In this document: positions 1 to 64,000 of the stretch, in pieces | How the letters are laid out: every line of letters starts with the position of its first letter | Numbering within the stretch: position 1 is the stretch's first letter | Assembly: GCA_019973575.1 (NCBI GenBank) | Contig: BPUI01000004.1 | Coordinates: 124,001 to 188,000 of the forward strand | Direction of reading: 5' to 3' | From: Gemmatimonadetes bacterium T265 | GTDB lineage: Bacteria; Gemmatimonadota; Gemmatimonadetes; Gemmatimonadales; Gemmatimonadaceae | DNA length: 64,000 nt | Program-made: the position numbers and the translations under genes | The notes under the pieces: model-generated | Told to the model about the DNA's origin: nothing | Databases searched by the model: none | What the model saw: only the letters and a program-made list of their open reading frames with translations

Positions 1-607
1 CGACGCCGAGGCGCGCCAGGGAATCGGTGATCGCCGCGGCGTCTGCCGGCCCTTGCATCCGCAGCCGCGGGCCCCACGCCCACATGGAATCCGTCGGCGG
101 CGAGAGCGCGTGCGCGGCGTCGAGCCACGCCGCGCTCTCGACGTCCGGCCCCGCCGCCCAGATGCGCGGCGCCACGAGTGCCTGGCGGGCCGCCGCAGCC
201 CGCCAGGCGCGGACCTCATCGAGCCGCGCCCCGAGGTCGCGCACGCTCGTGATGCCGTGCGCGACGAACACCGGCAGCGCGCACGCGCCGGCGTACGACA
301 GGTGCACGTGCGCGTCCCACAGGCCCGGGATGACGTACGCGCCGTCGGCGTTGACCACGCGGACCCCGGCGGGGAGTCGCGTCACGCCGCTCGGCGCAAC
401 GGCGACGATACGGTCGCCGCGCGTGACGATGGTCTGGTCGTCGCGCACCACCCCGGTGCGCGGGTTGACCACGTGGACGTGGGCCAGCGCGAGGCCGCGC
501 GAGGTACCCGCCGCCGCCGCTTGGGCCACGGCCGTGGTGGCAGGAACGCACAGGGCTGCCGAGAGCGTCAAGAGGGCGGCGACCCGGTGCAGCGCGGATG
601 GGAGCAC
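1..607 (-). CDS. Amidohydrolase family protein, secreted (3' end outside the window)
   Basis: The reverse strand reads a signal-peptide-like start (LLTLSAALCVPATTAVAQA) followed by the beta-sandwich strands typical of the amidohydrolase superfamily and the metal-binding loop PGLWDAHVHLSYAG. The HVH pair ligates the first metal in this family. Downstream come FVAHGITSVRDLG and the beginning of the TIM barrel, and the frame stays open to the first base of the window, so the C-terminal part is missing only because the window starts there. The GTG at 607 is the best start; no ATG precedes the signal peptide in frame. Families of this type include prolidase-like and imidazolonepropionase-like hydrolases; the substrate cannot be told. 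It is probably exported to the periplasm. Confidence 0.75.
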   Translation of the reverse strand, partial: MLPSALHRVAALLTLSAALCVPATTAVAQAAAAGTSRGLALAHVHVVNPRTGVVRDDQTIVTRGDRIVAVAPSGVTRLPAGVRVVNADGAYVIPGLWDAHVHLSYAGACALPVFVAHGITSVRDLGARLDEVRAWRAAAARQALVAPRIWAAGPDVESAAWLDAAHALSPPTDSMWAWGPRLRMQGPADAAAITDSLARLGV

Positions 608-901
608 GGGCGTGCGGGGTGGGAGTCGGGGCGCGCTGGCCGGGCGAAGGCGCCCGCACGCGGCCGGTATGCGCGAGTCTAGCCGCCGGGCGCCCGGCGT
701 GTGGGCGCCCGACCCCCCGTCCGTAGGGCGGGGCTACGCGCCGTACCTGAGCCCAGGCGGGAGTCAGGGGCGCTTCCGGTGGTTTCTGAGCACGAACCGC
801 TCGGGTCCTGGAACGCGGAGCACAACCGGTCCCGCGCCACCACGTGTTGATTGCCGGAACGCCGGGCTTTTCCGAGCCATCGGTGCTCGCGCCGCAGCGG
901 C

Positions 902-930
902 TTGACAAGTATTCCCATATGGGAATATAT
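902..930 (+). promoter_or_regulatory. Promoter with embedded palindromic operator upstream of arsR-type gene
   Basis: TTGACA at 902-907 is a consensus -35 box. A 17-bp spacer leads to ATATAT at 925-930 as the -10 box. The perfect palindrome ATTCCCATATGGGAAT (911-926) fills the spacer and touches the -10 box, so a bound dimer would block RNA polymerase. The regulator's GTG lies 8 bases after the -10 box, so the transcript would have almost no leader. Autorepression by the downstream ArsR-type protein is inferred. Confidence 0.75.
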
Positions 931-937
931 AGACCCC

Positions 938-1309
938 GTGGCGCGCCTCGCGACGACGGCCGACGTCTTCACCGCGATCGCCGAGCCCCGGCGGCGCGAG
1001 ATCCTCGACCTGCTCAGCGACGGCCGGGCGCGGGCGGTCGGCGACGTCGTCGCGCGGCTGGCGCTCGCGCAGCCCGCGGTCTCCAAGCACCTCGGCGTGC
1101 TGCGCGCCGTCGGGCTCGTGTCGGTCGCGAAGGCCGGCCAACACCGACTGTACCGGCTCGACGCGGCGCCGCTCGCGTCCGTGCGCGACTGGCTGCGCAC
1201 GTACGACCGCTACTGGGGGCACCAGCTCGACCGCATCAAGGCGCGGGCCGAGCGGAACGCGGGTCTACCGCCCGCGGGCCCGCCGACGCGCCCGGACCCC
1301 ACACACTGA
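938..1309 (+). CDS. ArsR-family winged-helix transcriptional regulator
   Basis: A 123-residue protein of the metal-independent ArsR type that usually accompanies SRPBCC proteins. The motif FTAIAEPRRREILDLLSDG (about residues 11-29) starts the winged helix, and LAQPAVSKHLGVLRAVGLV holds the recognition helix. The C-terminal helix DWLRTYDRYWGHQLDRIKA is typical of the dimerisation helix of this subgroup. No Cys pair for metal binding is seen. The GTG at 938 fits the family length; an upstream ATG at 851 would add residues encoded by the promoter itself and is rejected. It is followed after 16 bases by an SRPBCC gene and is probably the autorepressor of this three-gene operon. Confidence 0.85.
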   Translation: MARLATTADVFTAIAEPRRREILDLLSDGRARAVGDVVARLALAQPAVSKHLGVLRAVGLVSVAKAGQHRLYRLDAAPLASVRDWLRTYDRYWGHQLDRIKARAERNAGLPPAGPPTRPDPTH

Positions 1310-1325
1310 CCGAGGAGGGACCGGA

Positions 1326-1829
1326 GTGGCTGCAACCGTCACCGAACGGGCGGTACACGCGCTGGAGATCGTGCGCGAGGAGGTGATCGCGGCGCCGATC
1401 GCCGGCGTCTTCGACGCCGTGCTCGCGCAGCTCGGGCCGGAGAACGAGACGCCGGGCACGGGGCGCATGCCGATGGTGCTCGAGGCGTGGCCCGGCGGCC
1501 GCTGGTACCGCGACCTGGGCGACGGTGCCGGGCACTTCTGGGGCTCCGTGCAGGCGATCCGGTCGCCCGTGCTGCTCGAGATCTGTGGGCCGCTCTTCAT
1601 GTCGTACCCGGCCGTCTCCAACGTCCAGTTCCGGCTCGCCGAGGACGGTGGGACCACGCGGCTACGTTTCGTGCACCGCGCCATGGGGCAGATCGCGCAC
1701 GACCTGCAGCGCGTGCAGGGGTGGGACTACATCGAGGGCGGCTGGGAGAGCCTGATCGCGCGCGTGCGCGCCGCCGTCGAGCGCGTCGCGCGGCGCGACG
1801 CCGCACACGCCGGGAGCGGGCCGGCATGA
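1326..1829 (+). CDS. SRPBCC domain (AHSA1-like) protein
   Basis: A 167-residue protein of the START/Bet v1-like fold. The N-terminal strand REEVIAAPIAGVFDAVL, the central WPGGRWYRDLGDGAGHFWGSVQAI and the C-terminal helix GWDYIEGGWESLIARVRAAVERV match the AHSA1-like subfamily, which binds hydrophobic ligands in a deep cavity. A strong ribosome-binding site (GAGGAGG, 1312-1318) precedes the GTG start. The ArsR-SRPBCC pairing is common in bacteria, but the ligand is not known for most members. Its stop overlaps the next start (ATGA), indicating translational coupling. Confidence 0.85.
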   Translation: MAATVTERAVHALEIVREEVIAAPIAGVFDAVLAQLGPENETPGTGRMPMVLEAWPGGRWYRDLGDGAGHFWGSVQAIRSPVLLEICGPLFMSYPAVSNVQFRLAEDGGTTRLRFVHRAMGQIAHDLQRVQGWDYIEGGWESLIARVRAAVERVARRDAAHAGSGPA

Positions 1830-2287
1830 CCGGCGTGCCGCACTTGTTCGAGGCCGCGGCGTCCACCGAGGTTACCGCGCGCATCGCCCGGCTCCGGCCG
1901 GACAGCGCGCGGCTGTGGGGGCGGATGGACGTCGCGCAGATGCTGGCCCACTGCACGGCGGGCTTCGCCATGGCGCGCGGCGAGATCACCCCGCCGCGCC
2001 TGCGCCTCGGCCGTCTGCTCGGCCCGGTGGCGAAGCGGTCGCTCCTCGTCCGCGGCGAGACGATGCGCCGCAACTCGCCGTCAACCCCGGAGATGATCGT
2101 CGTCGACACGCGCGACTTCGCCATCGAGCGTGCGCGGCTGGTCGAGGCGGTGCGCCGCTTGGCGACGGACGGGCCGGCCGCGTGCACCACCCACCCGCAC
2201 CTGTTCTTCGGCCCACTGACCCCGACCGAGTGGGCGGCGCTGACGTATCAGCACCTCGACCACCACCTCCGGCAGTTCGAGGCGTAA
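1826..2287 (+). CDS. DUF1569 (DinB-like four-helix) protein
   Basis: A 153-residue protein with the hallmarks of DUF1569: LWGRMDVAQMLAHCTAGFAMA near residue 35, HPHLFFGPLTPTEWAALTYQHLDHHLRQF at the end, and several conserved His (H in AHCT, HPH, HLDHH) that form a DinB-like metal site. DinB-like proteins are often thiol- or metal-dependent transferases; the reaction here is unknown. It overlaps the SRPBCC gene by four bases and is the last gene of the ArsR operon. Confidence 0.8.
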   Translation: MTGVPHLFEAAASTEVTARIARLRPDSARLWGRMDVAQMLAHCTAGFAMARGEITPPRLRLGRLLGPVAKRSLLVRGETMRRNSPSTPEMIVVDTRDFAIERARLVEAVRRLATDGPAACTTHPHLFFGPLTPTEWAALTYQHLDHHLRQFEA

Positions 2288-2361
2288 GCGCCGGCACACC
2301 AGCGGCCGTCCGGACCCGGGAGCGCCCCCGGCAGCACGCCCCGCCTTCTCCGAGCACACGC

Positions 2362-2409
2362 ATGCCCGCAGCCGTTCGCGTCGGCCTGATCGGCGACTAC
2401 GACCCGTGG
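2362..2409 (+). pseudogene. Tiny fragment resembling a CTP-synthase-like N-terminus, in an otherwise gene-free gap (2288-2706)
   Basis: ATG at 2362 reads MPAAVRVGLIGDYDP, which resembles the first strand and loop of the stand-alone CTP-synthase/glutamine-amidotransferase-like proteins (consensus VRIGLIGDYDP). The following residues do not continue the family and codon use becomes random. The similarity is only about a dozen residues, so chance cannot be excluded. The rest of 2288-2706 holds no gene; it ends with the tandem pair GGACTGCCTAACCG at about 2684 and 2700. Confidence 0.25.
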
Positions 2410-2706
2410 TTTGTGAGCAGCTACGCGCACGTGCCCGAGAACTCGTGTCTTTACCGGTCTCGGCCCGCGCGTCGTAAGCGTGCCATATCGCCGTGCGTTT
2501 CTGAGCCGGGCGAGGTGGTGGCTCACCCACGTTCGGGTTCTGAGCGTCTCCCCCGAGGATCTGGGGGCACCCGGCAGCCGGGCGCGGTGGCGGGGTCGCG
2601 ATGGTCGGTGCTCCCGGCCTGCAGGGGTGAGGTTCGGGCCCGCCTTGGCCCGTTCAGCCGCGTGCACGTCGGCCGCCGCGTGAGGACTGCCTAACCGGAG
2701 GACTGC

Positions 2707-3378
2707 CTAACCGACCGTGGTGAGGCCGGCGAGGATGAGGTCCACGCCGGCGAGGAACTGCGCGCGGTCGTCGTGCGCGCGCAGCTGCGTCGCCGCCCGG
2801 CGCGCGAACGGGTACTCCGCGGCGTCGAGCTGCGCCCAGCGTGCGGCGATGCTCGCCAGGACGGCCGATCGGTCCGTGCCGGGCGGGTGCACGCGGGCGT
2901 TCGCGGCGTTCTGGCCGGCGACGCCCAGCACGTAGTGCACGAGCGCGGACGCGGCGTCGAACTGCGCCGGCTCGGGGACGCCGAGCGCCGGGAGCTGCCC
3001 GCCGACGCCCTCGAAGAGCGCGAGCATCGCGAGCTGCCCGGGCTCGCGGGCGAGCTGGGCGCCGACCCAGGGGTGGGCGTCGATCGCGTCAAACACCCCG
3101 AGGGCGATGCCGCGGATCGCCTGCCGCGGGTCGGCACCCCGGATCACGTCGGGCATCGCCCCGGCGATGACGTCGGTGGTGACCGCCGCGAGCAGCGCCT
3201 CCTTGTCGGCGACGTGCCAGTAGATCGCGCCGGCCCCGGTCGCCAGGCGCGCCGCGAGGGCGCGGAAGGTCAGCGCGCGCTCGCCGCCGGCGTCGAGGAT
3301 CTCCATCGCGGTCGCGACGATCCGCGCCTTCGAAAGCGCGTCCGGTCGCCGTTCCGTCCGCTGCGATTTGACGGTCAT
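2707..3378 (-). CDS. TetR-family regulator with tetracycline-repressor-type C-terminal domain
   Basis: About 223 residues. The DNA-binding domain is at the N-terminus: ALSKARIVATAMEILDAGGERALTFRALAARLATGAGAIYWHVADKEALL. The GAIYWHV recognition segment and the broad C-terminal helical domain place it with TetR_C-type repressors, which sense small planar drugs. The ATG at 3378 (MTVKSQRTERRP) is chosen because upstream codons would read through the shared operator region. It is divergent from a flavin monooxygenase and lies beside two operator-like dyads, the classic arrangement of a repressor controlling a drug-modifying enzyme and itself. The stop overlaps a GCCTAAC word. Confidence 0.85.
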   Translation of the reverse strand: MTVKSQRTERRPDALSKARIVATAMEILDAGGERALTFRALAARLATGAGAIYWHVADKEALLAAVTTDVIAGAMPDVIRGADPRQAIRGIALGVFDAIDAHPWVGAQLAREPGQLAMLALFEGVGGQLPALGVPEPAQFDAASALVHYVLGVAGQNAANARVHPPGTDRSAVLASIAARWAQLDAAEYPFARRAATQLRAHDDRAQFLAGVDLILAGLTTVG

Positions 3379-3388
3379 GGGCATCTTC

Positions 3389-3438
3389 TTGACAGCTATG
3401 GAACGTGATTCCATACTCCGAATGGAACATCGTTCTAG
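3389..3438 (+). promoter_or_regulatory. Divergent promoter with two TetR-type operators
   Basis: TTGACA (3389-3394) and CATACT (3412-3417) with 17-bp spacing form a promoter towards the monooxygenase. Between and after the boxes lie two dyads: ATGGAACGTGATTCCAT (3398-3414, arms ATGGAA/TTCCAT) and TGGAACATCGTTCTA (3423-3437, arms TGGAAC/GTTCTA, one mismatch). The shared half-site TGGAA(C) suggests two dimers of the divergent TetR protein; this binding is inferred. Confidence 0.7.
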
Positions 3439-3462
3439 TGAACCTCTCAACAAGAAAATCTG

Positions 3463-4617
3463 GTGACGACATCAGTCACAATCGTTGGGGCGGGCCTCGG
3501 CGGCCTCGTCCTCGCCCGCGTCCTCCACGTCCACGGCATCCCCGCGACGATCTACGAGGCGGAGCCCTCGGCTGAGGCCCGCACGCAGGGCGGCCAGCTC
3601 GACATCCACGAGCAGAACGGGCAGCGCGCGCTCGCAGCGGCCGGCCTCACCGACGCGTTCCGCGCGATCATCCACGAGGGCGCCGAGGCCACGCGCGTGC
3701 TCGACCCGCACGGCGCGGTGCTGCTCGACGAGCCCGACGACGGCACGGGCGGGCGTCCCGAGGTGCTCCGCGGCGACCTGCGTCGGATCCTGCTCGACTC
3801 CCTGCCGGCGGAGACGATCCAGTGGGGGAAGAAGCTCACCGGCGTCACGGCACTCGGCGGCGGTCGGCACCAGCTAACGTTCGCGGACGGGTCGACCGTG
3901 ACCACGCGCCTCCTCGTGGGTGCCGACGGCGCGTGGTCGAAGGTCCGCCCGCTGCTCTCGGACGCGACGCCCGCGTACACCGGCACGACGTTCGTCGAGA
4001 CCTACCTGTACGACGCCGACGCGCGGCACCCCGCGGCCGCCGCGGCAGTGGGCGGTGGGGCGATGTACGCGCTGACCCCCGGGAAGGGGATCGTCGCGCA
4101 CCGCGAGGCGGGCGGCGTCCTGCACACGTACGTCGAGCTGACGCGCCCCGCCGCGTGGGTCGCCGGCATCGACTTCACCGCCGCCGCCGCCGCGACGGCG
4201 CGCGTCGCGGCCGAGTTCGACGGGTGGGCCCCGGCACTCACCGCGCTTATCACCGAGGCCGACACCCCGCCAGTCCCGCGCATGCTCCACGCGCTCCCGG
4301 ACGGCCACCGCTGGACCCGCGTCCCCGGGGTGACGCTGCTCGGGGACGCCGCGCACCTGATGCCGCCGACCGGGGAGGGCGCGAACCTAGCGATGTTCGA
4401 CGGCTCCGAGCTCGGCCAGGCCATCGCCGCGCGCCCCGACGACCTGGAAGCGGCGCTCTGTGCCTACGAGGAGACCATGTTCGCCCGCAGCGCGCCGGAG
4501 GCCGCGGACGGGCACCGGATGCTGGAGCTCTGCCTCGGCGACCGCGCGCCCTTCGGGCTCGTTGCCTTCCTGACTGGCGCGCCCGAGGGGGAACACGGAT
4601 CCCGCGAGCAGTGTTGA
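3463..4617 (+). CDS. FAD-dependent monooxygenase, Tet(X)-like
   Basis: A 384-residue class A flavoprotein monooxygenase. The Rossmann dinucleotide motif VGAGLGGLVLARVLHVHG (residues 6-23), an acidic ribose-binding residue in IYEAE, the Arg-containing RGDLRRILLDSL near residue 105, the DG motif LLVGADGAWSKVRPLL and the GD motif LLGDAAHLMPPTGEGANLAM are all present and in order. The length equals Tet(X) (about 388). The GD motif variant GEGANLA is common in environmental relatives, which may hydroxylate tetracyclines or other polycyclic phenols. The GTG at 3463 starts directly at the first strand. It is controlled by the divergent TetR protein. Whether it inactivates tetracycline is not shown by sequence alone. 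The last residues (EHGSREQC) look like a short non-homologous tail. Confidence 0.85.
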   Translation: MTTSVTIVGAGLGGLVLARVLHVHGIPATIYEAEPSAEARTQGGQLDIHEQNGQRALAAAGLTDAFRAIIHEGAEATRVLDPHGAVLLDEPDDGTGGRPEVLRGDLRRILLDSLPAETIQWGKKLTGVTALGGGRHQLTFADGSTVTTRLLVGADGAWSKVRPLLSDATPAYTGTTFVETYLYDADARHPAAAAAVGGGAMYALTPGKGIVAHREAGGVLHTYVELTRPAAWVAGIDFTAAAAATARVAAEFDGWAPALTALITEADTPPVPRMLHALPDGHRWTRVPGVTLLGDAAHLMPPTGEGANLAMFDGSELGQAIAARPDDLEAALCAYEETMFARSAPEAADGHRMLELCLGDRAPFGLVAFLTGAPEGEHGSREQC

Positions 4618-4800
4618 TCCACATCCCCGGTGGCCCCTGTGCGATCACGGTCGGTTCTGCGACGGCGCGCGCGGGTCCCGAAAACGTGCGCCGCGCCTAA
4701 CCGAGACGCGCCGCCGACGCCTCGTTGACGGCTGGGTTCTCGGCGTCTCACCCGAACGGGCCCTGGGCGTTGCGCCCCGCGGGCGTGCTGCCCCGGCGCA

Positions 4801-5496
4801 CTACGGGCCGGGCTGCCGACGCAACACGCCGCGCGCGAGTTGGTGGAAGGCAGCGTCGACGTCCGCCGGCGTCGCCGCGTCGGGGCGGGCCTGCCACCAG
4901 CGCACGCCCTCGACGAGCGCCCCCGCCAGCATGGGCGCCAGGCCGGGGAGCAGGACCAGCGCGCCCGCCGGCGCGCCCGCCGGCGCGCCCGCCCGCGCGG
5001 CCCACGCGTCGAGCCGGCGGGCGATCACCCGGGCCGCCTCGCCGGCGAGCATGGCCCAGGCGTCCTCCAGCAGCCCGTCGCGCCCGAGCGCGTCCACGAG
5101 CCGGCGCATGTCGCCCACGTACTCCAGGAACTCGGCCACGGGGAACAGCCGCGCGCCGGCCGCGCCGTACCGCGAGGGCCGGTCGACGAGCCCCTCGAAG
5201 GCCGCGAGCAGCCCCTCGTAGCTCGAGAAGAGCACGTCGTGCTTGTTGCGGTAGTGCGCGTAGAACGCCGTGCGCCCCACGCCGGCGCGGTCGAGGATGT
5301 CCTGCACGGTGACCGCGTCGAAGGCGCGCCCTTCCGCGAGGAGCGCTACCAGGGCGTCCGCGAGCGCGCCGGTGGTGCGCGCCACGCGGGGGTCCACGCG
5401 GGAGTCCACGCGGGGGTCGGGCGCCGCGGACGCGGCCGCCCGCTCGACATCGCGCTCCCGAACACTGGGGCGGGTGGTGTTCGTCATGTTCGGCAC
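4801..5496 (-). CDS. TetR/AcrR-family transcriptional regulator
   Basis: A 231-residue regulator. After a low-complexity N-terminus with a PRVDSRVDPRV repeat (12-bp DNA repeats at about 5387-5420), the HTH appears as FDAVTVQDILDRAGVGRTAFYAHYRNKHDVLFSSYEGLL. The ligand domain contains the repeat APAGAPAGA (tandem 12-bp units near 4967-4995). The GTG at 5496 or the ATG at 5487 could be the start. Neighbours on both sides point away or are separated by 180-250 bases, so its target is unclear; autoregulation is possible. The gap 4618-4800 contains a degenerate copy of the intergenic repeat described at 33115 and 54743. Confidence 0.8.
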   Translation of the reverse strand: MPNMTNTTRPSVRERDVERAAASAAPDPRVDSRVDPRVARTTGALADALVALLAEGRAFDAVTVQDILDRAGVGRTAFYAHYRNKHDVLFSSYEGLLAAFEGLVDRPSRYGAAGARLFPVAEFLEYVGDMRRLVDALGRDGLLEDAWAMLAGEAARVIARRLDAWAARAGAPAGAPAGALVLLPGLAPMLAGALVEGVRWWQARPDAATPADVDAAFHQLARGVLRRQPGP

Positions 5497-5600
5497 GGCG
5501 TGAGGAGCGGTGGCAAGTTGGCGGGACGACCTCGGCGCCGGCGCGCCGAGGTCTGCAGAGCGTCCCTGAGAACCGCTGAGGATCGCCCCCGCCCCCGCCC

Positions 5601-6371
5601 ATGTCTACCGTCCCGAGCGCAGCGCCCTTCGAGAGCCATCGGCCCGATCCCCACCGGTCCGATGCGACGGCCGCCGTCCTGCTGGCAGGGCCCGCCCTGC
5701 TCCTACTCGTGCTCGTGCTGCACCACCCCGTCCTGCCGTCCGGCCCGGCCGGGGGCCGGCCCACGGAGGGCGTGGCGGCCGGCATCGTCCGCCTCGGCCC
5801 CGCGCTCGGCGTCGTGCACGGCGCCCTGCTCGCCCTGCTCGCCGTGCAGACGCTCGGCTACGCCCGCTTCTCGGCCCGGCTCGGGTGGCACCGGCTCTCC
5901 GTCACCGCGGGATTCCTCGCCTACGTCGCCGGCGCGGGGCTCGCCGCCGTACCGGCGCTGCTCGACGGCTTCGTCACGCCGGCGCTCGCGGCCGCGTGCC
6001 TGCGGGCCGCGGGTGCGGGCGCGCACGAGTGTGGCGCGTCCGACGGCGCGAGCCTGCGCCTCGTGGCCGTCGTGATCCAGGTCTTCACGAAGGCGGGGCT
6101 CCTGCTCCTGTGCGCGGCCGCGGGCGCGTGGGGTGTAGCGCTGCTGCGCGGGGCCGGAGACGTTCTCGGCGCGCATGCCGCCGAGCGCAGTTCGTCGACG
6201 CGACGGCGCGCCGTCGGGCTGCTCGGTCTTGCGTGCGCGGCGGTGCCCGCGGCGGTGCTCGCCGGCGCCGACGTGTGGCTGCGCCCGGGCAACCTGGCCG
6301 CGCTACTCGCGGCGCAGAGCGTCTGGGCATGTGCGGCGGCGACGCTGCTAGCCGCGCGCCCGGCGTCGTAG
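5601..6371 (+). CDS. Hypothetical multi-span membrane protein
   Basis: 256 residues, no family recognised. Six or seven hydrophobic segments are visible: ATAAVLLAGPALLLLVLVL (residue 22 on), LGPALGVVHGALLALLAVQ, VTAGFLAYVAGAGLAAVPALL, LRLVAVVIQVFTKAGLLLLCAAAGAWGVAL, AVGLLGLACAAVPAAVLAGA and LAALLAAQSVWACAAATLLAA. A single Cys pair occurs in the loop ACLRAAGAGAHEC. The ATG at 5601 is followed by a soluble 20-residue head. The gene ends two bases before an open frame leading into a VOC gene, so the two are likely co-transcribed. No promoter is obvious. Confidence 0.65.
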   Translation: MSTVPSAAPFESHRPDPHRSDATAAVLLAGPALLLLVLVLHHPVLPSGPAGGRPTEGVAAGIVRLGPALGVVHGALLALLAVQTLGYARFSARLGWHRLSVTAGFLAYVAGAGLAAVPALLDGFVTPALAAACLRAAGAGAHECGASDGASLRLVAVVIQVFTKAGLLLLCAAAGAWGVALLRGAGDVLGAHAAERSSSTRRRAVGLLGLACAAVPAAVLAGADVWLRPGNLAALLAAQSVWACAAATLLAARPAS

Positions 6372-6426
6372 CATGAACCCGCCGCTGCCGCCGCGCCCCC
6401 TGCCACCTCGTCCCTCACTCATCACC

Positions 6427-6825
6427 GTGTCGACCTCGAACGTGCCGCCCGCCCCCGACCGCGCCGTTCCGACGCTGCCGAGCCGCTCGCTCCCGGCGAC
6501 GCTCGCCTTCTACCGCCGGCTCGGCTTCGCCGGCGCGGCGCACACCGCAGACGCCGGCTACGCGGTCCTCACGCGCGGCGACGTCGAACTGCATTTCTTC
6601 GCGCACCCGGCGCTGCGTCCGGCCGAGTCGCACGCGGGCTGCTACGTGCGCGTGGGCGACGTAGACGCGTGGTTCGCGGCGCTCTCGGCGGCCGGACTGC
6701 CGCGCGCGGGCATCCCGCGACTGGAGGCGGTGGCCGACAAGCCGTGGGGCATGCGCGAGTTCGCGGTCGTCGACGGGGACGGCAACCTGCTGCGCATTGG
6801 GCAGGTGCTCACGCCCACGCGCTAA
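6427..6825 (+). CDS. VOC-family (bleomycin-resistance / glyoxalase-like) protein
   Basis: About 132 residues. The paired beta-alpha-beta-beta-beta modules are evident: VPTLPSRSLPATLAFYRRLGF at the start, YAVLTRGDVELHFFAHP in the middle and GMREFAVVDGDGNLLRIGQVL at the end. This pattern is closest to Ble-type antibiotic-sequestering proteins, which are dimers without an obligatory metal. Both an ATG at 6373 and the GTG at 6427 are in frame; the GTG gives the usual family length, while the upstream 18 residues are Pro-rich and look like leader sequence. Its position just after a membrane gene suggests one operon. Confidence 0.8.
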   Translation: MSTSNVPPAPDRAVPTLPSRSLPATLAFYRRLGFAGAAHTADAGYAVLTRGDVELHFFAHPALRPAESHAGCYVRVGDVDAWFAALSAAGLPRAGIPRLEAVADKPWGMREFAVVDGDGNLLRIGQVLTPTR

Positions 6826-7087
6826 CGCACCAAGCGCGCGCCGCCGCGGCCGCGGCGGCAGACGCCAACTCAGTAGGGGCCGAGCCATATGGCCGGTCGT
6901 TTTTCGGACACGGTCCCCGGCTCGCGGAAACGGCGGTAGGCGTCTAACGCGAGACGCCGCCCGCGATCTCGTTTCGGTACGGGCGGTGAGCGTCTCACCG
7001 GGGAGACCCACACGCCCGCTCGCAAATCCTCCTGCCCCGTGCGGTGCGCCCGTAGCGTCCGGCGCGGCGCGCGTGCATTCTCCCCGC
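6826..7087. other. Intergenic region with two small dyads
   Basis: No gene is seen in this 262-base stretch. It contains a stem-loop GGCGTCT-N6-AGACGCC (6939-6958) and the short palindrome GGTGAGCGTCTCACC (6985-6999). Both carry the GAGACG/CGTCTC element that also appears in the intergenic repeat family elsewhere in the window. They may act as a bidirectional terminator or belong to that repeat family. Confidence 0.4.
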
Positions 7088-7525
7088 ATGGACCCCACCC
7101 GACGCGAGTTCGTCGCCGGCGCCGCGGCCCTCCTCGCCGCGAGGCCTTCGACGTGGGCCGCCGGCCGGCCGCAGGCCCCCACCGGCGTCCCTCCCTCCGA
7201 CCCCCGGCGCATGTACGGCCTAATCGGCAAGATGACGGCGACCCCAGGCCAGCGGGACGCGCTGGCGGCCATCCTCCTCGAGGGCACCCGGGGCATGCCG
7301 GGGTGCCTCAGCTACGTGGTCGCGACCGACCCGGCCGACGCCGACGCGCTCTGGGTGACCGAAGTGTGGGAGGGTGAGGCGAGCCACCAGGCGTCGCTGG
7401 CGCTGCCGTCCGTGCGGCAGGCGATCGCGACGGGGCGGCCGCTGATCGCCGGCTTCGGCCCCAGCACGGTCACCACGCCGCTGGGCGGGCAGGGGCTGCC
7501 GTCGGCCGACGCGACTAGGCGGTAG
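7088..7525 (+). CDS. Exported antibiotic-biosynthesis-monooxygenase (ABM) domain protein
   Basis: 145 residues. A twin-arginine-like leader (TRREFVAGAAALLAARPSTWAAG) precedes a ferredoxin-like ABM domain: MYGLIGKMTATPGQRDALAAILLEGTRGMPGCLSYVVATD...LWVTEVWEGEASHQASLALPSVRQAI. The order matches quinol-monooxygenase/YgiN-like proteins, which oxidise phenolic substrates without cofactors or act as heme-binding relatives. Export is unusual for this fold and is inferred from the RR leader and the Ala-rich core. The ATG at 7088 is the only start that keeps the leader. It is probably a monocistronic gene. The 565 bases that follow (7526-8090) contain no convincing gene, only a small CCCGTG/CACGGG hairpin near 7700. 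Confidence 0.8.
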   Translation: MDPTRREFVAGAAALLAARPSTWAAGRPQAPTGVPPSDPRRMYGLIGKMTATPGQRDALAAILLEGTRGMPGCLSYVVATDPADADALWVTEVWEGEASHQASLALPSVRQAIATGRPLIAGFGPSTVTTPLGGQGLPSADATRR

Positions 7526-8090
7526 CGAGCGGTCGGCGATGCCCCGCCGTGCGGCGCCCGCCGCAGAACTGGTCTTATCGGCCGCTCAGGGTACCTGGCG
7601 CGGGTTCCCGGGCCGGCAGGCGGGCGCCCCTCGCCGGGGCGGCCGACCAGGGTGGGGCGCTGGACCCTTGCGCCGGGGCGCCGGCCCGGTCGGCCGATCC
7701 CGTGCTGACACGGGCTAGAGTTCCAAGCCGCCATCGCCCTGCCGAACCGGGGTCACTCCAACTCCACTACGTGGCCGTGATCAGTTGCGCGCTCAGACTC
7801 GCGCTGCTGGCACTCACCTCCCGCGCCCGTCGCGTCGGGTCGCGCGCTGCACGCCGAGCACAGACGCCGGATGGACTCGCGCGTGACGGGTTCTCGACCC
7901 GTTTCACGGATGATGAGGTGAGCGCGTCGTCGAAGGCGCCCGGCTGACCCCATACCCGTGTCGGCGGGACAACGAACCCATCGATCCGAGCACACCAGAC
8001 ATTCTGGCGAGATCGTCGGCCGATTGCGGCAGGCTGGCGTGCTGTGCGCGACGGTTTTTACAACCAACATGATTCTACTCTGAGGAACGT

Positions 8091-9125
8091 ATGCACCGCC
8101 TGTTGACGCCGAGCGGCCCGCGGTGGATCGTCGCGGCCGTGGCGCTGGCCGGGGCGGCAGCCCCGTGCGCCGCCCAACCCTTCGCCGAGCCGCAGTTCCT
8201 GTTCGACTATTCCGCGTCGCCGACCGTGACCGACTACCGCCCGGTCGTCGACCGCACGGGCACGCGTGTCGTCTTCGAGCGCACGACGCCCGGCACCCGG
8301 GCGCGGCTGTTCATCGCGCGCCTCGGCGACCCCGCCCCCGCCGCGCTCCTCGCCCCGCGCCTGCAGCTCTCCACGCGCCCGGACTGGTGCTGGCATTCGA
8401 CCGGCCGGTTCGCGAGCGGGCCACTAGCCTTCAGCAACGGGCGGGGTGTCTTTGTGATCGACCCCGACCGGCCCGGCTCGGGCCGCCTATTGCCCGGGAC
8501 CCGGGGCATGGTCTACCCGGCCTGGTTCGGCGGGTGTGCGCAGCTCGCCGTCATGCAACACCTCCACTCGGGGCCGGTCACGAGCGTCATCGACGCGTCG
8601 ACCGGCACGGTGATCCGCCTGCAGGTCGCCGGCCCCGACGTCTGGGCCGGCTTCCCGAGCGTGAACCCGGCCGACAATCGCCGCGTCGCGTTCGCCGGCT
8701 CGACGGTGGTACCCGGCGCCGAGTACAACCAGAGTGTGAACTACATCTGGACCGCCGACATGGGCCGGACGCCAGCCGACCCCGCGCCGCTCGACTCCGG
8801 GGCGCCGCGCGCCTTCGCGCCCCAATTCCAAGGCCGGGCCGGCTGGTGGTCGCCCGACGGACGCGTCATCGCCTTCGAGTCGAACCGGAGCTGCGGCGGC
8901 GGCGACACGTACGCGATTTTCCTCCAGGACGGCGCCGGCCGCACGCCGGCGCACCAGGTGACGGCGTGCGGCTGGAACGCCCAGCACGCGAAGTGGTTCC
9001 CGGCGAGCGCGGACGGGCGTAGCACCCGGCTGGTCGTGACGGTGCTGCGCGACCCGACCGGCGGGCGGGGGCGGCGCGGCATCGCCTCGCTCGACGTTAC
9101 CGCCTTCGTCACGCCCGGGGCGTGA
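8091..9125 (+). CDS. Secreted TolB/WD40-like beta-propeller protein
   Basis: 344 residues with a signal peptide (WIVAAVALAGAAAPCAAQP). The mature part has repeated PD40-type blades: DYRPVVDRTGTRVVFERTT, NPADNRRVAFAGSTV and WWSPDGRVIAFESNRS, each with the conserved G/D-x-R-V-x-F-x-S turn. Such propellers serve as periplasmic scaffolds; no catalytic residues are visible. A good ribosome-binding site (GAGGA) sits 6-7 bases before the ATG. The 3' end overlaps the convergent PEP-CTERM gene by 17 bases. Confidence 0.75.
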   Translation: MHRLLTPSGPRWIVAAVALAGAAAPCAAQPFAEPQFLFDYSASPTVTDYRPVVDRTGTRVVFERTTPGTRARLFIARLGDPAPAALLAPRLQLSTRPDWCWHSTGRFASGPLAFSNGRGVFVIDPDRPGSGRLLPGTRGMVYPAWFGGCAQLAVMQHLHSGPVTSVIDASTGTVIRLQVAGPDVWAGFPSVNPADNRRVAFAGSTVVPGAEYNQSVNYIWTADMGRTPADPAPLDSGAPRAFAPQFQGRAGWWSPDGRVIAFESNRSCGGGDTYAIFLQDGAGRTPAHQVTACGWNAQHAKWFPASADGRSTRLVVTVLRDPTGGRGRRGIASLDVTAFVTPGA

Positions 9126-9975
9126 TCTGACCACGGAAGACTCTGCAGACGGTCCTACCCGCACTCGCGTCGCCTGAGGTGGGCGAGGGGGCGAGGGTCG
9201 CGGCTATGCGCTCCGACGGCGCGCGGCGCCGGACCGCGACGGCGCTCGTCCCGAGGGCGGCCGCTACCAGCACGAGCGTCGCGGGCTCCGGTGTCGTGAC
9301 CGGGTCGGCGACGAACCCGGTGAACGGGAGCGTCGTCGCGAAGCCCGTGTAGTTGCCGACCACCTGCCCACCGTCGTTGATCGCGTAGGCGGCGCCGCCA
9401 TCGCCGCCTGGTTTGTCGATCGACGTCCGCACGCCCGCGGCGTCGACGAAGCTGTAGAACCCGCCCGTCGACGAACTGTCCGCGATGCTGACGATCTGCG
9501 CGGCGTCGGTGATGCCGAACGCGAAGACGTTGTGGCCGCCCGGCGGGGCGATGTCGGTGAAGGCGCTGTGGTCGTCGAGGAACCCGGACTCGCCCGTGGC
9601 AGTCGCGTACCCCCCAACGATCTGCCCGGCGGCTTTGATGCCCCGCGCCTCGGTCCCGGACGCCCCGGGCACGACGATCGGACGGAACGTGTAGCCTTGC
9701 GCGCGGGCGGCGTGCGTGGTGAGCCCACCGGCGACGGTGGCCGGGGCAGCGGCCGCGGCGATGCGTACGCGGGAGCGACGGTCGAATATCGGACCCTCGG
9801 GGCTGAGACGGCGCGCTGGGGTCCGCCGCGCCGGCGCGGCGGAGAGGCTGGCCGTGCCCGGCGCGAGCGCTGCGACGACGACGGCGAGATACGCGCGACC
9901 GGGGTGTGTCGCGGACCAGGGCGCACCATAGCGCGGCGGGACGGCGCGGGCGCGTCGGACCGGGCCTGCACGCAT
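9109..9975 (-). CDS. PEP-CTERM protein with HAF-type repeats
   Basis: About 288 residues. The C-terminus carries a PEP-CTERM sorting signal: TPEPATLVLVAAALGTSAVAVRRR, i.e. the PEP motif, a hydrophobic helix and a basic tail. The central part has short repeats of the HAF kind (ARGIKAAGQIVGGY, AFGITDAAQIVSI, AYAINDGGQVVGNY). PEP-CTERM proteins are normally processed by an exosortase/archaeosortase-like enzyme and displayed outside the outer membrane; no such enzyme is in this window. The tail continues for about 35 residues after the signal, which is longer than usual. The ATG at 9975 is preceded by AGGAGG at good distance; a 19-residue hydrophobic stretch (residues 30-48) could be the signal peptide. 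Bases 9976-10400 upstream hold no clear gene. Confidence 0.75.
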   Translation of the reverse strand: MRAGPVRRARAVPPRYGAPWSATHPGRAYLAVVVAALAPGTASLSAAPARRTPARRLSPEGPIFDRRSRVRIAAAAAPATVAGGLTTHAARAQGYTFRPIVVPGASGTEARGIKAAGQIVGGYATATGESGFLDDHSAFTDIAPPGGHNVFAFGITDAAQIVSIADSSSTGGFYSFVDAAGVRTSIDKPGGDGGAAYAINDGGQVVGNYTGFATTLPFTGFVADPVTTPEPATLVLVAAALGTSAVAVRRRAPSERIAATLAPSPTSGDASAGRTVCRVFRGQITPRA

Positions 9976-10400
9976 GCACGGGGGAACCTCCTGGGAGGAG
10001 GCGAACGGAGCGCCGGGGTCGCCGTATTGGCGCGCGCCGGACTCGTGCTGGCGCCAGCGGCGCGGAGCGGGATCGAACAGCGGCTCCACGTCGGCAACAC
10101 TCGCCGGAAACCCACGAGCAGCGGCGCGCACCGCGCGCGTTCGCGCCGCCCGTGAAGGCGACGGCCCGGCTCGTCGTGACCGTCGGGTGACGGACTGCTG
10201 CCCGAGAATGCGGATGTCGAGGTACAGCACGGCGCCCGCGGGCGTCTGGCCCGCGGGCGCCGCCTGCCACCCGTCCGTCCTAACGGACGCCGAGGTCGCC
10301 CGGCTCGCCGGGCGACCGGGCTACCGAACCGTCCCCCACCCCTGGTCCCGCAACCGCCCGGCGGTCGCGGGACGGAAGAATGAACCGGAGGAGAACGACG

Positions 10401-11039
10401 ATGCGAGCGAACGACATGCGAGTGAACTACGGCCGACTGAGTGGCTACATCGCGGCGGCCGGCCTGCTGGCGGCGTGCGGCGCGTCGCGCACCCACGTGA
10501 CCAACAGCTGGCGCGACCCCTCGGTGGGCGCGGTCCGGTTCCGGCGGGTGCTGGCCGTCTGCGCGTGCCGCGACGCCGTCACCCGCCGGACGGTCGAGGA
10601 CCGGCTCGCGGCCGACCTCCCGGGCGCCGAGCCGTCCTACCGCGCGCTGGCCGAGACCGCGATGGTGGACACGAGCGTGGCGCGCGCGGCCGCCACCCGG
10701 GCCGGCTTCGACGGGGCGGTCGTCGTCCGGCTGATCAGCGTCGACAAGTCCGCCACCTACGTGCCCGGGCAGGCGTACGCGGCGCCGGTCATGTACGGGA
10801 GCCTGTGGGGCGGGTGGGGCGTCGGGTACGCGCCCTACGGCGTGGCCTACACGCCCGGCTACGTGCGGCAGGACCAGCTGATCAACATCGACACTAACGT
10901 GTATACACTGCCCGCCGGGCGGCTGGTCTGGGCGAGCCGCAGTCAGACCCAGGACCCCGCGTCCGTGACGAAGACTGTCGACGAGGTCGTCCAGGCCACG
11001 GCCAAGGCGATGCGGCAGGAGGGCATGCTGAGCTCCTGA
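10401..11039 (+). CDS. DUF4136 lipoprotein
   Basis: 212 residues. The leader GYIAAAGLLAACG is a lipobox, so the mature protein would start at the Cys near residue 26 and be membrane anchored. THVTNSWRDPSVGAVRFRRVLAVCACRDAVTRRTVEDRLAADL, then FDGAVVVRLISVD and finally AGRLVWASRSQTQDPASVTKTVDEVVQATAKAM match the DUF4136-type fold found in many envelope lipoproteins. GGAGG at 10386-10390 favours the ATG at 10401 over the ATG at 10380. Its role is unknown. It appears to be monocistronic. Confidence 0.8.
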   Translation: MRANDMRVNYGRLSGYIAAAGLLAACGASRTHVTNSWRDPSVGAVRFRRVLAVCACRDAVTRRTVEDRLAADLPGAEPSYRALAETAMVDTSVARAAATRAGFDGAVVVRLISVDKSATYVPGQAYAAPVMYGSLWGGWGVGYAPYGVAYTPGYVRQDQLINIDTNVYTLPAGRLVWASRSQTQDPASVTKTVDEVVQATAKAMRQEGMLSS

Positions 11040-11794
11040 GTACGCGCGGCTGCCGCCTTCGACGATCGGGCGATACCGAATCGACCGCCTGGGGTCCGCG
11101 ACGGATTCCCGGGCCGTCTGATGGATGCTCGGCCTCGGCGTCACGCGCGAACGCCGCGCGACGTGAGGCCGTGCGTTCATCCGCGGCCGCATCCAGCCCG
11201 GCACGGCATCGGCCGGGCTCCTGGTGTGAGGCGCCGACACTGCACCGTCGGCAGAACCGATCGGGGGCCCGCCGCGGACCCGTCCCGCGACGGCCAACGG
11301 GTTCTCGTTAGGCGCTTACCGACGATCGCGGACGTAGCGTCCGCCCGGTACGCGCCCGGTACGGCGACCGCCCAGCGTTCGCCAAAGGGCCGCACACGCC
11401 CCGAACCGCGCCCGTCCGCCAGGGTTGCTCCGCGCTCGACCATCGACATCAACGCGCGACGTCGCGGCGAGTTCCGCGTGCTCAATCTGGGGGCACTGCG
11501 CTCGGTGCGCGTCTCGACCGTTCGGCGTCGCGCGACTGATCCCCGGCGCGCTCGTGACGCCCGTGTTCCGGCGCGCACGGGCCGGCGGCGCTGCTCGGCT
11601 CGCGCGCGCCCGCCGCTCGGCCGACGTCCCTCGCGGTCGCCGCCACCCGGCGCGCTGAAGGGTTCCGGGCGGGTTCTGCGGACGTGGGCGGGAGCGGCAC
11701 GTACCCCCCACCCGCGCCGCACCGCGGTCGCCGGGGGCAACCGCACCAAGCCACCAACATCCACCCGTGCGTCCGAACGGGAAAGGAGCATTTA
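11040..11794. other. Long intergenic region without a recognisable gene
   Basis: All six frames are open in places because of base composition, but none gives a protein with normal amino-acid use: the translations are strings of Arg, Ala and Pro. A GTTAGGC word lies at 11307. The last bases (AAAGGAG near 11782) are the ribosome-binding site of the next gene. Confidence 0.5.
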
Positions 11795-12457
11795 GTGACA
11801 AAGCGACCTCTGCTCGCGCTCTCGGCGGTGCTCTCGGCCCTCGCCGCGCCGGGGTGCACGAGCCCGTCCCCGACCGGCCCGTCCCCGACCGGCCACGGCG
11901 CCGTCCAGAACTCCAACACCTGCTCGGGCATCCCGAACTGCGAGCTACAGCAGCAAGCGCCGGTGTCGTACGGCGGCTGGGGAAAAACCAAGACCAGAGG
12001 TTGGGCGTACTACTGCACGGGCGATCACCCCTACTTCTGGGGCGTGGAGTACGCGGGGATGTATAACCGATGGGTCCAGACGAACTCCTGCTTCGAGACG
12101 TCGGAGAACCCGTGGGCCCAAGCCGGCGACCCGGGCAAGCTCGACGTCACCGTCACGAACTGGTGCGTCAAGACGGAGGACTACGTGATCTCCCTCGCGT
12201 GTTCCTCTACCCAGCCGCCCGAGTTGGACCCGACGTGCGGGTCGAAGATCAGTGGGGCACCCGTCTTCGCCGAGCCCGGATGTCCGAAGAGCAACGTCAA
12301 GACGTTCGTGCGCAGCAGTGGCTCATTCCCGGCCACGTTCCAGATATGGGAAGAGACGTGTAGTCCCGTCAACGGCGTCACCCAGCACTACTCGTGCTCG
12401 CTGGACGAAGCCATCGGGCTGCTCCAGTGCAGTCCGTGCACGACCACCGGCTCCTAG
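11795..12457 (+). CDS. Hypothetical Cys-rich lipoprotein
   Basis: 220 residues. RPLLALSAVLSALAAPGC is a lipoprotein leader; the next residues contain the direct repeat PSPTGPSPTG. The mature domain has many Cys (for example NTCSGIPNCE, YYCTGDHPYFWGVEYAG, NSCFETSENPW, NWCVKTEDYVISLACSS, DPTCGSK, PGCPKSN, EETCSP, YSCSLDEAIGLLQCSPC), consistent with several disulfides. No family is recognised. The DNA is noticeably less GC-rich than its neighbours and uses codons such as ATA and AAA, a sign of recent acquisition. The GTG start has AAAGGAG seven bases upstream. Its location one gene before the DsbA/DsbD pair is interesting for a Cys-rich exported protein, but a functional link is only suggestive. 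Confidence 0.65.
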   Translation: MTKRPLLALSAVLSALAAPGCTSPSPTGPSPTGHGAVQNSNTCSGIPNCELQQQAPVSYGGWGKTKTRGWAYYCTGDHPYFWGVEYAGMYNRWVQTNSCFETSENPWAQAGDPGKLDVTVTNWCVKTEDYVISLACSSTQPPELDPTCGSKISGAPVFAEPGCPKSNVKTFVRSSGSFPATFQIWEETCSPVNGVTQHYSCSLDEAIGLLQCSPCTTTGS

Positions 12458-12552
12458 TACGCGCAGGCGACGGTCGCGCGCGGGCTGGCCGCGCGCACGA
12501 CCTCTCGTTGTGCATTCGGATGCAGGTGACACTTAACCTATGAGGGTGAGCG

Positions 12553-13386
12553 ATGGACACATGGGCGATGGGACCAGTGGCGCGACGGTGGCCGCGCGGT
12601 GCTAAAGCGGCGTTCGGGGTGGCACTGTCCGCCGGGGTGCTGCTGGCGGCCATGCCCGCCGCCCGGGCGCGGCAGCCGCGCGGTGACGTCACGCCCGAGC
12701 AGCGCCAGGCGATCGTCGGCGTCTTGCGCGACGCGTTGCGCGACGACCCGTCGATCCTGCGCGACGCCGTCACGGCGCTCCAGGCGTCGGAGCGGCGCCA
12801 GCGCGAGGGCGCGGCCCAGGCCGCCATCCGCGCGCACCGCGACGCGCTCGTCCGCGACTCGGCGGACCCGGTGAAGGGCAACCCGGCGGGGGCGGTCACG
12901 GTCGTGGAGTTCTTCGACCCCCGCTGCGGCTACTGCAAGCAACTGGCGCCGACGCTCGACGAGGTGCTGCGGCAGCATCCGGACGTGCGGCTGGTGTTGA
13001 AAGACATGCCGGTGCTGGGCCCCGCCAGCGTGCTCGCCAGCCGCGCCCTGCTCGCGGCAGAGCGCCAGGGCAAGTACGTCGCGTTGCACGACGCCCTCAT
13101 GCGCCTCCGCGGCGAGCCGACCGAGCCCGTGTTGCGGCACGAGGCGGCGGCGGTCGGGATCGACTGGGCGCGCCTGCAGCACGACATGGACGACCCCGCG
13201 GTCGCGCGCCGGATCCAGGACAACCTGCAGCTCGCCCAAGCGCTCCAGATCCAGGGAACGCCGGCCCTGGTCATCGGGGATCGGCTGATCCCGGGGGCGG
13301 CGGACCGCGCGAAGCTGGAAGGCGCGATCGCGGCGACGCGGACGACCACCGCGCGGGGAGGCGTTGTGGCGTTAGGTGGCCGGTGA
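12553..13386 (+). CDS. DsbA-family thiol:disulfide oxidoreductase (Com1-like)
   Basis: 277 residues. A signal peptide (AAFGVALSAGVLLAAMPAARARQ) is followed by an N-terminal helical extension (QRQAIVGVLRDALRDDPSILRDAVTALQ) typical of the Com1/ScsC type. The thioredoxin domain holds FFDPRCGYCKQLAPTLDEVL with the active-site CGYC, and the cis-proline loop IQGTPALVIGDRLIPGA near the C-terminus. It would introduce or isomerise disulfides in the periplasm. GAGGGTGAGC precedes the ATG. The last codons overlap the DsbD start by four bases (GTGA), so the two are translationally coupled and probably form a redox pair. Confidence 0.9.
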   Translation: MDTWAMGPVARRWPRGAKAAFGVALSAGVLLAAMPAARARQPRGDVTPEQRQAIVGVLRDALRDDPSILRDAVTALQASERRQREGAAQAAIRAHRDALVRDSADPVKGNPAGAVTVVEFFDPRCGYCKQLAPTLDEVLRQHPDVRLVLKDMPVLGPASVLASRALLAAERQGKYVALHDALMRLRGEPTEPVLRHEAAAVGIDWARLQHDMDDPAVARRIQDNLQLAQALQIQGTPALVIGDRLIPGAADRAKLEGAIAATRTTTARGGVVALGGR

Positions 13387-15764
13387 GGCCGCGGGGAGTC
13401 CGCGCCGCGGTCGCCGCGGTCGCGGCGGCCCTCCCCGCCGCGACCGGGCGGGCACAGGCGCCCGACCCGCCGCCGTCGCACACCTGGGCCGCGCTCCTCC
13501 TCGAGCGCGCGACGGTCGCGCCCGGCGGGCGCGTGCGCGCCGTCGTCGAGCTGACGATGGAACCGGGCTGGCACACGTACTGGCGGAACCCGGGCGACGC
13601 GGGCGACCCGACGCGCGTGGTATGGGATCTCCCGCCGGGATGGACCGCCGGCCCCCTCGGGTGGCCCACGCCCACACGCGTCGTGGACCGGCCGCCGACG
13701 GCGCCCCTCGTCTCGTACGGGTACCGCGGCACGGTGCGGCTCCCGGTCGAGCTGCGCGCCGCCGCGCGCGGCGCGAGGGGCACACCGGTCACGCTGCGCG
13801 TGCGGGCGCACTGGGTCGCGTGCGCGGACCTGTGCGTCCCGGGGAACACCACGCTCCGGCGCACGGTCCGCGTCACCGCCGGAACGGCGTCCGCCGCATC
13901 GAGAGGGGCGGTGCCGGCGGGAGTCGATGAAGGGAAGGCGGTGCGTGCGGCGTTCGCGCGGCTCCCCCGTCCGCTCGACGCCGCGTGGGCGACGCACGCG
14001 GCGTGGGCCGCGGGGGCACTCACGCTGCGGGTCATGCACGCGGACGCGCGCGCCGGCCGCGCGTCGTGGCCGACGGCGCTCGCCTTCTACCCCGCCGAGC
14101 CGGGCACGCTCGACCATGCGGCCGCGCAGCCGTTCGCGCGAGCGGGCGACACGGCGCGCCTGCGCCTTACGCCCGCGCGCGGCACGGCGCCTGCGCGGCT
14201 CCGCGGCCTGCTCGTCCCCGGCGGCGCGTGGGCCGGCGCGGGTCCGGCGGGCGCGGCCTGGGTGGACGTGGCGGTCGCGCGCGCGCCCGCGGCGACGGTC
14301 GCGGCCGCCGAGACGCCTACCGCTGAGGGCCAGAACGCGGGCCGGCGGGGCACGGACGCAGCCAGGGAGGATGCGGCTGGTGGAACGGCCCCGCCCACCG
14401 CGCCCGCGTCGACGGCGGCGCCCCGCACGACGTCGACCGCGTCCGTGCCTGCCGCGTCCGCGACGGCCGCCTCGCGCGCCGCCGCCCTCCTCGGCGCCCT
14501 CGTCGGCGGGCTCCTGCTGAACGCGATGCCGTGCGTGTTGCCCGTGGTCGCACTCAAGGTGCTCGGCTTCGCGAGGCTCGGCGGGAGCGACCCGCGCCAG
14601 GCGCGACGGCACGGACTCGCCTTCGCCGCGGGCGTGGTCGGCGCGTTCGCCGGGCTCGGCGCGCTCCTCGGCGCGCTGCGCGCCGCGGGACGCCCGCTCG
14701 GCTGGGGGTTCCAGCTCCAGACGCCCGGCGTGGTCGCCGCGCTCGCGTTGCTCTTCGTCGTGCTCGCCCTCAATCTGTTCGGCGTGTTCGAGGTCGGCGT
14801 CGCACTCACGCGGCTCGCGGCCCGCGACCCGGCGGCCTCGGGCGGGCCTCCCCCGCGCGGCGGGACCGACGGCCGCGCGAGACCGCCGCTCGCCGCCTCC
14901 GCGCTCTCGGGCGCGCTGGCTGTCGCGGTCGCGGCGCCGTGCGCCGCGCCGTTCATGGGCGCCGCGCTCGGCTGGGCGCTCGTCCACCCGCCGCTCGACG
15001 CACTGCTCGTCATGGCGACGTTAGGCGTGGGGATGGCCGCGCCGTACGCGCTGCTCGCCGCGCACCCGGCCGCGCTCCGCCGGCTGCCCCGCCCGGGCGC
15101 GTGGATGGACGCGTTGCGCCAGGCGCTGGCCTTCCCGCTGCTCGCCGCCGCGCTCTGGCTGGCGTGGGTGTACGGGCGGCAGACGGGGGGCGACGGCATG
15201 CTGCGCCTGCTCGCGGGCGCGCTCCTCGCCGGCGCGGCCGCGTGGGCGTACGGGCGCGCGGCCCCGCGCGTGGGGCCGGCGCCGCGCGCGGCGGCCCGGC
15301 TCGCCGCGGCGGGGCTCGCGGCCGCCGCGCTGGCCGTCACGTTCGCGCCGGCGCCCGGCACGACGTCAGGCGCCGGCGCGCCGGACGCGCTCGCCGTTCG
15401 AGGTGCGACGTGGCAGGTGTGGACCCCGGCGCGCGTCGACGCCCTGCGCCGCGCGGGGCGCCCGGTGTTCGTCGACTTCACTGCGGACTGGTGCCTGAGC
15501 TGCCAGGTGAACGCGCGCGTCGCGCTCGCGGACGCGGGCGTGCGGCGCGCGTTCGCCGCGCGCGGCGTCGTGCTGCTCCGCGCCGACTGGACCCGGGCCG
15601 ACCCGGCGATCACGCGCGCGCTCGCCGAGCACGGGCGCGACGGGGTGCCGCTGTACCTGTTCTACCCGCCGGGCGTGGGGCCGCGGGCGGCCGTCCTCCC
15701 CGCGCTGCTCACCCCCGGCGCGGTCCGACGCGCGATCGACGGGGCGGCCGTTGCGGCCCGGTAG
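13383..15764 (+). CDS. Protein-disulfide reductase DsbD (ScsB-type)
   Basis: 793 residues. N-terminal periplasmic domain: TWAALLLERATVAPGGRVRAVVELTMEPGWHTYWRNPGDAGDPT and WVACADLCVPGN, which carries the exchangeable Cys pair of the alpha domain. Central membrane domain from about residue 365: LLGALVGGLLLNAMPCVLPVVALKVLGFARLGG, with CVLP, and the partner Cys in VAVAAPCAAPFMGAALGWAL, about eight helices in total. C-terminal thioredoxin-like domain: PVFVDFTADWCLSCQVNARVAL with CLSC. The enzyme carries electrons from cytoplasmic thioredoxin to periplasmic substrates such as the adjacent DsbA/Com1-like protein. A linker at residues 310-365 is rich in Ala, Thr and Ser. One TTA codon occurs inside a GTTAGGC word (15020). 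Confidence 0.9.
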   Translation: MRPRGVRAAVAAVAAALPAATGRAQAPDPPPSHTWAALLLERATVAPGGRVRAVVELTMEPGWHTYWRNPGDAGDPTRVVWDLPPGWTAGPLGWPTPTRVVDRPPTAPLVSYGYRGTVRLPVELRAAARGARGTPVTLRVRAHWVACADLCVPGNTTLRRTVRVTAGTASAASRGAVPAGVDEGKAVRAAFARLPRPLDAAWATHAAWAAGALTLRVMHADARAGRASWPTALAFYPAEPGTLDHAAAQPFARAGDTARLRLTPARGTAPARLRGLLVPGGAWAGAGPAGAAWVDVAVARAPAATVAAAETPTAEGQNAGRRGTDAAREDAAGGTAPPTAPASTAAPRTTSTASVPAASATAASRAAALLGALVGGLLLNAMPCVLPVVALKVLGFARLGGSDPRQARRHGLAFAAGVVGAFAGLGALLGALRAAGRPLGWGFQLQTPGVVAALALLFVVLALNLFGVFEVGVALTRLAARDPAASGGPPPRGGTDGRARPPLAASALSGALAVAVAAPCAAPFMGAALGWALVHPPLDALLVMATLGVGMAAPYALLAAHPAALRRLPRPGAWMDALRQALAFPLLAAALWLAWVYGRQTGGDGMLRLLAGALLAGAAAWAYGRAAPRVGPAPRAAARLAAAGLAAAALAVTFAPAPGTTSGAGAPDALAVRGATWQVWTPARVDALRRAGRPVFVDFTADWCLSCQVNARVALADAGVRRAFAARGVVLLRADWTRADPAITRALAEHGRDGVPLYLFYPPGVGPRAAVLPALLTPGAVRRAIDGAAVAAR

Positions 15765-15894
15765 GGTGTGGCGGACGCGGATGTGAGGTCGTGGTAGGTC
15801 GTCACGAGCTCCAGATCCGGCCGGGTTTCTGGAGGCGGATTCGGCGCGCGTCGTTGGTGCGCGGCTTCCGCGCTGTTAGCGGCGGTTTGAGATT

Positions 15895-17693
15895 GGCTGA
15901 TGCTCACTTCTGGTGATCGCTGCCGTCACACGTGTCCAGGACGGACCAGCTGGACGTCGGTGTAGCGGTCCGGTGGTCGGCGCGTAGACTCGTGGGATCT
16001 GCTGCTCGGAGGTCCCCGTGTCGTCGCGTCCGCCTGTCCCGTCGCTCGCGGCCTTGGTGCCGCCCGCGAGCCCGCCCACCCTCAGCCCCGCCCCCGACGA
16101 GATCCGGGTCGACGCGGTCGAGGCGAGCGACCGATTGCTCGTCGTGGTAGCGCGCGCCGTTCGCGCATCCGCGACGTGCCCCGGGTGCGCTCGGCCGTCT
16201 CGCCGCGTGCATAGCCGGTACACCCGCACGCTGGCCGACCTGCCGTGGCAGGGGATCGCCGTCCGACTGCGGCTCCAGACCCGGCGCTTCTTCTGCGACG
16301 TGCCCGGTTGCCCGCGGCGCATCTTCGCCGAGCGCCTACCCGCGACGGCCGCGTCCTACGCCCGGCAGACGACCCGCCTCGACACCACGCTGCAGCTGAT
16401 CGCGGCCGCGCTCGGCGGGGCAGCGGGCGCGCGGCTCGCCACGGCGCTTGGGATGCATACCGCGGGGCGCACCCTGTTGTCGCACCTGCGCCACGCGCCC
16501 GCGCCTGATCCGCCCGCCCCGCGTGTACTGGGGGTCGACGATTTCGCGTGGCGCCGCGGCCACCGGTGGGGCACCGTGCTCGTGGATCTGGAGCGCCACC
16601 GCGTGATCGACCTGCTCCCCGACCGGAGTGCGGCCACCTTCGCCGCCTGGCTCACCGCCCACCCCGGGGTCGAGGTCGTCAGCCGGGACCGGGGTGGGCC
16701 GTATGCGGACGCGGTCCGCACGGCAGCACCCGACGCCGTGCAGGTGGCGGACCGCTTCCACCTGGTGAGCAACGTGCGCGCGGCGCTCGAGCGGGCGGTC
16801 GTGCGGCACGCAGCCGCCGTCCAGGCGACCGCGCACGTGCGGGTCGCGGCGCGCGACACAGCCGCCGAGGGCCGGCGCGCCGCCCGCCGCGCGCTCTACG
16901 ATCAAGTTGTCGCGCTCCGCGACGCGGGCGTATCCCACGTCGAGATCTGCGAGCAGCTGAACTTGGGGCGCGGCACCGTCCGCACGTGGCTTGCCGCGGG
17001 CGCATTCCCGGAGCGGGCCTCGCCCTCGCGCGGGCCGCGGGTGCCGACCCGGCTCGCGCCGCACGTCGAGCACCTCACGACGCGCTACGCCGCGGGCGAG
17101 CGGGATGTCGCGACGCTGGTCGCCGAGCTCCGCACGCGTGGGTACACCGGCTCGACGCAGGCCGTGCAGCGGTTCGTCCGGCGGCTCGCGCATTCGCAGG
17201 CCGTGGCGTCGCCGGGGCCCGCCGGAGAGGAAAAGGCGCGTACAGGGAAGGGCCCCTCACCGCGCCAGGTGAGCTGGCTGCTGTTCCACCGCGACGCGGA
17301 CCTTGCCACCGCGGACCGCACGTTCGTCGCGGACCTGTGCGCGCGTTGCGGTCCGCTCGCGCAGGCACGGCGCCTCGCCCACGACTTCCGCCGTATGCTC
17401 GCCGAGCGCGACGGCCCGGCGTTCCTGCCGTGGCTCACGGCGGCGCACGCCAGCGAGCTCCGCGGGTTCGTGTGCGGGCTGCGCTACGACTTCGAGGCCG
17501 TGTACGCCGGGATCACGCGCCCATGGAGTCAGGGGCAGGTCGAGGGGCAGGTCCACCGGCTGAAGTTGGTGAAGCGCTCCATGTACGGACGCGCGGGCTT
17601 TGCGCTACTCAAGCACCGCATGCTCGCGGCCGCCTAACGAGTGCGCCGACCGGCACCTGTTCGGCCGGCGTTCATCAGATTTCGACATCAGCC
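15895..17693 (+). mobile_element. Complete ISL3-family insertion sequence (1,799 bp)
   Basis: Imperfect terminal inverted repeats of 25 bp lie at 15895-15919 and 17669-17693; both begin GGCTGATG read from outside, and 18 of 25 positions pair. The flanks TTGAGATT (15887-15894) and GTGAGATT (17694-17701) agree in seven of eight bases, fitting the 8-bp target duplication that is characteristic of ISL3 elements. One transposase gene fills the element. Confidence 0.8.
16018..17637 (+). CDS. ISL3-family transposase
   Basis: 539 residues. An N-terminal zinc-finger module (TCPGCARPSRRVHSRY...CDVPGCPRRIFAERLP) is followed by the DDE nuclease core: VLGVDDFAWRRGHRWGTVLVDLERHRVIDLLPDR carries the first Asp, VVSRDRGGPYADAVRTAAP the second. 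An insertion with an HTH (SHVEICEQLNLGRGTVRTWLAAGAFPER) precedes the C-terminal catalytic Glu region WSQGQVEGQVHRLKLVKRSMYGRAGF. Length and order are normal for an active enzyme. The GTG start has GGAGG seven to eight bases upstream. The stop codon forms part of a GCCTAAC word. Confidence 0.9.
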   Translation: MSSRPPVPSLAALVPPASPPTLSPAPDEIRVDAVEASDRLLVVVARAVRASATCPGCARPSRRVHSRYTRTLADLPWQGIAVRLRLQTRRFFCDVPGCPRRIFAERLPATAASYARQTTRLDTTLQLIAAALGGAAGARLATALGMHTAGRTLLSHLRHAPAPDPPAPRVLGVDDFAWRRGHRWGTVLVDLERHRVIDLLPDRSAATFAAWLTAHPGVEVVSRDRGGPYADAVRTAAPDAVQVADRFHLVSNVRAALERAVVRHAAAVQATAHVRVAARDTAAEGRRAARRALYDQVVALRDAGVSHVEICEQLNLGRGTVRTWLAAGAFPERASPSRGPRVPTRLAPHVEHLTTRYAAGERDVATLVAELRTRGYTGSTQAVQRFVRRLAHSQAVASPGPAGEEKARTGKGPSPRQVSWLLFHRDADLATADRTFVADLCARCGPLAQARRLAHDFRRMLAERDGPAFLPWLTAAHASELRGFVCGLRYDFEAVYAGITRPWSQGQVEGQVHRLKLVKRSMYGRAGFALLKHRMLAAA

Positions 17694-18316
17694 GTGAGAT
17701 TGGATCTGCGCAGCTTTCGGTGAGCGGTACGCCGCTCGGCCGGTGCGCCCGCGAAGTACGCTCAAGCGGCGCGGAGCACGCGGGCGCGGAGCAGCAGCAG
17801 GCCGGCGCGCCCGTACATCGTGCGCTTGACCAGCTTGAGCCGGTGGACGTGCCCTTCGACCTGGCCGTTGCTCCACCGGAAGCAGAGCGCGGCGAGCACC
17901 GCGTCGAGGTCGCGCCGCAGCCCCGCCGCGAGCGGGCCGAGGGCGGTGCGCTCCGCGTCGGCGAGCCACGGCCGCAGCGCGTTCGGGTCGCGCTCGCGGA
18001 GCATGGCCGTGAAGCGCAGCGCGAGGGCTCGCGCCTCGGCCAGCGCCGGGCACGCCGCGCCTAACGCTACGACGTACGCGTGCTCCTCGGCCGTCAGCTC
18101 CGCGTCCGGCTTGCGCAGGACCCACGCGACGTGCCGCGGCGCGGGCGCCGGCACGGCGGGGCGCGCGGCCCGCTCGCCGGGCGCGGCCCGCGGGCGCGAG
18201 GCGCGCAGGGCCGCCAGCGCGCGCCGGACGGTTGCGTCGTTGCCGCGGTAGTGGAGTTGCCCCGCTGAAACGGACGCCTCGATAAGCTCTGCTATGCTGC
18301 AGGGCGGAGGTGGACG

Positions 18317-18643
18317 ATGGCGGGAGAGCCGAAGACGCGGCGCGCGTTCAGTGCCGAATTCAAGATCGAAGCGTTGCGCCGGATGGCGGAGCGGCGCGCA
18401 GCCGGGGTGTCGCTGAAGCAGATCGGCCGCGAGCTGGATGTACGAGACGACCTGCTGCGGAAGTGGCAGCGCCAAGCCAAGGAGCGCGCCGGGGCGCCGC
18501 CCGCCGACGTGTTCCCCGGGCAGGGGCGGTTGCCGGCGGACGAGGCCGAGTTGAAGCGCCTGGAACGGGAGAACGCGCGGCTGAAGCAGGAGGTCGCGTT
18601 TCTAAAAACCGCGGCGGTGTACTTCGCGAGGGAGTCGCGGTGA
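18317..18643 (+). CDS. IS3 OrfA (HTH / leucine-zipper protein), copy 1
   Basis: 108 residues. The helix-turn-helix is RRAFSAEFKIEALRRMAERRAAGVSLKQIGRELDVRDDLLRKWQRQ, followed by a leucine-zipper helix EAELKRLERENARLKQEVAFLKTAAVYF used for multimerisation. It binds the terminal repeats. The stop overlaps the OrfB start (GTGA). A run of A residues (CTAAAAAC, 18602-18609) near the end of the gene could allow a -1 frameshift to make the OrfAB transposase, since orfB lies in the -1 frame. Confidence 0.9.
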   Translation: MAGEPKTRRAFSAEFKIEALRRMAERRAAGVSLKQIGRELDVRDDLLRKWQRQAKERAGAPPADVFPGQGRLPADEAELKRLERENARLKQEVAFLKTAAVYFARESR

Positions 18644-19530
18644 GCGACAAGTACGCCGTGATCGCGGCCGAGCGCGGGACGTACCCCGTGCGATGGATGT
18701 GCGCGCTGTTGGGCGTGAGCGTGGCCGGCTTCTACGGCGCACAGCGCCGGCCGCCGGGCACGCGCGCCGCCGCGGACGAGCGGGTGCGGGTGGAGGTGCG
18801 CGCCGCACACGCGAAGAGTCACCGGCGCTACGGGGCGCCGCGAGTGCATCGCGAGCTGCGCGCGGCCGGCGTACGCGTCGCCAAGAAGCGCGTCGCGCGG
18901 CTCATGCGCGAGGACGGCCTCGTGGCGCGCCGCGCGCAGCGCCGCGTACGCACGACCGACTCGGCGCATGCGCACCCGGTCGCGCCGAACGTGGTGGCGC
19001 GCGACTTCGCGGTCGCGGACCAGCCCGGGCTCGACCGCGTTTGGGTCGCCGATTTCACGTACATCCCCACGCGCGAGGGCTGGCTGTTCCTGGCGGTCGT
19101 GCTCGACCTGGCGAGCCGCCGCGTGGTGGGGTGGGCGGTGCGCGAGACGATGGAGACCGAGCTCGTGCTCGCGGCCCTGCATGCGGCGCTCGCCGACCGG
19201 CGCCCCGCGCCCGGGCTCGTGTGTCACTCGGATCGTGGGTCGCAATACGCGAGCGCGGCCTACCAGGTGCTGCTCGCTGCGTCTGGCGCGGTGCCGAGCA
19301 TGAGCGCAAAAGGCGATTGCTACGATAATGCTGTTGCCGAGGCCTTCTTCGCGACGCTCGAACACGAGCTACTGGCTGATGTCACCTTCGTGTCGCGCGC
19401 GGCGGCGCGGCCCGCGATCTTCGACTTCCTCTTCTGGTACAACGGCGAGCGGCGCCACTCGAGCCTCGACTACGTGAGTCCCGTCGCCTATGAGCAGCAC
19501 CTGACCGCGCGCCCCGCGCGAGCAGCCTAA
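18640..19530 (+). CDS. IS3 OrfB (DDE transposase), copy 1
   Basis: 296 residues. An HTH_21-type segment (KSHRRYGAPRVHRELRAAGVRVAKKRVARLMREDGL) precedes the rve integrase core: WVADFTYIPTREGWLFLAVVLDLASRR holds the first Asp, CHSDRGSQYAS the second and NAVAEAFFATLEHELL the Glu, the full DDE triad. The C-terminus RRHSSLDYVSPVAYEQ is the usual IS3 end. The frame is intact, so this element may be active. Expression probably needs frameshifting from orfA or coupled initiation at the GTG. Confidence 0.9.
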   Translation: MSDKYAVIAAERGTYPVRWMCALLGVSVAGFYGAQRRPPGTRAAADERVRVEVRAAHAKSHRRYGAPRVHRELRAAGVRVAKKRVARLMREDGLVARRAQRRVRTTDSAHAHPVAPNVVARDFAVADQPGLDRVWVADFTYIPTREGWLFLAVVLDLASRRVVGWAVRETMETELVLAALHAALADRRPAPGLVCHSDRGSQYASAAYQVLLAASGAVPSMSAKGDCYDNAVAEAFFATLEHELLADVTFVSRAAARPAIFDFLFWYNGERRHSSLDYVSPVAYEQHLTARPARAA

Positions 19531-19892
19531 ACTCCGCGTCCGTTCCTCGGGGTCAGCTCCATAGCCCCGGTCGCGCAGCGCCCGCGCCAGCTCGGCCGCG
19601 TTCGCGCGCCCTGCGTCGTAGAAGGCCGCGATCTCCGCGGCGTACGGCCCGGTGAGCGTCGGCACCCAGCGGCGGCGCTCGGCCCGTTCGGGGAAGCGGC
19701 CCGCCGCCAGCCAGTCGATCACCGTGCGGCGGCTCAGCCCGACCTCGCGGGCGATGCGCTTCTTCGCGTGGCCCAGCTCGCGCACGGAGGCCACCCGCTC
19801 GTACAGCGCCAGCCGGCGCGCCCGGTTGTCGGTGACGCGCTGCTCCGCCTTGGTCGGTCCTGTGAATCGCGCCGGTTTCAGAGGAGGCTCGG

Positions 19893-21124
<1,232 letters not shown>

Positions 21125-21402
21125 GCTCCGAATCTCTCAAGGCTGGGAGCCTCCTCCAAACCCGGCGCGGTTCACATGGAGCACCAGATCGTGCGCCGGC
21201 CCCGGCGCCCCCGAATCCGGGGCCCGCCGCGGCGACCGCGCGCCCTTCGCGGGTCTCGTCGCGGGGCCCGGCGACTCTCCCTCTGCCGCGGTGTTCGACG
21301 ACGTGCTGGCCACGCGAGCTCCCGGTGGTGACCTGCGGTGAGGCGCCGTCGCGTGCGTCGACCGCATCGGCGGCGCGGCGTGCGGCGTGGACGGCGGGAA
21401 TG

Positions 21403-21443
21403 GCCGCGCAATCGTGCAAGCGGCACTTGCACGATTGCGCGGC
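21403..21443. repeat. Perfect 18-bp inverted repeat (hairpin)
   Basis: GCCGCGCAATCGTGCAAG (21403-21420) and its exact complement (21426-21443) are separated by the five bases CGGCA. The stem lies about 40 bases after the stop of the truncated recombinase on the reverse strand. No T-run follows, so it is not a classical terminator. It might be a recombinase site, an element end or a terminator; see findings. The rest of 21175-21485 holds no gene. Confidence 0.7.
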
Positions 21444-21485
21444 GATCGGGAAGATAACGGCGGGCCCGCCGGTTCACCGTCCGCG

Positions 21486-22096
21486 TTAGGCGGCACCCGA
21501 CCCGCCGGCGGCCAGCATGACCGGCGGCTCGACCACCTGCGGCGGGTGTGCGCGCGGCGGGGGCGGCAGCGCCAGCCGCCGCCGCGTGTCGGTCGGCACG
21601 TAGCGGTACAGGGTCGCGCGCGAGACGCGCATGGCCGCGCACACGTCCGCGATCGGCCGCGTCGGGTCGGCTATGAGCCCGCGCGCCGCCTCGACCTGCG
21701 TGGGGCTGAGGACGCGCTTGCGCCCGCCCAAGCGGCCCCGGGCCCGCGCCGCCGCGAGCCCGGCCTTGGTGCGCTCGCGGATGACGTTGCGCTCGAACTC
21801 GGCGAGGGCGCCGAAGATGTGGAACACCAGCTTGCCGCCGCTGGTTGTCGTGTCGATCGCCTCGGTCAGCCAATGGAAGCCGACGCCCCGCGCCTCGAGC
21901 GCCGTCACCTGCTCGATGAGGTGCCGGAGTGAGCGGCCGAGCCGGTCCAGGCGCCAGACGACGAGCGTGTCGCCGCTCCGGACGTAGTCGAGCGCGGCCG
22001 CGAGACCCTCGCGCTCGACCGCGACGCCGCTGATCACGTCGGTGTAGGCCCGGTCGCAGCCGGCTTTGGCGAGGGCGTCCTGCTGGAGGGCGAGGG
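21486..22096 (-). pseudogene. Serine recombinase (resolvase/invertase) lacking its catalytic N-terminus
   Basis: The remaining reading frame starts with TLALQQDALAKAGCDRAYTDVISG at the IS boundary and continues REGLAAALDYVRSGDTLVVWRLDRLGRSLRHLIEQVTALEARGVGFHWLTEAIDTTTSGGKLVFHIFGALAEFERNVIRERTKAGL, the usual resolvase core and E-helix, then the C-terminal HTH_7 domain DPTRPIADVCAAMRVSRATLYRYV. The first 10-15 residues of the family (YARVST with the nucleophilic Ser) are replaced by the end of the adjoining IS3 element at 22097. An internal GTG gives a 183-residue product but it would have no nucleophile. The gene is typical of Tn3-type transposons and plasmids. Confidence 0.85.
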
Positions 22097-22127
22097 TGAG
22101 CTTGCCCCGATCTGACGGCCGCGTGGG

Positions 22128-23052
22128 TTACGCCGCTCGGGCCACCCGGCCGAGTTGCGCTTCGTACGGTACGGGGCTCACGTAGTCCAGGGTCGAGTGC
22201 CGTCGCTCGCGGTTGTACCAGTCGACGACGTCGGCGATCGCGCGGTGTGCGGCCGCGCGCGTCGCGAACGCCGCCCCGGCCAAGCGCTCGTGTTCGAGGG
22301 TCGAGAAGAAGCGCTCCGCCACGGCATGATCCCAACAATCCCCCGTGCGGCTCATGCTCTGGCGGAGGCCGTGCGCCGCGAGCACCGCGCGGTACGCCCG
22401 GCTCGCAGACTGCGAGCCTCTGTCGGTGTGTTGAATCAGCCCCGGCGCCGGGCGGCGCGTGGCGAGCGCCATGCGGAGCGCCGCGAGCGGGAGCGCCGTC
22501 GCCGGCGTGTCGCCCACTGCCCAGCCGACCACACGTCGGCTCGCCAGGTCGAGCAGCACGGCCAGAAACAGCCAGCCCTCCCGGGTCGGCACGGGTACGC
22601 CGCAGGCGTACGTCAGGTCGCCACACCACGCGGCGTTAGGCCGCGGGTGCGCGCCCACGCCGAAGTGGCGCCCGAGCAGGTTGGGCGCGACCGGCTCACC
22701 GTGCGCGCTGTCCGTGGTGCGCACCCGCCGCTGCGCCCGGCGCCCCGCGAGGCCGTCCTCGCGCATGAGCCGGGCGACGCGCTTCTTCGCCACGCGCACC
22801 CCCGCGGCGCGCCGCGCGCGCTGCACCCGCGCGCTGCACCCGCGGCGCGCCATAGCAGCCCCGCCCCTTCCGGGGCGCCGCCCGCACGTGCACCCGCAGG
22901 CGCTCGTCGGCCGCCGCGCGCGGCGCCGGCATCCCCCGTGCCCGGCGCCGCGCCTGGTTGTACCCGCTGACGCGCACGTCCAACGCGTCGCACATGAGCC
23001 GCACCGGGTACGCCCCCCGGTGGGCGGTGATCGCGGCGTACTTGTCGCTCAC
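22128..23052 (-). pseudogene. IS3 OrfB frameshifted by a 13-bp tandem duplication
   Basis: The frame from GTG 23052 encodes SDKYAAITAHRGAYPVRLMCDALDVRVSGY through GCYGAPRVQRA. Then the homologous sequence continues in another frame as RRAAGVRVAKKRVARLMREDGL...GDLTYACGVPVPTREGWLFLAVLLDLAS...QHTDRGSQSAS...AVAERFFSTLEHERLA. Between the two lies GCGGGTGCAGCGC twice in direct tandem (22818-22830 and 22831-22843 on the plus strand as its complement). Removing one copy leaves 912 bases, an exact 304 codons, and restores RVQRARRAAGVRVAKK. The triad would be complete without the lesion. Confidence 0.88.
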
Positions 23053-23387
23053 CGCGACTCCCTCGCGAAGTCCACCGCCGCACTTGTTACGAAGGCGAGC
23101 TCCTGCTTGAGCCGCGCCACCTCGCGCTCGAGCCGCCGCACCTCGTCCGCCTCGCTCGGCAGCCGGCCGTGGCCCGGGAACACGTCGGCCGGCGGCGCCC
23201 CGGCGTGCGCGCCGACCTGGCGCGCCCACTTCCGCAGCAGGTCGTCGCGCACGCCCAGCTCGCGCGCGATCGGCGGCATCGGCACTCCCGCCGCTCGCCG
23301 CTCCGCCACGCGGCGGACCGCCTCGACCTTGAACTCGGCGGTGAAGTGCCGCCGCTCCCGCTGCGCCTGCCCATTCTCCTGCGCCAT
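23049..23387 (-). CDS. IS3 OrfA in the degraded element
   Basis: 112 residues. RRHFTAEFKVEAVRRVAERRAAGVPMPPIARELGVRDDLLRKWARQ is the HTH and SEADEVRRLEREVARLKQELAFVTSAAVDFARESR the zipper. It is clearly homologous to the OrfA of copies 1 and 2 but diverged. The stop overlaps the orfB start (GTGA). It is intact, although its partner is not. Confidence 0.85.
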   Translation of the reverse strand: MAQENGQAQRERRHFTAEFKVEAVRRVAERRAAGVPMPPIARELGVRDDLLRKWARQVGAHAGAPPADVFPGHGRLPSEADEVRRLEREVARLKQELAFVTSAAVDFARESR

Positions 23388-23647
23388 CCGCCACCTCCGC
23401 CCGGAAGCATGGCCGGGCCTACGTTGGCGGCCGTTTCAGCGGGGCAAGCTCAAGGTGAGGCGCTGCGACCGCTCGCTTAGTCGCGTGCTTGGACCGCCGG
23501 CACCCGACCGGGCCGCGGGCGCGCTAAGCGGCGCGGCGGCTCGCTAAGCGGTTGCCCAAGTGCCCGGGCGTACCGTCGTGGCGCAATCCGACGCCGCCCC
23601 GGCGTTTCGCCCGGGGTGCCCCGCTCACCATTCCGACTCCGCACCCG

Positions 23648-24193
23648 ATGCTCGCCACCGCGCTCCCCACCGAGGGCTACGCCTCCCCCGCCACCGGCCG
23701 CCCCGTCCTCGTCCAGCCCGAAGGCGGCCGCCACCTGCACGCCTTCGGCGACCACCTGCACGTCCTGCTCTCGACGGCCAGCACGAACGGGGCGCTCGCC
23801 GTCGCCCTCCTGACCACGCCGGCCGGCAGCGGCCCGCCGCCGCACGTCCACCACCGCGAGGCCGAGGTGTTCGTGGTGCTCGACGGCGAGGTCGAGTTCT
23901 GGCAGCATGATGGTGACGGCGGCACCTGGACCCGCGTGGCGCCGGGCGGGGCCGCGTTCCTGCCGCGCGGCGTGCCGCACACGTACCGCAACGCGGGCAC
24001 CGGGCCGAGCCGCCAGCTGGTGATCACGGCGCCGGGCGGGTTCGACGAGTTCTTCGCCGGGTGCGCGGCGGTGTTCGCCGCGTCGGAGGCCGTTGGACCG
24101 GGCGCGCCACCCGACCTCGGGGAAATCGTCCGGGTCTCCACCGCGCACGGCATCGAGTACCTCGTGCCGCTCGGCGCGCCGCCGGCCGCCTAA
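23648..24193 (+). CDS. Cupin-domain protein
   Basis: 181 residues with one cupin barrel. Motif 1 is GPPPHVHHREAEVFVVLDGEVEF, supplying His, His and Glu for metal binding, and motif 2 is GGAAFLPRGVPHTYRNAG with the fourth His. This set is close to quercetin-dioxygenase-like small cupins. A helical tail (GFDEFFAGCAAVF...GAPPDLGEIVRVSTAHGIEYL) matches that group. The ATG at 23648 begins the conserved region; the longer frame from 23552 adds unrelated residues. The stop codon is inside a GCCTAAC word, and the next gene follows after 14 bases, so the two are likely co-transcribed. Confidence 0.85.
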   Translation: MLATALPTEGYASPATGRPVLVQPEGGRHLHAFGDHLHVLLSTASTNGALAVALLTTPAGSGPPPHVHHREAEVFVVLDGEVEFWQHDGDGGTWTRVAPGGAAFLPRGVPHTYRNAGTGPSRQLVITAPGGFDEFFAGCAAVFAASEAVGPGAPPDLGEIVRVSTAHGIEYLVPLGAPPAA

Positions 24194-24207
24194 CCGAGGC
24201 CACGCTC

Positions 24208-25062
24208 ATGTCCTCTTTCGCCCCACACCGCCGCGCGTCCACCGCGGCCCTCGCCGCCGCGGGCGCCGCCCTCGGGCTCGCGGCGGCCGGCGTCGCCGCT
24301 TGCACCGACTCGACGGCGGCATTCGCGCCCGCCGCGCGCACGGTCTACGGCCCGGCCCAGGCGTTAGGCCTGGGCTCCGCCCGGACCTACGCCGTGCTCG
24401 ACGCGTCCGGCGCGCCGACGTCGATCGGGGTCGCGCTCACCGACTCCGCCCTCGCGGGGCTCCCAGCCACGCCGATGACCGGGATGCCGTACGCCGGCGT
24501 GATGCTCACCCTCGCGCTGCCGGCCGAGGCGGTCGCAGCCGGCTACGACCATGCGACGCTCGACTGGAACCCGCAGGGGCACGACCCTGTGGCGGTCTAC
24601 GGCGCGCCGCATTTCGACTTCCACTTCTACACGATTCCAGCCGATCAGCAGATGGCGATCACGCCGGCCGACACGGCGTTCGCGACCAAGCTGGCCAAAG
24701 CGCCGCCGGCCCCGTACCGGCCGGCGACGTACGTCCAATTCCCGGGCGGCGTGCCGATGATGGGCAGCCACTGGGGCGACCCGGCCTCGCCCGAGCTCGT
24801 GCCGAACGCGCCGTCGGGGACGTTCACGCGCACGTTCCTGTACGGCAGCTACGACGGGCACTTCGTCTTTTTCGAACCGATGCTGACGAAGGCGTCGCTC
24901 GAAGCGGCGCGGGCGCAGGCCGCGGGCGAGGCGACCCGGGCCATCAAAGTGCCGACCGCGTACGAAAACCCCGGCGCCTACCCGGCGCACTACACCGTGG
25001 CGTACGACGCGGCCGCGAAGGAGTACCGCGTCGCGCTCGACGGGCTTGTCCGGTACAACTAA
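24208..25062 (+). CDS. TTHB210-like (DUF5602) lipoprotein
   Basis: 284 residues. The leader STAALAAAGAALGLAAAGVAACTD is a lipobox. The mature protein contains the family blocks LPAEAVAAGYDHATLDWNPQGHDPVAVYGAPHFDFHFYTI, YVQFPGGVPMMGSHWGDP and FTRTFLYGSYDGHFVFFEPMLTKASLEAA. HFDFHFY and MGSHW carry conserved His that might bind metal. In Thermus the family member TTHB210 is associated with an extracytoplasmic sigma factor response; the biochemical role is not known. It lies in an operon with the upstream cupin. One Leu-TTA codon is within GTTAGGC (24363). Confidence 0.8.
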   Translation: MSSFAPHRRASTAALAAAGAALGLAAAGVAACTDSTAAFAPAARTVYGPAQALGLGSARTYAVLDASGAPTSIGVALTDSALAGLPATPMTGMPYAGVMLTLALPAEAVAAGYDHATLDWNPQGHDPVAVYGAPHFDFHFYTIPADQQMAITPADTAFATKLAKAPPAPYRPATYVQFPGGVPMMGSHWGDPASPELVPNAPSGTFTRTFLYGSYDGHFVFFEPMLTKASLEAARAQAAGEATRAIKVPTAYENPGAYPAHYTVAYDAAAKEYRVALDGLVRYN

Positions 25063-25199
25063 CCGGATGGAGGCGGGCGTCGACGACTTCTTCACCACCA
25101 CGGCGTCGTGGTCGCGCGCCTCGCGGCCGGCGGATCTGTCGCACGGCCGTCTCGAACGCCAAATTCGCGCGTCGGTTTCCTCGTTCGCTGCCCCACCCC

Positions 25200-28100
25200 G
25201 TGTCGTCCCTCCTCGCTGCCCCACTCGCGTCGGCCCACGGTCCGCCGACGTCTGACGCACCGGCGCCGCTCGCCTCGCCGCACAACGTCCCGACCGCGCT
25301 CTCGTCGTTCGTCGGCCGCGCGCGCGAGGTGGCCGCGGTGCGCGACAGGCTCGGAACGACGCGCCTGCTCACGGTCGTCGGGGCGGGGGGCGCGGGGAAG
25401 ACGCGGCTCGCGCGTGAGGTCGCGGCCGCCGAGGGAGCCGCCGCGTTCGGCACCGACGCCGCCCGCGCCGCCGTGTGGGACGCCGTGTGGTGGGTCGAGC
25501 TGGCCTCGCTTGCCCCCGGCGCGCCCGCCGAGGACGTGTTGCCGGCGTTCGGTGCCGCGGCCGGTGTGCGACCCGCGACCGCGGGCGGCGGGACGGGCCG
25601 GGCGCTCGAGGTCGCGCTCGCCGAGGGGCGCGCGTTCGTGGTGCTCGACAACTGCGAGCACGTCGTCGACGCCGCCGCGCGCGTGGCCAAGCGGCTGCTG
25701 CGCGCCTGTCCGCGGCTCACGCTGCTCGCGACCAGCCGCGAGGCGCTCGGCTCCGAGGGCGAGACCGCGTGGCAGCTCCCGCCGCTCGCACACCCGCCCG
25801 CGGCCGGCGCCGTGCCGTCGGGGGCGGTGCCGTCCGCGCCGGCCCCGACCGCGGCCGCCCTCGCCGGCTACGACGCGGTCGCGCTCTTCGTCGACCGCGC
25901 GCGCGCGGCGAGCCCCGGCTTCGCGCTCACCGACGCGAACGCGCCGGCGGTGGCCGAGATCTGCGCCCGGCTCGACGGCCTGCCGCTAGCCGTCGAGCTC
26001 GCGGCCGCCGCGCTCCCCGCGTTAGGCGTGGAGGGCGTGGCGGAGCGCCTGGGCGACGCGCTCGGCCTGCTCACGCGCGGGCGGCGCACCGCCCTGCCGC
26101 GCCACAAGACGCTCCGCGCGGTGCTCGACTGGAGCTACCGCCTGCTCGACCCCGCGGCGCAGGCGCTGCTCGCGCGCCTCGCGGTGTTCCGCGGCCGCTT
26201 CCCGCTCGACGCGGTCGAGCTCGTGGGGGCGGGGCCGAGCCCGGCCGACGCGCTCCCCGGCGCCCTGCCCGTGCTCGACGCGTTCGGCGGCCTCGTCGAG
26301 CACTCGCTCGTCGAGGTGCGCGAGTCGGACGGGGCCACGGACGGCGGCGAGGCCGGCTACGCCCTGCTCGAAACCGTCCGGCAGTACGGCGCCGAGCGCC
26401 TGCGCGGCACGCCCGATGAGCCCGCCGCGCGTCGCCGGCACGCCGAGTGGGTGTTGGGACTCGCCGACCCGGCGTCCCCGCGCACGTGGACCGCGGCGCG
26501 CGGCGGGACGGTCGAGCGGCTGCGCCGGGTGCTCGACGACACGCGCGCCGCGCTCGCGTGGGCCGCCGCGCCCGACGCATCGCCGGCCGACGCGTTGCTC
26601 GGCGTGCGCCTCGCCGGCGCGCTCAACTTCCTCTCGAACACCGGCGTACCCTGGGGGGAGGGGCTCGGCTGGGCGCGGGGGATCGCGGACGCGGCCGACC
26701 ACGCCGGCCTCGGCGAACCCTCGCAGCCGCTGGCGGTGCGCTTCGCCGCACTACGCGCGCTGTTCTTCCTCGCGGGGCAGGAGAACCTGGCCGACCGCCC
26801 GGACGCGGCGCTCGCCGGCGCCGACCGGATGACCGCGATCCTGACGCACGCCGCGGGCGAGGTCGAGGCGGCGCGCGCGGCGGCCGCGCTGGGCGGACAC
26901 GGTGGCGCAGTGGACGGACACGGTCGCGTGGGGGCGCACGGTCACGGACGGCGTCCGCGCGGACGCGCTGCTGCGGCGCGGCGATCACGCGGCCGCCCTC
27001 GCGCACGCGGAGGCCGCGTACCGGCAGTCGCTCGCGTTCCGCGGCACGTGGTACCCCACGCCCTCGCGCGCCCGCCTGGGTGCGGCGCTCGGGGCGGCGG
27101 GGCGCGCCCGCGAGGCGCACGAGGCGTTCCTCGCCGCCGCCGGGTTCCGCAACGAGGGGCACCGCTGGATGCTCGCGTCGGCCCTGGACGGCGCGGCGGC
27201 GCAGGCGCTCGCGTTACGCGACGCCGCCGGCGCGGCCGCCCACGCGGTGGAGAGCGCGGCGTCGCTAGGTCCGGAGCCCGAGCCGTGGTTCCTGGCGCGT
27301 GCGCTCGACGCCCTCGCGACGGTGTGCGTCGCGCCGACGGCCGGGACGGGGACGGCCGGCGCGCGTGCCGCCGCACGGCTCCTCGGAGCGGCCGCCGAAC
27401 TCCGCCGCCGGTCGGGTGTCGTCCCACGGACCGCCGACCAGGCACGTCACGACGCCGCGCGCGCCGCGGCCGAGCAGGTGCTCACCGCCGCGGCCGCGGA
27501 CGGAGGCCGCGGTCAGGAGGAGCGCTTCGACGCCCTGCTCGCGGCGGGCGCCACGTTGCGCGCGGACGCCCTGCCCGCGGTGATGCGGGAGGCGGCCGCG
27601 CTCGTGCGGCGGCCCGCGCAGGGGCGCGCGGAGGAGTCCGCGTCATCGCGCGTGCAGTCTCGCGCGCCGCAGCACCGGGCTGCGGATGCGCCGGCGCCGG
27701 CCGCGGAAGCGCGCCCGGCCGCGGGCGCCCGCGCGTTGCGCACCGACGTGCTGGGCGGCTTCGCGGTGTGGCGCGACGGCCGCGCGCTCGCGGACGACGA
27801 GCTGCCCGGCAGCAAGGTGCGTGAGTTACTCCTCTGGCTCGTGCTCCACCCGCGCGGCGGCACGAAGGAGCAGGTCGGTCTCGCCCTCTGGCCGGAGGCG
27901 TCGGCCGCGCAGCTCCGCTCGAACTTTCACGTCACGATGCACCACCTCCGCCGCGCGCTGGGCGACGCGCGCTGGGCGACGCGCGCTGGGTGACGTTCGC
28001 CGCGAACGCCTACGCGCTCGCCCGCGGGCCGGCCACGACGAGCGTCGGAGCGGGCGCGGTGCTCGACACTGACGTCGACGCGGTCCTCGGTGCGGCCGAC

Positions 28101-28550
28101 GCAGTGCGACAGGCCGTCCGCCGGAGCCCGAACGACCTCGCCCACGCGCTCGACGCCGACGCGCTCGATGCCGCGCGCGCCGCGCTCGCGCGCGCCCGCG
28201 AGGCGCTCACGACGGCGACCGGGCTCAGCGCCGTCGCCGGCGACTGGATCGTGGCGCACCAGGACCGCGTGCGGGGCGCGTGGAGCGACGGCATGGCGCT
28301 CGTCGGCGTGCTCGAGAGCGCCGCGGGACGCCACGCGGAGGCGGTCGCGGCGCTGCAGCGCGTGCTGGAAGTCGAGCCGCTGCGCGAGGGCGCGCACCGC
28401 GCGCTCATGCAGGCCCACGTCGCGGCCGGGGAGCCCGCGCGCGCGCTGGCGCACTACGACGCGCTCGCGGCGCTGCTGGCGCGCGAGGTGGGCGCGCGCC
28501 CCGCGCGCGAGACCCAGGCCCTCGCGGAGCGGGTACGGCGCGGCGGCTGA
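25200..28550 (+). pseudogene. SARP/AfsR-like ATPase-TPR-winged-helix regulator, broken by two frameshifts
   Basis: Three consecutive frames encode one large regulator. Frame 1 (GTG 25200 to about 26890): FVGRAREVAAVRDRL, P-loop VVGAGGAGKTRLAREV, Walker B-like AFVVLDNCEHVVDAAA, LDGLPLAVELAAAAL, the NB-ARC/MalT-type ATPase, then TPR-like helices. Frame 2 (26902-27993): more TPR helices and the winged helix VLGGFAVWRDGRALADDELPGSKVRELLLWLVLHPRGGTKEQVGLALWPEASAAQLRSNFHVTMHHLRRALG. Frame 3 (27990-28550): the BTAD domain (WIVAHQDRVRGAWSDGM...AAVAALQRVLEVEPLREGAHRALMQAHVAAGEPARALAHYDAL). Lesion 1 is an extra G in GGG at 26891-26893; lesion 2 is a 14-bp tandem duplication at 27958-27985. Removing 1 + 14 bases gives 3,336 bases, exactly 1,112 codons. 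The DNA-binding domain is C-terminal, the reverse of Streptomyces AfsR. A GTGA overlap at 27990 might allow restart. Confidence 0.85.
27958..27985 (+). repeat. 14-bp tandem duplication inside the SARP-like gene
   Basis: CTGGGCGACGCGCG occurs at 27958-27971 and again at 27972-27985, followed by CTGGGTGACG. With one copy removed, the frame reads RRALGDARWVTFAANAY across the junction of the winged-helix and BTAD parts. Confidence 0.9.
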
Positions 28551-28722
28551 TCCGGGCAGGCGGCGGGCAGGGGTGGTCGGCGGGCGGGGGCGGTAGGTGC
28601 TTAACGCGGCGGCCCGCGGGGACGGGGGGCGCCGATAAGCGGCGCTCAGCGGGGACCCAAGCACGGCGCGGGATGCTTCCCGCGTTCCGCAGCACCCTTC
28701 CGCTCCTTACCGGATCTGACCC

Positions 28723-29643
28723 ATGCCTGCCCGCACCCGCCGCCTCGCCCTCCCCGCCGCCCTCGTCGCGTTCTCCCTCGCCGCCTGCGCCGGCGACGCC
28801 ACCCACACCTCGCCGACCGAGCCGACCGGCAGTCCGACCACGGGCACGCCGGGCACCACCGGCGGCACCACCGGCGGTACGACGGGCGGCACCACCGGCA
28901 ACCCCAACCCGAACGCCGGCTTCGTGACCGGCACCGTTGTCGACGCGCTCGGCCGCCCGCTCGCCGGGGTGACGGTGAGCGCCGAGAACACGATCATCTC
29001 CGACAGCTTCATTTCGGGCGTCACCGACGCACAGGGGCACTACAAGCTCGACGTCAGCGCGCCCGCGGCCACGTGGCACGTGCGCGCGTACTTCGACCAC
29101 GCGTACAACAACGACTCGTACACGTTCGACCTGCACCCGGACAACGACGACGCGTTCGCCGGCGCCAACGGCGCGCTGCGCAACTTCGACTGGCGCCTCG
29201 CGGGCGTGCGGCCCAACAGCGGCGGCACGGCGTTCTACGGCGCCCGCGTCGACTTCTACCTCGACTTCTGGCACATGCCCGACGGCGCCACGAGCAAGGA
29301 CGTCGAGTTCACCTTCGTGCCCGCGGGCCCGCTCGTCGACGGCACGCCGGGGAAGACGCTCACGCTGCGGGCGCCGAACGGCGGCGTGGTCATCGACGAC
29401 GTCCCGGTCGGCACCTACAACGTCACCGCGCGGCTCGTGCAGGCGGGGCAGGCACCGCGCCCGCTCCAGGTGCGGCTGACGAAGGGCACGGCCGACTTCG
29501 CGGACACGGTCGCCGCGGCGTCGTGGCCGAAGGCCAAGTACCTGAGCGTCGTCGGGGAGCTCGAGCTCGACGTGCGCGACCCCGCGTCGGGCGTGTACCC
29601 GGCAGGCCTCCGGGCGGGCACGACGGCGGTGGCCCACCGCTAA
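28723..29643 (+). CDS. Lipoprotein with carboxypeptidase-regulatory-like domain
   Basis: 306 residues. Leader LPAALVAFSLAACAG is a lipobox. A spacer of TGGT repeats (GTTGGTTGGTTGGTTG; 12-bp DNA units at about 28857-28900) leads to the CarboxypepD_reg-like fold GFVTGTVVDALGRPLAGVTVSAEN...GVTDAQGHYKLDVSAPAATWHVRAYFDHAY. The C-terminal half (WRLAGVRPNSGGTAFYGARVDFYLDFWHMPDGATSKDVEFTFVPAGPLVDG...GVVIDDVPVGTYNVTARLVQ) is all-beta and unassigned. The tail probably lets the protein extend from the outer membrane. No operon partner is obvious; the repeat number may vary between strains. Confidence 0.75.
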   Translation: MPARTRRLALPAALVAFSLAACAGDATHTSPTEPTGSPTTGTPGTTGGTTGGTTGGTTGNPNPNAGFVTGTVVDALGRPLAGVTVSAENTIISDSFISGVTDAQGHYKLDVSAPAATWHVRAYFDHAYNNDSYTFDLHPDNDDAFAGANGALRNFDWRLAGVRPNSGGTAFYGARVDFYLDFWHMPDGATSKDVEFTFVPAGPLVDGTPGKTLTLRAPNGGVVIDDVPVGTYNVTARLVQAGQAPRPLQVRLTKGTADFADTVAAASWPKAKYLSVVGELELDVRDPASGVYPAGLRAGTTAVAHR

Positions 29644-29695
29644 CTGCCTAACAATGTTTCGCCGGCGCGTACCATGCCTTATCCATGCATCGGGG

Positions 29696-30571
29696 ATGCG
29701 TCATCTCGCGGTGGTGGCCGCGACGGCCCTCTGTCTAGGCGCCGCCGGTCGGGCGGCCGCCCAGGGCTCGACCCGGGGCGACCCGCCACCGGACGCCGCC
29801 CTCCCCGCCACCCCGCTCGGCCGGCTCGCCGGCGCGCTGCTGGCGGCCGCCGACGCGGGCGACAGCGCCGTCGTCGCCCGGTTCGTCGCCGCCCACGTGG
29901 GCGGCGGCGTGCACGGCGCCACCGCCGCCGCGCGCACCCGCACCCTGCTCACGCTGCGCGCGCAGAGCGGCGGCCTCGATGTCGTGCACGTCGAGCCCCC
30001 GGGCGGGCCCGGCGACGCACGCCGCGTGTTCGCCGCCGCACGCGACACGGCACACGTCGGACGCCGCCTGCTCGGCCTCGAGTTCGAACCGACGCCGGGC
30101 GACACCGCGCGGCTAGCCGACGTCGGGCTTTACCCGATGGACCCGGCATTCACGCGCGGCCCGCAGGTCTGGGCGGCCGGTCCGTTAGGCGACGCGCAAC
30201 TTGCCGCGGTCGTGCACGCGCGCGTGCGCCAGGCCGTCGGCTGGGCCGACGCGCGCGCCGCATGCCGAACACGACGGCCACGCGGTTCCAGACCACGTCG
30301 GCAGGGTTTTCGAGCCGCCGCCTGCGCCTCCGTGAGACGCTCACAGCCCAGCGATACGTCACGCGGGCCGCGCGGGACGCCGTGCGCGCCACCGCCCACG
30401 GGCGGGCCCACGTCGCGCGGGTGCCGCGCGCCGTGGCGCGCGCGAAGGCGGCGGCCACGAGCACGACGGCCGTCAGGTGGAGCGCACCCACCCCGGTCGG
30501 CGTGCGCTCCCAGGGGAACCACGGGTCGGTCGCGCACAGGCCGGCCGCGGCCAGTCCTGCCGCCGCGCTGA
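29696..30571 (+). CDS. Hypothetical secreted protein, C-terminal part doubtful
   Basis: The ATG at 29696 starts a signal peptide (MRHLAVVAATALCLGAAGRAAAQ). Up to about residue 185 (PLGRLAGALLAAADAGDSAVVARFVAAHV, DVVHVEPPGGPGDARRVFAAARDTAHVGRRLLGLEFEPTPGDTARLADVGLYP, GDAQLAAVVHARVRQAVGWADARAA) the protein has normal composition. It resembles the N-terminal module of secreted proteins that precede a beta-lactamase-like or protease domain, but the family is not certain. After base 30260 the translation becomes Arg/Pro-rich and runs antisense to the DUF998 gene, so the true 3' end has probably been lost at a junction near 30260-30390. That junction holds a copy of the intergenic repeat (AGACGCTCACAGCCC, 30335). 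Confidence 0.5.
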   Translation: MRHLAVVAATALCLGAAGRAAAQGSTRGDPPPDAALPATPLGRLAGALLAAADAGDSAVVARFVAAHVGGGVHGATAAARTRTLLTLRAQSGGLDVVHVEPPGGPGDARRVFAAARDTAHVGRRLLGLEFEPTPGDTARLADVGLYPMDPAFTRGPQVWAAGPLGDAQLAAVVHARVRQAVGWADARAACRTRRPRGSRPRRQGFRAAACASVRRSQPSDTSRGPRGTPCAPPPTGGPTSRGCRAPWRARRRRPRARRPSGGAHPPRSACAPRGTTGRSRTGRPRPVLPPR

Positions 30572-30821
30572 GGAGTGCGGGGCGGACGGACGGCACGGCC
30601 GCGCGGCCGACCGGCCCGCGCGCGAGGAGTGCCACCCCGAGAGCGCCGGACAGCACCGCGAGGCGCCACAGCCACGCGTAGCCGGTGTGCGCGTAGGAGC
30701 TCAGGGGCTGCGTCAGTGGTCCGGCGCCGGGCGCCACCACGTCCAGCACGACGAGGTCCCCGACCGCCACCGCCAGCGCGCCCCCGCCGAGCACCAGCCC
30801 CCGCGCGGGCGAGTCCCGCAC
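30150..30821 (-). CDS. DUF998-like membrane protein, C-terminus doubtful
   Basis: The first 145 residues are a normal polytopic membrane protein: GLVLGGGALAVAVGDLVVLDVVAPG, PLTQPLSSYAHTGYAWLWRLAVLSGALGVALLARG, ALLSAAAGLAAAGLCATDPWFPWERTPTGVGALHLTAVVLVAAAFARATA. LSSYAHTG and the ...DPWFPWE...HL... pattern fit DUF998. Beyond residue 150 the sequence turns basic (SVSRRRRRRLENP) and reads antisense to the convergent gene, so this end appears truncated at the same junction. It follows the preceding reverse-strand membrane gene by 21 bases, indicating an operon. Confidence 0.6.
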   Translation of the reverse strand: MRDSPARGLVLGGGALAVAVGDLVVLDVVAPGAGPLTQPLSSYAHTGYAWLWRLAVLSGALGVALLARGPVGRAAVPSVRPALLSAAAGLAAAGLCATDPWFPWERTPTGVGALHLTAVVLVAAAFARATARGTRATWARPWAVARTASRAARVTYRWAVSVSRRRRRRLENPADVVWNRVAVVFGMRRARRPSRRPGARARARPRQVARRLTDRPPRPAGRA

Positions 30822-30842
30822 CGTCTGGCCGGAGCGGACCGG

Positions 30843-31238
30843 TCACGGAGCGGTCGCCACGTCGGGGCGCGCGGGACGTCGACGCCACCGGCGCGCGATG
30901 CCCGCGACGACGGAAGCCGCAGCGAGGTGCGCGAGGATGAAGACGCCGTCCGCGGCCAGGTTGAACCCGGGGCCGAACCGCCGCGGGTCCGGGTGCCATT
31001 GCCACGCGTAGAGCAGCTGGATCAGCGGGACCGCGAGCAGGTCGAGGCCCGCCACGGTCGCGAGCACCGCCGCGGCGTACCGCCCCCACCGCTTCGGGCG
31101 CGCGAACCGCGGCACCAGCACGCGGGCGTTCGCGGAGACGGCCGCGGCGGACGCGCCCACCAGCACCGCCGTCGCCCCGACCGCGATGGCGCCTGTTGGG
31201 TGGTAGGCGCGCGTCGCCACGAGCCAGCCGGCGAACAC
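30843..31238 (-). CDS. Small membrane protein, paralogue A
   Basis: 131 residues from the GTG at 31238. Four hydrophobic stretches: FAGWLVATRAYHPTGAIAVGATAVLVGASAAAV, AAVLATVAGLDLLAVPLIQLLYAW, FNLAADGVFILAHLAAASVVAGIA. The family is not recognised. A paralogue lies at 35299-35763 with the shared blocks GVFAGWLVATRAYHPT, GATAVLVGASAAAV, WHPDPRRFG and FN-A-DG. Compared with that copy, the DNA here lacks one base just after an ATG at 31288 (ATGAGG versus ATGAAGG); restoring it makes 447 bases (149 codons) and adds the N-terminal LRAALQVGLWLG. So either initiation has moved to the GTG or the gene is impaired. Confidence 0.6.
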   Translation of the reverse strand: MFAGWLVATRAYHPTGAIAVGATAVLVGASAAAVSANARVLVPRFARPKRWGRYAAAVLATVAGLDLLAVPLIQLLYAWQWHPDPRRFGPGFNLAADGVFILAHLAAASVVAGIARRWRRRPARPDVATAP

Positions 31239-31777
31239 GCCGAGCCACAGGCCGACTTGGAGTGCAGCACGCAGAGCGGATACCTCATCGCAGGGAGCGG
31301 AACGGATCCGCCCCGCAGCATAGCAGGGTGCTCGGGCGGCGCGGACTCGAGTCCCCGTGTCCGGGACGCCCCGTGAGCCCGCGAGCGGAGGGCGAAGAAC
31401 CTGCGAGTTTCCGCGACGGGTGCGTCCCGGCGCTGCGGGCCGCCGTCAGGCCCGCCCGCGGCCTACTTTCGACGGTCTGCCCGATGGAGGGCCTGACGGC
31501 GGAACTCGTGCGTGACTGCGACGGGACTTGCGGCAGTACGTTAGGCACTCCGTCCACCAGCGCGATGCGTGGTGAGACTCTCGCCAACGAACCCGCGTGA
31601 TCGTTGCGCCTACGTCACGGGATCGCCGCGGCGCACGGGGGTCGGGTGGACCGGCCCCCACGGTCGCCTCGAGTCCGGCAACCTTCGGCCCCGGTGCGCG
31701 TGTCCAAGCAGTACCCCCCCGCACGCCGACGTCGCGCCTCGTCGGACGTGCCCCTCGTTCCTCGCCGCCCGACATCT

Positions 31778-33004
31778 GTGATCGGCTGCCCCCCGCGCCT
31801 CATCGCCCGCGTTGCCCTCACCACCTTGTGGCCCCTCGGCCTTGTCGCGCCGCCGTCGTTCGCCCAGAGGGCACCCCCGGCGCCCGTCGCGCCCGCGGCG
31901 CCGCGCCGCGAGGCGCCCCGGACCGGCGGCGCGGGGGGGGCGGTCGCGGTCGGGTACCGCGAGGCGGCCGACCGCTTCGAGCTGCTCGACCAGGTGAGCG
32001 CGTGGTGGCCGGACTACGTCGAGCCGGCGTACCGGCGCGCGTGGGAGGCGCGCGGCCTCCAGCGGTCCGGCGACTCGGCGGCGTTCGCAGTCTACGCGCA
32101 GCTGCGCGCCCGGCACGTCGACCGCACCGGTCAGGGCGGCCGCGACGCGGCGGCGTGGCGCGCCGACAGCACGGGCGGCGGGCTGTTCAGCGCCGGCACG
32201 GCGCTCGCGGCCGACCCGGTCGCGGCGGCCTTTTACGGGTCCGCGACCGTCGACGCGGCGCTCGCCCGCCTCGCCGACGTGCTCACCCGCGACGAGCAGG
32301 CGTTCCTGCGCGGCTTCTACCGCCGGTTCGCCCCGCGCGTGGACCCGCTCCTCGCCGAAACGCGCGCGCGCACGGCACCGTCGATGGCCGTGACCGCGGC
32401 CACCCTCGCCGACACGGCCGTGGTCGCCTACTTCGGGCGGCTCGCCGGCCTGTTCGCGCCGGACGGCGATGGGACCGCCGCGGACGGCGCGGCGCGCGGC
32501 GCCCGCGCGATGGACGCGCTCTACGTGTGGTGGCCCGACTCGGCCCAGACCCGCGCGTCGCCCGTGGGGCGCACCCTCCTGCTGCGCGTGCGCCCGCCCG
32601 CGGCTGACACGGTCAACAGCGCCGACGTGGTCGCGCACGAGGTCGTCCACGTCCTTGCGGCCGGGATGCGGCCGGCGACCCAGCGCGCGCTGAGCGCGGC
32701 GGTGCTCGCCGGCTGCGCCGCGGCGCACGGGCCGCCGGCCGGGGTGCGCCGGCTCGCCGTGCTCGAGGAGCCGATCGCCACGGCGCTCGGCAACCTGGAG
32801 TTCCGCCGCCGCTTCCAGCCGCGGCGCTTCGCCTGGGGGCGGCGCTGGTACGGCGACGCGTGGGTGGACGTGTCCGCGCGCCTGCTGCACCCCGTGCTCG
32901 TGGAGCGGCTGGCCAGCGGGCGAGCCCTCGACGCCGCGTTCGCGCGCGACGCGGGGGCCCTGTGCGCCGCGCTCGCCCGCCTGACCGGGTCCCCCGGGGA
33001 GTAG
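31778..33004 (+). CDS. Secreted protein with HEXXH-type motif, putative metalloprotease-like
   Basis: 408 residues from the GTG at 31778; RLIARVALTTLWPLGLVAPPSFAQ is the signal peptide and the longer frame from 31604 adds an implausible basic head. The mature chain is mostly helical. The key feature is SADVVAHEVVHVLAAGM, an HEVVH zinc-binding motif, followed 35-40 residues later by VLEEPIATALGNLEFRRRF, which offers Glu candidates for a third ligand. No named peptidase family is recognised. The frame is intact and no partner genes overlap; it may act on proteins in the periplasm. The gap 31289-31777 carries a duplicated upstream segment and a GTTAGGC word, but no gene. Confidence 0.6.
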   Translation: MIGCPPRLIARVALTTLWPLGLVAPPSFAQRAPPAPVAPAAPRREAPRTGGAGGAVAVGYREAADRFELLDQVSAWWPDYVEPAYRRAWEARGLQRSGDSAAFAVYAQLRARHVDRTGQGGRDAAAWRADSTGGGLFSAGTALAADPVAAAFYGSATVDAALARLADVLTRDEQAFLRGFYRRFAPRVDPLLAETRARTAPSMAVTAATLADTAVVAYFGRLAGLFAPDGDGTAADGAARGARAMDALYVWWPDSAQTRASPVGRTLLLRVRPPAADTVNSADVVAHEVVHVLAAGMRPATQRALSAAVLAGCAAAHGPPAGVRRLAVLEEPIATALGNLEFRRRFQPRRFAWGRRWYGDAWVDVSARLLHPVLVERLASGRALDAAFARDAGALCAALARLTGSPGE

Positions 33005-33114
33005 GATTGCCGGACGGCGTGCCGCGTGCGGACGTGCTCAGCACCCGGCGTGAACGCGCCGAGGCTCAGCGGCGTCGCGCACGGCTCCACTCGCGAGCGT
33101 TCACGAGCCGCCGC

Positions 33115-33236
33115 TCGAGCCGCCTCCGCTCAGACGCTCACAGCCCGTACGTTCGCGAGACGGGCCGGCCGGGGCCGCGGTAGGCGCCGCTGCTGATTCT
33201 GAGAAGCGTTGTGCGACGCTCGTAAACGACCGTAGT
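33115..33236. repeat. Intergenic repeat, copy in the 33.0-33.3 kb gap
   Basis: The segment contains AGACGCTCACAGCCC (33132-33146), ACGTTCGCGAGACGG (33149-33163), a GGTAGGC element and a tail CTGATTCTGAGAAGCGTTG...CGTAAACGACC. The same blocks in the same order occur at 54743-54856; single blocks recur at 30335-30349 and 48382-48396. The gap 33005-33328 holds no gene. Confidence 0.6.
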
Positions 33237-33328
33237 TGTCGCCTATCAGCGGCCCGGCCCCACGCGCCGGCGCGCGTGCCGCGCCGTGGCCGGCAGCAGC
33301 CGGTCGGCGTGCCGCGGCGGGTGGCGCG

Positions 33329-34120
33329 TCAGCCGGCGCTCCGGTCGGGCGACGCCGGGGACGGCGCGGGCGGGCTCGCGGCGATCCCGTCCAGCACCCG
33401 CCGCAGCCCGAACTCGAACGCGCTCGACGTGGCCGACGCGGCGACGTCGAAGCCGCCGGCGTCGGCGACCCGGGTCAGCGCCGGGTAGCGCGTGTCGCCG
33501 CGCACCGCGTGTAGGACCCGGGCGAAGTCGTGGCTCCAGCGTTCCGTGCCGGCGGCCCCCACCGCGAGTTGGGCCGTGGCGCGGACGTGGCCGTCGACCA
33601 GCATCACGGCCGCGACCAACTCGTCCGGGGGCAGCCCGCTCGCCGCGAGGGCCCGGAGCCCGGCCTCCAACCAGTCCAGCCAGCGGGGGCCGATCGGCAC
33701 CCGGCGCTGCGCCGACTTCAGCAGCCACGGCCGCCGTGCGAACAGCGCCAAGCTCGCCCGCGCCCAGCGCGTGATCTCCAGCCGCCACGCGTCCCCCTCC
33801 GCGGCGGGCGGTGCGCCGCGCGCCGCGTCGGTCATGAGGTCGACCAGGTCCTCCTTCCCCGGTACGTACCGGTAGAGCGCCATGGGCGTCACCCCCAGGC
33901 GTGTGGCGACCCGCGACATGGTAAGTGCACCGAGGCCCTCGGCGTCCGCGAGCGCGATCGCCGCCTGCACCACCGCGTCCAGGGTCAACGCCGGCTTCGG
34001 GCCGCGCGGGGACCGGTCGCGTGCCGCCCAGAAGAGCGCGAAGCTCCGGCCGCCGTCGGTGGGCGTGCCATCACGCCCTGCGGTCGCCGTCTGACTCGAC
34101 CTACCGCGGTGCGAGCTCAT
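33329..34120 (-). CDS. TetR-family regulator (TetR_C type)
   Basis: 263 residues. After a Ser/Arg-rich head the HTH reads LTLDAVVQAAIALADAEGLGALTMSRVATRLGVTPMALYRYVPGKEDLVDLMTDAA. The C-terminal domain EITRWARASLALFARRPWLLKSAQRRVPIGPRWLDWLEAGLRALAASGLPPDELVAAVMLVDGHVRATAQLA matches tetracycline-repressor-like ligand domains. It is divergent from a membrane-protein gene, and a perfect dyad lies in between, so it probably represses both. The start codon ATG at 34120 leaves a head of about 38 residues before the HTH; a later start is possible. Confidence 0.85.
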   Translation of the reverse strand: MSSHRGRSSQTATAGRDGTPTDGGRSFALFWAARDRSPRGPKPALTLDAVVQAAIALADAEGLGALTMSRVATRLGVTPMALYRYVPGKEDLVDLMTDAARGAPPAAEGDAWRLEITRWARASLALFARRPWLLKSAQRRVPIGPRWLDWLEAGLRALAASGLPPDELVAAVMLVDGHVRATAQLAVGAAGTERWSHDFARVLHAVRGDTRYPALTRVADAGGFDVAASATSSAFEFGLRRVLDGIAASPPAPSPASPDRSAG

Positions 34121-34148
34121 AACGCGAAAAGAGACACTTGCGCCCCTC

Positions 34149-34163
34149 TGTATATGTTATACA
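34149..34163. promoter_or_regulatory. Perfect operator dyad between tetR and membrane gene
   Basis: TGTATATGTTATACA is a perfect inverted repeat (TGTATA-TGT-TATACA) in an AT-rich island of this otherwise GC-rich DNA. It lies 29 bases from the TetR start and about 70 bases from the divergent GTG. This is the expected position and form for a TetR operator. Confidence 0.75.
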
Positions 34164-34230
34164 CTATGTGATATATGACGTACGCTGTTTCACCATGACG
34201 CCGTGAGCCGGCGGGTTCGCAGGAGCATTT

Positions 34231-34968
34231 GTGGCGATTGACTTAACACCTCCTGCGCGGTCTCGCCCCGGCCGGTCGGCGGCGACCGCAGCGGGGAGCG
34301 GCACGCCCGTGGGAGGATGCACCGAGGGGGACGACGCGCGGGCATGGCGGGCGACCGGCTGGCTCGGCGTCGGGCTGGCCGCGCTGACCGCGGTCGAGGT
34401 CTCCCTCTACTTCGTGTACGCCGGGCCGCCGCCGGACGTCAACATCCTGACGCGCCTGCTCGTCAACGTCCCCCTCATCGTCGGGCTGATCGTGTTCTTC
34501 GCCAGTGTCCGCGCCATGGTCGTGCGGGCCGCGCCGCACCTCGAGTGGGCGGCGACGCTGCTTCTCGCGCTGGTCGTCATGTACGGCACGCTGACGTTCG
34601 TGGCGAGCGCGCTCGAAGGCGGCCTCGCGATCGCGTCGCCCCAAGACGTCGACCCCACGATCGCCGCGAACGGCGTGTACCTTCTCTACGGGTCGATCGG
34701 CCGCGTCCTGACGGCCGCGTTCGTGGGGCTCGCCGGCTACCTGGCGGGTGCCGCCGGGCTCCTGCCCCGGTGGACCACCCGGTTCGCCTACGCGCTCGCG
34801 CTGTTCAGTCTGGCCTTCGTGCCGTCGCTGTACTTCGGCAACGACCCGACGTCCTTCTACAGCGCCAACGGCTGGGGCACGACCGCCGTCGCGGGGAGCT
34901 CGATGCTGTACTGGGTGCTCGCGGCCGGCCTCGCCATGCTCGGGAAGGCGCGCCGGCTGCGGGGGTAG
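34231..34968 (+). CDS. Hypothetical membrane protein, divergent from TetR
   Basis: 245 residues with six membrane segments: ATGWLGVGLAALTAVEVSLYFVYAG, TRLLVNVPLIVGLIVFFASVRAMV, WAATLLLALVVMYGTLTFVASAL, VYLLYGSIGRVLTAAFVGLAGYLAGAAG, FAYALALFSLAFVPSLYFG and SSMLYWVLAAGLAMLG. No family is recognised. The GTG at 34231 has AGGAG about seven bases upstream. The arrangement with a TetR repressor suggests an inducible membrane function such as drug tolerance or transport, but it has none of the motifs of known pumps. Bases 34969-35298 that follow hold no convincing gene. Confidence 0.65.
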   Translation: MAIDLTPPARSRPGRSAATAAGSGTPVGGCTEGDDARAWRATGWLGVGLAALTAVEVSLYFVYAGPPPDVNILTRLLVNVPLIVGLIVFFASVRAMVVRAAPHLEWAATLLLALVVMYGTLTFVASALEGGLAIASPQDVDPTIAANGVYLLYGSIGRVLTAAFVGLAGYLAGAAGLLPRWTTRFAYALALFSLAFVPSLYFGNDPTSFYSANGWGTTAVAGSSMLYWVLAAGLAMLGKARRLRG

Positions 34969-35298
34969 GAGCCGCCGCCCCATCGCGCCGGCGTGCGACC
35001 GGGGCGACCCCTTGGGGCACCGCAGCCGAGGCCACCCGGCGGACCGCCGCAGCGGGGGCGCCGCCGGCAGGGGGCGCCGAGCGCGCGGCACCCCGGGCGC
35101 AGAACACGAGCGACCTGGCGACCCTGGGCCGGGGCGACGGCCGCGACGTGGCGCGGCGCGCGACGAGCTCCGGGACGGCGCCGGCGGCCGCCCGCGCTGT
35201 CGCACCACGCACGGCAGGCCGGATCCGTTCGACCGTCTGCGTCCGGTGACCGCCTAACGCACAACCGACCGTCCGTGCACGGGGTGCGGGGCGGTCAC

Positions 35299-35763
35299 TC
35301 AGCCGACGGGGGTCGTTGCCTCCGCGCCACGCGGCGTGGGCCGTGCGGCACCACGCCGGAGCCGGAGGACCCACGCCAGCGTTGCCGCGGCCGCGACGTG
35401 GGCCGCGATGATGGCGCCGTCGGACGCCACGTTGAACCAGAACCCGAACCTTCGCGGATCCGGATGCCACAGCCAGGCGGAAATGAGCTGGATCGCCGGG
35501 ACCGCGATCAGGTCGAGGAGACCCACGAGCGCCAGCACCGACGCGACGTGGGACCACCTGGGGCGGCGGCCCGCCGCGAAGCGAGGGCCAAGGAGCCGGT
35601 GATTCGCGTACACCGCCGCGGCGGACGCGCCCACCAACACCGCCGTTGCACCCGCGGCGATGGCGAGCGTCGGGTGGTACGCGCGCGTGGCCACGAGCCA
35701 GCCGGCGAACACGCCGAGCCACAGGTCGACATGGCGTGCAGCGCGCAGAGATGGAACCTTCAT
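35299..35763 (-). CDS. Small membrane protein, paralogue B
   Basis: 154 residues from the ATG at 35763 (MKVPSLRAARHVDLWLGVFAGWLVATRAYHPT). Four membrane segments: LWLGVFAGWLVATRAYH, LAIAAGATAVLVGASAAAVYA, VASVLALVGLLDLIAVPAIQLISAWLW, FWFNVASDGAIIAAHVAAAATLAWVL. It is a paralogue of the protein at 30843-31238, and about 150 bases upstream of the start are also similar (for example GGATCCGT and GAGTCCCCGTGTCCGG in both), so a segment including the promoter region was duplicated. The function is unknown. Confidence 0.65.
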   Translation of the reverse strand: MKVPSLRAARHVDLWLGVFAGWLVATRAYHPTLAIAAGATAVLVGASAAAVYANHRLLGPRFAAGRRPRWSHVASVLALVGLLDLIAVPAIQLISAWLWHPDPRRFGFWFNVASDGAIIAAHVAAAATLAWVLRLRRGAARPTPRGAEATTPVG

Positions 35764-36130
35764 CGCGGTGTGTGAGACGGATCCACCCCGCAGCATAGCC
35801 GCGTGGGTGGGCGGCCCGGCGTCGAGTCCCCGTGTCCGGACGCCCCGTGAGCCCGCGAGCGGCACGCCGAGAACTCGCGGCTTTTCGCGACGGCGGCGTC
35901 CCGGGGCTGCGGCCGATGCGTAGGGCGACGTGCCGCCGGAACACCGGGCGAGACCGGCTGCGCGTCGATGTCCGATGCGTAGTCGCCTAACAGCTCAGTA
36001 ACGACGGTGGTCTCGACGCGCCCCGGCGCGGGACGCACCGCCGGATCACCATCCCGCCTGTGCGGCGAGCGGCGAGCGCGCGTCCATCCCCGCCGGGCGG
36101 CGCGGCCGTCGGCGCGACCCGCTCGCCCCG

Positions 36131-36166
36131 CTGGCGCCGCTGGCGCCGCTGGCGCCGCTGGCGCCA
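36131..36166. repeat. Four tandem 9-bp units before the DUF305 gene
   Basis: CTGGCGCCG is repeated three times and followed by CTGGCGCCA. It ends 46 bases before the GTG of the DUF305 gene. Being a multiple of three, variation in copy number would not change a frame, and the unit is itself palindromic at GGCGCC. Another short repeat, GCGTACCGTATGGCGTACCG, follows at about 36178. Confidence 0.8.
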
Positions 36167-36212
36167 ATCCGGCTCCGGGCGTACCGTATGGCGTACCGAT
36201 GCCTCCTCGCCC

Positions 36213-36911
36213 GTGACTCCGGCCCGCCGGCGCGCCCTTGCCGCGGGGCTCGCCGCGGCGGTCGCCGCCTGCGCGCCCCCGGCGCACCCCCGGCTGACTC
36301 CCGCGCTGGCCCCCGCCGCGCCCGCCCCCGCCGCGGCGAGCCCCGCGGCCGCCGACGGCCACACGCCCCACGACATGGGCGCGATGCCGGGGATGGGATC
36401 CGACCTGCCGGCCATGGCGCCCGTCCCCATCCCCGCCGGCGTGCTCTACACCGAGGCGGACGTGCGCTTTCTGCAGCACATGATCGCCCACCACGCGCAG
36501 GCCATCGCCATGTCGCGCCTGGCGGTCCCGCGCGCCGCCAACCCGCGGCTCCTGCGGCTCGCGCAGAAGATCGACCAGTCGCAGGCGGCGGAGATCGCGA
36601 CGATGCAGCAGTGGCTCCGTGCCAACGGCCAGGCCGCGCCCGACACGGCGTCGTGGCACACGATGACCATGGCCGGCATGCTGACGCCCGCGCAGATGGC
36701 CGAGCTCGGGGCCGCGCGCGGGGCCGCGTTCGACCGGCTCTTCCTCACCGGGATGATCCGCCACCACGAGGGCGCGCTCCGGATGGTGGCCGACCTCTTC
36801 GCCGCGCCGCGCGCCGCCCAAGACGTGGACGTCTCCGTGCTCGCCAACGACGTCGAGACCACGCAGACGGCGGAGATCGCGGTCATGCGCCGGATGCTCG
36901 CCGAGCCGTAG
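36213..36911 (+). CDS. DUF305 lipoprotein (copper-associated four-helix protein)
   Basis: 232 residues. RRRALAAGLAAAVAACAPP is a lipobox leader. A His/Met-rich stretch HTPHDMGAMPGMGSDLPAMAP precedes two DUF305 repeats: YTEADVRFLQHMIAHHAQAIAMSRLAV and AFDRLFLTGMIRHHEGALRMVADLF, each with the family signature M-I-x-HH. The His and Met residues suit binding of copper or another soft metal. The GTG at 36213 places the lipobox correctly; the longer frame reads the upstream 9-bp repeats. It is 27 bases from the LVIVD-repeat gene and surely in one operon with it. Confidence 0.88.
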   Translation: MTPARRRALAAGLAAAVAACAPPAHPRLTPALAPAAPAPAAASPAAADGHTPHDMGAMPGMGSDLPAMAPVPIPAGVLYTEADVRFLQHMIAHHAQAIAMSRLAVPRAANPRLLRLAQKIDQSQAAEIATMQQWLRANGQAAPDTASWHTMTMAGMLTPAQMAELGAARGAAFDRLFLTGMIRHHEGALRMVADLFAAPRAAQDVDVSVLANDVETTQTAEIAVMRRMLAEP

Positions 36912-36938
36912 CCCTCCCACCCGCCCCCACCCCCGCCC

Positions 36939-38795
36939 ATGCGCACGCCCCGCCCCGCGCTCGCCGCCCTCGCCGGCATCACGTTCGGCACTACGTTCGG
37001 CACTACGTTAGGCGCCACCGCCCTCCGCGCCCAGACCTACCCGCGCGGCGACGACCCGCGGGATACGCTCACCGCCGGCCTGCACGACGCGGGCGTCGCG
37101 CTGAAGGGGATGCGCCTGGTCGCCGCCGCGCCCAAGCCCGCGCCCTTCGACTCGGTCCGCGGCCTCACGTTCGTCAACAGCGACCTCGCGTTCGCCGGGC
37201 GCTACGTCTACCAGGGCAACTTCGCCGGCTTCACGGTGTGGGACGTGGCCGACCCGGCGCGGCCGGCGCCGGCGGCCGTGGTCCAGTGCATCACCTCGCA
37301 GGGGGACCCGTCCGTCTACGGCCACCTGCTCTTCATCAGCGCCGAGGGCGGGGGGAATCGGAAGGACTGCGCGAAGGGGGGCGTGCACGACCCGGCCGAC
37401 CACATGACGGGCGTGCGCATCTACGACGTGCGCGACCCGCGCGCGCCGCGGCTCGTCACGAACGTCGAGACGTGCAAGGGCTCGCACACGCACACCCTCA
37501 TCCCGAGCCCCACCGACACGGGCGTCGTCTACCTGTACGTGTCGGGGAGCCAGGGCGCGCGGCCGTCGAGCGAGCTGGCCGGGTGCCGCAACGGCGCCGA
37601 CCCGGCCGACCCCACCAACTCGCTCTACCGGCTCGACATCATCAAGGTGCCGCTCGCGCGCCCGCAGGACGCGGCGGTGGTGACGGGCGCGCGCCTCTTC
37701 ACCGGCCTCGGGCCCGCGCCCGCGCGCGCCGGCCGGGCGCGGCCGGCGCGCGCGCTCCCCGGCGCGGACAGCGCGATGCTGGCGCGGATGGCCGCGAACG
37801 GCCCGCGCAACTGCCACGACGTCACTGCCTACCCAGCGTTCGGCCTCCTCGCCGGCGCGTGCTTGAGCCACGGGCTGCTCGTCGACATCCACGACCCGGA
37901 GCGCCCGGTCCGGCTCGACGCGGCGTCCGACACCAACTTCTCGCTCTGGCACACCGCCGTGTTCAGCAACGACGGCGGCAAGGTGGTGTTCACCGACGAG
38001 TGGGGCGGCGGCATCGCGCCCAACTGCCAGAAGACGAGCATGCTGGAGATGGGCGGCAACACCACGCTCACCATCGCGCGCGGTCGCAAGCTCACGCAGC
38101 ACGCCTACTTCAAGATCCCCACCGCCCTGAGCCCCACCGCGAACTGCGTGTCGCACAACGGGTCGCTCGTCCCGGTCCCCGGGCGCGACGTGATGGTCCA
38201 GGGCTGGTACCAGGGCGGGGTCGACGTGATCGACTTCACCGACCCCGACCACCCGTTCGAGATCGCCTACTTCGACCGCGGGCCGGTCGACCCCCCGCCG
38301 GCGCCGGGCGCCGCCCCCGACAGCGCGGGCGCGGCCGGCGCCGCGCGCGGCACGTTCCGCAACACGATCGGCGGGTCGTGGGGCGCCTACTGGTACAACG
38401 GGCTCGTGTACTCGTCGGAGATGGCGCGCGGGCTCGACATCCTCGAGCTCGTTCCCGGCGACCAGCTCTCGGCCAACGAGATCGCGGCCGCGAAGCTCGT
38501 GCGCTTCGCGGAGTTCAACCCGCAGAGCCAGCCGCACCTCGTGTGGCCGGCGGCGTTCCCGGTAGTGCGGTCGTACCTCGACCAGCTCGTGCGTGCGCAG
38601 GGGCTCGCGCCCGCGCGCACCGCGGCGATCGCGCGGAGGCTCGACGCGGCGGAGCAGCAGACGGGTGCGGCGCGGCGGACGGCGCTGCTGGCCCTCGCGC
38701 GCCAGGCGGACGCGGACGCCGCGGGGGCCAAGGACGCGCCGCGGGTGCGCACGATGGCCGGCGCGATGCGCGACCTGGCGCGCGCGACGCGCTGA
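36939..38795 (+). CDS. LVIVD-repeat beta-propeller protein, secreted
   Basis: 618 residues. Signal peptide ALAALAGITFGTTFGTTLGATALRAQ, encoded by short repeats of ACGTTCGGCACT. The body has LVIVD-type blades: NFAGFTVWDVADPARPAPAAVV, TGVRIYDVRDPRAPRLVTNVETCKGSHTHTLIP, GLLVDIHDPERPVRLDAA, GGVDVIDFTDPDHPFEIAYFDRGP and RGLDILELVPGDQLSANEI. The C-terminal 120 residues are helical. Similar proteins are predicted secreted propellers without a defined activity. HTHT, the W-HTAVF and the EWGGG segments are conserved-looking. One Leu-TTA codon lies in a GTTAGGC word in the signal peptide. Co-expression with DUF305 suggests a metal-related envelope role, an inference. Confidence 0.85.
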   Translation: MRTPRPALAALAGITFGTTFGTTLGATALRAQTYPRGDDPRDTLTAGLHDAGVALKGMRLVAAAPKPAPFDSVRGLTFVNSDLAFAGRYVYQGNFAGFTVWDVADPARPAPAAVVQCITSQGDPSVYGHLLFISAEGGGNRKDCAKGGVHDPADHMTGVRIYDVRDPRAPRLVTNVETCKGSHTHTLIPSPTDTGVVYLYVSGSQGARPSSELAGCRNGADPADPTNSLYRLDIIKVPLARPQDAAVVTGARLFTGLGPAPARAGRARPARALPGADSAMLARMAANGPRNCHDVTAYPAFGLLAGACLSHGLLVDIHDPERPVRLDAASDTNFSLWHTAVFSNDGGKVVFTDEWGGGIAPNCQKTSMLEMGGNTTLTIARGRKLTQHAYFKIPTALSPTANCVSHNGSLVPVPGRDVMVQGWYQGGVDVIDFTDPDHPFEIAYFDRGPVDPPPAPGAAPDSAGAAGAARGTFRNTIGGSWGAYWYNGLVYSSEMARGLDILELVPGDQLSANEIAAAKLVRFAEFNPQSQPHLVWPAAFPVVRSYLDQLVRAQGLAPARTAAIARRLDAAEQQTGAARRTALLALARQADADAAGAKDAPRVRTMAGAMRDLARATR

Positions 38796-39085
38796 CCGGC
38801 GCGCCACCCTGACGGCGCGCCGCCCCCCACCGACGCGGTCGCGCCCTTCGCGCGGGCGTTCCCCGCGCGAAAGGTCCCGGACTCGGTCCGGCGCACGCGG
38901 CCGGACTCGCGGCCGACCGCCAGGGCGTACGCGCGGCGGCCGCGGCGACGTCGCGCACATAGAGCTGCGGCTCGGCGGCGACGAGCGTCGCCGCACCCGC
39001 GGGGGCCGGATCTCGCGTGGTCGGGGGCATGCGCGTGGAGGGTGGGGTGGAACGGACCGTCGTGCGGGCCGGGGCGACGCGCGCG

Positions 39086-39595
39086 CTACTCCGGCGCCCG
39101 CCGCCGCGGCCGCTGCTTGGCCGAGACGGACCGGATTACGAGCGGCCCCGGCGGGCCGTCGCGCATTGGGGCCGCCACGTCCGCCACCGCCGCGGCGAGC
39201 AGCGCCTCGACCTCGGGCCGGTCGAGGTCCGCCGCCGCGGCCACTCGCAGGAAGCGCGTCTGCTGGCCCTTGCCCGAGAGCAGTCCCGCGGGGTCGGGCA
39301 GCGCGGCGCCGCGCACGAAGCAGACGCTCACCCCCGAGGCGGCCGCCGCGATCGACAGCGGGGCGTCGGAGGGCCGCGCGGTGGGCGAGTAGCCGATGAC
39401 GAAGAAGTTGTAGTTGTCCCACACCAGCTCGTGCGCGGCCGGGTAGCGCCGGCGCAGCGCCGCCCGCAGCTCGGCGATGAGCTGTTGGCGCGGGGCATCG
39501 AACTTGGCGACGAACGCCCGGAGCCCGGCGTCGGGGTCGGACGACGCGAGGTGCGCGGGTGCGGGTCCCGGGATGGCGGTGGTGGTCCGCCTCAT
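39086..39595 (-). CDS. DUF1801-domain protein
   Basis: 169 residues. LRAFVAKFDAPRQQLIAELRAALRRRYPAAHELVWDNYNFFVIGYSPTARPSDAPLSIAAAASGVSVCFVRGAALPDPAGLLSGKGQQTRFLRVAAAADLDRPEVEALLAAAV matches the DUF1801 (YdhG-like) fold, a small alpha/beta protein. The role is unknown. The start overlaps the end of the upstream VOC gene by four bases (ATGA), so translation is coupled. The preceding intergenic space 38796-39085 shows nothing recognisable. Confidence 0.82.
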   Translation of the reverse strand: MRRTTTAIPGPAPAHLASSDPDAGLRAFVAKFDAPRQQLIAELRAALRRRYPAAHELVWDNYNFFVIGYSPTARPSDAPLSIAAAASGVSVCFVRGAALPDPAGLLSGKGQQTRFLRVAAAADLDRPEVEALLAAAVADVAAPMRDGPPGPLVIRSVSAKQRPRRRAPE

Positions 39596-40056
39596 CGTGC
39601 CCCGTCGGTCGCGGTGGCCGCGATCGCGTCCATCGCCTCGGCGATGGCCGACCGGAAGCGGAGCGTGAACCCGTCCGGGTCGCGGGCCGAGACCTCGCGC
39701 ATCCCGTACCCCGTGACGTGCGGCGGCGTGGCGTCCACGCCCCGGCTCCGCAGGTGCGCGTAGACGGCGCCCACCTCCGGGCAGCCGAGGTAGAGCGCCA
39801 CGTCCGCGTGCCCCGCGGCCCGCGCTGGGTCGGGCGCGGCCGGGCGTTCGTCGTCGGGGTCGTACGCCGTGTTGAGCATCAGCTCCGCCGCGCCCTGCCG
39901 GAGCCACACCCACCCGTGCGTGTCCGGCAGCCCCGAGGCGGCGAGGGGCGACGCGGAGATCACCGCGAAGCCGAGCGCGTCGCGGTAGAACGCGAGCGAG
40001 GCCGGCATGTCGAACACCTCGAAGTACGGGCAGGTGGGGCGGAGCGCGAAGGGCAT
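39592..40056 (-). CDS. VOC-family protein (glyoxalase/bleomycin-resistance superfamily)
   Basis: 154 residues. ALRPTCPYFEVFDMPASLAFYRDALGFAVIS and GWVWLRQGAAELMLNTAYDPDDERP form the first module, then HADVALYLGCPEVGAVYAHLRSRGVDATPPHVTGYGMREVSARDPDGFTLRFR the second. The ligand residues of true glyoxalase I (H, E, H, E) are only partly present. The ATG at 40056 begins the conserved strand; the longer frame starts with Arg/Ala-rich residues. First gene of a two-gene operon with DUF1801. The gap 40057-40341 contains a GTTAGGC word and repeat-like sequence only. Confidence 0.82.
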   Translation of the reverse strand: MPFALRPTCPYFEVFDMPASLAFYRDALGFAVISASPLAASGLPDTHGWVWLRQGAAELMLNTAYDPDDERPAAPDPARAAGHADVALYLGCPEVGAVYAHLRSRGVDATPPHVTGYGMREVSARDPDGFTLRFRSAIAEAMDAIAATATDGAR

Positions 40057-40341
40057 GGCGGCCGGGGCGGGACGGGCGGCGGGCTGGCGCGAAGATGCGC
40101 CGCCAGCGCGGAACCGCAACCGCCCCGGGCGGCGGGCGCACCACCGGCACGTGAGCGGGTGCTCGTCACCGCGGGCCAACCGCGTCGGGCGGCCACGGTG
40201 CGGGGACGTCGAGAACTCATGCGGTAACGCACGGGGGCTGCCGACGTCTCGTTAGGCCAACACGACGTTATCGGGACCCATGCCGGCCGTCTCACAGAGG
40301 ACCGTGTGCTCCAGCGGTGCACGCTCCGGCGCCGGTCGGGG

Positions 40342-41112
40342 CTACGGCTCGCCGCCGCTCAGCCAATCGACGGCCCGCCGGGCGATCTCGTCGGGCCTGA
40401 GGAGCTGGTAGTGGCGCTCTGGCGCGTCGCGCCCGCAGCCCGGCGCGCCGTAGCTCACCCAGTGCAAGACGATGTACCCGTACGGCGGCCGCGGGCGCAC
40501 CCGCGGCCGCCGGACCCAGCCCGCGTAGAGCCGCACCTCGCGGTCGCCGGCGCGCCAGGCCTCGGCCGTCGCGAAGTGCAGGGCGCCCGTGTCGCACGGG
40601 AGCGCGCTCAGGCGCCCGGCACGCACCCACCCGTCCAGAGCGCGCCGGGTCGAGTCCAGCGCGGCCCGCCAGCGGAGCGAGTCGTCGAGCGTGCGCAGGT
40701 GGTTGGCCCAGCGCACGGCGCGCGTCCACACGTTGACGTCGAACGACGCCTGGTCCGCGGCTGCCGCGTGCCAGGCGGCGCGCAGCGCGGGGGTCGGCCG
40801 CCCGCGCGCCCGCGCCAGCGCCGCCACCAGGGCCGCCGGGATCGACGTGCACGAGCGCCCGCGCCAGGTGGCACGGCACTGGCCGCCGCGCACGACGGCG
40901 CGGTAGTCGACGCCGAGGAGGCGCGTCGGCCCGACCGGGCGGGCGTCCCACGCGTATCCCGCGCCCGCGAGCCCCGCCGCGAGCGCGGCCAATCCGGCCC
41001 GCCGGACGTCGCGCCGGCGGCGGGCGGGGGCGGCCGGCGCCGCCCCCGAGCGCTCCCCCACGGACGTTCCCGGCTCGGACGGGACCTCGGTCGGCGGCAC
41101 GCCGGGGAGCAT
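40342..41112 (-). CDS. Hypothetical exported protein
   Basis: 256 residues from the ATG at 41112. A basic stretch RRRRDVRRAGLAALAAGLAGAGYAW looks like a signal or twin-arginine-like anchor about 37 residues in, so the start may be later. The mature part is rich in Trp and Arg (QCRATWRGRSCTSIPAALVAALA, RAAWHAAAADQASFDVNVWTRAVRWANHLRTLDDSLRWRAALDSTRRALDGWV, YGYIVLHWVSYGAPGCGRDAPERHYQLLRPDEIARRAVDWL). It has two or three Cys pairs. No family is recognised. The gap from its start to the IS element at 41384 shows no gene. Confidence 0.55.
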   Translation of the reverse strand: MLPGVPPTEVPSEPGTSVGERSGAAPAAPARRRRDVRRAGLAALAAGLAGAGYAWDARPVGPTRLLGVDYRAVVRGGQCRATWRGRSCTSIPAALVAALARARGRPTPALRAAWHAAAADQASFDVNVWTRAVRWANHLRTLDDSLRWRAALDSTRRALDGWVRAGRLSALPCDTGALHFATAEAWRAGDREVRLYAGWVRRPRVRPRPPYGYIVLHWVSYGAPGCGRDAPERHYQLLRPDEIARRAVDWLSGGEP

Positions 41113-41448
41113 GCACGCGGGCCGGGTCGCCCGCCACTCCCGCCACCCGTCGGAGCGCCCGGCCCACGAATCCGTGAGTCCTCTCGTCCGCAAGGGCGGT
41201 GGTGCGACACCGAGGCGCATAGGCGTCGTCGCCTGAACCACCGGCCAGGGCTTCGCGCGCGGCGCCGCAATTCGATGCTGGACCGGGCGCTACCATTCGC
41301 CCGTGCGCTCCCGCCGTCGTCCCCTCCGGCCCGCGCGGCCCGCCGCACCGCGGGTACGCCCGCGTGCCGAGCAGCTCGCACGTTGGAGTTGCCCCGCTGA
41401 AACGGACGCCTCGATAAGCTCTGCTATGCTGCAGGGCGGAGGTGGACG

Positions 41449-41775
41449 ATGGCGGGAGAGCCGAAGACGCGGCGCGCGTTCAGTGCCGAATTCAAGATCG
41501 AAGCGTTGCGCCGGATGGCGGAGCGGCGCGCAGCCGGGGTGTCGCTGAAGCAGATCGGCCGCGAGCTGGATGTACGAGACGACCTGCTGCGGAAGTGGCA
41601 GCGCCAAGCCAAGGAGCGCGCCGGGGCGCCGCCCGCCGACGTGTTCCCCGGGCAGGGGCGGTTGCCGGCGGACGAGGCCGAGTTGAAGCGCCTGGAACGG
41701 GAGAACGCGCGGCTGAAGCAGGAGGTCGCGTTTCTAAAAACCGCGGCGGTGTACTTCGCGAGGGAGTCGCGGTGA
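41449..41775 (+). CDS. IS3 OrfA, copy 2
   Basis: 108 residues, identical to the protein at 18317-18643: N-terminal HTH and C-terminal leucine-zipper helix. It overlaps orfB by four bases and carries the same CTAAAAAC slip site for a possible -1 frameshift. Confidence 0.9.
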   Translation: MAGEPKTRRAFSAEFKIEALRRMAERRAAGVSLKQIGRELDVRDDLLRKWQRQAKERAGAPPADVFPGQGRLPADEAELKRLERENARLKQEVAFLKTAAVYFARESR

Positions 41776-42662
41776 GCGACAAGTACGCCGTGATCGCGGC
41801 CGAGCGCGGGACGTACCCCGTGCGATGGATGTGCGCGCTGTTGGGCGTGAGCGTGGCCGGCTTCTACGGCGCACAGCGCCGGCCGCCGGGCACGCGCGCC
41901 GCCGCGGACGAGCGGGTGCGGGTGGAGGTGCGCGCCGCACACGCGAAGAGTCACCGGCGCTACGGGGCGCCGCGAGTGCATCGCGAGCTGCGCGCGGCCG
42001 GCGTACGCGTCGCCAAGAAGCGCGTCGCGCGGCTCATGCGCGAGGACGGCCTCGTGGCGCGCCGCGCGCAGCGCCGCGTACGCACGACCGACTCGGCGCA
42101 TGCGCACCCGGTCGCGCCGAACGTGGTGGCGCGCGACTTCGCGGTCGCGGACCAGCCCGGGCTCGACCGCGTTTGGGTCGCCGATTTCACGTACATCCCC
42201 ACGCGCGAGGGCTGGCTGTTCCTGGCGGTCGTGCTCGACCTGGCGAGCCGCCGCGTGGTGGGGTGGGCGGTGCGCGAGACGATGGAGACCGAGCTCGTGC
42301 TCGCGGCCCTGCATGCGGCGCTCGCCGACCGGCGCCCCGCGCCCGGGCTCGTGTGTCACTCGGATCGTGGGTCGCAATACGCGAGCGCGGCCTACCAGGT
42401 GCTGCTCGCTGCGTCTGGCGCGGTGCCGAGCATGAGCGCAAAAGGCGATTGCTACGATAATGCTGTTGCCGAGGCCTTCTTCGCGACGCTCGAACACGAG
42501 CTACTGGCTGATGTCACCTTCGTGTCGCGCGCGGCGGCGCGGCCCGCGATCTTCGACTTCCTCTTCTGGTACAACGGCGAGCGGCGCCACTCGAGCCTCG
42601 ACTACGTGAGTCCCGTCGCCTATGAGCAGCACCTGACCGCGCGCCCCGCGCGAGCAGCCTAA
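41772..42662 (+). CDS. IS3 OrfB (DDE transposase), copy 2
   Basis: 296 residues, identical to the protein at 18640-19530, with an intact DDE triad (VADFTY, HSDRGS, AVAEAFF). Two identical intact copies imply recent transposition. The 278 bases after the element (42694-42971) hold a GCCTAAC word and repeat-like sequence but no gene. Confidence 0.9.
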   Translation: MSDKYAVIAAERGTYPVRWMCALLGVSVAGFYGAQRRPPGTRAAADERVRVEVRAAHAKSHRRYGAPRVHRELRAAGVRVAKKRVARLMREDGLVARRAQRRVRTTDSAHAHPVAPNVVARDFAVADQPGLDRVWVADFTYIPTREGWLFLAVVLDLASRRVVGWAVRETMETELVLAALHAALADRRPAPGLVCHSDRGSQYASAAYQVLLAASGAVPSMSAKGDCYDNAVAEAFFATLEHELLADVTFVSRAAARPAIFDFLFWYNGERRHSSLDYVSPVAYEQHLTARPARAA

Positions 42663-42971
42663 ACTCCGCGTCCGTTCCTCGGGGTCAGCTCCAATCACCG
42701 GGCCGGACCCGACCGCACGCCGTCGCACCACGCGCCAGCGGCCAACGTGCGCCAAGCGTGCTGACTGAATCGCGCCGGTGCGGGTCGCGTAATCGACCGG
42801 CGTCGGCATCGTGCGGTGCGGAGGCGCTGGTGGTTGGTCAGTAGCCCGCGACGGAGACGCCGAGCACTCGTCGGTGATCTGGACTGGGGGATCGCGTCTC
42901 CGCTACATGCCTAACACGTTTCCGAGACGCCTCGAAGTAGTCGCGCAAACGACCCGTTGGGACCCCGACTA

Positions 42972-43580
42972 TTAAGCAACGGACGGGAGGTCGGTTCCGC
43001 TCGGCGCGGCGGCCGGCCGCTGCACTTCGTACCGAAGCGCTACCATGCCGCTCTGGTACGCCGTCACCTCGAGCAGGTGCAGGGCGACGTCGCGGTCGAG
43101 CCCCGCGAAGAAGGCGACGCCGTCGCCGATGAGGACGGGCAGGATCGAGTAGCGGAGTTCGTCGGCCAACCCGCGGCGTAGGCACTCGCCCGCGACCGCG
43201 CCGCCGCCGACCACCCAGATGCTGCGATACGTCGGCTTCAGCCGCTCCTCCACCAGGCGCTGGAGGTCACCCGCGTAGAGCTCGACCGTACATCGGGTCG
43301 TGCGGAGCGCGCGATGTGTCAGCACGACCGTCGGCGTCTCGCCGTAGACCCAGCCCAGTCCCTTGGCCTCAAACGCTAAGGCGGTCTCGTAGGTGCGCGC
43401 CCCCATCACGTAGCACTCGATCGTCCGGAGGAACGCGGCGGCGGCCGCCGGCGTCGGCACCTCGCCGCCCGCGAAGTGGTCGGCCGTCTCCAGCCAGTCG
43501 ACCCGCCCGTCCTTCCGCGCGATGTAGCCGTCGAGGCTCGCCGCCATGTGGATCGTGACCCGCGCGCCCGCGTGTGCCAT
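42972..43580 (-). CDS. RibD-C/dihydrofolate-reductase-like protein
   Basis: 202 residues. RVTIHMAASLDGYIARKDGRVDWLETADHF is the conserved N-terminus of this fold, then CYVMGARTYETALAF, TVVLTHRALRTTRCTVELYAGDLQRLVEERLKPTYRSIWVVGGGAVAGECLRRGLADELRYSILPVLIGDGVAFF. The GGG motif binds the NADPH phosphates. These proteins reduce small heterocyclic or unknown substrates and are not housekeeping DHFR. The start has no strong ribosome-binding site. It stands alone after an IS element. Confidence 0.85.
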   Translation of the reverse strand: MAHAGARVTIHMAASLDGYIARKDGRVDWLETADHFAGGEVPTPAAAAAFLRTIECYVMGARTYETALAFEAKGLGWVYGETPTVVLTHRALRTTRCTVELYAGDLQRLVEERLKPTYRSIWVVGGGAVAGECLRRGLADELRYSILPVLIGDGVAFFAGLDRDVALHLLEVTAYQSGMVALRYEVQRPAAAPSGTDLPSVA

Positions 43581-44283
43581 GGTCGTGATCTGGGGTGGAG
43601 GGCGTCGGCCGACAGGACGGCTCGGGCCCGTGACCGGCGGGCGTCCGTCTCACGCGCCGCCGGGAGCGAGCGTGGAGTGGGAGCGCTGCGCGTCTCGCGC
43701 TGGACGTCGGCCGGCGGCGCCCGCCCCGGCATATACGATGGCGAATCTCGCAGCCACACACGCGGGGGGCAGCTGCCCCTGTCGCGGTCACCGCTCGGAG
43801 CGGAAGCGAACCGCTGGCCCATGGCGACCGCCGCAGCGACGCGGCGGCGGGTGCCGCACGCGATGCGTGCCGGGACGTCGCCGGCTGACCTCCAGGCTGT
43901 CGCACAACGGGCCGGGGGCGGCATCAGGCCGGACCAGCCAAGCAGCGGAGGGCCTACCGCGCAACCGACCGACGCATCCGCACAGGGCGCGGGCGATCCG
44001 CGCAATCTCGACGCCTTCCCCGGGTAACACCCGTCGGCGCTGGGGACGCGTCCCGATCGCGACGGGGTGACCCGTGGGGCGCGGCGGCCGGGGCGCTCGC
44101 GAGCGATGGGCGTCGGCGGCGCCCGGTGCTCGGTGCTGCTTAACGGCCGGGTGCGGGACGCGTCTCCCTTGTACGCCCGGGTTGGGCCGCGACGTGGGCC
44201 GCGACGGCGGCCGCCGCCGTCCGTGGTGGGTCACCCCCCGCGCCGTTCGGCGCTCGACCCCTCTTCCCCTGCCGGAGCCATCC
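43581..44283. other. Intergenic region, no gene seen
   Basis: About 700 bases in which every open frame gives Arg/Pro/Ala-rich translations with no family resemblance. Nothing recognisable beyond base-composition artefacts. Confidence 0.5.
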
Positions 44284-44586
44284 ATGTCTACTCTGTTTAC
44301 TCGGTCCCGCACGCGCGCCGCCCTCGCCACCCCCTTCACGGCCACCCTCGCGGCCACCACCTCCGGCGCGCAGCAGCCCGCGCCCGGCGCGGTCGCCGCC
44401 CCACTGCGGGGCCGGCGCGGCGAGCGCCACCCGGAGATCCGGAAGGCGATCCGCGCGCTGGAGCGCGCCCGCACCGCCCTGCAGGACGCCAGCCACGATT
44501 ACGGCGGGCACCGCGCCGACGCGCTCGCCGCGGCCGACACCGCGATCCGGCAGCTCAAGCTCGCCCTGCAGTTCGACAAGCCGTAA
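44284..44586 (+). CDS. Small secreted helical protein
   Basis: 100 residues. The N-terminus SRTRAALATPFTATLAATTSGAQQ is a plausible signal peptide. The mature part HPEIRKAIRALERARTALQDASHDYGGHRADALAAADTAIRQLKLALQFDK is two amphipathic helices joined by a DYGGHR turn. This helix-turn-helix pattern with SHDYGGHR recurs as a small exported domain in diverse bacteria, but I know of no assigned function. The ATG has GGAG five bases upstream. It appears monocistronic. The following gap (44587-44989) shows no gene. Confidence 0.65.
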   Translation: MSTLFTRSRTRAALATPFTATLAATTSGAQQPAPGAVAAPLRGRRGERHPEIRKAIRALERARTALQDASHDYGGHRADALAAADTAIRQLKLALQFDKP

Positions 44587-44989
44587 GCGACGCGGCGGGG
44601 CCCGGTCCCGTCAGTGTGGGGACGTCGCGCCGGGACCTCCACCCGCCGGCCCGCGCCGCAGCGTCCGAACCCGTGTCGCCGGCGCGACCGCGCGCGCGGC
44701 GGGCGCCCACACTGTCCGCCCCGACCGGCACGTCGAACGCCCGTCGCGCGCGGGGGCGCCCGCGGCGTCCGCCGCGCATCACGGGACCGGGCGGGGTCGC
44801 CGTGGTCGGGGTGCGACGGTATCATTGCGCGGCCCCCGCGTGGCGCGCGCCGCCCGACGGCGGGCGGCATCGGTCGACATCGCGAAACTGCTCGGTACTG
44901 CACGTAGCAGATTGCTGCGTATGATCACCGGCAATATCGCCACCGCGGCCTGGAGCGCGACCCGTGCCGTGGCGCCGGTGCGAGGGATC

Positions 44990-45676
44990 CTACCGCGTCC
45001 CCGCTGGCGGCGCTCCCGCCGGCCCGGGCGGGACGTCCGCGGCCATGACGTGGTCGAGCACCAGCTGGTACGCGTCGGGTCGCACGCGCACCTGCCCGCG
45101 GTACGGGTGGTCCAGCGCGGCGATCACGAAGATGAGCAGCGCCATCGTCGCCGTCACCACGCCCGTGAGCCACGCGTGCTCCGCATAGCGCGCGACCGGG
45201 AACGTGTAAGAGAGCGCGACCACCAGCGCCGCCCCGCACAGCACCACCGCCCACAGCACGCCCGGGATCGAGGCCGCCACCGACTCCGCGCGGCGGCGCC
45301 GGTGCTCGACGACCGCGTTGAACTGCCGCAGCGCCTCGGCGTGCACCGCCTGCTCCCCCAGGTCGGCCGGCTGGAAGCGGACGAGCACCTGCTGGAGCGC
45401 GGTCACGCGCGCGTCGCCCTCGGCGTTGCGCCGCCCCAGGCGCTGGGCGGGCCACGCGACACGGACCACGTGGAGCGTGTAGTCGCAGACCTGGCGCCGG
45501 ACCGCGCTGCGGGTCGGCTCGGGGTAGCCGTCGGCGTCGCGGTAGAGCGCCGTGAGGGCGGCCGCCTCGGCCGAGGCGACGTCGCCGACGGCGGTGTAGG
45601 TGCCCCAGGTGGCCACGGTGACGAGGCCGAGCGTGATGCCGTAGAGCGTGAGCACGCCGCCGAAGAACCAGCCCAC
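44990..45676 (-). CDS. DUF4239 (bestrophin-like) membrane protein
   Basis: 228 residues. GWFFGGVLTLYGITLGLVTVATWGTYTAVGDVASAEAAALTALYRDADGYPEPTRSAVRRQVCDYTLHVVRVAWPAQRLG is the conserved first half of DUF4239: one helix, then a soluble region where the acquisition motif EAAAL-ALYRD is typical. GVLWAVVLCGAALVVALSYTF and AWLTGVVTATMALLIFVIAALDHPYRGQVRV complete it. The GTG at 45676 is the only start visible; no in-frame start or signal lies upstream. Function unknown. Confidence 0.72.
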   Translation of the reverse strand: MGWFFGGVLTLYGITLGLVTVATWGTYTAVGDVASAEAAALTALYRDADGYPEPTRSAVRRQVCDYTLHVVRVAWPAQRLGRRNAEGDARVTALQQVLVRFQPADLGEQAVHAEALRQFNAVVEHRRRRAESVAASIPGVLWAVVLCGAALVVALSYTFPVARYAEHAWLTGVVTATMALLIFVIAALDHPYRGQVRVRPDAYQLVLDHVMAADVPPGPAGAPPAGTR

Positions 45677-46045
45677 GGCGTCGACGCCGACGCGGGGGAC
45701 GCCCCACCACGGCCGCGACGCCCGGCGCTGAGGGGACGCCGCGGCCCGGGCTGGTGGCTGCGCACACCGCGGCGTCGAGCACGGCCGGCGACGCCGGCTT
45801 CCCGAGTACGGCGGCTGCGCCGCACCCGGTCGCCGGTGCGCACGGGTCCCGCGAGCGGTCGCTCGGGATCGCGCCCCGGCCCGCGCCCCAGCCCGCGTGG
45901 CCTGCGCCCCGCACGGCAGGGCGCCGGGGGCGACGGTGGAGCGCGCGGTCGTCGCCCCGTTCGGTGGCAGGTCGGCGGGCGTCCGCGGACGGACCCGGTC
46001 GGGGGGTCCGGCTCGGTCGGGAACATCGGGCTCGTACGGCGCCGG

Positions 46046-46262
46046 CGCCCGCGACGCTGTCCCCGGCGGTATGCGCGAGCGTGAGGTCGACGCGCGTGCG
46101 GCCGTCAGGCGACTGTGCGACGATGCGCTCGGCGCGGGCGCAGCCCGCGAGGGCCGCGCCGGCCGTCAGCCCGCTCACGCGCACGAGCACGCCCGCGACG
46201 GCGCGCGCGAGGACGCGCGCGCGGCGGGCGGGGCGGGGCGCGGACACGGGACGGGCGGGCAC
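46046..46262 (-). pseudogene. Possible lipoprotein-gene 5' fragment
   Basis: From GTG 46262 the frame reads RVLARAVAGVLVRVSGLTAGAALAGCARAERIVAQSPDGRTRVDLTLAHTAGDSVAGAGAV, a convincing lipobox leader and start of a beta-rich domain. After about 75 residues the composition becomes Arg/Pro-rich and no domain follows, so the rest of the gene seems to have been lost. The remainder of 45677-46577 holds nothing else recognisable. Confidence 0.3.
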
Positions 46263-46577
46263 GAGCGACGGCGTGGGATGGCAGTACGGGCGGGCGGGTC
46301 GTCGGCCGGGCAGCTGACGCCGGCAATCATACGCCCCACGTCAACGCCCGCGGGCCCCTCGCGGTTGGAGACCGTGTGCTGCTGTGCGTCCGGCGTACGA
46401 CGTCCGCCCGACACGGCGCGCCGGCGTCGGCCGGCGCCGGCCGCGCGAGCACGGCGCCGGAGGTCGGGCATCGCCCGTGGTAGGCGGCGTTGCGGGGCAG
46501 CCGGCTCGGCGGTATGGTAGCACGACTGCTGCCCGCTCGTCGCTCGGCCCCGTCGGTCGCCCCCGCTTCGGAGTCCC

Positions 46578-47450
46578 ATGCGCGCTCGCCTCGTGCTCGC
46601 CGCCGTCCTGTCCGCCGCCGCCCCGCCTCTCCGGGCGCAGGCCGGCCCGAGTGTCCTCGAGGCCGGCGCGGCGTTCAACGACTGCCAGCGGGAGGGCTTC
46701 TCCGCCGCGCCCGTCGGGATCACCGCGTGTCCCGAGCACGGCGTCGACGGGAGCGCGGCCGCGCAGGCGACCTTTACCGCCCTGCACGCCCGCGCGGCCG
46801 TCGGCGGCGCCGCGCAGGGCGGGGTCGTGTTCTCGCCCCAGGCTGCCGCGTCGGCGTACGCGCACGACACCTTCACCTTCACCGGCGCGCTCCCGGCGGC
46901 CGTCCAGCTCGACTTCGCGCTCGACGGGACCGAGAGCGGCAGCGTCGGCAACGCCCGGACCGAGGCGTACGCAAAGTTGGCATTCGACGCCGCGTGGGCG
47001 AGCGGGCGGGTGACGGCGGACGCCGGCTACGTGTACCTGCTCGACGCGCTGGGCGCGCGCGCCGACACGAGCGCGGGCCCGGAGGGCGCGTGGGTCGGCT
47101 CCGGCGGGCAGGGGCACGCCCGGTTCGCGGTCACGACGGCGGTGAACACGCTCACGCTCGACCTGACGGCGACGGTCGACCTGTATGATTTCGTCGACGG
47201 GACGCGGGCGTCGGGGACCGCGGCCGCCGACTACTACGCCACGGGCCGGATCACGGGCCTGCAGTTCTTCGACGCGGCCGGCGCCGACGTCACGGCGACC
47301 ACGCCGTTCACGGTCGCCTCGGGCGCCGCGTACCCGCTCGGCGCGCCGGGGAGTACGACGACGGCCCCGGAACCCGGGCCGCTCGCCCTCGCGCTCGGCG
47401 GGCTCGCGGCGGCCGGGGCCGCGGCGTGGGGCCGGCGCCGCGCGGCCTAA
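46578..47450 (+). CDS. PEP-CTERM protein
   Basis: 290 residues. Signal peptide RARLVLAAVLSAAAPPLRAQ; C-terminal sorting signal APEPGPLALALGGLAAAGAAAWGRRRAA with PEP, hydrophobic helix and basic end. The middle (HDTFTFTGALPAAVQLDFALDGTESGSVGNARTEAYAKLAFDAAW, TAVNTLTLDLTATVDLYDFVDGTRASGTAAADYYATGRITGLQFFDAAG) is a beta-sandwich common in exosortase substrates. Its destination is the cell surface or extracellular matrix. The stop codon is inside a GCCTAAC word. Confidence 0.8.
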   Translation: MRARLVLAAVLSAAAPPLRAQAGPSVLEAGAAFNDCQREGFSAAPVGITACPEHGVDGSAAAQATFTALHARAAVGGAAQGGVVFSPQAAASAYAHDTFTFTGALPAAVQLDFALDGTESGSVGNARTEAYAKLAFDAAWASGRVTADAGYVYLLDALGARADTSAGPEGAWVGSGGQGHARFAVTTAVNTLTLDLTATVDLYDFVDGTRASGTAAADYYATGRITGLQFFDAAGADVTATTPFTVASGAAYPLGAPGSTTTAPEPGPLALALGGLAAAGAAAWGRRRAA

Positions 47451-47511
47451 CGCCGCGCGACCCGCGCCCGCGCCGGCCGGCCCCGCCGCCGGTGCGGCCC
47501 CCCGCCGCCCG

Positions 47512-47856
47512 ATGCCCCCCACCCCCAGCCTCGCCTCCGACGCGGTCGCGCGCGCGTGCGCCGCGCGCTTCCCGGGCCTGCCACGCCGGGCCCGGGCGCG
47601 CCTCGTCGACTACCTCGACCGGCTCGTGCGGGCGCTGCCGCCCGACGACCGGAGCGTGTTCGTCGCGCTCGTCGAGGGCGGGGGGCTTGAGCCTGCGGTG
47701 ATCGGGTGGTGGATTCGGGGGCGGCCCCGCCTGGCGCGCGCGTCCCTAGAGCTGGTGTGGGCCGCGGAGCTCCGGCGCCAGGGCCTGCCGTTCGTGCCGC
47801 TGCCGGTCCTCCCGTGGCCCGAGGTGCCGGCGTGGGCCGCGCCCCCGGCGGCGTAG
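47512..47856 (+). CDS. Small hypothetical protein, tandem paralogue 1
   Basis: 114 residues, cytoplasmic, no signal. RARARLVDYLDRLVRALPPDDRSVFVALVEGGGLEPAVIGWWIRGRPRLARASLELVWAAELRRQGLPFVPLPVLPWPEVPAW. The next gene encodes a homologue with the same framework (LPPDDRSV, G-L, LPFVPLP-L-WP). Mostly helical, basic, with a conserved C-terminal LPFVPLP loop. No known family is recognised. The ATG start has no strong ribosome-binding site. Confidence 0.6.
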   Translation: MPPTPSLASDAVARACAARFPGLPRRARARLVDYLDRLVRALPPDDRSVFVALVEGGGLEPAVIGWWIRGRPRLARASLELVWAAELRRQGLPFVPLPVLPWPEVPAWAAPPAA

Positions 47857-47887
47857 CGGCCGTGCGCCCCGTCCGGGTCGGGCGCCC

Positions 47888-48202
47888 GTGACCCCCGCCG
47901 CGCTCCGCAACGCCGTGGCCCACGCCGCGCGCCGCGGCCTCGCGGGGCTGCCCGGGCCGGGCGCCGCCGCGCTGCTCGACTACCTGACGGCCCTCGCGGC
48001 GGCCCTCCCGCCCGACGACCGGAGCGTCCTGCTCGCCCTGATCGCGCGCGGGGACCTCACCCGGGCCGCGCGGTCCTGGTGCTGCGGCCGGAACGCGCCG
48101 AAGGCGCACGCCCGGCTCGACGCGGCCTGGCGGCTGGCCCTCGCCCGCGAACGCCTGCCCTTCGTGCCGCTCCCGGCGCTCGACTGGCCGGCGCTCCCGT
48201 AG
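47888..48202 (+). CDS. Small hypothetical protein, tandem paralogue 2
   Basis: 104 residues from the GTG at 47888. GPGAAALLDYLTALAAALPPDDRSVLLALIARGDLTRAARSWCCGRNAPKAHARLDAAWRLALARERLPFVPLPALDWPALP. It aligns with the preceding protein along its whole length with identical LPPDDRSV and LPFVPLP segments. It is 31 bases from that gene and likely in the same transcript. The CC pair here has no equivalent in paralogue 1. Confidence 0.6.
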   Translation: MTPAALRNAVAHAARRGLAGLPGPGAAALLDYLTALAAALPPDDRSVLLALIARGDLTRAARSWCCGRNAPKAHARLDAAWRLALARERLPFVPLPALDWPALP

Positions 48203-48425
48203 GCGGGCCGCCCCAGCGGCGGACGTTCCGCCCCCCCGCGTACACGTCCCGCCCGGGCCGCCGCACCGCCGGCGCACCTCCAGCAATGCGCCCGCGCGGC
48301 GTGGTGAGACGAGAGGCGAGGTGCAGCGCCGGGGCGCGTGGCGCACCGCGCTCGCGCGACGGGGAGCGAATGGGCAGCCATACGTTCGCGAGACGGCCCC
48401 GCCCGGGTGCGTTCCGCCCTTGGGG

Positions 48426-49712
48426 GGCGGTCTCAGGCGGTCAGTGCACCACCTCGCGGGTAGGCCAGTTCTCTACCGGAGGTGAGGCGTGAGCGAGACG
48501 GTGCCGGGGCGCTGGTCGGCGGCGGAGCAGGAGGAGATCTGGGCGCGGTGGCGCAGGGGCGAGTCGTTCCGCGCCATCGGGCGGCACTTCGGGACGCACC
48601 TGCACGCGGTCCGGCGCTTCGTCGCGCGCACGGGCGGCTGCCGGCGCCCGCCGCCGCGGCGCGCCGAGGGCGTGTTGACGGCGGCCGAGCGCGAGGAGGT
48701 GTCGCGCGGGCTCGCGGCCGGCGAGTCGTACCGCCAGGTCGCCGCCCGACTCGGGCGGGCGCACACGACGATCTCGCGCGAGGTGGCGCGCAACGGCGGC
48801 CCGACGCAGTATCGGGCGGGCGCCGCCGACGCGGCCGCGTGGCGCCGGGCCGAGCGCCCCAAGCCGGCGCTGCTGGCCACGCGGCCGGTGCTGCGCGCGG
48901 TGGTCGAGGCCAAGCTCGCGCTGCGCTGGTCCCCGCAGCAGATCGCCGCGTGGCTGCGCCAGGCGTACCCCGAGGGCCCGGAGATGCGCGTGTCGCACGA
49001 GACCATCTACCTGTCGCTCTTCGTGCAGCCCCGCGGGGCCTTGCGGCGGGAACTGGCGCGGTACCTGCGCACGGGGCGCGCGATGCGCTGCCCGCGCGGC
49101 GCACGCTCGGGCGGCGGGCGCGGGCAGCTCAAGGACACGGTGTCGATCCGCGAGCGCCCGGCCGAGGTCGAGGACCGCGCCGTCCCGGGGCACTGGGAAG
49201 GGGACCTCGTGTTCGGGCGCGGGGCGAGCGCGGTGGGCACGCTCGTCGAGCGCACGACGCGCTACGTGGCCCTGTTCCCGGTGCCGGGCGGCTACAAGGC
49301 GCCGGCCATGCGCGAGGCGCTCGCGGCCGCCGTCGCCCGGGTGCCCGACCAGCTCCGCCGCTCGCTGACCTGGGACCAGGGGAAGGAGGTGGCCGAGCAC
49401 GTCCGGCTCACGGTCGACACCGGGCTGCAGGTCTACTTCTGTGACCCGAGGAGCCCCTGGCAGCGTGGCACGAACGAGAACACGAACGGGCTGCTCCGGC
49501 AGTACCTGCCCAAGAGCGCCGACCTGAAGCCGCTCACCCAGGCCGACCTCGACGCCGTCGCGGCCGAGCTGAACGGGCGCCCGCGCGAAACGCTCGGGTG
49601 GCAGACGCCAGCCGCGCGCTTCCTGGCGCTGGCGGAAGCCGGGTAGCGCCTAACGCCACCGGCCCGTATGCTCCCGATCAGGCCGGTGGTGCACTGACCC
49701 CCTGAGACCACC
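48426..49712 (+). mobile_element. Complete IS30-family element (1,287 bp)
   Basis: 28-bp inverted repeats at 48426-48453 (GGCGGTCTCAGGCGGTCAGT...) and 49685-49712 (other strand GGTGGTCTCAGGGGGTCAGT...), 26 of 28 matching. Both flanks are GGG, compatible with the 2-3-bp duplication made by IS30 elements, although the poly-G context makes this weak. One transposase gene. Confidence 0.88.
48489..49646 (+). CDS. IS30-family transposase
   Basis: 385 residues. N-terminal HTHs: RWSAAEQEEIWARWRRGESFRAIGRHFGTHLHAVRRFV and LTAAEREEVSRGLAAGESYRQVAARLGRAHTTISREVARNGG. Catalytic core: RAVPGHWEGDLVFGRGASAVGTLVERTTRYVALFPVPGG (first Asp), RRSLTWDQGKEVAEHVRLTVDTGLQVYFCDPRSPWQRGTNENTNGLLRQYLPK (second Asp and Glu), and ELNGRPRETLGWQTPAARF at the C-terminus. 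Intact and full length. GGAGG precedes the GTG. Confidence 0.92.
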   Translation: MSETVPGRWSAAEQEEIWARWRRGESFRAIGRHFGTHLHAVRRFVARTGGCRRPPPRRAEGVLTAAEREEVSRGLAAGESYRQVAARLGRAHTTISREVARNGGPTQYRAGAADAAAWRRAERPKPALLATRPVLRAVVEAKLALRWSPQQIAAWLRQAYPEGPEMRVSHETIYLSLFVQPRGALRRELARYLRTGRAMRCPRGARSGGGRGQLKDTVSIRERPAEVEDRAVPGHWEGDLVFGRGASAVGTLVERTTRYVALFPVPGGYKAPAMREALAAAVARVPDQLRRSLTWDQGKEVAEHVRLTVDTGLQVYFCDPRSPWQRGTNENTNGLLRQYLPKSADLKPLTQADLDAVAAELNGRPRETLGWQTPAARFLALAEAG

Positions 49713-49786
49713 GGGGGTAAACAGCGGGCGAGCGGTGCGCGTGTGTCTGCAGGCGAACAGCAGTTCACGAGATCCGGAGCAGCGCG

Positions 49787-50449
49787 ATGAACGGAATTAC
49801 GAGACGGACGCGACGCGCCGGCGCGGTCGCGGCGAGCGGGCTCGCCGCGGGCCTGCTCGCCGCGACACTGACGGGCTGCCGGGGCGCGGACGGCAGCCCC
49901 GGGGCGGGGGGTGCCGACCTGCGGCGCGACCTCGAGGCGGCGTCGGCCGCAGCCGCGTTCGCGCCGCCGATCCGCAAGAACGCCGCGGCTCAGGTCGTCT
50001 CGGCCCTGGAGCTCGGCGCGTCGCCGGCGTCGGCGGGGGCCGCGAAAGCGACCGCGCCCGCACCGCAGCGCCAGGTGCCCGCCCCCGTCCCGGCCCCGCA
50101 GCACACGCCCACGCGGGTGATCGTGCGCGTGCGCTACGTCGACGCGCCAGCGACCGACGCGCCGGCCCCGGCGGCCGCGTCGGCGGCAAGCGCCGGGACG
50201 GCCGCCGCCTCGGGCGGGGGGGGCACGTTCTCGCCGGGCACGGTGGCCGGGCCGGCGCAGGGGTCCGGCGCGGGAAGCGGGGCTGGCAGCGCCCCTGGCG
50301 ACGCGCCAGGCAATGGCGCCGGGCGCAGCTCGGGGCGTCACGGCAGCTGCACGGGACACGGGCGCGGGGGACGGAGCGGGTTCCCCGGGCTTCCCGGCGG
50401 TTCGATCGGGCAGCCCGGTAGCGGCGGGCCGTACCGCGGCACGATCTGA
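49787..50449 (+). CDS. Low-complexity lipoprotein
   Basis: 220 residues. GLAAGLLAATLTGCRG is a lipobox. Residues 35-75 look folded (DLRRDLEAASAAAAFAPPIRKNAAAQVVSALELG), followed by APVPAPQHTPTRVIVRVRYVDAP and a long Gly/Ala/Ser tail with GSGAGSGAGSAPGDAPGNGAG. It may be a surface-exposed spacer or wall-associated protein. No family is assigned. The ATG follows GGAGC at nine bases. Confidence 0.6.
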   Translation: MNGITRRTRRAGAVAASGLAAGLLAATLTGCRGADGSPGAGGADLRRDLEAASAAAAFAPPIRKNAAAQVVSALELGASPASAGAAKATAPAPQRQVPAPVPAPQHTPTRVIVRVRYVDAPATDAPAPAAASAASAGTAAASGGGGTFSPGTVAGPAQGSGAGSGAGSAPGDAPGNGAGRSSGRHGSCTGHGRGGRSGFPGLPGGSIGQPGSGGPYRGTI

Positions 50450-50848
50450 CCCCGCGCGGCCGCGCCTAACCGATTGAGCCGCCGCGGGATCGACGGCGGC
50501 TCCACGCCCTGAATGCCCGGGTGGGGCGTCCGAGAGCGGTGCGCGTCAGAGCGGCGCTCACGGGACGTCTGGCACCTGAGCGTCGGTGCGACGCAATCGG
50601 CCGGGTGGACCGGCGACGCCGAATCGCGAGGCCCGGGCTGCGACACGTACCAGACTTCGGCAAGGATCCCGATCGCGTGTTCCAACGTCCGACCCGGACT
50701 GCTCGGCACCGCACGGCCGGATACGCGGCCCACCTCGCCGTCGGCGGGACGAGAACGCCGCGCAGGGTTCGCCGACCCTCGCGTGTCTCTCACCGAACGA
50801 GCAGACCGGTGCCGCCGACGGCTCCTCCCTGCCCGCCTCACCCGTTCA

Positions 50849-51502
50849 GTGTCCGTGCCTCACTCAAACGCTTCGCCGTGCGCGGTCGCCGCGTTCGCCT
50901 TGATGCTTGCCGTCGGGCCACCATGGACCGCCGCGGCACGCGCCCAGATCTCGACCGCCGGTCCGGACAGCGCCGCTCTCGCCTCCCCCGCGCGCGGACC
51001 GATTCTCGCCGCCCCCGCCGGCCTCGCAAGTGCGGTCCCCGCCGACACCGGCCGTCCGCACGCCGTGACGTACAGCGACGCGTACGGCACGCGCCTCACG
51101 ATCCACCGCTACGCGAGCTACGCCACGCTTCCGGTGTTCGCCGCGGAGTACGTGCTCGGTCACAAGCTCCTACACTACCGCGACGTCGGCCAGCCCTCGC
51201 CCGACGGCACCAAGACCGCGCACACCGCCGTCGCGCTTGGCCTCGGCGCGCTCTTCGCCGCGAACACCGTGACCGGCGTGTGGAACTGGTGGGACGCGCG
51301 CCACGACCCGAACGGGCGCGCGCGCCGCACCGTGCACTCCGCCCTTATGCTCGCCGCCGACGCGGGGTTCGCAGCGGCGGGTGCGCTCGCCGGCCGGGCA
51401 GGCAACAGCCGCTCGGGCGCGTACGTCCACCGCAACGTGGCACTCGCCTCGATGGGTGTCACCATCGGCGGCGGCGCAATGATGTACCTGTGGAAGGAGT
51501 GA
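50849..51502 (+). CDS. Small exported/membrane protein with cytochrome b561-like His pattern
   Basis: 217 residues from the GTG at 50849 (a second GTG lies at 50855). Signal segment CAVAAFALMLAVGPPWTAAARAQ. Four later hydrophobic helices each begin with a His: IHRYASYATLPVFAAEYVLG, AHTAVALGLGALFAANTVTGVW, VHSALMLAADAGFAAAGALAG and HRNVALASMGVTIGGGAMMYL. Four membrane-edge His are what b-type heme ligation needs, so a b561-like cytochrome is inferred; no defined family is recognised. Gene 1 of an operon with a second membrane protein (8 bases apart) and two Rieske proteins. The upstream gap 50450-50848 has no clear gene. Confidence 0.55.
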   Translation: MSVPHSNASPCAVAAFALMLAVGPPWTAAARAQISTAGPDSAALASPARGPILAAPAGLASAVPADTGRPHAVTYSDAYGTRLTIHRYASYATLPVFAAEYVLGHKLLHYRDVGQPSPDGTKTAHTAVALGLGALFAANTVTGVWNWWDARHDPNGRARRTVHSALMLAADAGFAAAGALAGRAGNSRSGAYVHRNVALASMGVTIGGGAMMYLWKE

Positions 51503-51509
51503 GGGTCGC

Positions 51510-52085
51510 GTGACCGGGACCGACACTGGCACGTACCACGCGCTCGTCCAGCGCCTCGTCGCGCTCGCCGCGCCCTGGAACTCGGCATACAGTGACTCCA
51601 AGGTTATCGCGGTGGCGGTGGTGTTCGCGCACGTCGCAGGGCTCGTGATCGCCGGGGGCTTCGCGGTCGCAGCGGACCGCAGCACGTTCCGCGCGTGGCG
51701 CGCCGGCGGCGGCGACGCCGGCCTGGCCGCGCGTTCGCACCACCTCGCCGAGCTGCGGGCCGTGCACCGCCCGGTGGTCGTGGGCCTCGTGATCGTGAAC
51801 GTGAGCGGAGTGCTGCTCTTCCTGGCCGACGTGAAGACGTACGCGGCGTCGGTCGCCTTCGGCGTCAAGCTCCTGCTCGTCGCGCTGCTGCTCGTGAACG
51901 GCCTGTGGATGACGCGCGCCGAGGAGCAACTCCGGGCTGACAACGCGAGCGCGCCCGCCGTCGGGCCGCGCGGTGGGAGGCCACAGGCCGACCGAACGTG
52001 GCACCGCCTGCGCGTCGCGGCCGCGGCGAGCGCCGTCCTGTGGGTCGCGACCACGTTCGTCGGCGTCGTGCTCAGCAACGGCTAA
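51510..52085 (+). CDS. Four-helix membrane protein in the Rieske operon
   Basis: 191 residues from the GTG at 51510; GAGGG is six bases upstream. Hydrophobic helices: SKVIAVAVVFAHVAGLVIAGGFAVAA, RPVVVGLVIVNVSGVLLFLADV, ASVAFGVKLLLVALLLVNGLWM and RVAAAASAVLWVATTFVGVVL. His occurs in the first helix (AHVAG) and in the loop SHHLAELRAVHRPV. This layout recalls small cytochrome b or copper-resistance (CopD-like) membrane proteins, but no signature is certain. It follows the His-rich gene by eight bases and precedes the first Rieske gene by 31. Confidence 0.6.
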   Translation: MTGTDTGTYHALVQRLVALAAPWNSAYSDSKVIAVAVVFAHVAGLVIAGGFAVAADRSTFRAWRAGGGDAGLAARSHHLAELRAVHRPVVVGLVIVNVSGVLLFLADVKTYAASVAFGVKLLLVALLLVNGLWMTRAEEQLRADNASAPAVGPRGGRPQADRTWHRLRVAAAASAVLWVATTFVGVVLSNG

Positions 52086-52116
52086 AGCGCGACGGCTCAT
52101 CAGCAGCATCTCACTC

Positions 52117-52680
52117 ATGCCTAACAGCACCCCACCGGCCGATCCGTGCGGCCGCTCCTGCGCCGGCGCCGCGGGCCCCGACCCGATCGGGCCCGATCGC
52201 CGCACCTTCCTCGCCGGGCTCGGCGCGGCCGCCGCGGCGGCGCTCGTCGCGGCCGGCACCGCGCCCGCGCGTGCCCTCGCCGAGCCGCTCGCGCTCGTCC
52301 GCGCCGTCGCCCGCTCGGCCGACGGTCACGCCGGCGGCGAACACGCGTACCCGATCCCCGCCGGAGACGGCGCCTCGATCGACACCGACAACGAGGTGAT
52401 TCTCGTGCGGTGGCAGGACGCGGTCTACGCCTTCAACCTCGCGTGCCCGCACCAGAACGTCGCGCTCCGTTGGCTCAACGCGGACCGGCGGTTCCAGTGC
52501 CCCAAGCACAAGAGCCGCTACCAGCCCGACGGCACGTTCATCGAAGGGCGCGCGACGCGCCCGATGGACCGGCTCAACGTCCGGCGCGCCGGCGACACCG
52601 TCGTCGTCGACACCGGCGCGCTCCGCAAGCAGCCCGACGATCCGGCCGCCTACGCCGCCGCCGTCGTTCGTCTTGTCTAA
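52117..52680 (+). CDS. Exported Rieske [2Fe-2S] protein 1
   Basis: 187 residues. Twin-arginine leader PDRRTFLAGLGAAAAAALVAAGTAPARALA. The Rieske cluster motifs are CPHQNVALRW and, 16 residues later, CPKHKSRYQPDG, i.e. CxH and CxxH. The gap between them is normal. It would reside in the periplasm bound to the membrane by its uncleaved or cleaved leader, and carry electrons to or from the two membrane proteins encoded upstream. The start codon overlaps GCCTAAC (ATGCCTAAC). Confidence 0.85.
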   Translation: MPNSTPPADPCGRSCAGAAGPDPIGPDRRTFLAGLGAAAAAALVAAGTAPARALAEPLALVRAVARSADGHAGGEHAYPIPAGDGASIDTDNEVILVRWQDAVYAFNLACPHQNVALRWLNADRRFQCPKHKSRYQPDGTFIEGRATRPMDRLNVRRAGDTVVVDTGALRKQPDDPAAYAAAVVRLV

Positions 52681-52810
52681 CGTATACCTGGCCTAACAGG
52701 CCCAACACGCCGCCCGGGCGCGCCCAACGGGCGCCCCCGGGAGGCACCACACGGGCCACCAGAGGCCGTGCACGGTCCCACCCGGGGCCGACCACCCGGA
52801 GTACCCGCTC

Positions 52811-53308
52811 ATGTCGCACACCCCCACGCCAGCCGGCGTCTGCGGCGGCTGCCCGCTCGCCCCCGCCGACGCCGGCCCGGCCGATCCCGGCCGCCGCGCC
52901 TTCCTCTCGCAGGCCGCGCTCGCGGCCGCGTACGCCACCGCGGCCGCCGCGCTCGCCGCCTGCGGCGCGGGCGGCGACGGCCCCACGTCGCCCGGCAGCA
53001 TCACGCCTACCGCGCTCTCGGTTGCCAGCTACGCCAGCCTGGGCGCAGTCGGCGGCGTTACCACGCTCACGATCAGCGGCGTGCCGATCGTCGTCGTGCG
53101 CACGGGGGCGTCGAGCTTCCTCGCCCTCTCGCGCGTCTGCCCGCACCAGGGGACCACGGTGAACGTCGTGTCGGGCGGCTTCTACTGCCCCAACCACGGC
53201 GCGCAGTTCAACACCACCGGCACCTGGACCGGCGGGCAGCGCGCGTCCAACCTGACGTCCTACCCCACGTCGTACGACGCCACAACGGGAACGCTGACCA
53301 TCGGATAG
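52811..53308 (+). CDS. Exported Rieske [2Fe-2S] lipoprotein 2
   Basis: 165 residues. GRRAFLSQAALAAAYATAAAALAACGAGG combines an RR leader with a lipobox, so it may be a Tat-exported lipoprotein. SYASLGAVGGVTTLTISGVPIVVVRTGASSFLALSRVCPHQGTTVN and YCPNHGAQFNTTGTW give CPHQG...CPNHG ligands, the bc1-type Rieske sequence. Two Rieske proteins beside two small membrane proteins suggest a mini electron-transfer complex. It is 130 bases after Rieske 1, an interval without a gene. Bases 53309-53655 downstream show nothing. Confidence 0.85.
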   Translation: MSHTPTPAGVCGGCPLAPADAGPADPGRRAFLSQAALAAAYATAAAALAACGAGGDGPTSPGSITPTALSVASYASLGAVGGVTTLTISGVPIVVVRTGASSFLALSRVCPHQGTTVNVVSGGFYCPNHGAQFNTTGTWTGGQRASNLTSYPTSYDATTGTLTIG

Positions 53309-53655
53309 CGGACTGGAGTGGGGTCGCGCGAGCGTCGACACTCGAGCGCCACGACGAGGCGCGTGAATCAGGCCGCGCGCGTTCGCGACGCCGAGATTTC
53401 TCCTCGCCTCCGGTTCCGGTATAGTTGTCGACGACTCGCGGCGTGCGAGGCCGACTCGAGCCCGTGTTCCACGACTGCAGCACGGAGCGTTTCTGAACCA
53501 TTGGCGCCTACAGTGCGCCGCGCTAACGAGACCAGCATTGCGACGCGAAGCTCACGTCGCCAGAGGGCCGAGTCAGGTGCCCAGGCGGCCGGATACCGGC
53601 CCGGCCGCGGATTCCCGAGTTGGCCGCAACACAGCGTGGCGAACGGCCGGAGCGG

Positions 53656-54282
53656 CTACGTGGGCCGGCTCGCCTCGAGCCACGCCATCACGAGCGCTGC
53701 GTAGTCGGGGAACGGCAGCGGCGGCGGGTCGAGCTCGGCCGCCTCGACCATCGCCGGCAGGTCGGTCCGGAACGCCGCGTAGCGCTCGACCATGCGCTTG
53801 CCGCCCGGCACCGCGCCCGCCGCGTACGGGCTGAGCCAGTTCCGCACGACGGTGATTGCCTGCGCCGGGTCGCCGCCGTGCGCGGCGGGGTCCTGCCCGG
53901 CGATGTCGGAGCAGAACTTCTGGTAGCGGTACTTCTCGGTGTCGAGCACGAGGCAGACCTTCGATCGCTGCCGCGCGGGCCCGAAGCGCATCGCGCCCAA
54001 GAACAGCCCGAGCTCCAGGGGCATGTTGAACCGCGGGAGCCGGTTGACCGGGTCGAGTTCGGTCCGCGACAGGTCGTGGATCCCGAACCGGCACTCGCCC
54101 ACCATATCGAGCAGCCGCGTGATGCGCGGCGTTCCCGTGTTCTGCAGCTCGAGCGCGGAGCGCGCGACGAAGCCGCAGTCGTGCACCGCGAAGACGATCG
54201 CGTCGAGGAGGGCGCCGTACTCCGCGTCGAACGGGCAGTTGACGAAGACGGACTCGGCGTACTTGGGCGTGGGCACCCGCAC
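53656..54282 (-). CDS. Flavodoxin-like/TIR-like protein of the VFVNCPFD family
   Basis: 208 residues. SVFVNCPFDAEYGALLDAIVF is the first strand, loop and helix of a TIR/nucleoside-deoxyribosyltransferase-like fold; CGFVARSALELQNTGTPRITRLLDMVGECRFGIHDLSR and LPRFNMPLELGLFLGAMRFG with the conserved Glu in PLELG are typical and include the probable active-site loop. RSKVCLVLDTEKYRYQKFCSDIAGQDPAAHGGDPAQAITVVRNWL is the second half. This family is widespread and often near mobile elements; some TIR-like proteins cleave NAD, but here the activity is unknown. It is a single gene between the Rieske operon and an IS110/IS3 nest. The GTG at 54282 has GAGG five bases upstream. Confidence 0.6.
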   Translation of the reverse strand: MRVPTPKYAESVFVNCPFDAEYGALLDAIVFAVHDCGFVARSALELQNTGTPRITRLLDMVGECRFGIHDLSRTELDPVNRLPRFNMPLELGLFLGAMRFGPARQRSKVCLVLDTEKYRYQKFCSDIAGQDPAAHGGDPAQAITVVRNWLSPYAAGAVPGGKRMVERYAAFRTDLPAMVEAAELDPPPLPFPDYAALVMAWLEASRPT

Positions 54283-54321
54283 CTGACCTCGCCCGGCCCC
54301 GCGCCGGCTAACGCGCCGCCG

Positions 54322-54648
54322 CTAGCGGGTCCCCGCGACCTCGGGGGCCCGGATGACCGACGGCGCGTGGATGGCTGCGCTCGCGGCGCTGCCCAGCGCG
54401 CCAGCCTTCGACGCAGGGTTCGCTGCCGTTCTCGACCGCCCCGGGGCCGGCGCCGCGGCCGTGCCTCGCGCGACGGCTTTCCCCCCAAGGCCCGAGCCGC
54501 CGGACCGTCCCGGGGCGCCGCTGCCCGCTGCGGCGCTGTGCGCCTCGGCGTTCCGCGCGACTACGGTCCGGGCGGCCGCGGTCAGCTTCGCCCGGCTGAC
54601 GGAGGGGGTCCCGGCGGAGCGCTTGATGGTGCGGAACGTCTTCGACAT
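54322..54648 (-). CDS. Small basic Ala-rich protein
   Basis: 108 residues from the ATG at 54648, with GAGG upstream. KTFRTIKRSAGTPSVSRAKLTAAARTVVARNAEAHSAAAGSG, then a Gly/Ala/Arg tail with AAPAPGRSRTAANPASKAGALGSAASAAIHAPSVIRA. It is low-complexity and positively charged; it may bind nucleic acid, but this cannot be supported further. The start has the only clear ribosome-binding site nearby, and no family is recognised. Confidence 0.35.
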   Translation of the reverse strand: MSKTFRTIKRSAGTPSVSRAKLTAAARTVVARNAEAHSAAAGSGAPGRSGGSGLGGKAVARGTAAAPAPGRSRTAANPASKAGALGSAASAAIHAPSVIRAPEVAGTR

Positions 54649-54742
54649 GGGGGACCTCGGAACAGGCAAGGGGGGACGCACGAAAGCTACCAGGCGCCGC
54701 AACCAACCGCGCCGCGGGGTGGCGCCGGCGCCCGGGGCGGCC

Positions 54743-54856
54743 TGGTGAGACGATCGGAACTCATGCGTTCGCGAGATTACACGGTCGGGGACGCGTTAGG
54801 CACCGCCGTTGATACTGAGACGCGTGCTGCGACACCCGCAAACGACCCCGGGTTGT
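54743..54856. repeat. Intergenic repeat, copy before the IS110/IS3 nest
   Basis: GTGAGACG...GAACTCATGCGTTCGCGAGA, then GGGGACGCGTTAGGCACCGCC, GTTGATACTGAGACGCGTG and GCAAACGACC. This matches 33115-33236 block by block and includes a GTTAGGC word (54795). Confidence 0.6.
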
Positions 54857-56249
54857 GAGGCGCGCCGGGCGCCTGCTTCATGAGGGGCGGCCGCGCCCGG
54901 CGCCGCTCACGGGCGCAGGGGGGCTGACGCCCCCGTGTGGCTGACTGGAGCTGACCCCGAGTCACGGACGCGGGGTTTAGGCTGCTCGCGCGGGCTGCGC
55001 GACCAGGCGCCGCTCGTAGGCCACGGGGCTGACGTACCCGAGACTGGAGTGGCGCCGCTCGGCGTTGTACCAGACGACGAAGTCGAAGATGGCGGCCCGC
55101 GCCGCGGCGCGCGACCCGAAGGTGCGCTCGGCCAGCAGCTCGTGTTCGAGCGTCGCGAAGAACGCCTCGGCGACCGCGTTGACGCTCCCATGTCAAGGCG
55201 AGGTGTCGAGCACCCGCGAGATCGGCGAGGAGCAGCGGGTAGAGCTCGCGGATGATGTAGCGCTTGAGGCAGCGAAAGATCTCCTTGCGCGCGCGCCCTT
55301 CCCCCGTGCGGCGCTCGACGTACGCCTGCGTGCGCGCATCGCCTCGAGCGCGCACGAGCGTGATGGTCCAGAGCGCGTTGTTCGCCTGGCGGTCTCCGCC
55401 GCGGTTGAGCCGGTGTCGCGTGACGCGACCCGAGGACGCCTCGACGGGGCTCACGCCGCACAGTGCCGCCAGCGCGGCTTCGCTGCGGAGTCGTTCGGGG
55501 TTGTCGCCCGCCGTGATCAGCAGCGTCGCCGCCGTGTGGGGGCCGACGCCGTGCTGGTCGAGCAGCCGCGGCGCGGCGACGGCGGTGAGGCGCGCCATCG
55601 CGGCGTCGAGTTCGGCCAGTGCCTCCGTGAGCAGCGTCCACCGCCGCGCGAGCGCCCGGAGCGCGCGCAGGCGCGCCTGCTCGAGCGTGGGGACGGCGGT
55701 CGGCTCCAGCGCTAGGCAGCGCGCCACACACGCCGCGAGGCGCGCGCGGCCGAGGATCGCGTGTTCGCCCGCCGGCGCGGTGATGAGCAGGCAGCGCAGC
55801 TGGTTCCCGGCCTGCGTGCGCACCTTCACGGCACTGCGGCGCGCGACCATGAGGATGCGGAGCGCTTCGACGACGCCGTCCTGCGCCTTGGGGACGGCGT
55901 GGGCGTCGCCCGACAGGACCGCGCGAGCGGCGTTCTCTGCGTCGGTGGGGTCGTTCTTGCCCCGCCGCCGCCGGCGCGCGCGGTCCGGCCGGTTGATCTC
56001 GACGACGAGCACGCCGGCGTCCCGGAGCACGCGCGTGACGCCGGCGCCATACGACCCGGTGCCCTCGATGCCGGCGTGCGTCACTGGGCCAAAGGCGCGC
56101 GCCCAGGCCAGGAGCTCGTCGTAGCCGGCCGGCGTCGTGGCGACGCCGCGCATGCCGAGCGAGCGGCCTAACGCGTCGAGCGCCGCGCACGCATGCGTGT
56201 CGCGATGGGTGTCGATGCCAAGCGTGATCGTGGGCTGCGTCGTGGACAT
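54777..56249 (-). CDS. IS110 transposase, running out of the element
   Basis: 490 residues as read, of which about 356 belong to the element. TITLGIDTHRDTHACAALDALGR begins the DEDD (RuvC-like) nuclease domain with the first Asp; HAGIEGTGSYGAGVTRVLRDAGVLVVEINRPDRARRRRRGKNDPTDAENAARAVL contains the Glu and later Asp residues. The C-terminal Transposase_20 domain is HGVGPHTAATLLITAGDNPERLRSEAALAALCGVSPVEASSGRVTRHRLNRGGDRQANNALW with the conserved Ser. After YIIRELYPLLLADLAGARHLALTW the frame passes the element end without a stop and continues antisense-like into IS3 sequence for some 135 residues, so the stop codon is supplied by the target. Confidence 0.85.
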   Translation of the reverse strand: MSTTQPTITLGIDTHRDTHACAALDALGRSLGMRGVATTPAGYDELLAWARAFGPVTHAGIEGTGSYGAGVTRVLRDAGVLVVEINRPDRARRRRRGKNDPTDAENAARAVLSGDAHAVPKAQDGVVEALRILMVARRSAVKVRTQAGNQLRCLLITAPAGEHAILGRARLAACVARCLALEPTAVPTLEQARLRALRALARRWTLLTEALAELDAAMARLTAVAAPRLLDQHGVGPHTAATLLITAGDNPERLRSEAALAALCGVSPVEASSGRVTRHRLNRGGDRQANNALWTITLVRARGDARTQAYVERRTGEGRARKEIFRCLKRYIIRELYPLLLADLAGARHLALTWERQRGRRGVLRDARTRAAGRAHLRVARRGAGRHLRLRRLVQRRAAPLQSRVRQPRGLRAAPGRAARASSLNPASVTRGQLQSATRGRQPPCARERRRARPPLMKQAPGAPHNPGSFAGVAARVSVSTAVPNASPTV

Positions 56250-56800
56250 GAGACCTCGCCGTGGTAGAGGGTCGGAGCCCCAGCGGCGGCAGCGCGATGG
56301 ACAGGACACTCACGGCGCAGTGGCAACGAAGCTCCTATCGGGTCACATGCACCGGCGAGCGGGCGACTCGGAGCTCGACGTCGGCTCGACAGGTCAACGC
56401 AAAGGCACGGGACCAATCCCAGCACGGGTCAGGGCCGACGGCGAGGCTCCGCCCGGAATCTCAACTTAGTATCCCAACAGTCGCCTCTCGCACCCATGCT
56501 CGCCACCGCGCCGTGCGCAGCGAGCAGCGCCTGGTAGGCAGCGCTCGCGTACTGACTCCCGCGATCTGAGTGCTGCACGAGCCCCGGGGCGGGGCGCCGG
56601 TCGGCGAGCGCCATGCGCAAGGCCGCCAGCACGAGTTCGGTCTCCATCGTCTCGCGCACCGCCCAGCCGACCACGCGGCGGCTCGCGAGGTCGAGCACCA
56701 CGGCCAGGAAGAGCCAGCCCTCGCGCGTGGGGACGTAGGTGAAGTCCGTCGCCCACGTCCCCACGAGCCGGTTGAGCAGGGCCAAAGTAGGATCGCGGGT
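54946..56800 (-). pseudogene. IS3 remnant split by an IS110 element
   Basis: Left end TGGAGCTGACCCCGAG (54946) equals the right terminus of the IS3 copies at 18252 and 41384. The 3' piece (54979-55180) encodes NAVAEAFFATLEHELLAE through RRHSSLGYVSPVAYERR; the 5' piece (56471 to about 56800) encodes TWATDFTYVPTREGWLFLAVVLDLASRRVVGWAVRETMETELVL...QHSDRGSQYAS...GARGDCWD. Removing the IS110 element joins GDCWD and NAVAEAF correctly. The first half of orfB and all of orfA are absent, so the element is dead. Confidence 0.82.
55181..56470 (-). mobile_element. IS110-family element inserted in an IS3 transposase gene (1,290 bp)
   Basis: Boundaries were deduced from the interrupted IS3 orfB: it ends at codon Asp (GAT, 56473-56471) and resumes at Asn (AAC, 55180-55178). 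As usual for IS110, no long terminal repeats or target duplication are seen. The ends are GACGCTCCCATGTCAAGG (55181 on) and ...CTCAACTTAGT (to 56470). About 220 bases upstream of the transposase start (56250-56470) would hold the guide (bridge) RNA region typical of this family; its structure was not worked out. Confidence 0.75.
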
Positions 56801-56915
56801 CATCCACCCCTCGCTTCTCGTAGTGCCTCACGAGCCGGCTCGGGCGCGTGGCTCGGGGTGCCCGAGGCGGGCGGGTCGGCCGAGCAGGAGAACCGGTGCT
56901 CGACGTGCCGGGCCC

Positions 56916-57417
56916 TCACGCCGGCGCGGCCGCGCCGCGCACCGCCGCCTCGATCCGGGCGACGTCGATCTTCCGCATCGGCATCATCGCCGCGAACGCG
57001 CGCCGCGCCACGTCGCCGCCCCGGGCCATCGCCTCGGTCAGCACGCGCGGCGTGATCTGCCACGACAGGCCCCACTTGATCCTTGCACCAGCCGCACGCG
57101 CTCTCCGCGCCGCCGGTGCCGACGATCGCGTCCCAGGACCGGTCGGTCTCCGCCTGGTCGTCGGTGGCGATCTGGAACGAGAACGCCTCGCTCTGCGTGA
57201 ACCGGTCCCCGCCGTTGAGGCCGAGGCACGGCACGCCGCACACCGTGAACGCGACCGTCAGCACGTCGCCCGCCCTGCCGCCCGGGAAGTCGGATGGCGC
57301 GCGGTGCACCGCGCCGACCGTGCTGTCGGGGAAGGTCCGGGCGTAGAGGCGCGCGGCCTCCTCCGCGTCGTGGTCGTACCACAGGCAGATCGTGTTCTTG
57401 TCCTGCGTCGTCTCCAT
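56916..57417 (-). pseudogene. PhnB-like VOC gene with a one-base frameshift
   Basis: From the ATG at 57417: TTQDKNTICLWYDHDAEEAARLYARTFPDSTVGAVHRAPSDFPGGRAGDVLTVAFTVCGVPCLGLNGGDRFTQSEAFSFQIATDDQAETDRSWDAIVGTGGAESACGWCKD. This is the 3-demethylubiquinone-9 3-methyltransferase-like/PhnB VOC family. The rest, KWGLSWQITPRVLTEAMARGGDVARRAFAAMMPMRKIDVARIEAAVRG, lies in the next frame. One extra base around 57075-57082 (GATCAAGTGG) separates them; dropping it leaves 501 bases, exactly 167 codons, ending at the TGA at 56918-56916. Confidence 0.88.
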
Positions 57418-57914
57418 CGGGATCCTCCGCTGGGAATCGGCGACCGGGGACACGGCCGCCCGTGCGAATCGGGGCCCCGGACGATCCGGGTGTGCGGCAG
57501 CGTCCGAGGCGGCGTCGGAGGCATCGTTCGACGCGACGCTGCCGCGCTCGGCCGGTCGGGGCGCGATGCCGCCGGAGAGCATTTGGCCGCCGTCGCTGGG
57601 TGTCAAGGACCGTCCGCCCCTCCGGACCGTCGCTCGTCGCGACGCCCCAACGTCCGGGCATCGAGCGGCATCCCGCCCACGCCGTCGCGCACCACGCGGC
57701 GGCGGCCTGAGGACGCAGAACGTGCTGACGCGCGACGGCCCTGGTGGCACAACCGACTGTCCCCCGCGCGGGGCCGCCACGCCGTCCTGGGCGCGTGTGT
57801 CGCGCGTCGGCCGCCCGGACCTCCGGGGAACACCGCGCACGGTCCGGAACTGTACCGGATCCCCGGTGCGTGGGCCGGCGCCCCCGCAGGCGCGGCCGCC
57901 GTCGCTAGGCCAGG

Positions 57915-57984
57915 CTAGTACGGGCTAGTACGGGCTAGTACGGGCTAGTACGGGCTAGTACGGGCTAGTACGGGCTAGTACGGG
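57915..57984. repeat. Seven tandem 10-bp repeats
   Basis: CTAGTACGGG is repeated seven times without change. The rightmost unit contains the stop codon and last codon of the reverse-strand gene that follows. Because 10 is not a multiple of three, and each unit offers TAG on the reverse strand, copy-number change would leave the protein end nearly unaffected. The remaining gap 57418-57914 holds no gene. Confidence 0.95.
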
Positions 57985-58436
57985 CGCGGGCGCCGGTCGT
58001 CGGCCGGGCGGCGGCGGTCGTCGCCGCGCTGGTCCCCGCGCACCCCGCGGTCCCGGCGGTCATAGCCCCCGTCGGCTGGCTGCCAGTACACGCGCACGCG
58101 GTACATGTCGGCGCCGCCCTGCGGGTCGCGGATCCGGACCACGTTGTTGCCGATCACGTCGACCGACCCGCGGCCGCGCAGCGTCTGCACCGAGAGCTGC
58201 CCCGGCCCGCGCGGGGCGCCGCCCGCGGCCCGGAACCGGCCCGGGTTCTCCTGCCCGCCGATCCCGCGCACGCGGCCGCCGGGCGCGATCTGCACCTCGT
58301 GGTCGACCCGGCCCTGCCACTCGTAGAGCAGCTGCGCGCCGCGCTGCGCGCCCTGCTGCGCGCGAACCGTCGCTGCGGCGCTGGCCAGCGCCGCGGCGGC
58401 GGCGAGGGCGCGGCGGACGAACGAGGGTACAGGCAT
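57975..58436 (-). CDS. Hypothetical secreted protein ending in a tandem repeat
   Basis: 153 residues from the ATG at 58436. Signal peptide RRALAAAAALASAAATVRAQQ. The mature region is YEWQGRVDHEVQIAPGGRVRGIGGQENPGRFRAAGG...LSVQTLRGRGSVDVIGNNVVRIRDPQGGADMYRVRVYWQPADGGY followed by a charged tail DRRDRGVRGDQRGDDRRRPADDRRPRPY. The fold appears all-beta; no family is recognised. The Arg/Asp-rich tail is low complexity. Its stop codon lies in the first unit of the 10-bp tandem array. Bases 58437-59185 upstream contain a GTTAGGC word and an 11-bp tandem repeat but no gene. Confidence 0.6.
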   Translation of the reverse strand: MPVPSFVRRALAAAAALASAAATVRAQQGAQRGAQLLYEWQGRVDHEVQIAPGGRVRGIGGQENPGRFRAAGGAPRGPGQLSVQTLRGRGSVDVIGNNVVRIRDPQGGADMYRVRVYWQPADGGYDRRDRGVRGDQRGDDRRRPADDRRPRPY

Positions 58437-59017
58437 GACGAGTCTCCGGAACGTCGAGGCGACGGCGCGCGGCGCCGCGGGCAGACCGGCGTAGGCAACT
58501 CCGAGGCCGCGCGGGGTGCGCGGCGCGGCATGGCCTGCCGTGGCACGGCCCCGCGGCACGGCCCTCAGCTCCGCGCGTGCGACGCCACGTGTGAGCTGTC
58601 GTCGGCCGCACCGGGCATGACCGCCAACACGCGCCGAGCACGGCGGCGAACACGGCGGCCGGCGCACGACGCGGCGGAGCACACCCGCCCCGGCTGGCGC
58701 TCGCCGGAGCGGCGGCGCCGGCGGCCGGTTCCAGCGTTAGGCAATGCGAAGGGCCCCGCGTCGTCCGAGGCATTCGCACGGGCCCTACACGGGCCCTACG
58801 AGGAACGCCGACGTCCGCGTCCGGCGCTCGATGCCGAAAGGACCGGACCGCAATCGTGCCGTGGTGAAGGGGCACCGTTTCACCGAAGAGCGGAATCGAG
58901 AACAGCGCTCCGCGAATAAGCCGAGCTAACGCGCTACGTTTCGCGACGCCCAAGGCACCGCTCCGAGCCCGCAACCGCGCCCGTTGACCGCGGCGGTCCC
59001 GGCAGTGGGCCGCATGC

Positions 59018-59072
59018 GACGTGCCCGCGACGTGCCCGCGACGTGCCCGCGACGTGCCCGCGACGTGCCCGC
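59018..59072. repeat. Five tandem 11-bp repeats
   Basis: GACGTGCCCGC is repeated five times, followed by a partial GACGTCGCC. It lies about 110 bases upstream of the ModE-like gene. Confidence 0.95.
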
Positions 59073-59185
59073 GACGTCGCCCACTGAGCCGCCGCGGTGC
59101 TAGGCTGGGCGAGGTCGGCACGGCGGGGGTGCGGACGTGCGCACGCGCGCTCGACCCCGCGGTGCGCCCCGTCGCACCCAACTTT

Positions 59186-59602
59186 ATGGCCCACTTCACC
59201 ACCCCGCGCCTCCGCGTCCTGTACGGGGCGGCCGTCGCGATCGGCCCCGGCAAGGCCGACCTCCTCGACGCCATCGCGCGCACCGGATCGATCAGCGCGG
59301 GCGGCCGCGCACTGGGGATGAGCTACCGGCGCGCCTGGCTCCTGGTCGAGACGATGAACCGCTGCTTCCGCGCGCCCGTGGTCACCGCGGCCAAGGGCGG
59401 CTCGCACGGCGGCGGGGCCCGGCTCACACCGTTCGGCGCCGACGTGCTCGCCTGGTACCGCGTCCTCGAGGCCGAGGCCGCGGCGGCGCTCCGCGACCTC
59501 CTCGCCGAGGTGCCGCCGGCCCCCCCGGGCGAACGTCTGCCTGGCCGCCCCGACCGCCGGCGACCGCTCGCGGGTCCGGACGCCGACGTCCCACGCGCCT
59601 GA
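59186..59602 (+). CDS. ModE-like winged-helix regulator (LysR-type HTH), no ligand domain
   Basis: 138 residues. PRLRVLYGAAVAIGPGKADLLDAIARTGSISAGGRALGMSYRRAWLLVETMNRCFRAPVVTAAKGGSHGGGARLTPFGADVLAWYRVLEAEAAAAL is the N-terminal domain of the molybdate regulator ModE, with SISAGGRALGMSYRRAW as recognition region. The TOBE ligand domains of ModE are missing, but a separate Mop/TOBE gene occurs at 63137. The ATG at 59186 fits the family start. The tail of 30 residues is Pro/Arg-rich and variable. It precedes a TonB receptor gene by 133 bases. Confidence 0.85.
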   Translation: MAHFTTPRLRVLYGAAVAIGPGKADLLDAIARTGSISAGGRALGMSYRRAWLLVETMNRCFRAPVVTAAKGGSHGGGARLTPFGADVLAWYRVLEAEAAAALRDLLAEVPPAPPGERLPGRPDRRRPLAGPDADVPRA

Positions 59603-59735
59603 GCGTGGTGGGGGGCGGTCCGCGCCTTTCGCGACGCGAGCCGGGCGATATATTCGGCGCGGTTTATCGACCGGCCACCCTCCGTGCCGGGTCGCGCACG
59701 CCGCGCGCCCCCCGCCCTCCGCCGCAGGATCACGA

Positions 59736-62700
59736 TTGCGCAATTCGATGGCGCCACCCCGGCCGCCGCGTGCGGCGTCGCACGCCCGGTCACACGCCCG
59801 GTCGCACGCCCTGCTGCCGGGCGCCCTCTTGCTCGCCCGCGTCGCGGCCGCCCAGACCACGGACGCGGCGATCGTCGGCGCCGCGCGCGACGGCGCCGGC
59901 CGGCCGCTGGCGGGCGTCGAGGTCACGGCCCGCGACGCGGCCACGGGCTTCCGCACCGCGACCCGGACCGACGCCGCGGGGCAGTTCAGCCTCCTGCAGC
60001 TGCCGTTAGGCGGCCCGTACGCGGTCACGCTCCGCGCCCTGGGCTACCGCGCGGTGACCCGCGCGGGCTACCAACTCGCCCTCGGCGCGCGCGTCCGCGT
60101 CGACGTGGCGCTCGCGCCGGCCGTCGCGGCGTTGACGCCGGTCCGGGTCGAGGCCGCGCGCGACGCGGACCGCCGCGCCCAGATCGGCGGCAACTACCGC
60201 GTCGGCGCCGCCGAGATCGCCGCGGTGCCGGCCGTGAACCGCTCGTTCACCGACCTCGCCTCGCTCGCCCCCACCGCCGGCCCGCAGAACGGCCTCCTCG
60301 GCCAGCGCTGGACCTCGACCGACGTCCGGATCGACGGCGCGCAGGCCCGCAACCTGTTCCGCGCCGGGGAGGCGGGCGCGGGCCCCTACACGATCTCGCT
60401 CGAGGCCGTGCGCGAGTTCCAGGTCACGGCGGCCGACTACGACGTGACCCAGGGACGCCAGGGCGGCGGCGCGATCCGCGCGGCGACCAAGGCGGGCACC
60501 AACACGACCGAAGGCTCCGTGTTCGCCTACCGGCGCGGGAGCGACCTGTCGGCGTCCACCGATTACCAGGGGCGCGGGCGCGACCTGCGGCAGTTTACCA
60601 CGACCCAGTTCGGCGGCTCGGTCGGCGGCCCGATCGTGCGCGACCGGCTCCACTATTTCGCCGCGTTCGACCGCCAGGAGGGGAGCAGCCCGCTCGTCAG
60701 CGGCGTGCTGAACACGAGCGGCGACCAGATCGCGGCCGGCGTGGCGCGCGACTCGGTCACGCGCCTGCTGCAGATCCTGCGGTCGACCTACGGGCTGAAC
60801 CCGACGCAGCCGCAGCTCGGCCGGCTCGCGCGGCGGCCGGGGGCGACCACCGGGTTCGGCCGGCTCGACTGGGAGCTGTCCGCCCGGCACCACCTCACGC
60901 TCCGTTCCAACCTGGACTGGTGGGACAACCCGCTCTCGGGGGGCGTGGACCAGGCACTCACGTTGTACGAGGCGCGCTCGGACTTCGCCTCGCACGAGCA
61001 GCAGCACGTGGCCGCGCTCCGCTCGACGTTCGACCACGCCGTCGGGGGCCCGCTGGAGAACGACCTCACGCTCGGCCTCAACACCGCGCGGCGCACGCTC
61101 ACGCCCGTCAGCGGCGAGTTGCCGCGCGGCTTCGTCCGGATCCAGAGCACGCTCCCGGACGGGACGAAGGGGGACACGCGCATCCAGTTCGGCGGCAACC
61201 GCCTCGCGCCCGACGACAGCCGCGAGCGCGAGTGGCAGCTCCTCGACGTGGCGCACGCCCAGCGGGGGCCCGTGCTCTTCACCGCCGGGACCGACAATAC
61301 GCTGACCCGGACCGAGACGTTCATCGGCGAGTCGCAGTCGGGGCTGTTCGAGTTCCAGTCGCTCGCGGACCTCGCGGCCGAGCGCCCGTTCCGCTACAGC
61401 CGCACCGTGCCGTTAGGCGGCAGCACCGGGCCGAGCACCGCGCAGTCGGTCCTCGAGCTCGGCGCGTTCGTGCAGGGCGAGTGGCGCCCCGCGGCGGCCG
61501 CCGACCGACTGAGCGTCACGGCCGGGCTGCGCTGGGACGGCACCGCGTTCCTCACGCGGCCGGCGTACGACCCCGCCGTCGACCAGGCGTTCGGCGTGCG
61601 CACGGACCGCCGCCCGAGCGACTTCACGAAAGTCGAGCCGCGCGGCCAGGTGGTGTGGGACGTCGTGGGGACCGGGCGCGACGTCGTGCGGGTCGGCGGC
61701 GGGCGCTTCGCGGCCCAGCTGCCGTACTACCTGGAGCACAACCAGCTGCAGAACACCGGGCTCACGCTCGCCGACGTCGCGCTGACCGGGACCGCGGTCC
61801 CGACGCCCGACTTCGCGGCGTACCGGGCGAACCCGGCGACCATCCCGGGCGTGCCCGCGGGCGCGGCGGCGCCCCCATCGTACGTGAACGTCGTCGCCCC
61901 GGGCTTCCGCACGCCGAGCGTGTGGAAGGCGAGCGCGGCGTACCAGCGGCGCGTGGCCGAGTGGTTGACGCTGACGGGCACCGTGCTCGGCAGCCGCACC
62001 ACGCAGAATTACACGTACTACGACCTGAACCTGCGCCCCACGGCTGCGTTCACGCTCGACAACGAGGGCGGCCGCGGCGTGTTCGTCCCGGCGAGTACGA
62101 TCATCGCCGCGGGCGTGACGCAGAACAGCAACGCGTGGGTGACGCGGGCGGTCGGGCGCACCCTGGAGCTGCGCTCGGACGGCGCGGCGCGCGAGGCGGC
62201 CGGCGTCGTGGAAGCGGCCGTCCGGTTGGCGCGCGGCGCCGCGCTCGACGTGAGCTACACGCGCAACCGGTCGCGCGACAACAGCTCGTACGGCTGCTGC
62301 CTCGCGCGCACGATGACGACCTACACGCCGGTGCCGAGCGACCCCAGGGACCTGTCCGGGTCGTGGGGGCCGTCGGACGTGGACTTCAAGCACAAGGTCG
62401 TGGTGGCCGGCACGCTGCCGGCGCTCGCCGGCTTCCGGGTGAGCGGGCGCTACGTGGGGAGCACCGGGCGGCCCTTCTCGGCCGTGGTCAACGGGGACCT
62501 CAACGGCGACGAGGCGAACGGCAACGACCTCGCCTTCGTGTTCAACCCCGACGACCCGACCACCCCGGCCGACGTCGCCACGAGCATGCGGAAGGTGCTC
62601 AACAACCCGGGCAACGTCGCGCGCGACTACCTGCGGGCCAACCTCGGGCGCGTCGCGACGCGGAACGGCGCGACCGTGCCGTGGACCGGGCGCGTGGACC

Positions 62701-62987
62701 TGCGGCTCGCGCGATCGATCGCGACCGCGCGGGGGCCGCGCGTGCAGCTGACGGCCGACGTGTTCAACGCGGCCAACCTGCTCAACCGCAGATGGGGCGC
62801 GCAGGACGTGCTGCCGGCGGGCATCTCGGACCAGAACCCGGTGACGCAGCGCGTCCCGCTGCTCAACGTCGTCGGGTTCGACCAGGCGACGCGGCGCTAC
62901 AAGTACACGGTGAACGAGAACTTCGGCGTCCTGACGCGCGGCGGCGACCCGTATCAGATTCAACTCGGCGCGCGCTACGCCTTCTGA
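59736..62987 (+). CDS. TonB-dependent receptor, Oar-like, with carboxypeptidase-regulatory domain
   Basis: 1,083 residues from the TTG at 59736; an ATG at 59748 is an alternative. An odd HARSHARSHA repeat precedes the signal peptide ALLPGALLLARVAAAQ. N-terminal CarboxypepD_reg domain: TTDAAIVGAARDGAGRPLAGVEVTARDAATGFRTATRTDAAGQFSLLQLPLGGPYAVTLRALGYRAV. Plug-like region: RSFTDLASLAPTAGPQNGLLGQRWTSTDVRIDGAQARNLF and EAVREFQVTAADYDVTQGRQGGGAIRAATKAGTNTTEGSVFAYRRG. The rest forms the barrel, ending in QIQLGARYAF with a terminal Phe as outer-membrane proteins do. It should take up or respond to a substrate across the outer membrane with TonB energy. Neighbours suggest a molybdate or other oxyanion link, an inference. 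Two Leu-TTA codons are both in GTTAGGC words. Confidence 0.88.
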   Translation: MRNSMAPPRPPRAASHARSHARSHALLPGALLLARVAAAQTTDAAIVGAARDGAGRPLAGVEVTARDAATGFRTATRTDAAGQFSLLQLPLGGPYAVTLRALGYRAVTRAGYQLALGARVRVDVALAPAVAALTPVRVEAARDADRRAQIGGNYRVGAAEIAAVPAVNRSFTDLASLAPTAGPQNGLLGQRWTSTDVRIDGAQARNLFRAGEAGAGPYTISLEAVREFQVTAADYDVTQGRQGGGAIRAATKAGTNTTEGSVFAYRRGSDLSASTDYQGRGRDLRQFTTTQFGGSVGGPIVRDRLHYFAAFDRQEGSSPLVSGVLNTSGDQIAAGVARDSVTRLLQILRSTYGLNPTQPQLGRLARRPGATTGFGRLDWELSARHHLTLRSNLDWWDNPLSGGVDQALTLYEARSDFASHEQQHVAALRSTFDHAVGGPLENDLTLGLNTARRTLTPVSGELPRGFVRIQSTLPDGTKGDTRIQFGGNRLAPDDSREREWQLLDVAHAQRGPVLFTAGTDNTLTRTETFIGESQSGLFEFQSLADLAAERPFRYSRTVPLGGSTGPSTAQSVLELGAFVQGEWRPAAAADRLSVTAGLRWDGTAFLTRPAYDPAVDQAFGVRTDRRPSDFTKVEPRGQVVWDVVGTGRDVVRVGGGRFAAQLPYYLEHNQLQNTGLTLADVALTGTAVPTPDFAAYRANPATIPGVPAGAAAPPSYVNVVAPGFRTPSVWKASAAYQRRVAEWLTLTGTVLGSRTTQNYTYYDLNLRPTAAFTLDNEGGRGVFVPASTIIAAGVTQNSNAWVTRAVGRTLELRSDGAAREAAGVVEAAVRLARGAALDVSYTRNRSRDNSSYGCCLARTMTTYTPVPSDPRDLSGSWGPSDVDFKHKVVVAGTLPALAGFRVSGRYVGSTGRPFSAVVNGDLNGDEANGNDLAFVFNPDDPTTPADVATSMRKVLNNPGNVARDYLRANLGRVATRNGATVPWTGRVDLRLARSIATARGPRVQLTADVFNAANLLNRRWGAQDVLPAGISDQNPVTQRVPLLNVVGFDQATRRYKYTVNENFGVLTRGGDPYQIQLGARYAF

Positions 62988-63136
62988 CGCCGTGTGGATA
63001 ACGGCGGCCGAAACGCGTCCCGAACGCCTGCGGAACGCCGCCTGACGTCGCCCGACGGCGGGGAACCCGCAGCGCCGACGCGCCCCCGCGCCCTCGGTGG
63101 CGCGTCGGCTGGTCTCCGCTCCTCACACCCCGCCTC

Positions 63137-63343
63137 ATGCCCGTCAGCGCACGCAACCAACTCGCGGGCCGCATCACGCGGCTCCGCACGGACGGCCTCA
63201 TGGCCGAGGTCACGCTCGAACTGGCCGGCGGCCAGTCCCTGGTCTCGGTCATTACCCGCGCGTCGGCGGAGGCCCTCGGGCTCGCCGAAGGGCAGACGGT
63301 CACGGCCGTGATCAAGTCCACCGAGGTGATGGTCGCCACCTGA
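63137..63343 (+). CDS. mop: Molybdopterin/molybdate-binding protein (Mop/TOBE domain)
   Basis: 68 residues forming one TOBE (Mop) domain: SARNQLAGRITRLRTDGLMAEVTLELAGGQSLVSVITRASAEALGLAEGQTVTAVIKSTEVMVAT. SARNQL, the ITxxS/AxxxLxL turn and KSTEVMV are diagnostic. Such molbindins store molybdate or tungstate as a hexamer in the cytoplasm. It lies 149 bases after the TonB receptor gene and near a ModE-like DNA-binding protein, which together split the two functions of normal ModE. The ATG at 63137 is the family start. Confidence 0.9.
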   Translation: MPVSARNQLAGRITRLRTDGLMAEVTLELAGGQSLVSVITRASAEALGLAEGQTVTAVIKSTEVMVAT

Positions 63344-63581
63344 TCCGCAGCTGACGGACCGGCGTCTGACGAGCCGCCCGGCCGCCTACCCCGCGCCGGG
63401 CCGGCTCGTCTCGGGCGCGGCCGGGGGTGCCGCAGCGGGTGCGGTGTGCCGGATTGTGAGCGCCTGCACGCGACGGCCCCCGCGCGCCGGGCGCTCGTCG
63501 GTCGGCACCACGAGCCGGAGCGGGCCCTCTGCGGGCCCGAGCGGCTGCCTGTCCCGCTGGTCGGCGATCTGTTCGGAGTGT

Positions 63582-63980
63582 TTACGAGACGCCGCCCTCG
63601 CAAGCCGAGCGAAGTTCTGCGACGGGTTGTGCGACGCGTCGAGACGACGGCGCGCAGGTTAGACGCTCGACCGACGAGTCCAGGTCCGACGCGTCGGCCG
63701 CGTCGCGCACGGGCACGCCTATTTGGCGGAAGAATGGCTCGAGCCCGCTGGCGCCGTCCGACAGCAGCATTCCGAGCAGCCAGCCCGCGGTGTCGCCCTA
63801 ACGCTCGCACCAGTGACGAACGTGCGACTCGACGGTCGCGCCATGTGACGGCGCCATCTCAAGCCGCGGGCCGATGCTCGAGAGCAGTTTCCCGAGGGCA
63901 GTGCGTACAGATGCTTCTGCTTCCCCCAAGCCGCCGAGATCGCTCGTGTCGGCAGCCAGGCGCATCCGGTTACGCGACAC
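63582..63980 (-). pseudogene. Possible degraded reverse-strand gene
   Basis: From the GTG at 63980: RMRLAADTSDLGGLGEAEASVRTALGKLLSSIGPRLEMAPSHGATVESHVRHWCER, then TAG, then, in the same frame, GDTAGWLLGMLLSDGASGLEPFFRQIGVPVRDAADASDLDSSVERL. Both parts have ordinary protein-like composition, unlike the neighbouring frames. Either a stop mutation has split a small gene or these are two pieces of a decayed one. No family is recognised. The rest of 63344-64000 shows nothing. Confidence 0.3.
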
Positions 63981-64000
63981 GCCTATAGCTCACCTGAGTC

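Follow-up and report, generated by a model that had tools for sequence, protein, structure and literature searches.

Gene content and genomic setting of the locus

The window (the whole stretch of 64,000 nucleotides that was analysed) carries four adjacent genes, g1 to g4, which form an intact cassette with intergenic gaps of 7, 31 and 130 bp and which are flanked on both sides by transposase genes:

48489-49646, + strand: transposase with rve/HTH, resembling IS30
50849..51502, + strand: g1, GTG start at 50849, 217 amino acids, four-helix membrane protein with an N-terminal signal-like segment
51510..52085, + strand: g2, GTG start, 191 amino acids, four-helix membrane protein, distantly HemJ/DUF2214/DUF6644/CopD-like
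52117..52680, + strand: g3, 187 amino acids, Tat-exported Rieske [2Fe-2S] protein
52811..53308, + strand: g4, 165 amino acids, Tat Rieske lipoprotein
54777-56309, - strand: transposase, IS110-type
56429-56803, - strand: rve transposase fragment

A preliminary description of this DNA had proposed that four genes in a row encode a b561-like protein with four His-led helices, a second four-helix protein with histidines, a Tat-exported Rieske protein and a Rieske lipoprotein, and all four open reading frames proved to be real, intact and located on the forward strand where it had placed them. The window further encodes a secreted protein at 46578-47450 (+ strand), with a weak PEP-CTERM-type end that falls under the cut-off (E 0.0022), and, at 53656-54282 (- strand), a protein of 208 amino acids that starts with VRVPTPKYAESVFVNCPFDAEYGALLDAI... 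and has no Pfam or PADLOC match.

The host genome, whose relatives are Gemmatimonadota, comprises 5.6 Mb in six contigs and harbors two ordinary Rieske and cytochrome b loci elsewhere, at C1:1298714-1299921 and C5:37210-38297, the latter adjoining genes that read as heme-copper oxidase subunits. The cytochrome b profile PF13631 matched this genome only at C1:1299373 and C5:37210, neither of which lies in the cassette, and g1 and g2 have no Pfam match to cytochrome b, in agreement with the earlier claim that the locus lacks a normal cytochrome b or c1. A profile search of the genome also found a genuine HemJ at C1:2237863 (147 bits) and did not report g2. Given two ordinary Rieske/cytochrome b loci and a separate HemJ, the cassette constitutes an extra module. 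As for the ordinary loci themselves, their cytochrome b genes (C1:1299373-1299921 and C5:37210-37758) have identical profile scores (129.6 bits) and a Rieske gene with each, the bc locus thus being duplicated on two contigs, with one copy next to the oxidase subunits.

Conservation of the cassette in Gemmatimonadota

A protein search found g1 in 46 of 99 related genomes, and in the loci fetched from such genomes the partner genes adjoin it. Across the 99 genomes, g1 and g2 are shared in 40 (Fisher p ~1e-15) and g1 and g3 in 45 of 46 (Fisher p ~3e-19), p values that overstate independence because the genomes are related. In a phylum-wide draw, g1 was present in 123 of 395 genomes, mainly from the window's own family. 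When 84,980 species genomes were scanned with a single peptide pattern, a method that may have missed more distant relatives, 98 loci were returned, 80 of which were kept; nearly all of these come from Gemmatimonadota, with a few from MAGs labelled as Acidobacteria. No relative of g1 or g3 was found in plasmid records.

Fifty-four of the loci, those having at least 3.5 kb downstream, could be tested for partners, and g2 was present in 44 of them, g3 in 46 and g4 in 35. Forty-four of the 54 loci show g1, g2 and g3 in succession on a single strand, and g4 is nearby in 35 of the 54, so that the co-occurrence that the preliminary description had proposed to check was borne out. All 259 matches share the strand of g1; the genes overlap or nearly abut, and the median gaps are 1.5 bp between g1 and g2, 15 bp between g2 and g3, and 1 bp between g3 and g4. 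Partial cassettes also occur (g1 with g4 only in 4 of 54 loci, g1 alone in 4 of 54, and others with g1 and g3), indicating that the four proteins need not make one stoichiometric complex. Since the homologues adjoin one another in the same order and strand in dozens of genomes, and the four histidines of g1 (see below) are invariant, the arrangement reflects more than chance: the cassette is a recurrent Gemmatimonadota operon, kept by many soil and lake members of the phylum.

Several neighbouring features vary among lineages. A TonB-plug protein adjoins the cassette in about 10 of the 80 loci, mostly on the same strand, and lies upstream in L057, L062 and L063 and downstream in L052, L072 and L073; ECF sigma and anti-sigma-like genes accompany part of these loci. 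These neighbours hint, for a single lineage only, at a function connected with iron or the outer membrane. Directly downstream of the cassette, L080, L102, L104, L109, L111, L114, L116, L119, L124 and L127 carry a gene that resembles M20-type peptidases; it was set aside as a partner, being lineage-specific and confined to these ten loci of a Gemmatimonas-like clade. CxxCH proteins, sought as candidate c-type cytochrome partners, are encoded near the cassette in only 6 of 80 loci. In each of four clusters (G094:C163, G124:C18, G137:C41 and G225:C8), g1 is present twice, at a distance of a few kb.

A membrane protein with four invariant histidines

The product of g1 has four histidines, His86, His125, His163 and His194 (codons at 51104-51106, 51221-51223, 51335-51337 and 51428-51430, respectively), that are invariant in all 76 homologues, which answers in the affirmative the question of histidine conservation on which the preliminary description had made its proposal depend. 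Thr142-Gly143, Asn139, Asn146 and Arg151 are likewise invariant among the 76 sequences, and the spacings His86-Gly104 (18), His125-Gly143 (18) and His125-His163 (38) are fixed in all of them. AlphaFold2 predicted helices at residues 79-112, 119-149, 157-179 and 188-214, mostly with pLDDT above 90, and each histidine lies 6-7 residues, or two turns, into its predicted helix. This is the architecture of b561-type proteins, in which four consecutive membrane helices each bear one invariant histidine, on alternating faces. In an antiparallel bundle, these positions place His86 and His163 at one face and His125 and His194 at the other, and the modelled fold and haem geometry thus predict two bis-His haem b sites, one near each face.

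Alignment columns 127-148 and 196-214 (in helices 2 and 4) are practically never charged, forming runs of 22 and 19 columns that point to a membrane bundle; a soluble bundle like the designed protein 4D2 was rejected on this ground. Positively charged residues are more frequent ahead of helix 1 and in the segment linking helices 2 and 3, a pattern that conflicts with the topology implied by the signal-like N-terminus.

At the level of sequence families, the window g1 scored 14.4 bits against cytochrome b561 (PF01292; cut-off 30.1, E=0.034), and neither g1 nor g2 of the window exceeded the cut-off of any Pfam family. Scans of single members of the g1 family gave weak matches throughout: 43 of 76 matched DUF4079 (PF13301) at E <=0.1 (best 5.7e-6, the window g1 not being listed), 14 of 76 matched b561 (best E 0.0012) and 12 of 76 matched DUF420. 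The term b561-like, as applied to g1 in the preliminary description, therefore stands as regards the four His-led helices and the predicted bis-His geometry and falls short as regards the Pfam b561 cut-off; because that cut-off was not reached, the term rests on geometry together with weak profile matches.

The best PDB match of the g1 profile was the designed two-haem protein 4D2 (E 1.2e-4), aligned His-to-His and Gly-to-Gly, a value that is the sum of three weak repeats with an i-E of about 15 each. Superposition of the g1 model on the 4D2 structure gave Z 12.7 and an rmsd of 1.6 Å over 100 residues, just under the Z of about 13 below which helical bundles may reflect a common arrangement only. 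Foldseek found no match in the PDB at E <=0.001 for g1 or g2. The VIA structure lists consist mainly of designed and generic helical bundles and place plant cytochrome b561 (4o6y) only low; they were not used to assign a fold family.

A second four-helix membrane protein

The model of g2 comprises four long helices and one N-terminal helix, with a mean pLDDT of 92.9. Ten residues are invariant in all 45 homologues (His41, Asp56, Arg57, His86, Asp107, Lys120, Asn130, Gly131, Trp164 and Trp178), and with His41 and His86 among them the earlier description of a second four-helix protein with histidines holds. Weak Pfam matches within the family were to DUF2214 (33 of 45), DUF6644 (30 of 45), UPF0093/HemJ (21 of 45, best E 1.1e-5) and CopD (6 of 45); the window g2 itself scored 15.5 bits against UPF0093 (PF03653; cut-off 34.2, E=0.022). 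Tests for homology between g1 and g2 detected none, and a PEWY-type quinol motif is absent from both. A third haem or a quinone is a possible ligand of g2.

Two Rieske proteins that differ in their export signals

Both g3 and g4 carry a Rieske domain (PF00355, cut-off 20.3), at 35.1 and 43.2 bits, respectively, and the cluster ligands, CPH...CPKH in g3 and CPH...CPNH in g4, are conserved across the two alignments. Each also has a twin-arginine motif, and so the assignment of g3 as a Tat-exported Rieske protein and of g4 as a Rieske lipoprotein was upheld. In g4, Arg28, Arg29 and Cys51 are invariant in 31 sequences and the lipobox reads LAAC, as in a Tat lipoprotein. Residue +2 of the g4 lipoprotein is Gly, Ala, Ser or Val and never Asp, and sorting to the outer membrane is possible on the basis of this missing Asp only. 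In g3, an AxA site follows the Tat signal in 41 of 50 proteins, with Ala53 and Ala55 nearly invariant among 20 proteins, which suggests that the signal is cleaved and that g3 is probably soluble in the periplasm, not anchored in the inner membrane. The disulphide cysteines of bc1/b6f Rieske proteins, which adjoin both ligand pairs, are found in none of 54 g3 proteins and in 7 of 40 g4 proteins, the window g4 not being among them.

The two proteins also differ next to the cluster. A Ser and a Tyr near the Rieske cluster raise its potential. In g3, this hydrogen-bond pair is kept as Ser133 and Tyr135 (Ser/Tyr in 53 of 54 homologues), whereas g4 has Ala131 and Phe133 in their place (Ala/Phe in 38 of 40), and the potential of g4 is therefore predicted to lie below that of g3. 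Among solved structures, g3 is most closely related to Kustd1480 and Kuste4569, which are the Rieske subunits in Rieske/cytochrome b complexes from Kuenenia; these anammox subunits have potentials of +335 mV and +303 mV (PMC12954380). Removal of Ser or Tyr from the yeast Rieske protein costs about 130 or 65 mV, respectively, as cited in PMC12954380, where one anammox protein departs from the Ser/Tyr rule.

With g4 below g3 in potential, electrons would run more easily from g4 to g3, the opposite of an outward relay from g3 to g4. The preliminary description had envisaged such a relay between the inner and the outer membrane; the different export signals agree with it, and the Ser/Tyr versus Ala/Phe pattern and the probable solubility of g3 speak against it.

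Both Rieske families show a cysteine pair in the cytoplasmic n-region before the twin arginine, as CxxC in 47 of 50 g3 proteins and as Cx2-3C in 35 of 40 g4 proteins, and in none of four other Tat-like open reading frames of the same loci, a very small control. In the window, the g3 pair (Cys11/Cys15, at 52147-52161) is one residue wider than CxxC, and the g4 pair is CGGC, a CxxC (52841-52852). Any such pair would disappear with the signal if the signal is cleaved. In five loci (L082, L083, L100, L101 and L112) the g4 homologue is long, at 270-293 amino acids, and the three that were scanned (L082, L101 and L112) have two Rieske stretches each.

A proposed quinol-to-periplasm electron-transfer module

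Rieske proteins are taken to act either with the homologous cytochrome b found in bc/b6f complexes or with a small number of enzymes. The g1-g4 cassette looks like a compact, undescribed electron-transfer machine that may do part of the job of the respiratory bc complex without the usual cytochrome b or c1. We read it as a single module that moves electrons from quinol to the periplasm, an analogue and not a homologue of the bc core, and give this reading a probability of roughly 0.45. For haem occupancy, the quinol donor, the direction of flow, g3 as acceptor and the roles of g2 and g4, we infer the following. Two bis-His haems b would be stacked across the membrane within g1, one held by His86/His163 near one face and one by His125/His194 near the opposite face, and g2 would pack on g1 and provide a quinone site or a third haem site. 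Menaquinol would most likely be oxidised at the g1/g2 unit, from which g3, the exported Rieske protein of high potential, would take up the electrons and carry them through the periplasm, while g4 would act as a lower-potential, lipid-anchored Rieske protein for a second partner. Such a module would be a pared-down functional analogue of the core formed by cytochrome b and the Rieske protein, with a b561-type bundle as its basis. Against this reading count the partial cassettes, the missing PEWY-type quinol motif, the charge pattern of g1, the weakness of the 4D2 match, and the properties of g3, which is probably cleaved and soluble and has no disulphide, whereas the Rieske protein of bc complexes is anchored. 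We are doubtful of a reading in which the cassette is a non-homologous Rieske/cytochrome b quinol oxidase, with g1 and the HemJ-like g2 replacing cytochrome b and subunit IV and the soluble Tat-exported Rieske protein replacing cytochrome c1 or f as the exit.

Other functions would put the same proteins to different use. As a ferric or siderophore reductase of the b561 type, g1 and g2 would send electrons outward, with which the Rieske proteins would reduce either ferric chelates or a partner in the outer membrane during iron uptake. Ferric reductases do occur among eukaryotic b561 proteins, the TonB-plug genes (partly with ECF sigma/anti-sigma-like genes) point in this direction, and so does the possible sorting of g4 to the outer membrane; yet most loci, that of the window included, have no TonB-plug or ECF neighbours, neither siderophore genes nor a PepSY-type reductase are found among the recurrent neighbours, and a Ser/Tyr Rieske protein is a high-potential acceptor, ill suited to reducing ferric chelates, all of which leaves this function unlikely. 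The predicted order of potentials and the Rieske/cytochrome b-c locus on C5, which adjoins heme-copper oxidase subunits, would instead fit an inward flow, from a periplasmic oxidation through g4, g3 and g1/g2 to the quinone pool or to the ordinary bc/oxidase chain. This we consider improbable, given that no conserved substrate enzyme adjoins the cassette, that CxxCH proteins are rare near it, and that a g3 at several hundred mV would be unable to reduce quinone.

A role in redox sensing, in which the haem bundle and both Rieske proteins would report the state of the periplasm, for instance to an ECF sigma/anti-sigma pair, is very unlikely: such genes are present in a subset of loci, and g3 and g4 have conserved cysteine pairs in their Tat n-regions, but most loci have no regulators and g1-g2-g3 are found without them. 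Finally, the UPF0093 and DUF2214 matches in the g2 family would be explained if g2 were a porphyrinogen oxidase of the HemJ type, with the cassette serving haem or porphyrin oxidation and the other proteins accepting electrons from g2. The genome has its genuine HemJ elsewhere, from a search that did not return g2, and we regard this role as extremely unlikely; when the profiles of the g2 family and of the genome's HemJ were compared, the probability was only 0.2%, an uninformative result.

No description of a g1-g4 cassette was found in the searchable open-access literature: no paper there combines Gemmatimonadetes with Rieske and b561 proteins, and those naming DUF4079, DUF2214 or DUF6644 concern no such cassette, judging by their titles and abstracts. 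If the quinol-to-periplasm reading is true, nature would have reached the Rieske-plus-haem-b design by another route, through an unrelated minimal diheme bundle, and the Gemmatimonadota, common but little-studied bacteria of soils and lakes, would possess an unseen respiratory branch.

Comparison with known systems

Like the bc1 and b6f complexes, including those encoded by the anammox genes Kuste4569-4573 and Kustd1480-1485, the cassette combines a four-helix bundle with two haems b (here predicted), a second small membrane subunit and an exported Rieske protein within one operon. It differs from them in that g1 and g2 have no sequence match to cytochrome b (PF13631/PF00033), g1 has one histidine per helix whereas cytochrome b has two on each of two helices, the cassette Rieske protein has a probable cleavable signal and no disulphide, and there is no cytochrome c1 or f. 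Exported Rieske proteins with no attachment to an ordinary cytochrome b are known in cyanobacterial PetC3, a stand-alone Rieske protein, and in AioB, the small subunit of arsenite oxidase, which was among the Rieske sequence matches. In contrast to both, the two Rieske genes here are fixed partners of g1 and g2, and no arsenite oxidase large subunit lies near the cassette.

The g2 protein resembles HemJ, DUF2214, DUF6644 and CopD proteins in size, in its four helices and in its membrane His and Lys, as well as through weak profile matches in up to 33 of 45 members; the window g2, however, falls under every cut-off, and a true HemJ is encoded elsewhere in the genome. The cytochrome b561 (PF01292, PF03188) and DUF4079 families share with g1 one ligand histidine on each of four consecutive helices and two haems (predicted for g1), and many g1 members match them weakly, whereas g1 is under the b561 gathering cut-off, has only four helices, and is teamed with Rieske proteins and g2, a combination that we found described nowhere.

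The de novo diheme bundles 4D2 and CytbX have, like g1, four antiparallel helices with a histidine two turns into each, and a Thr-Gly that faces the other haem (PMC10400981, PMC10120048). Unlike 4D2, g1 is a natural membrane protein, unrelated to it by descent, and its His-to-Gly spacing is 18 rather than 11, one heptad more. The haems of 4D2 have an edge-to-edge distance of 6 Å (PMC10400981), and those of natural cytochromes b are 12-13 Å apart (PMC10120048). With the additional heptad, the inter-haem distance in g1 should exceed 6 Å and would probably be nearer to that of the natural cytochromes b. If the haem assignment is true, g1 would offer a natural cytochrome with four helices and one histidine per helix for comparison with the designed ones.
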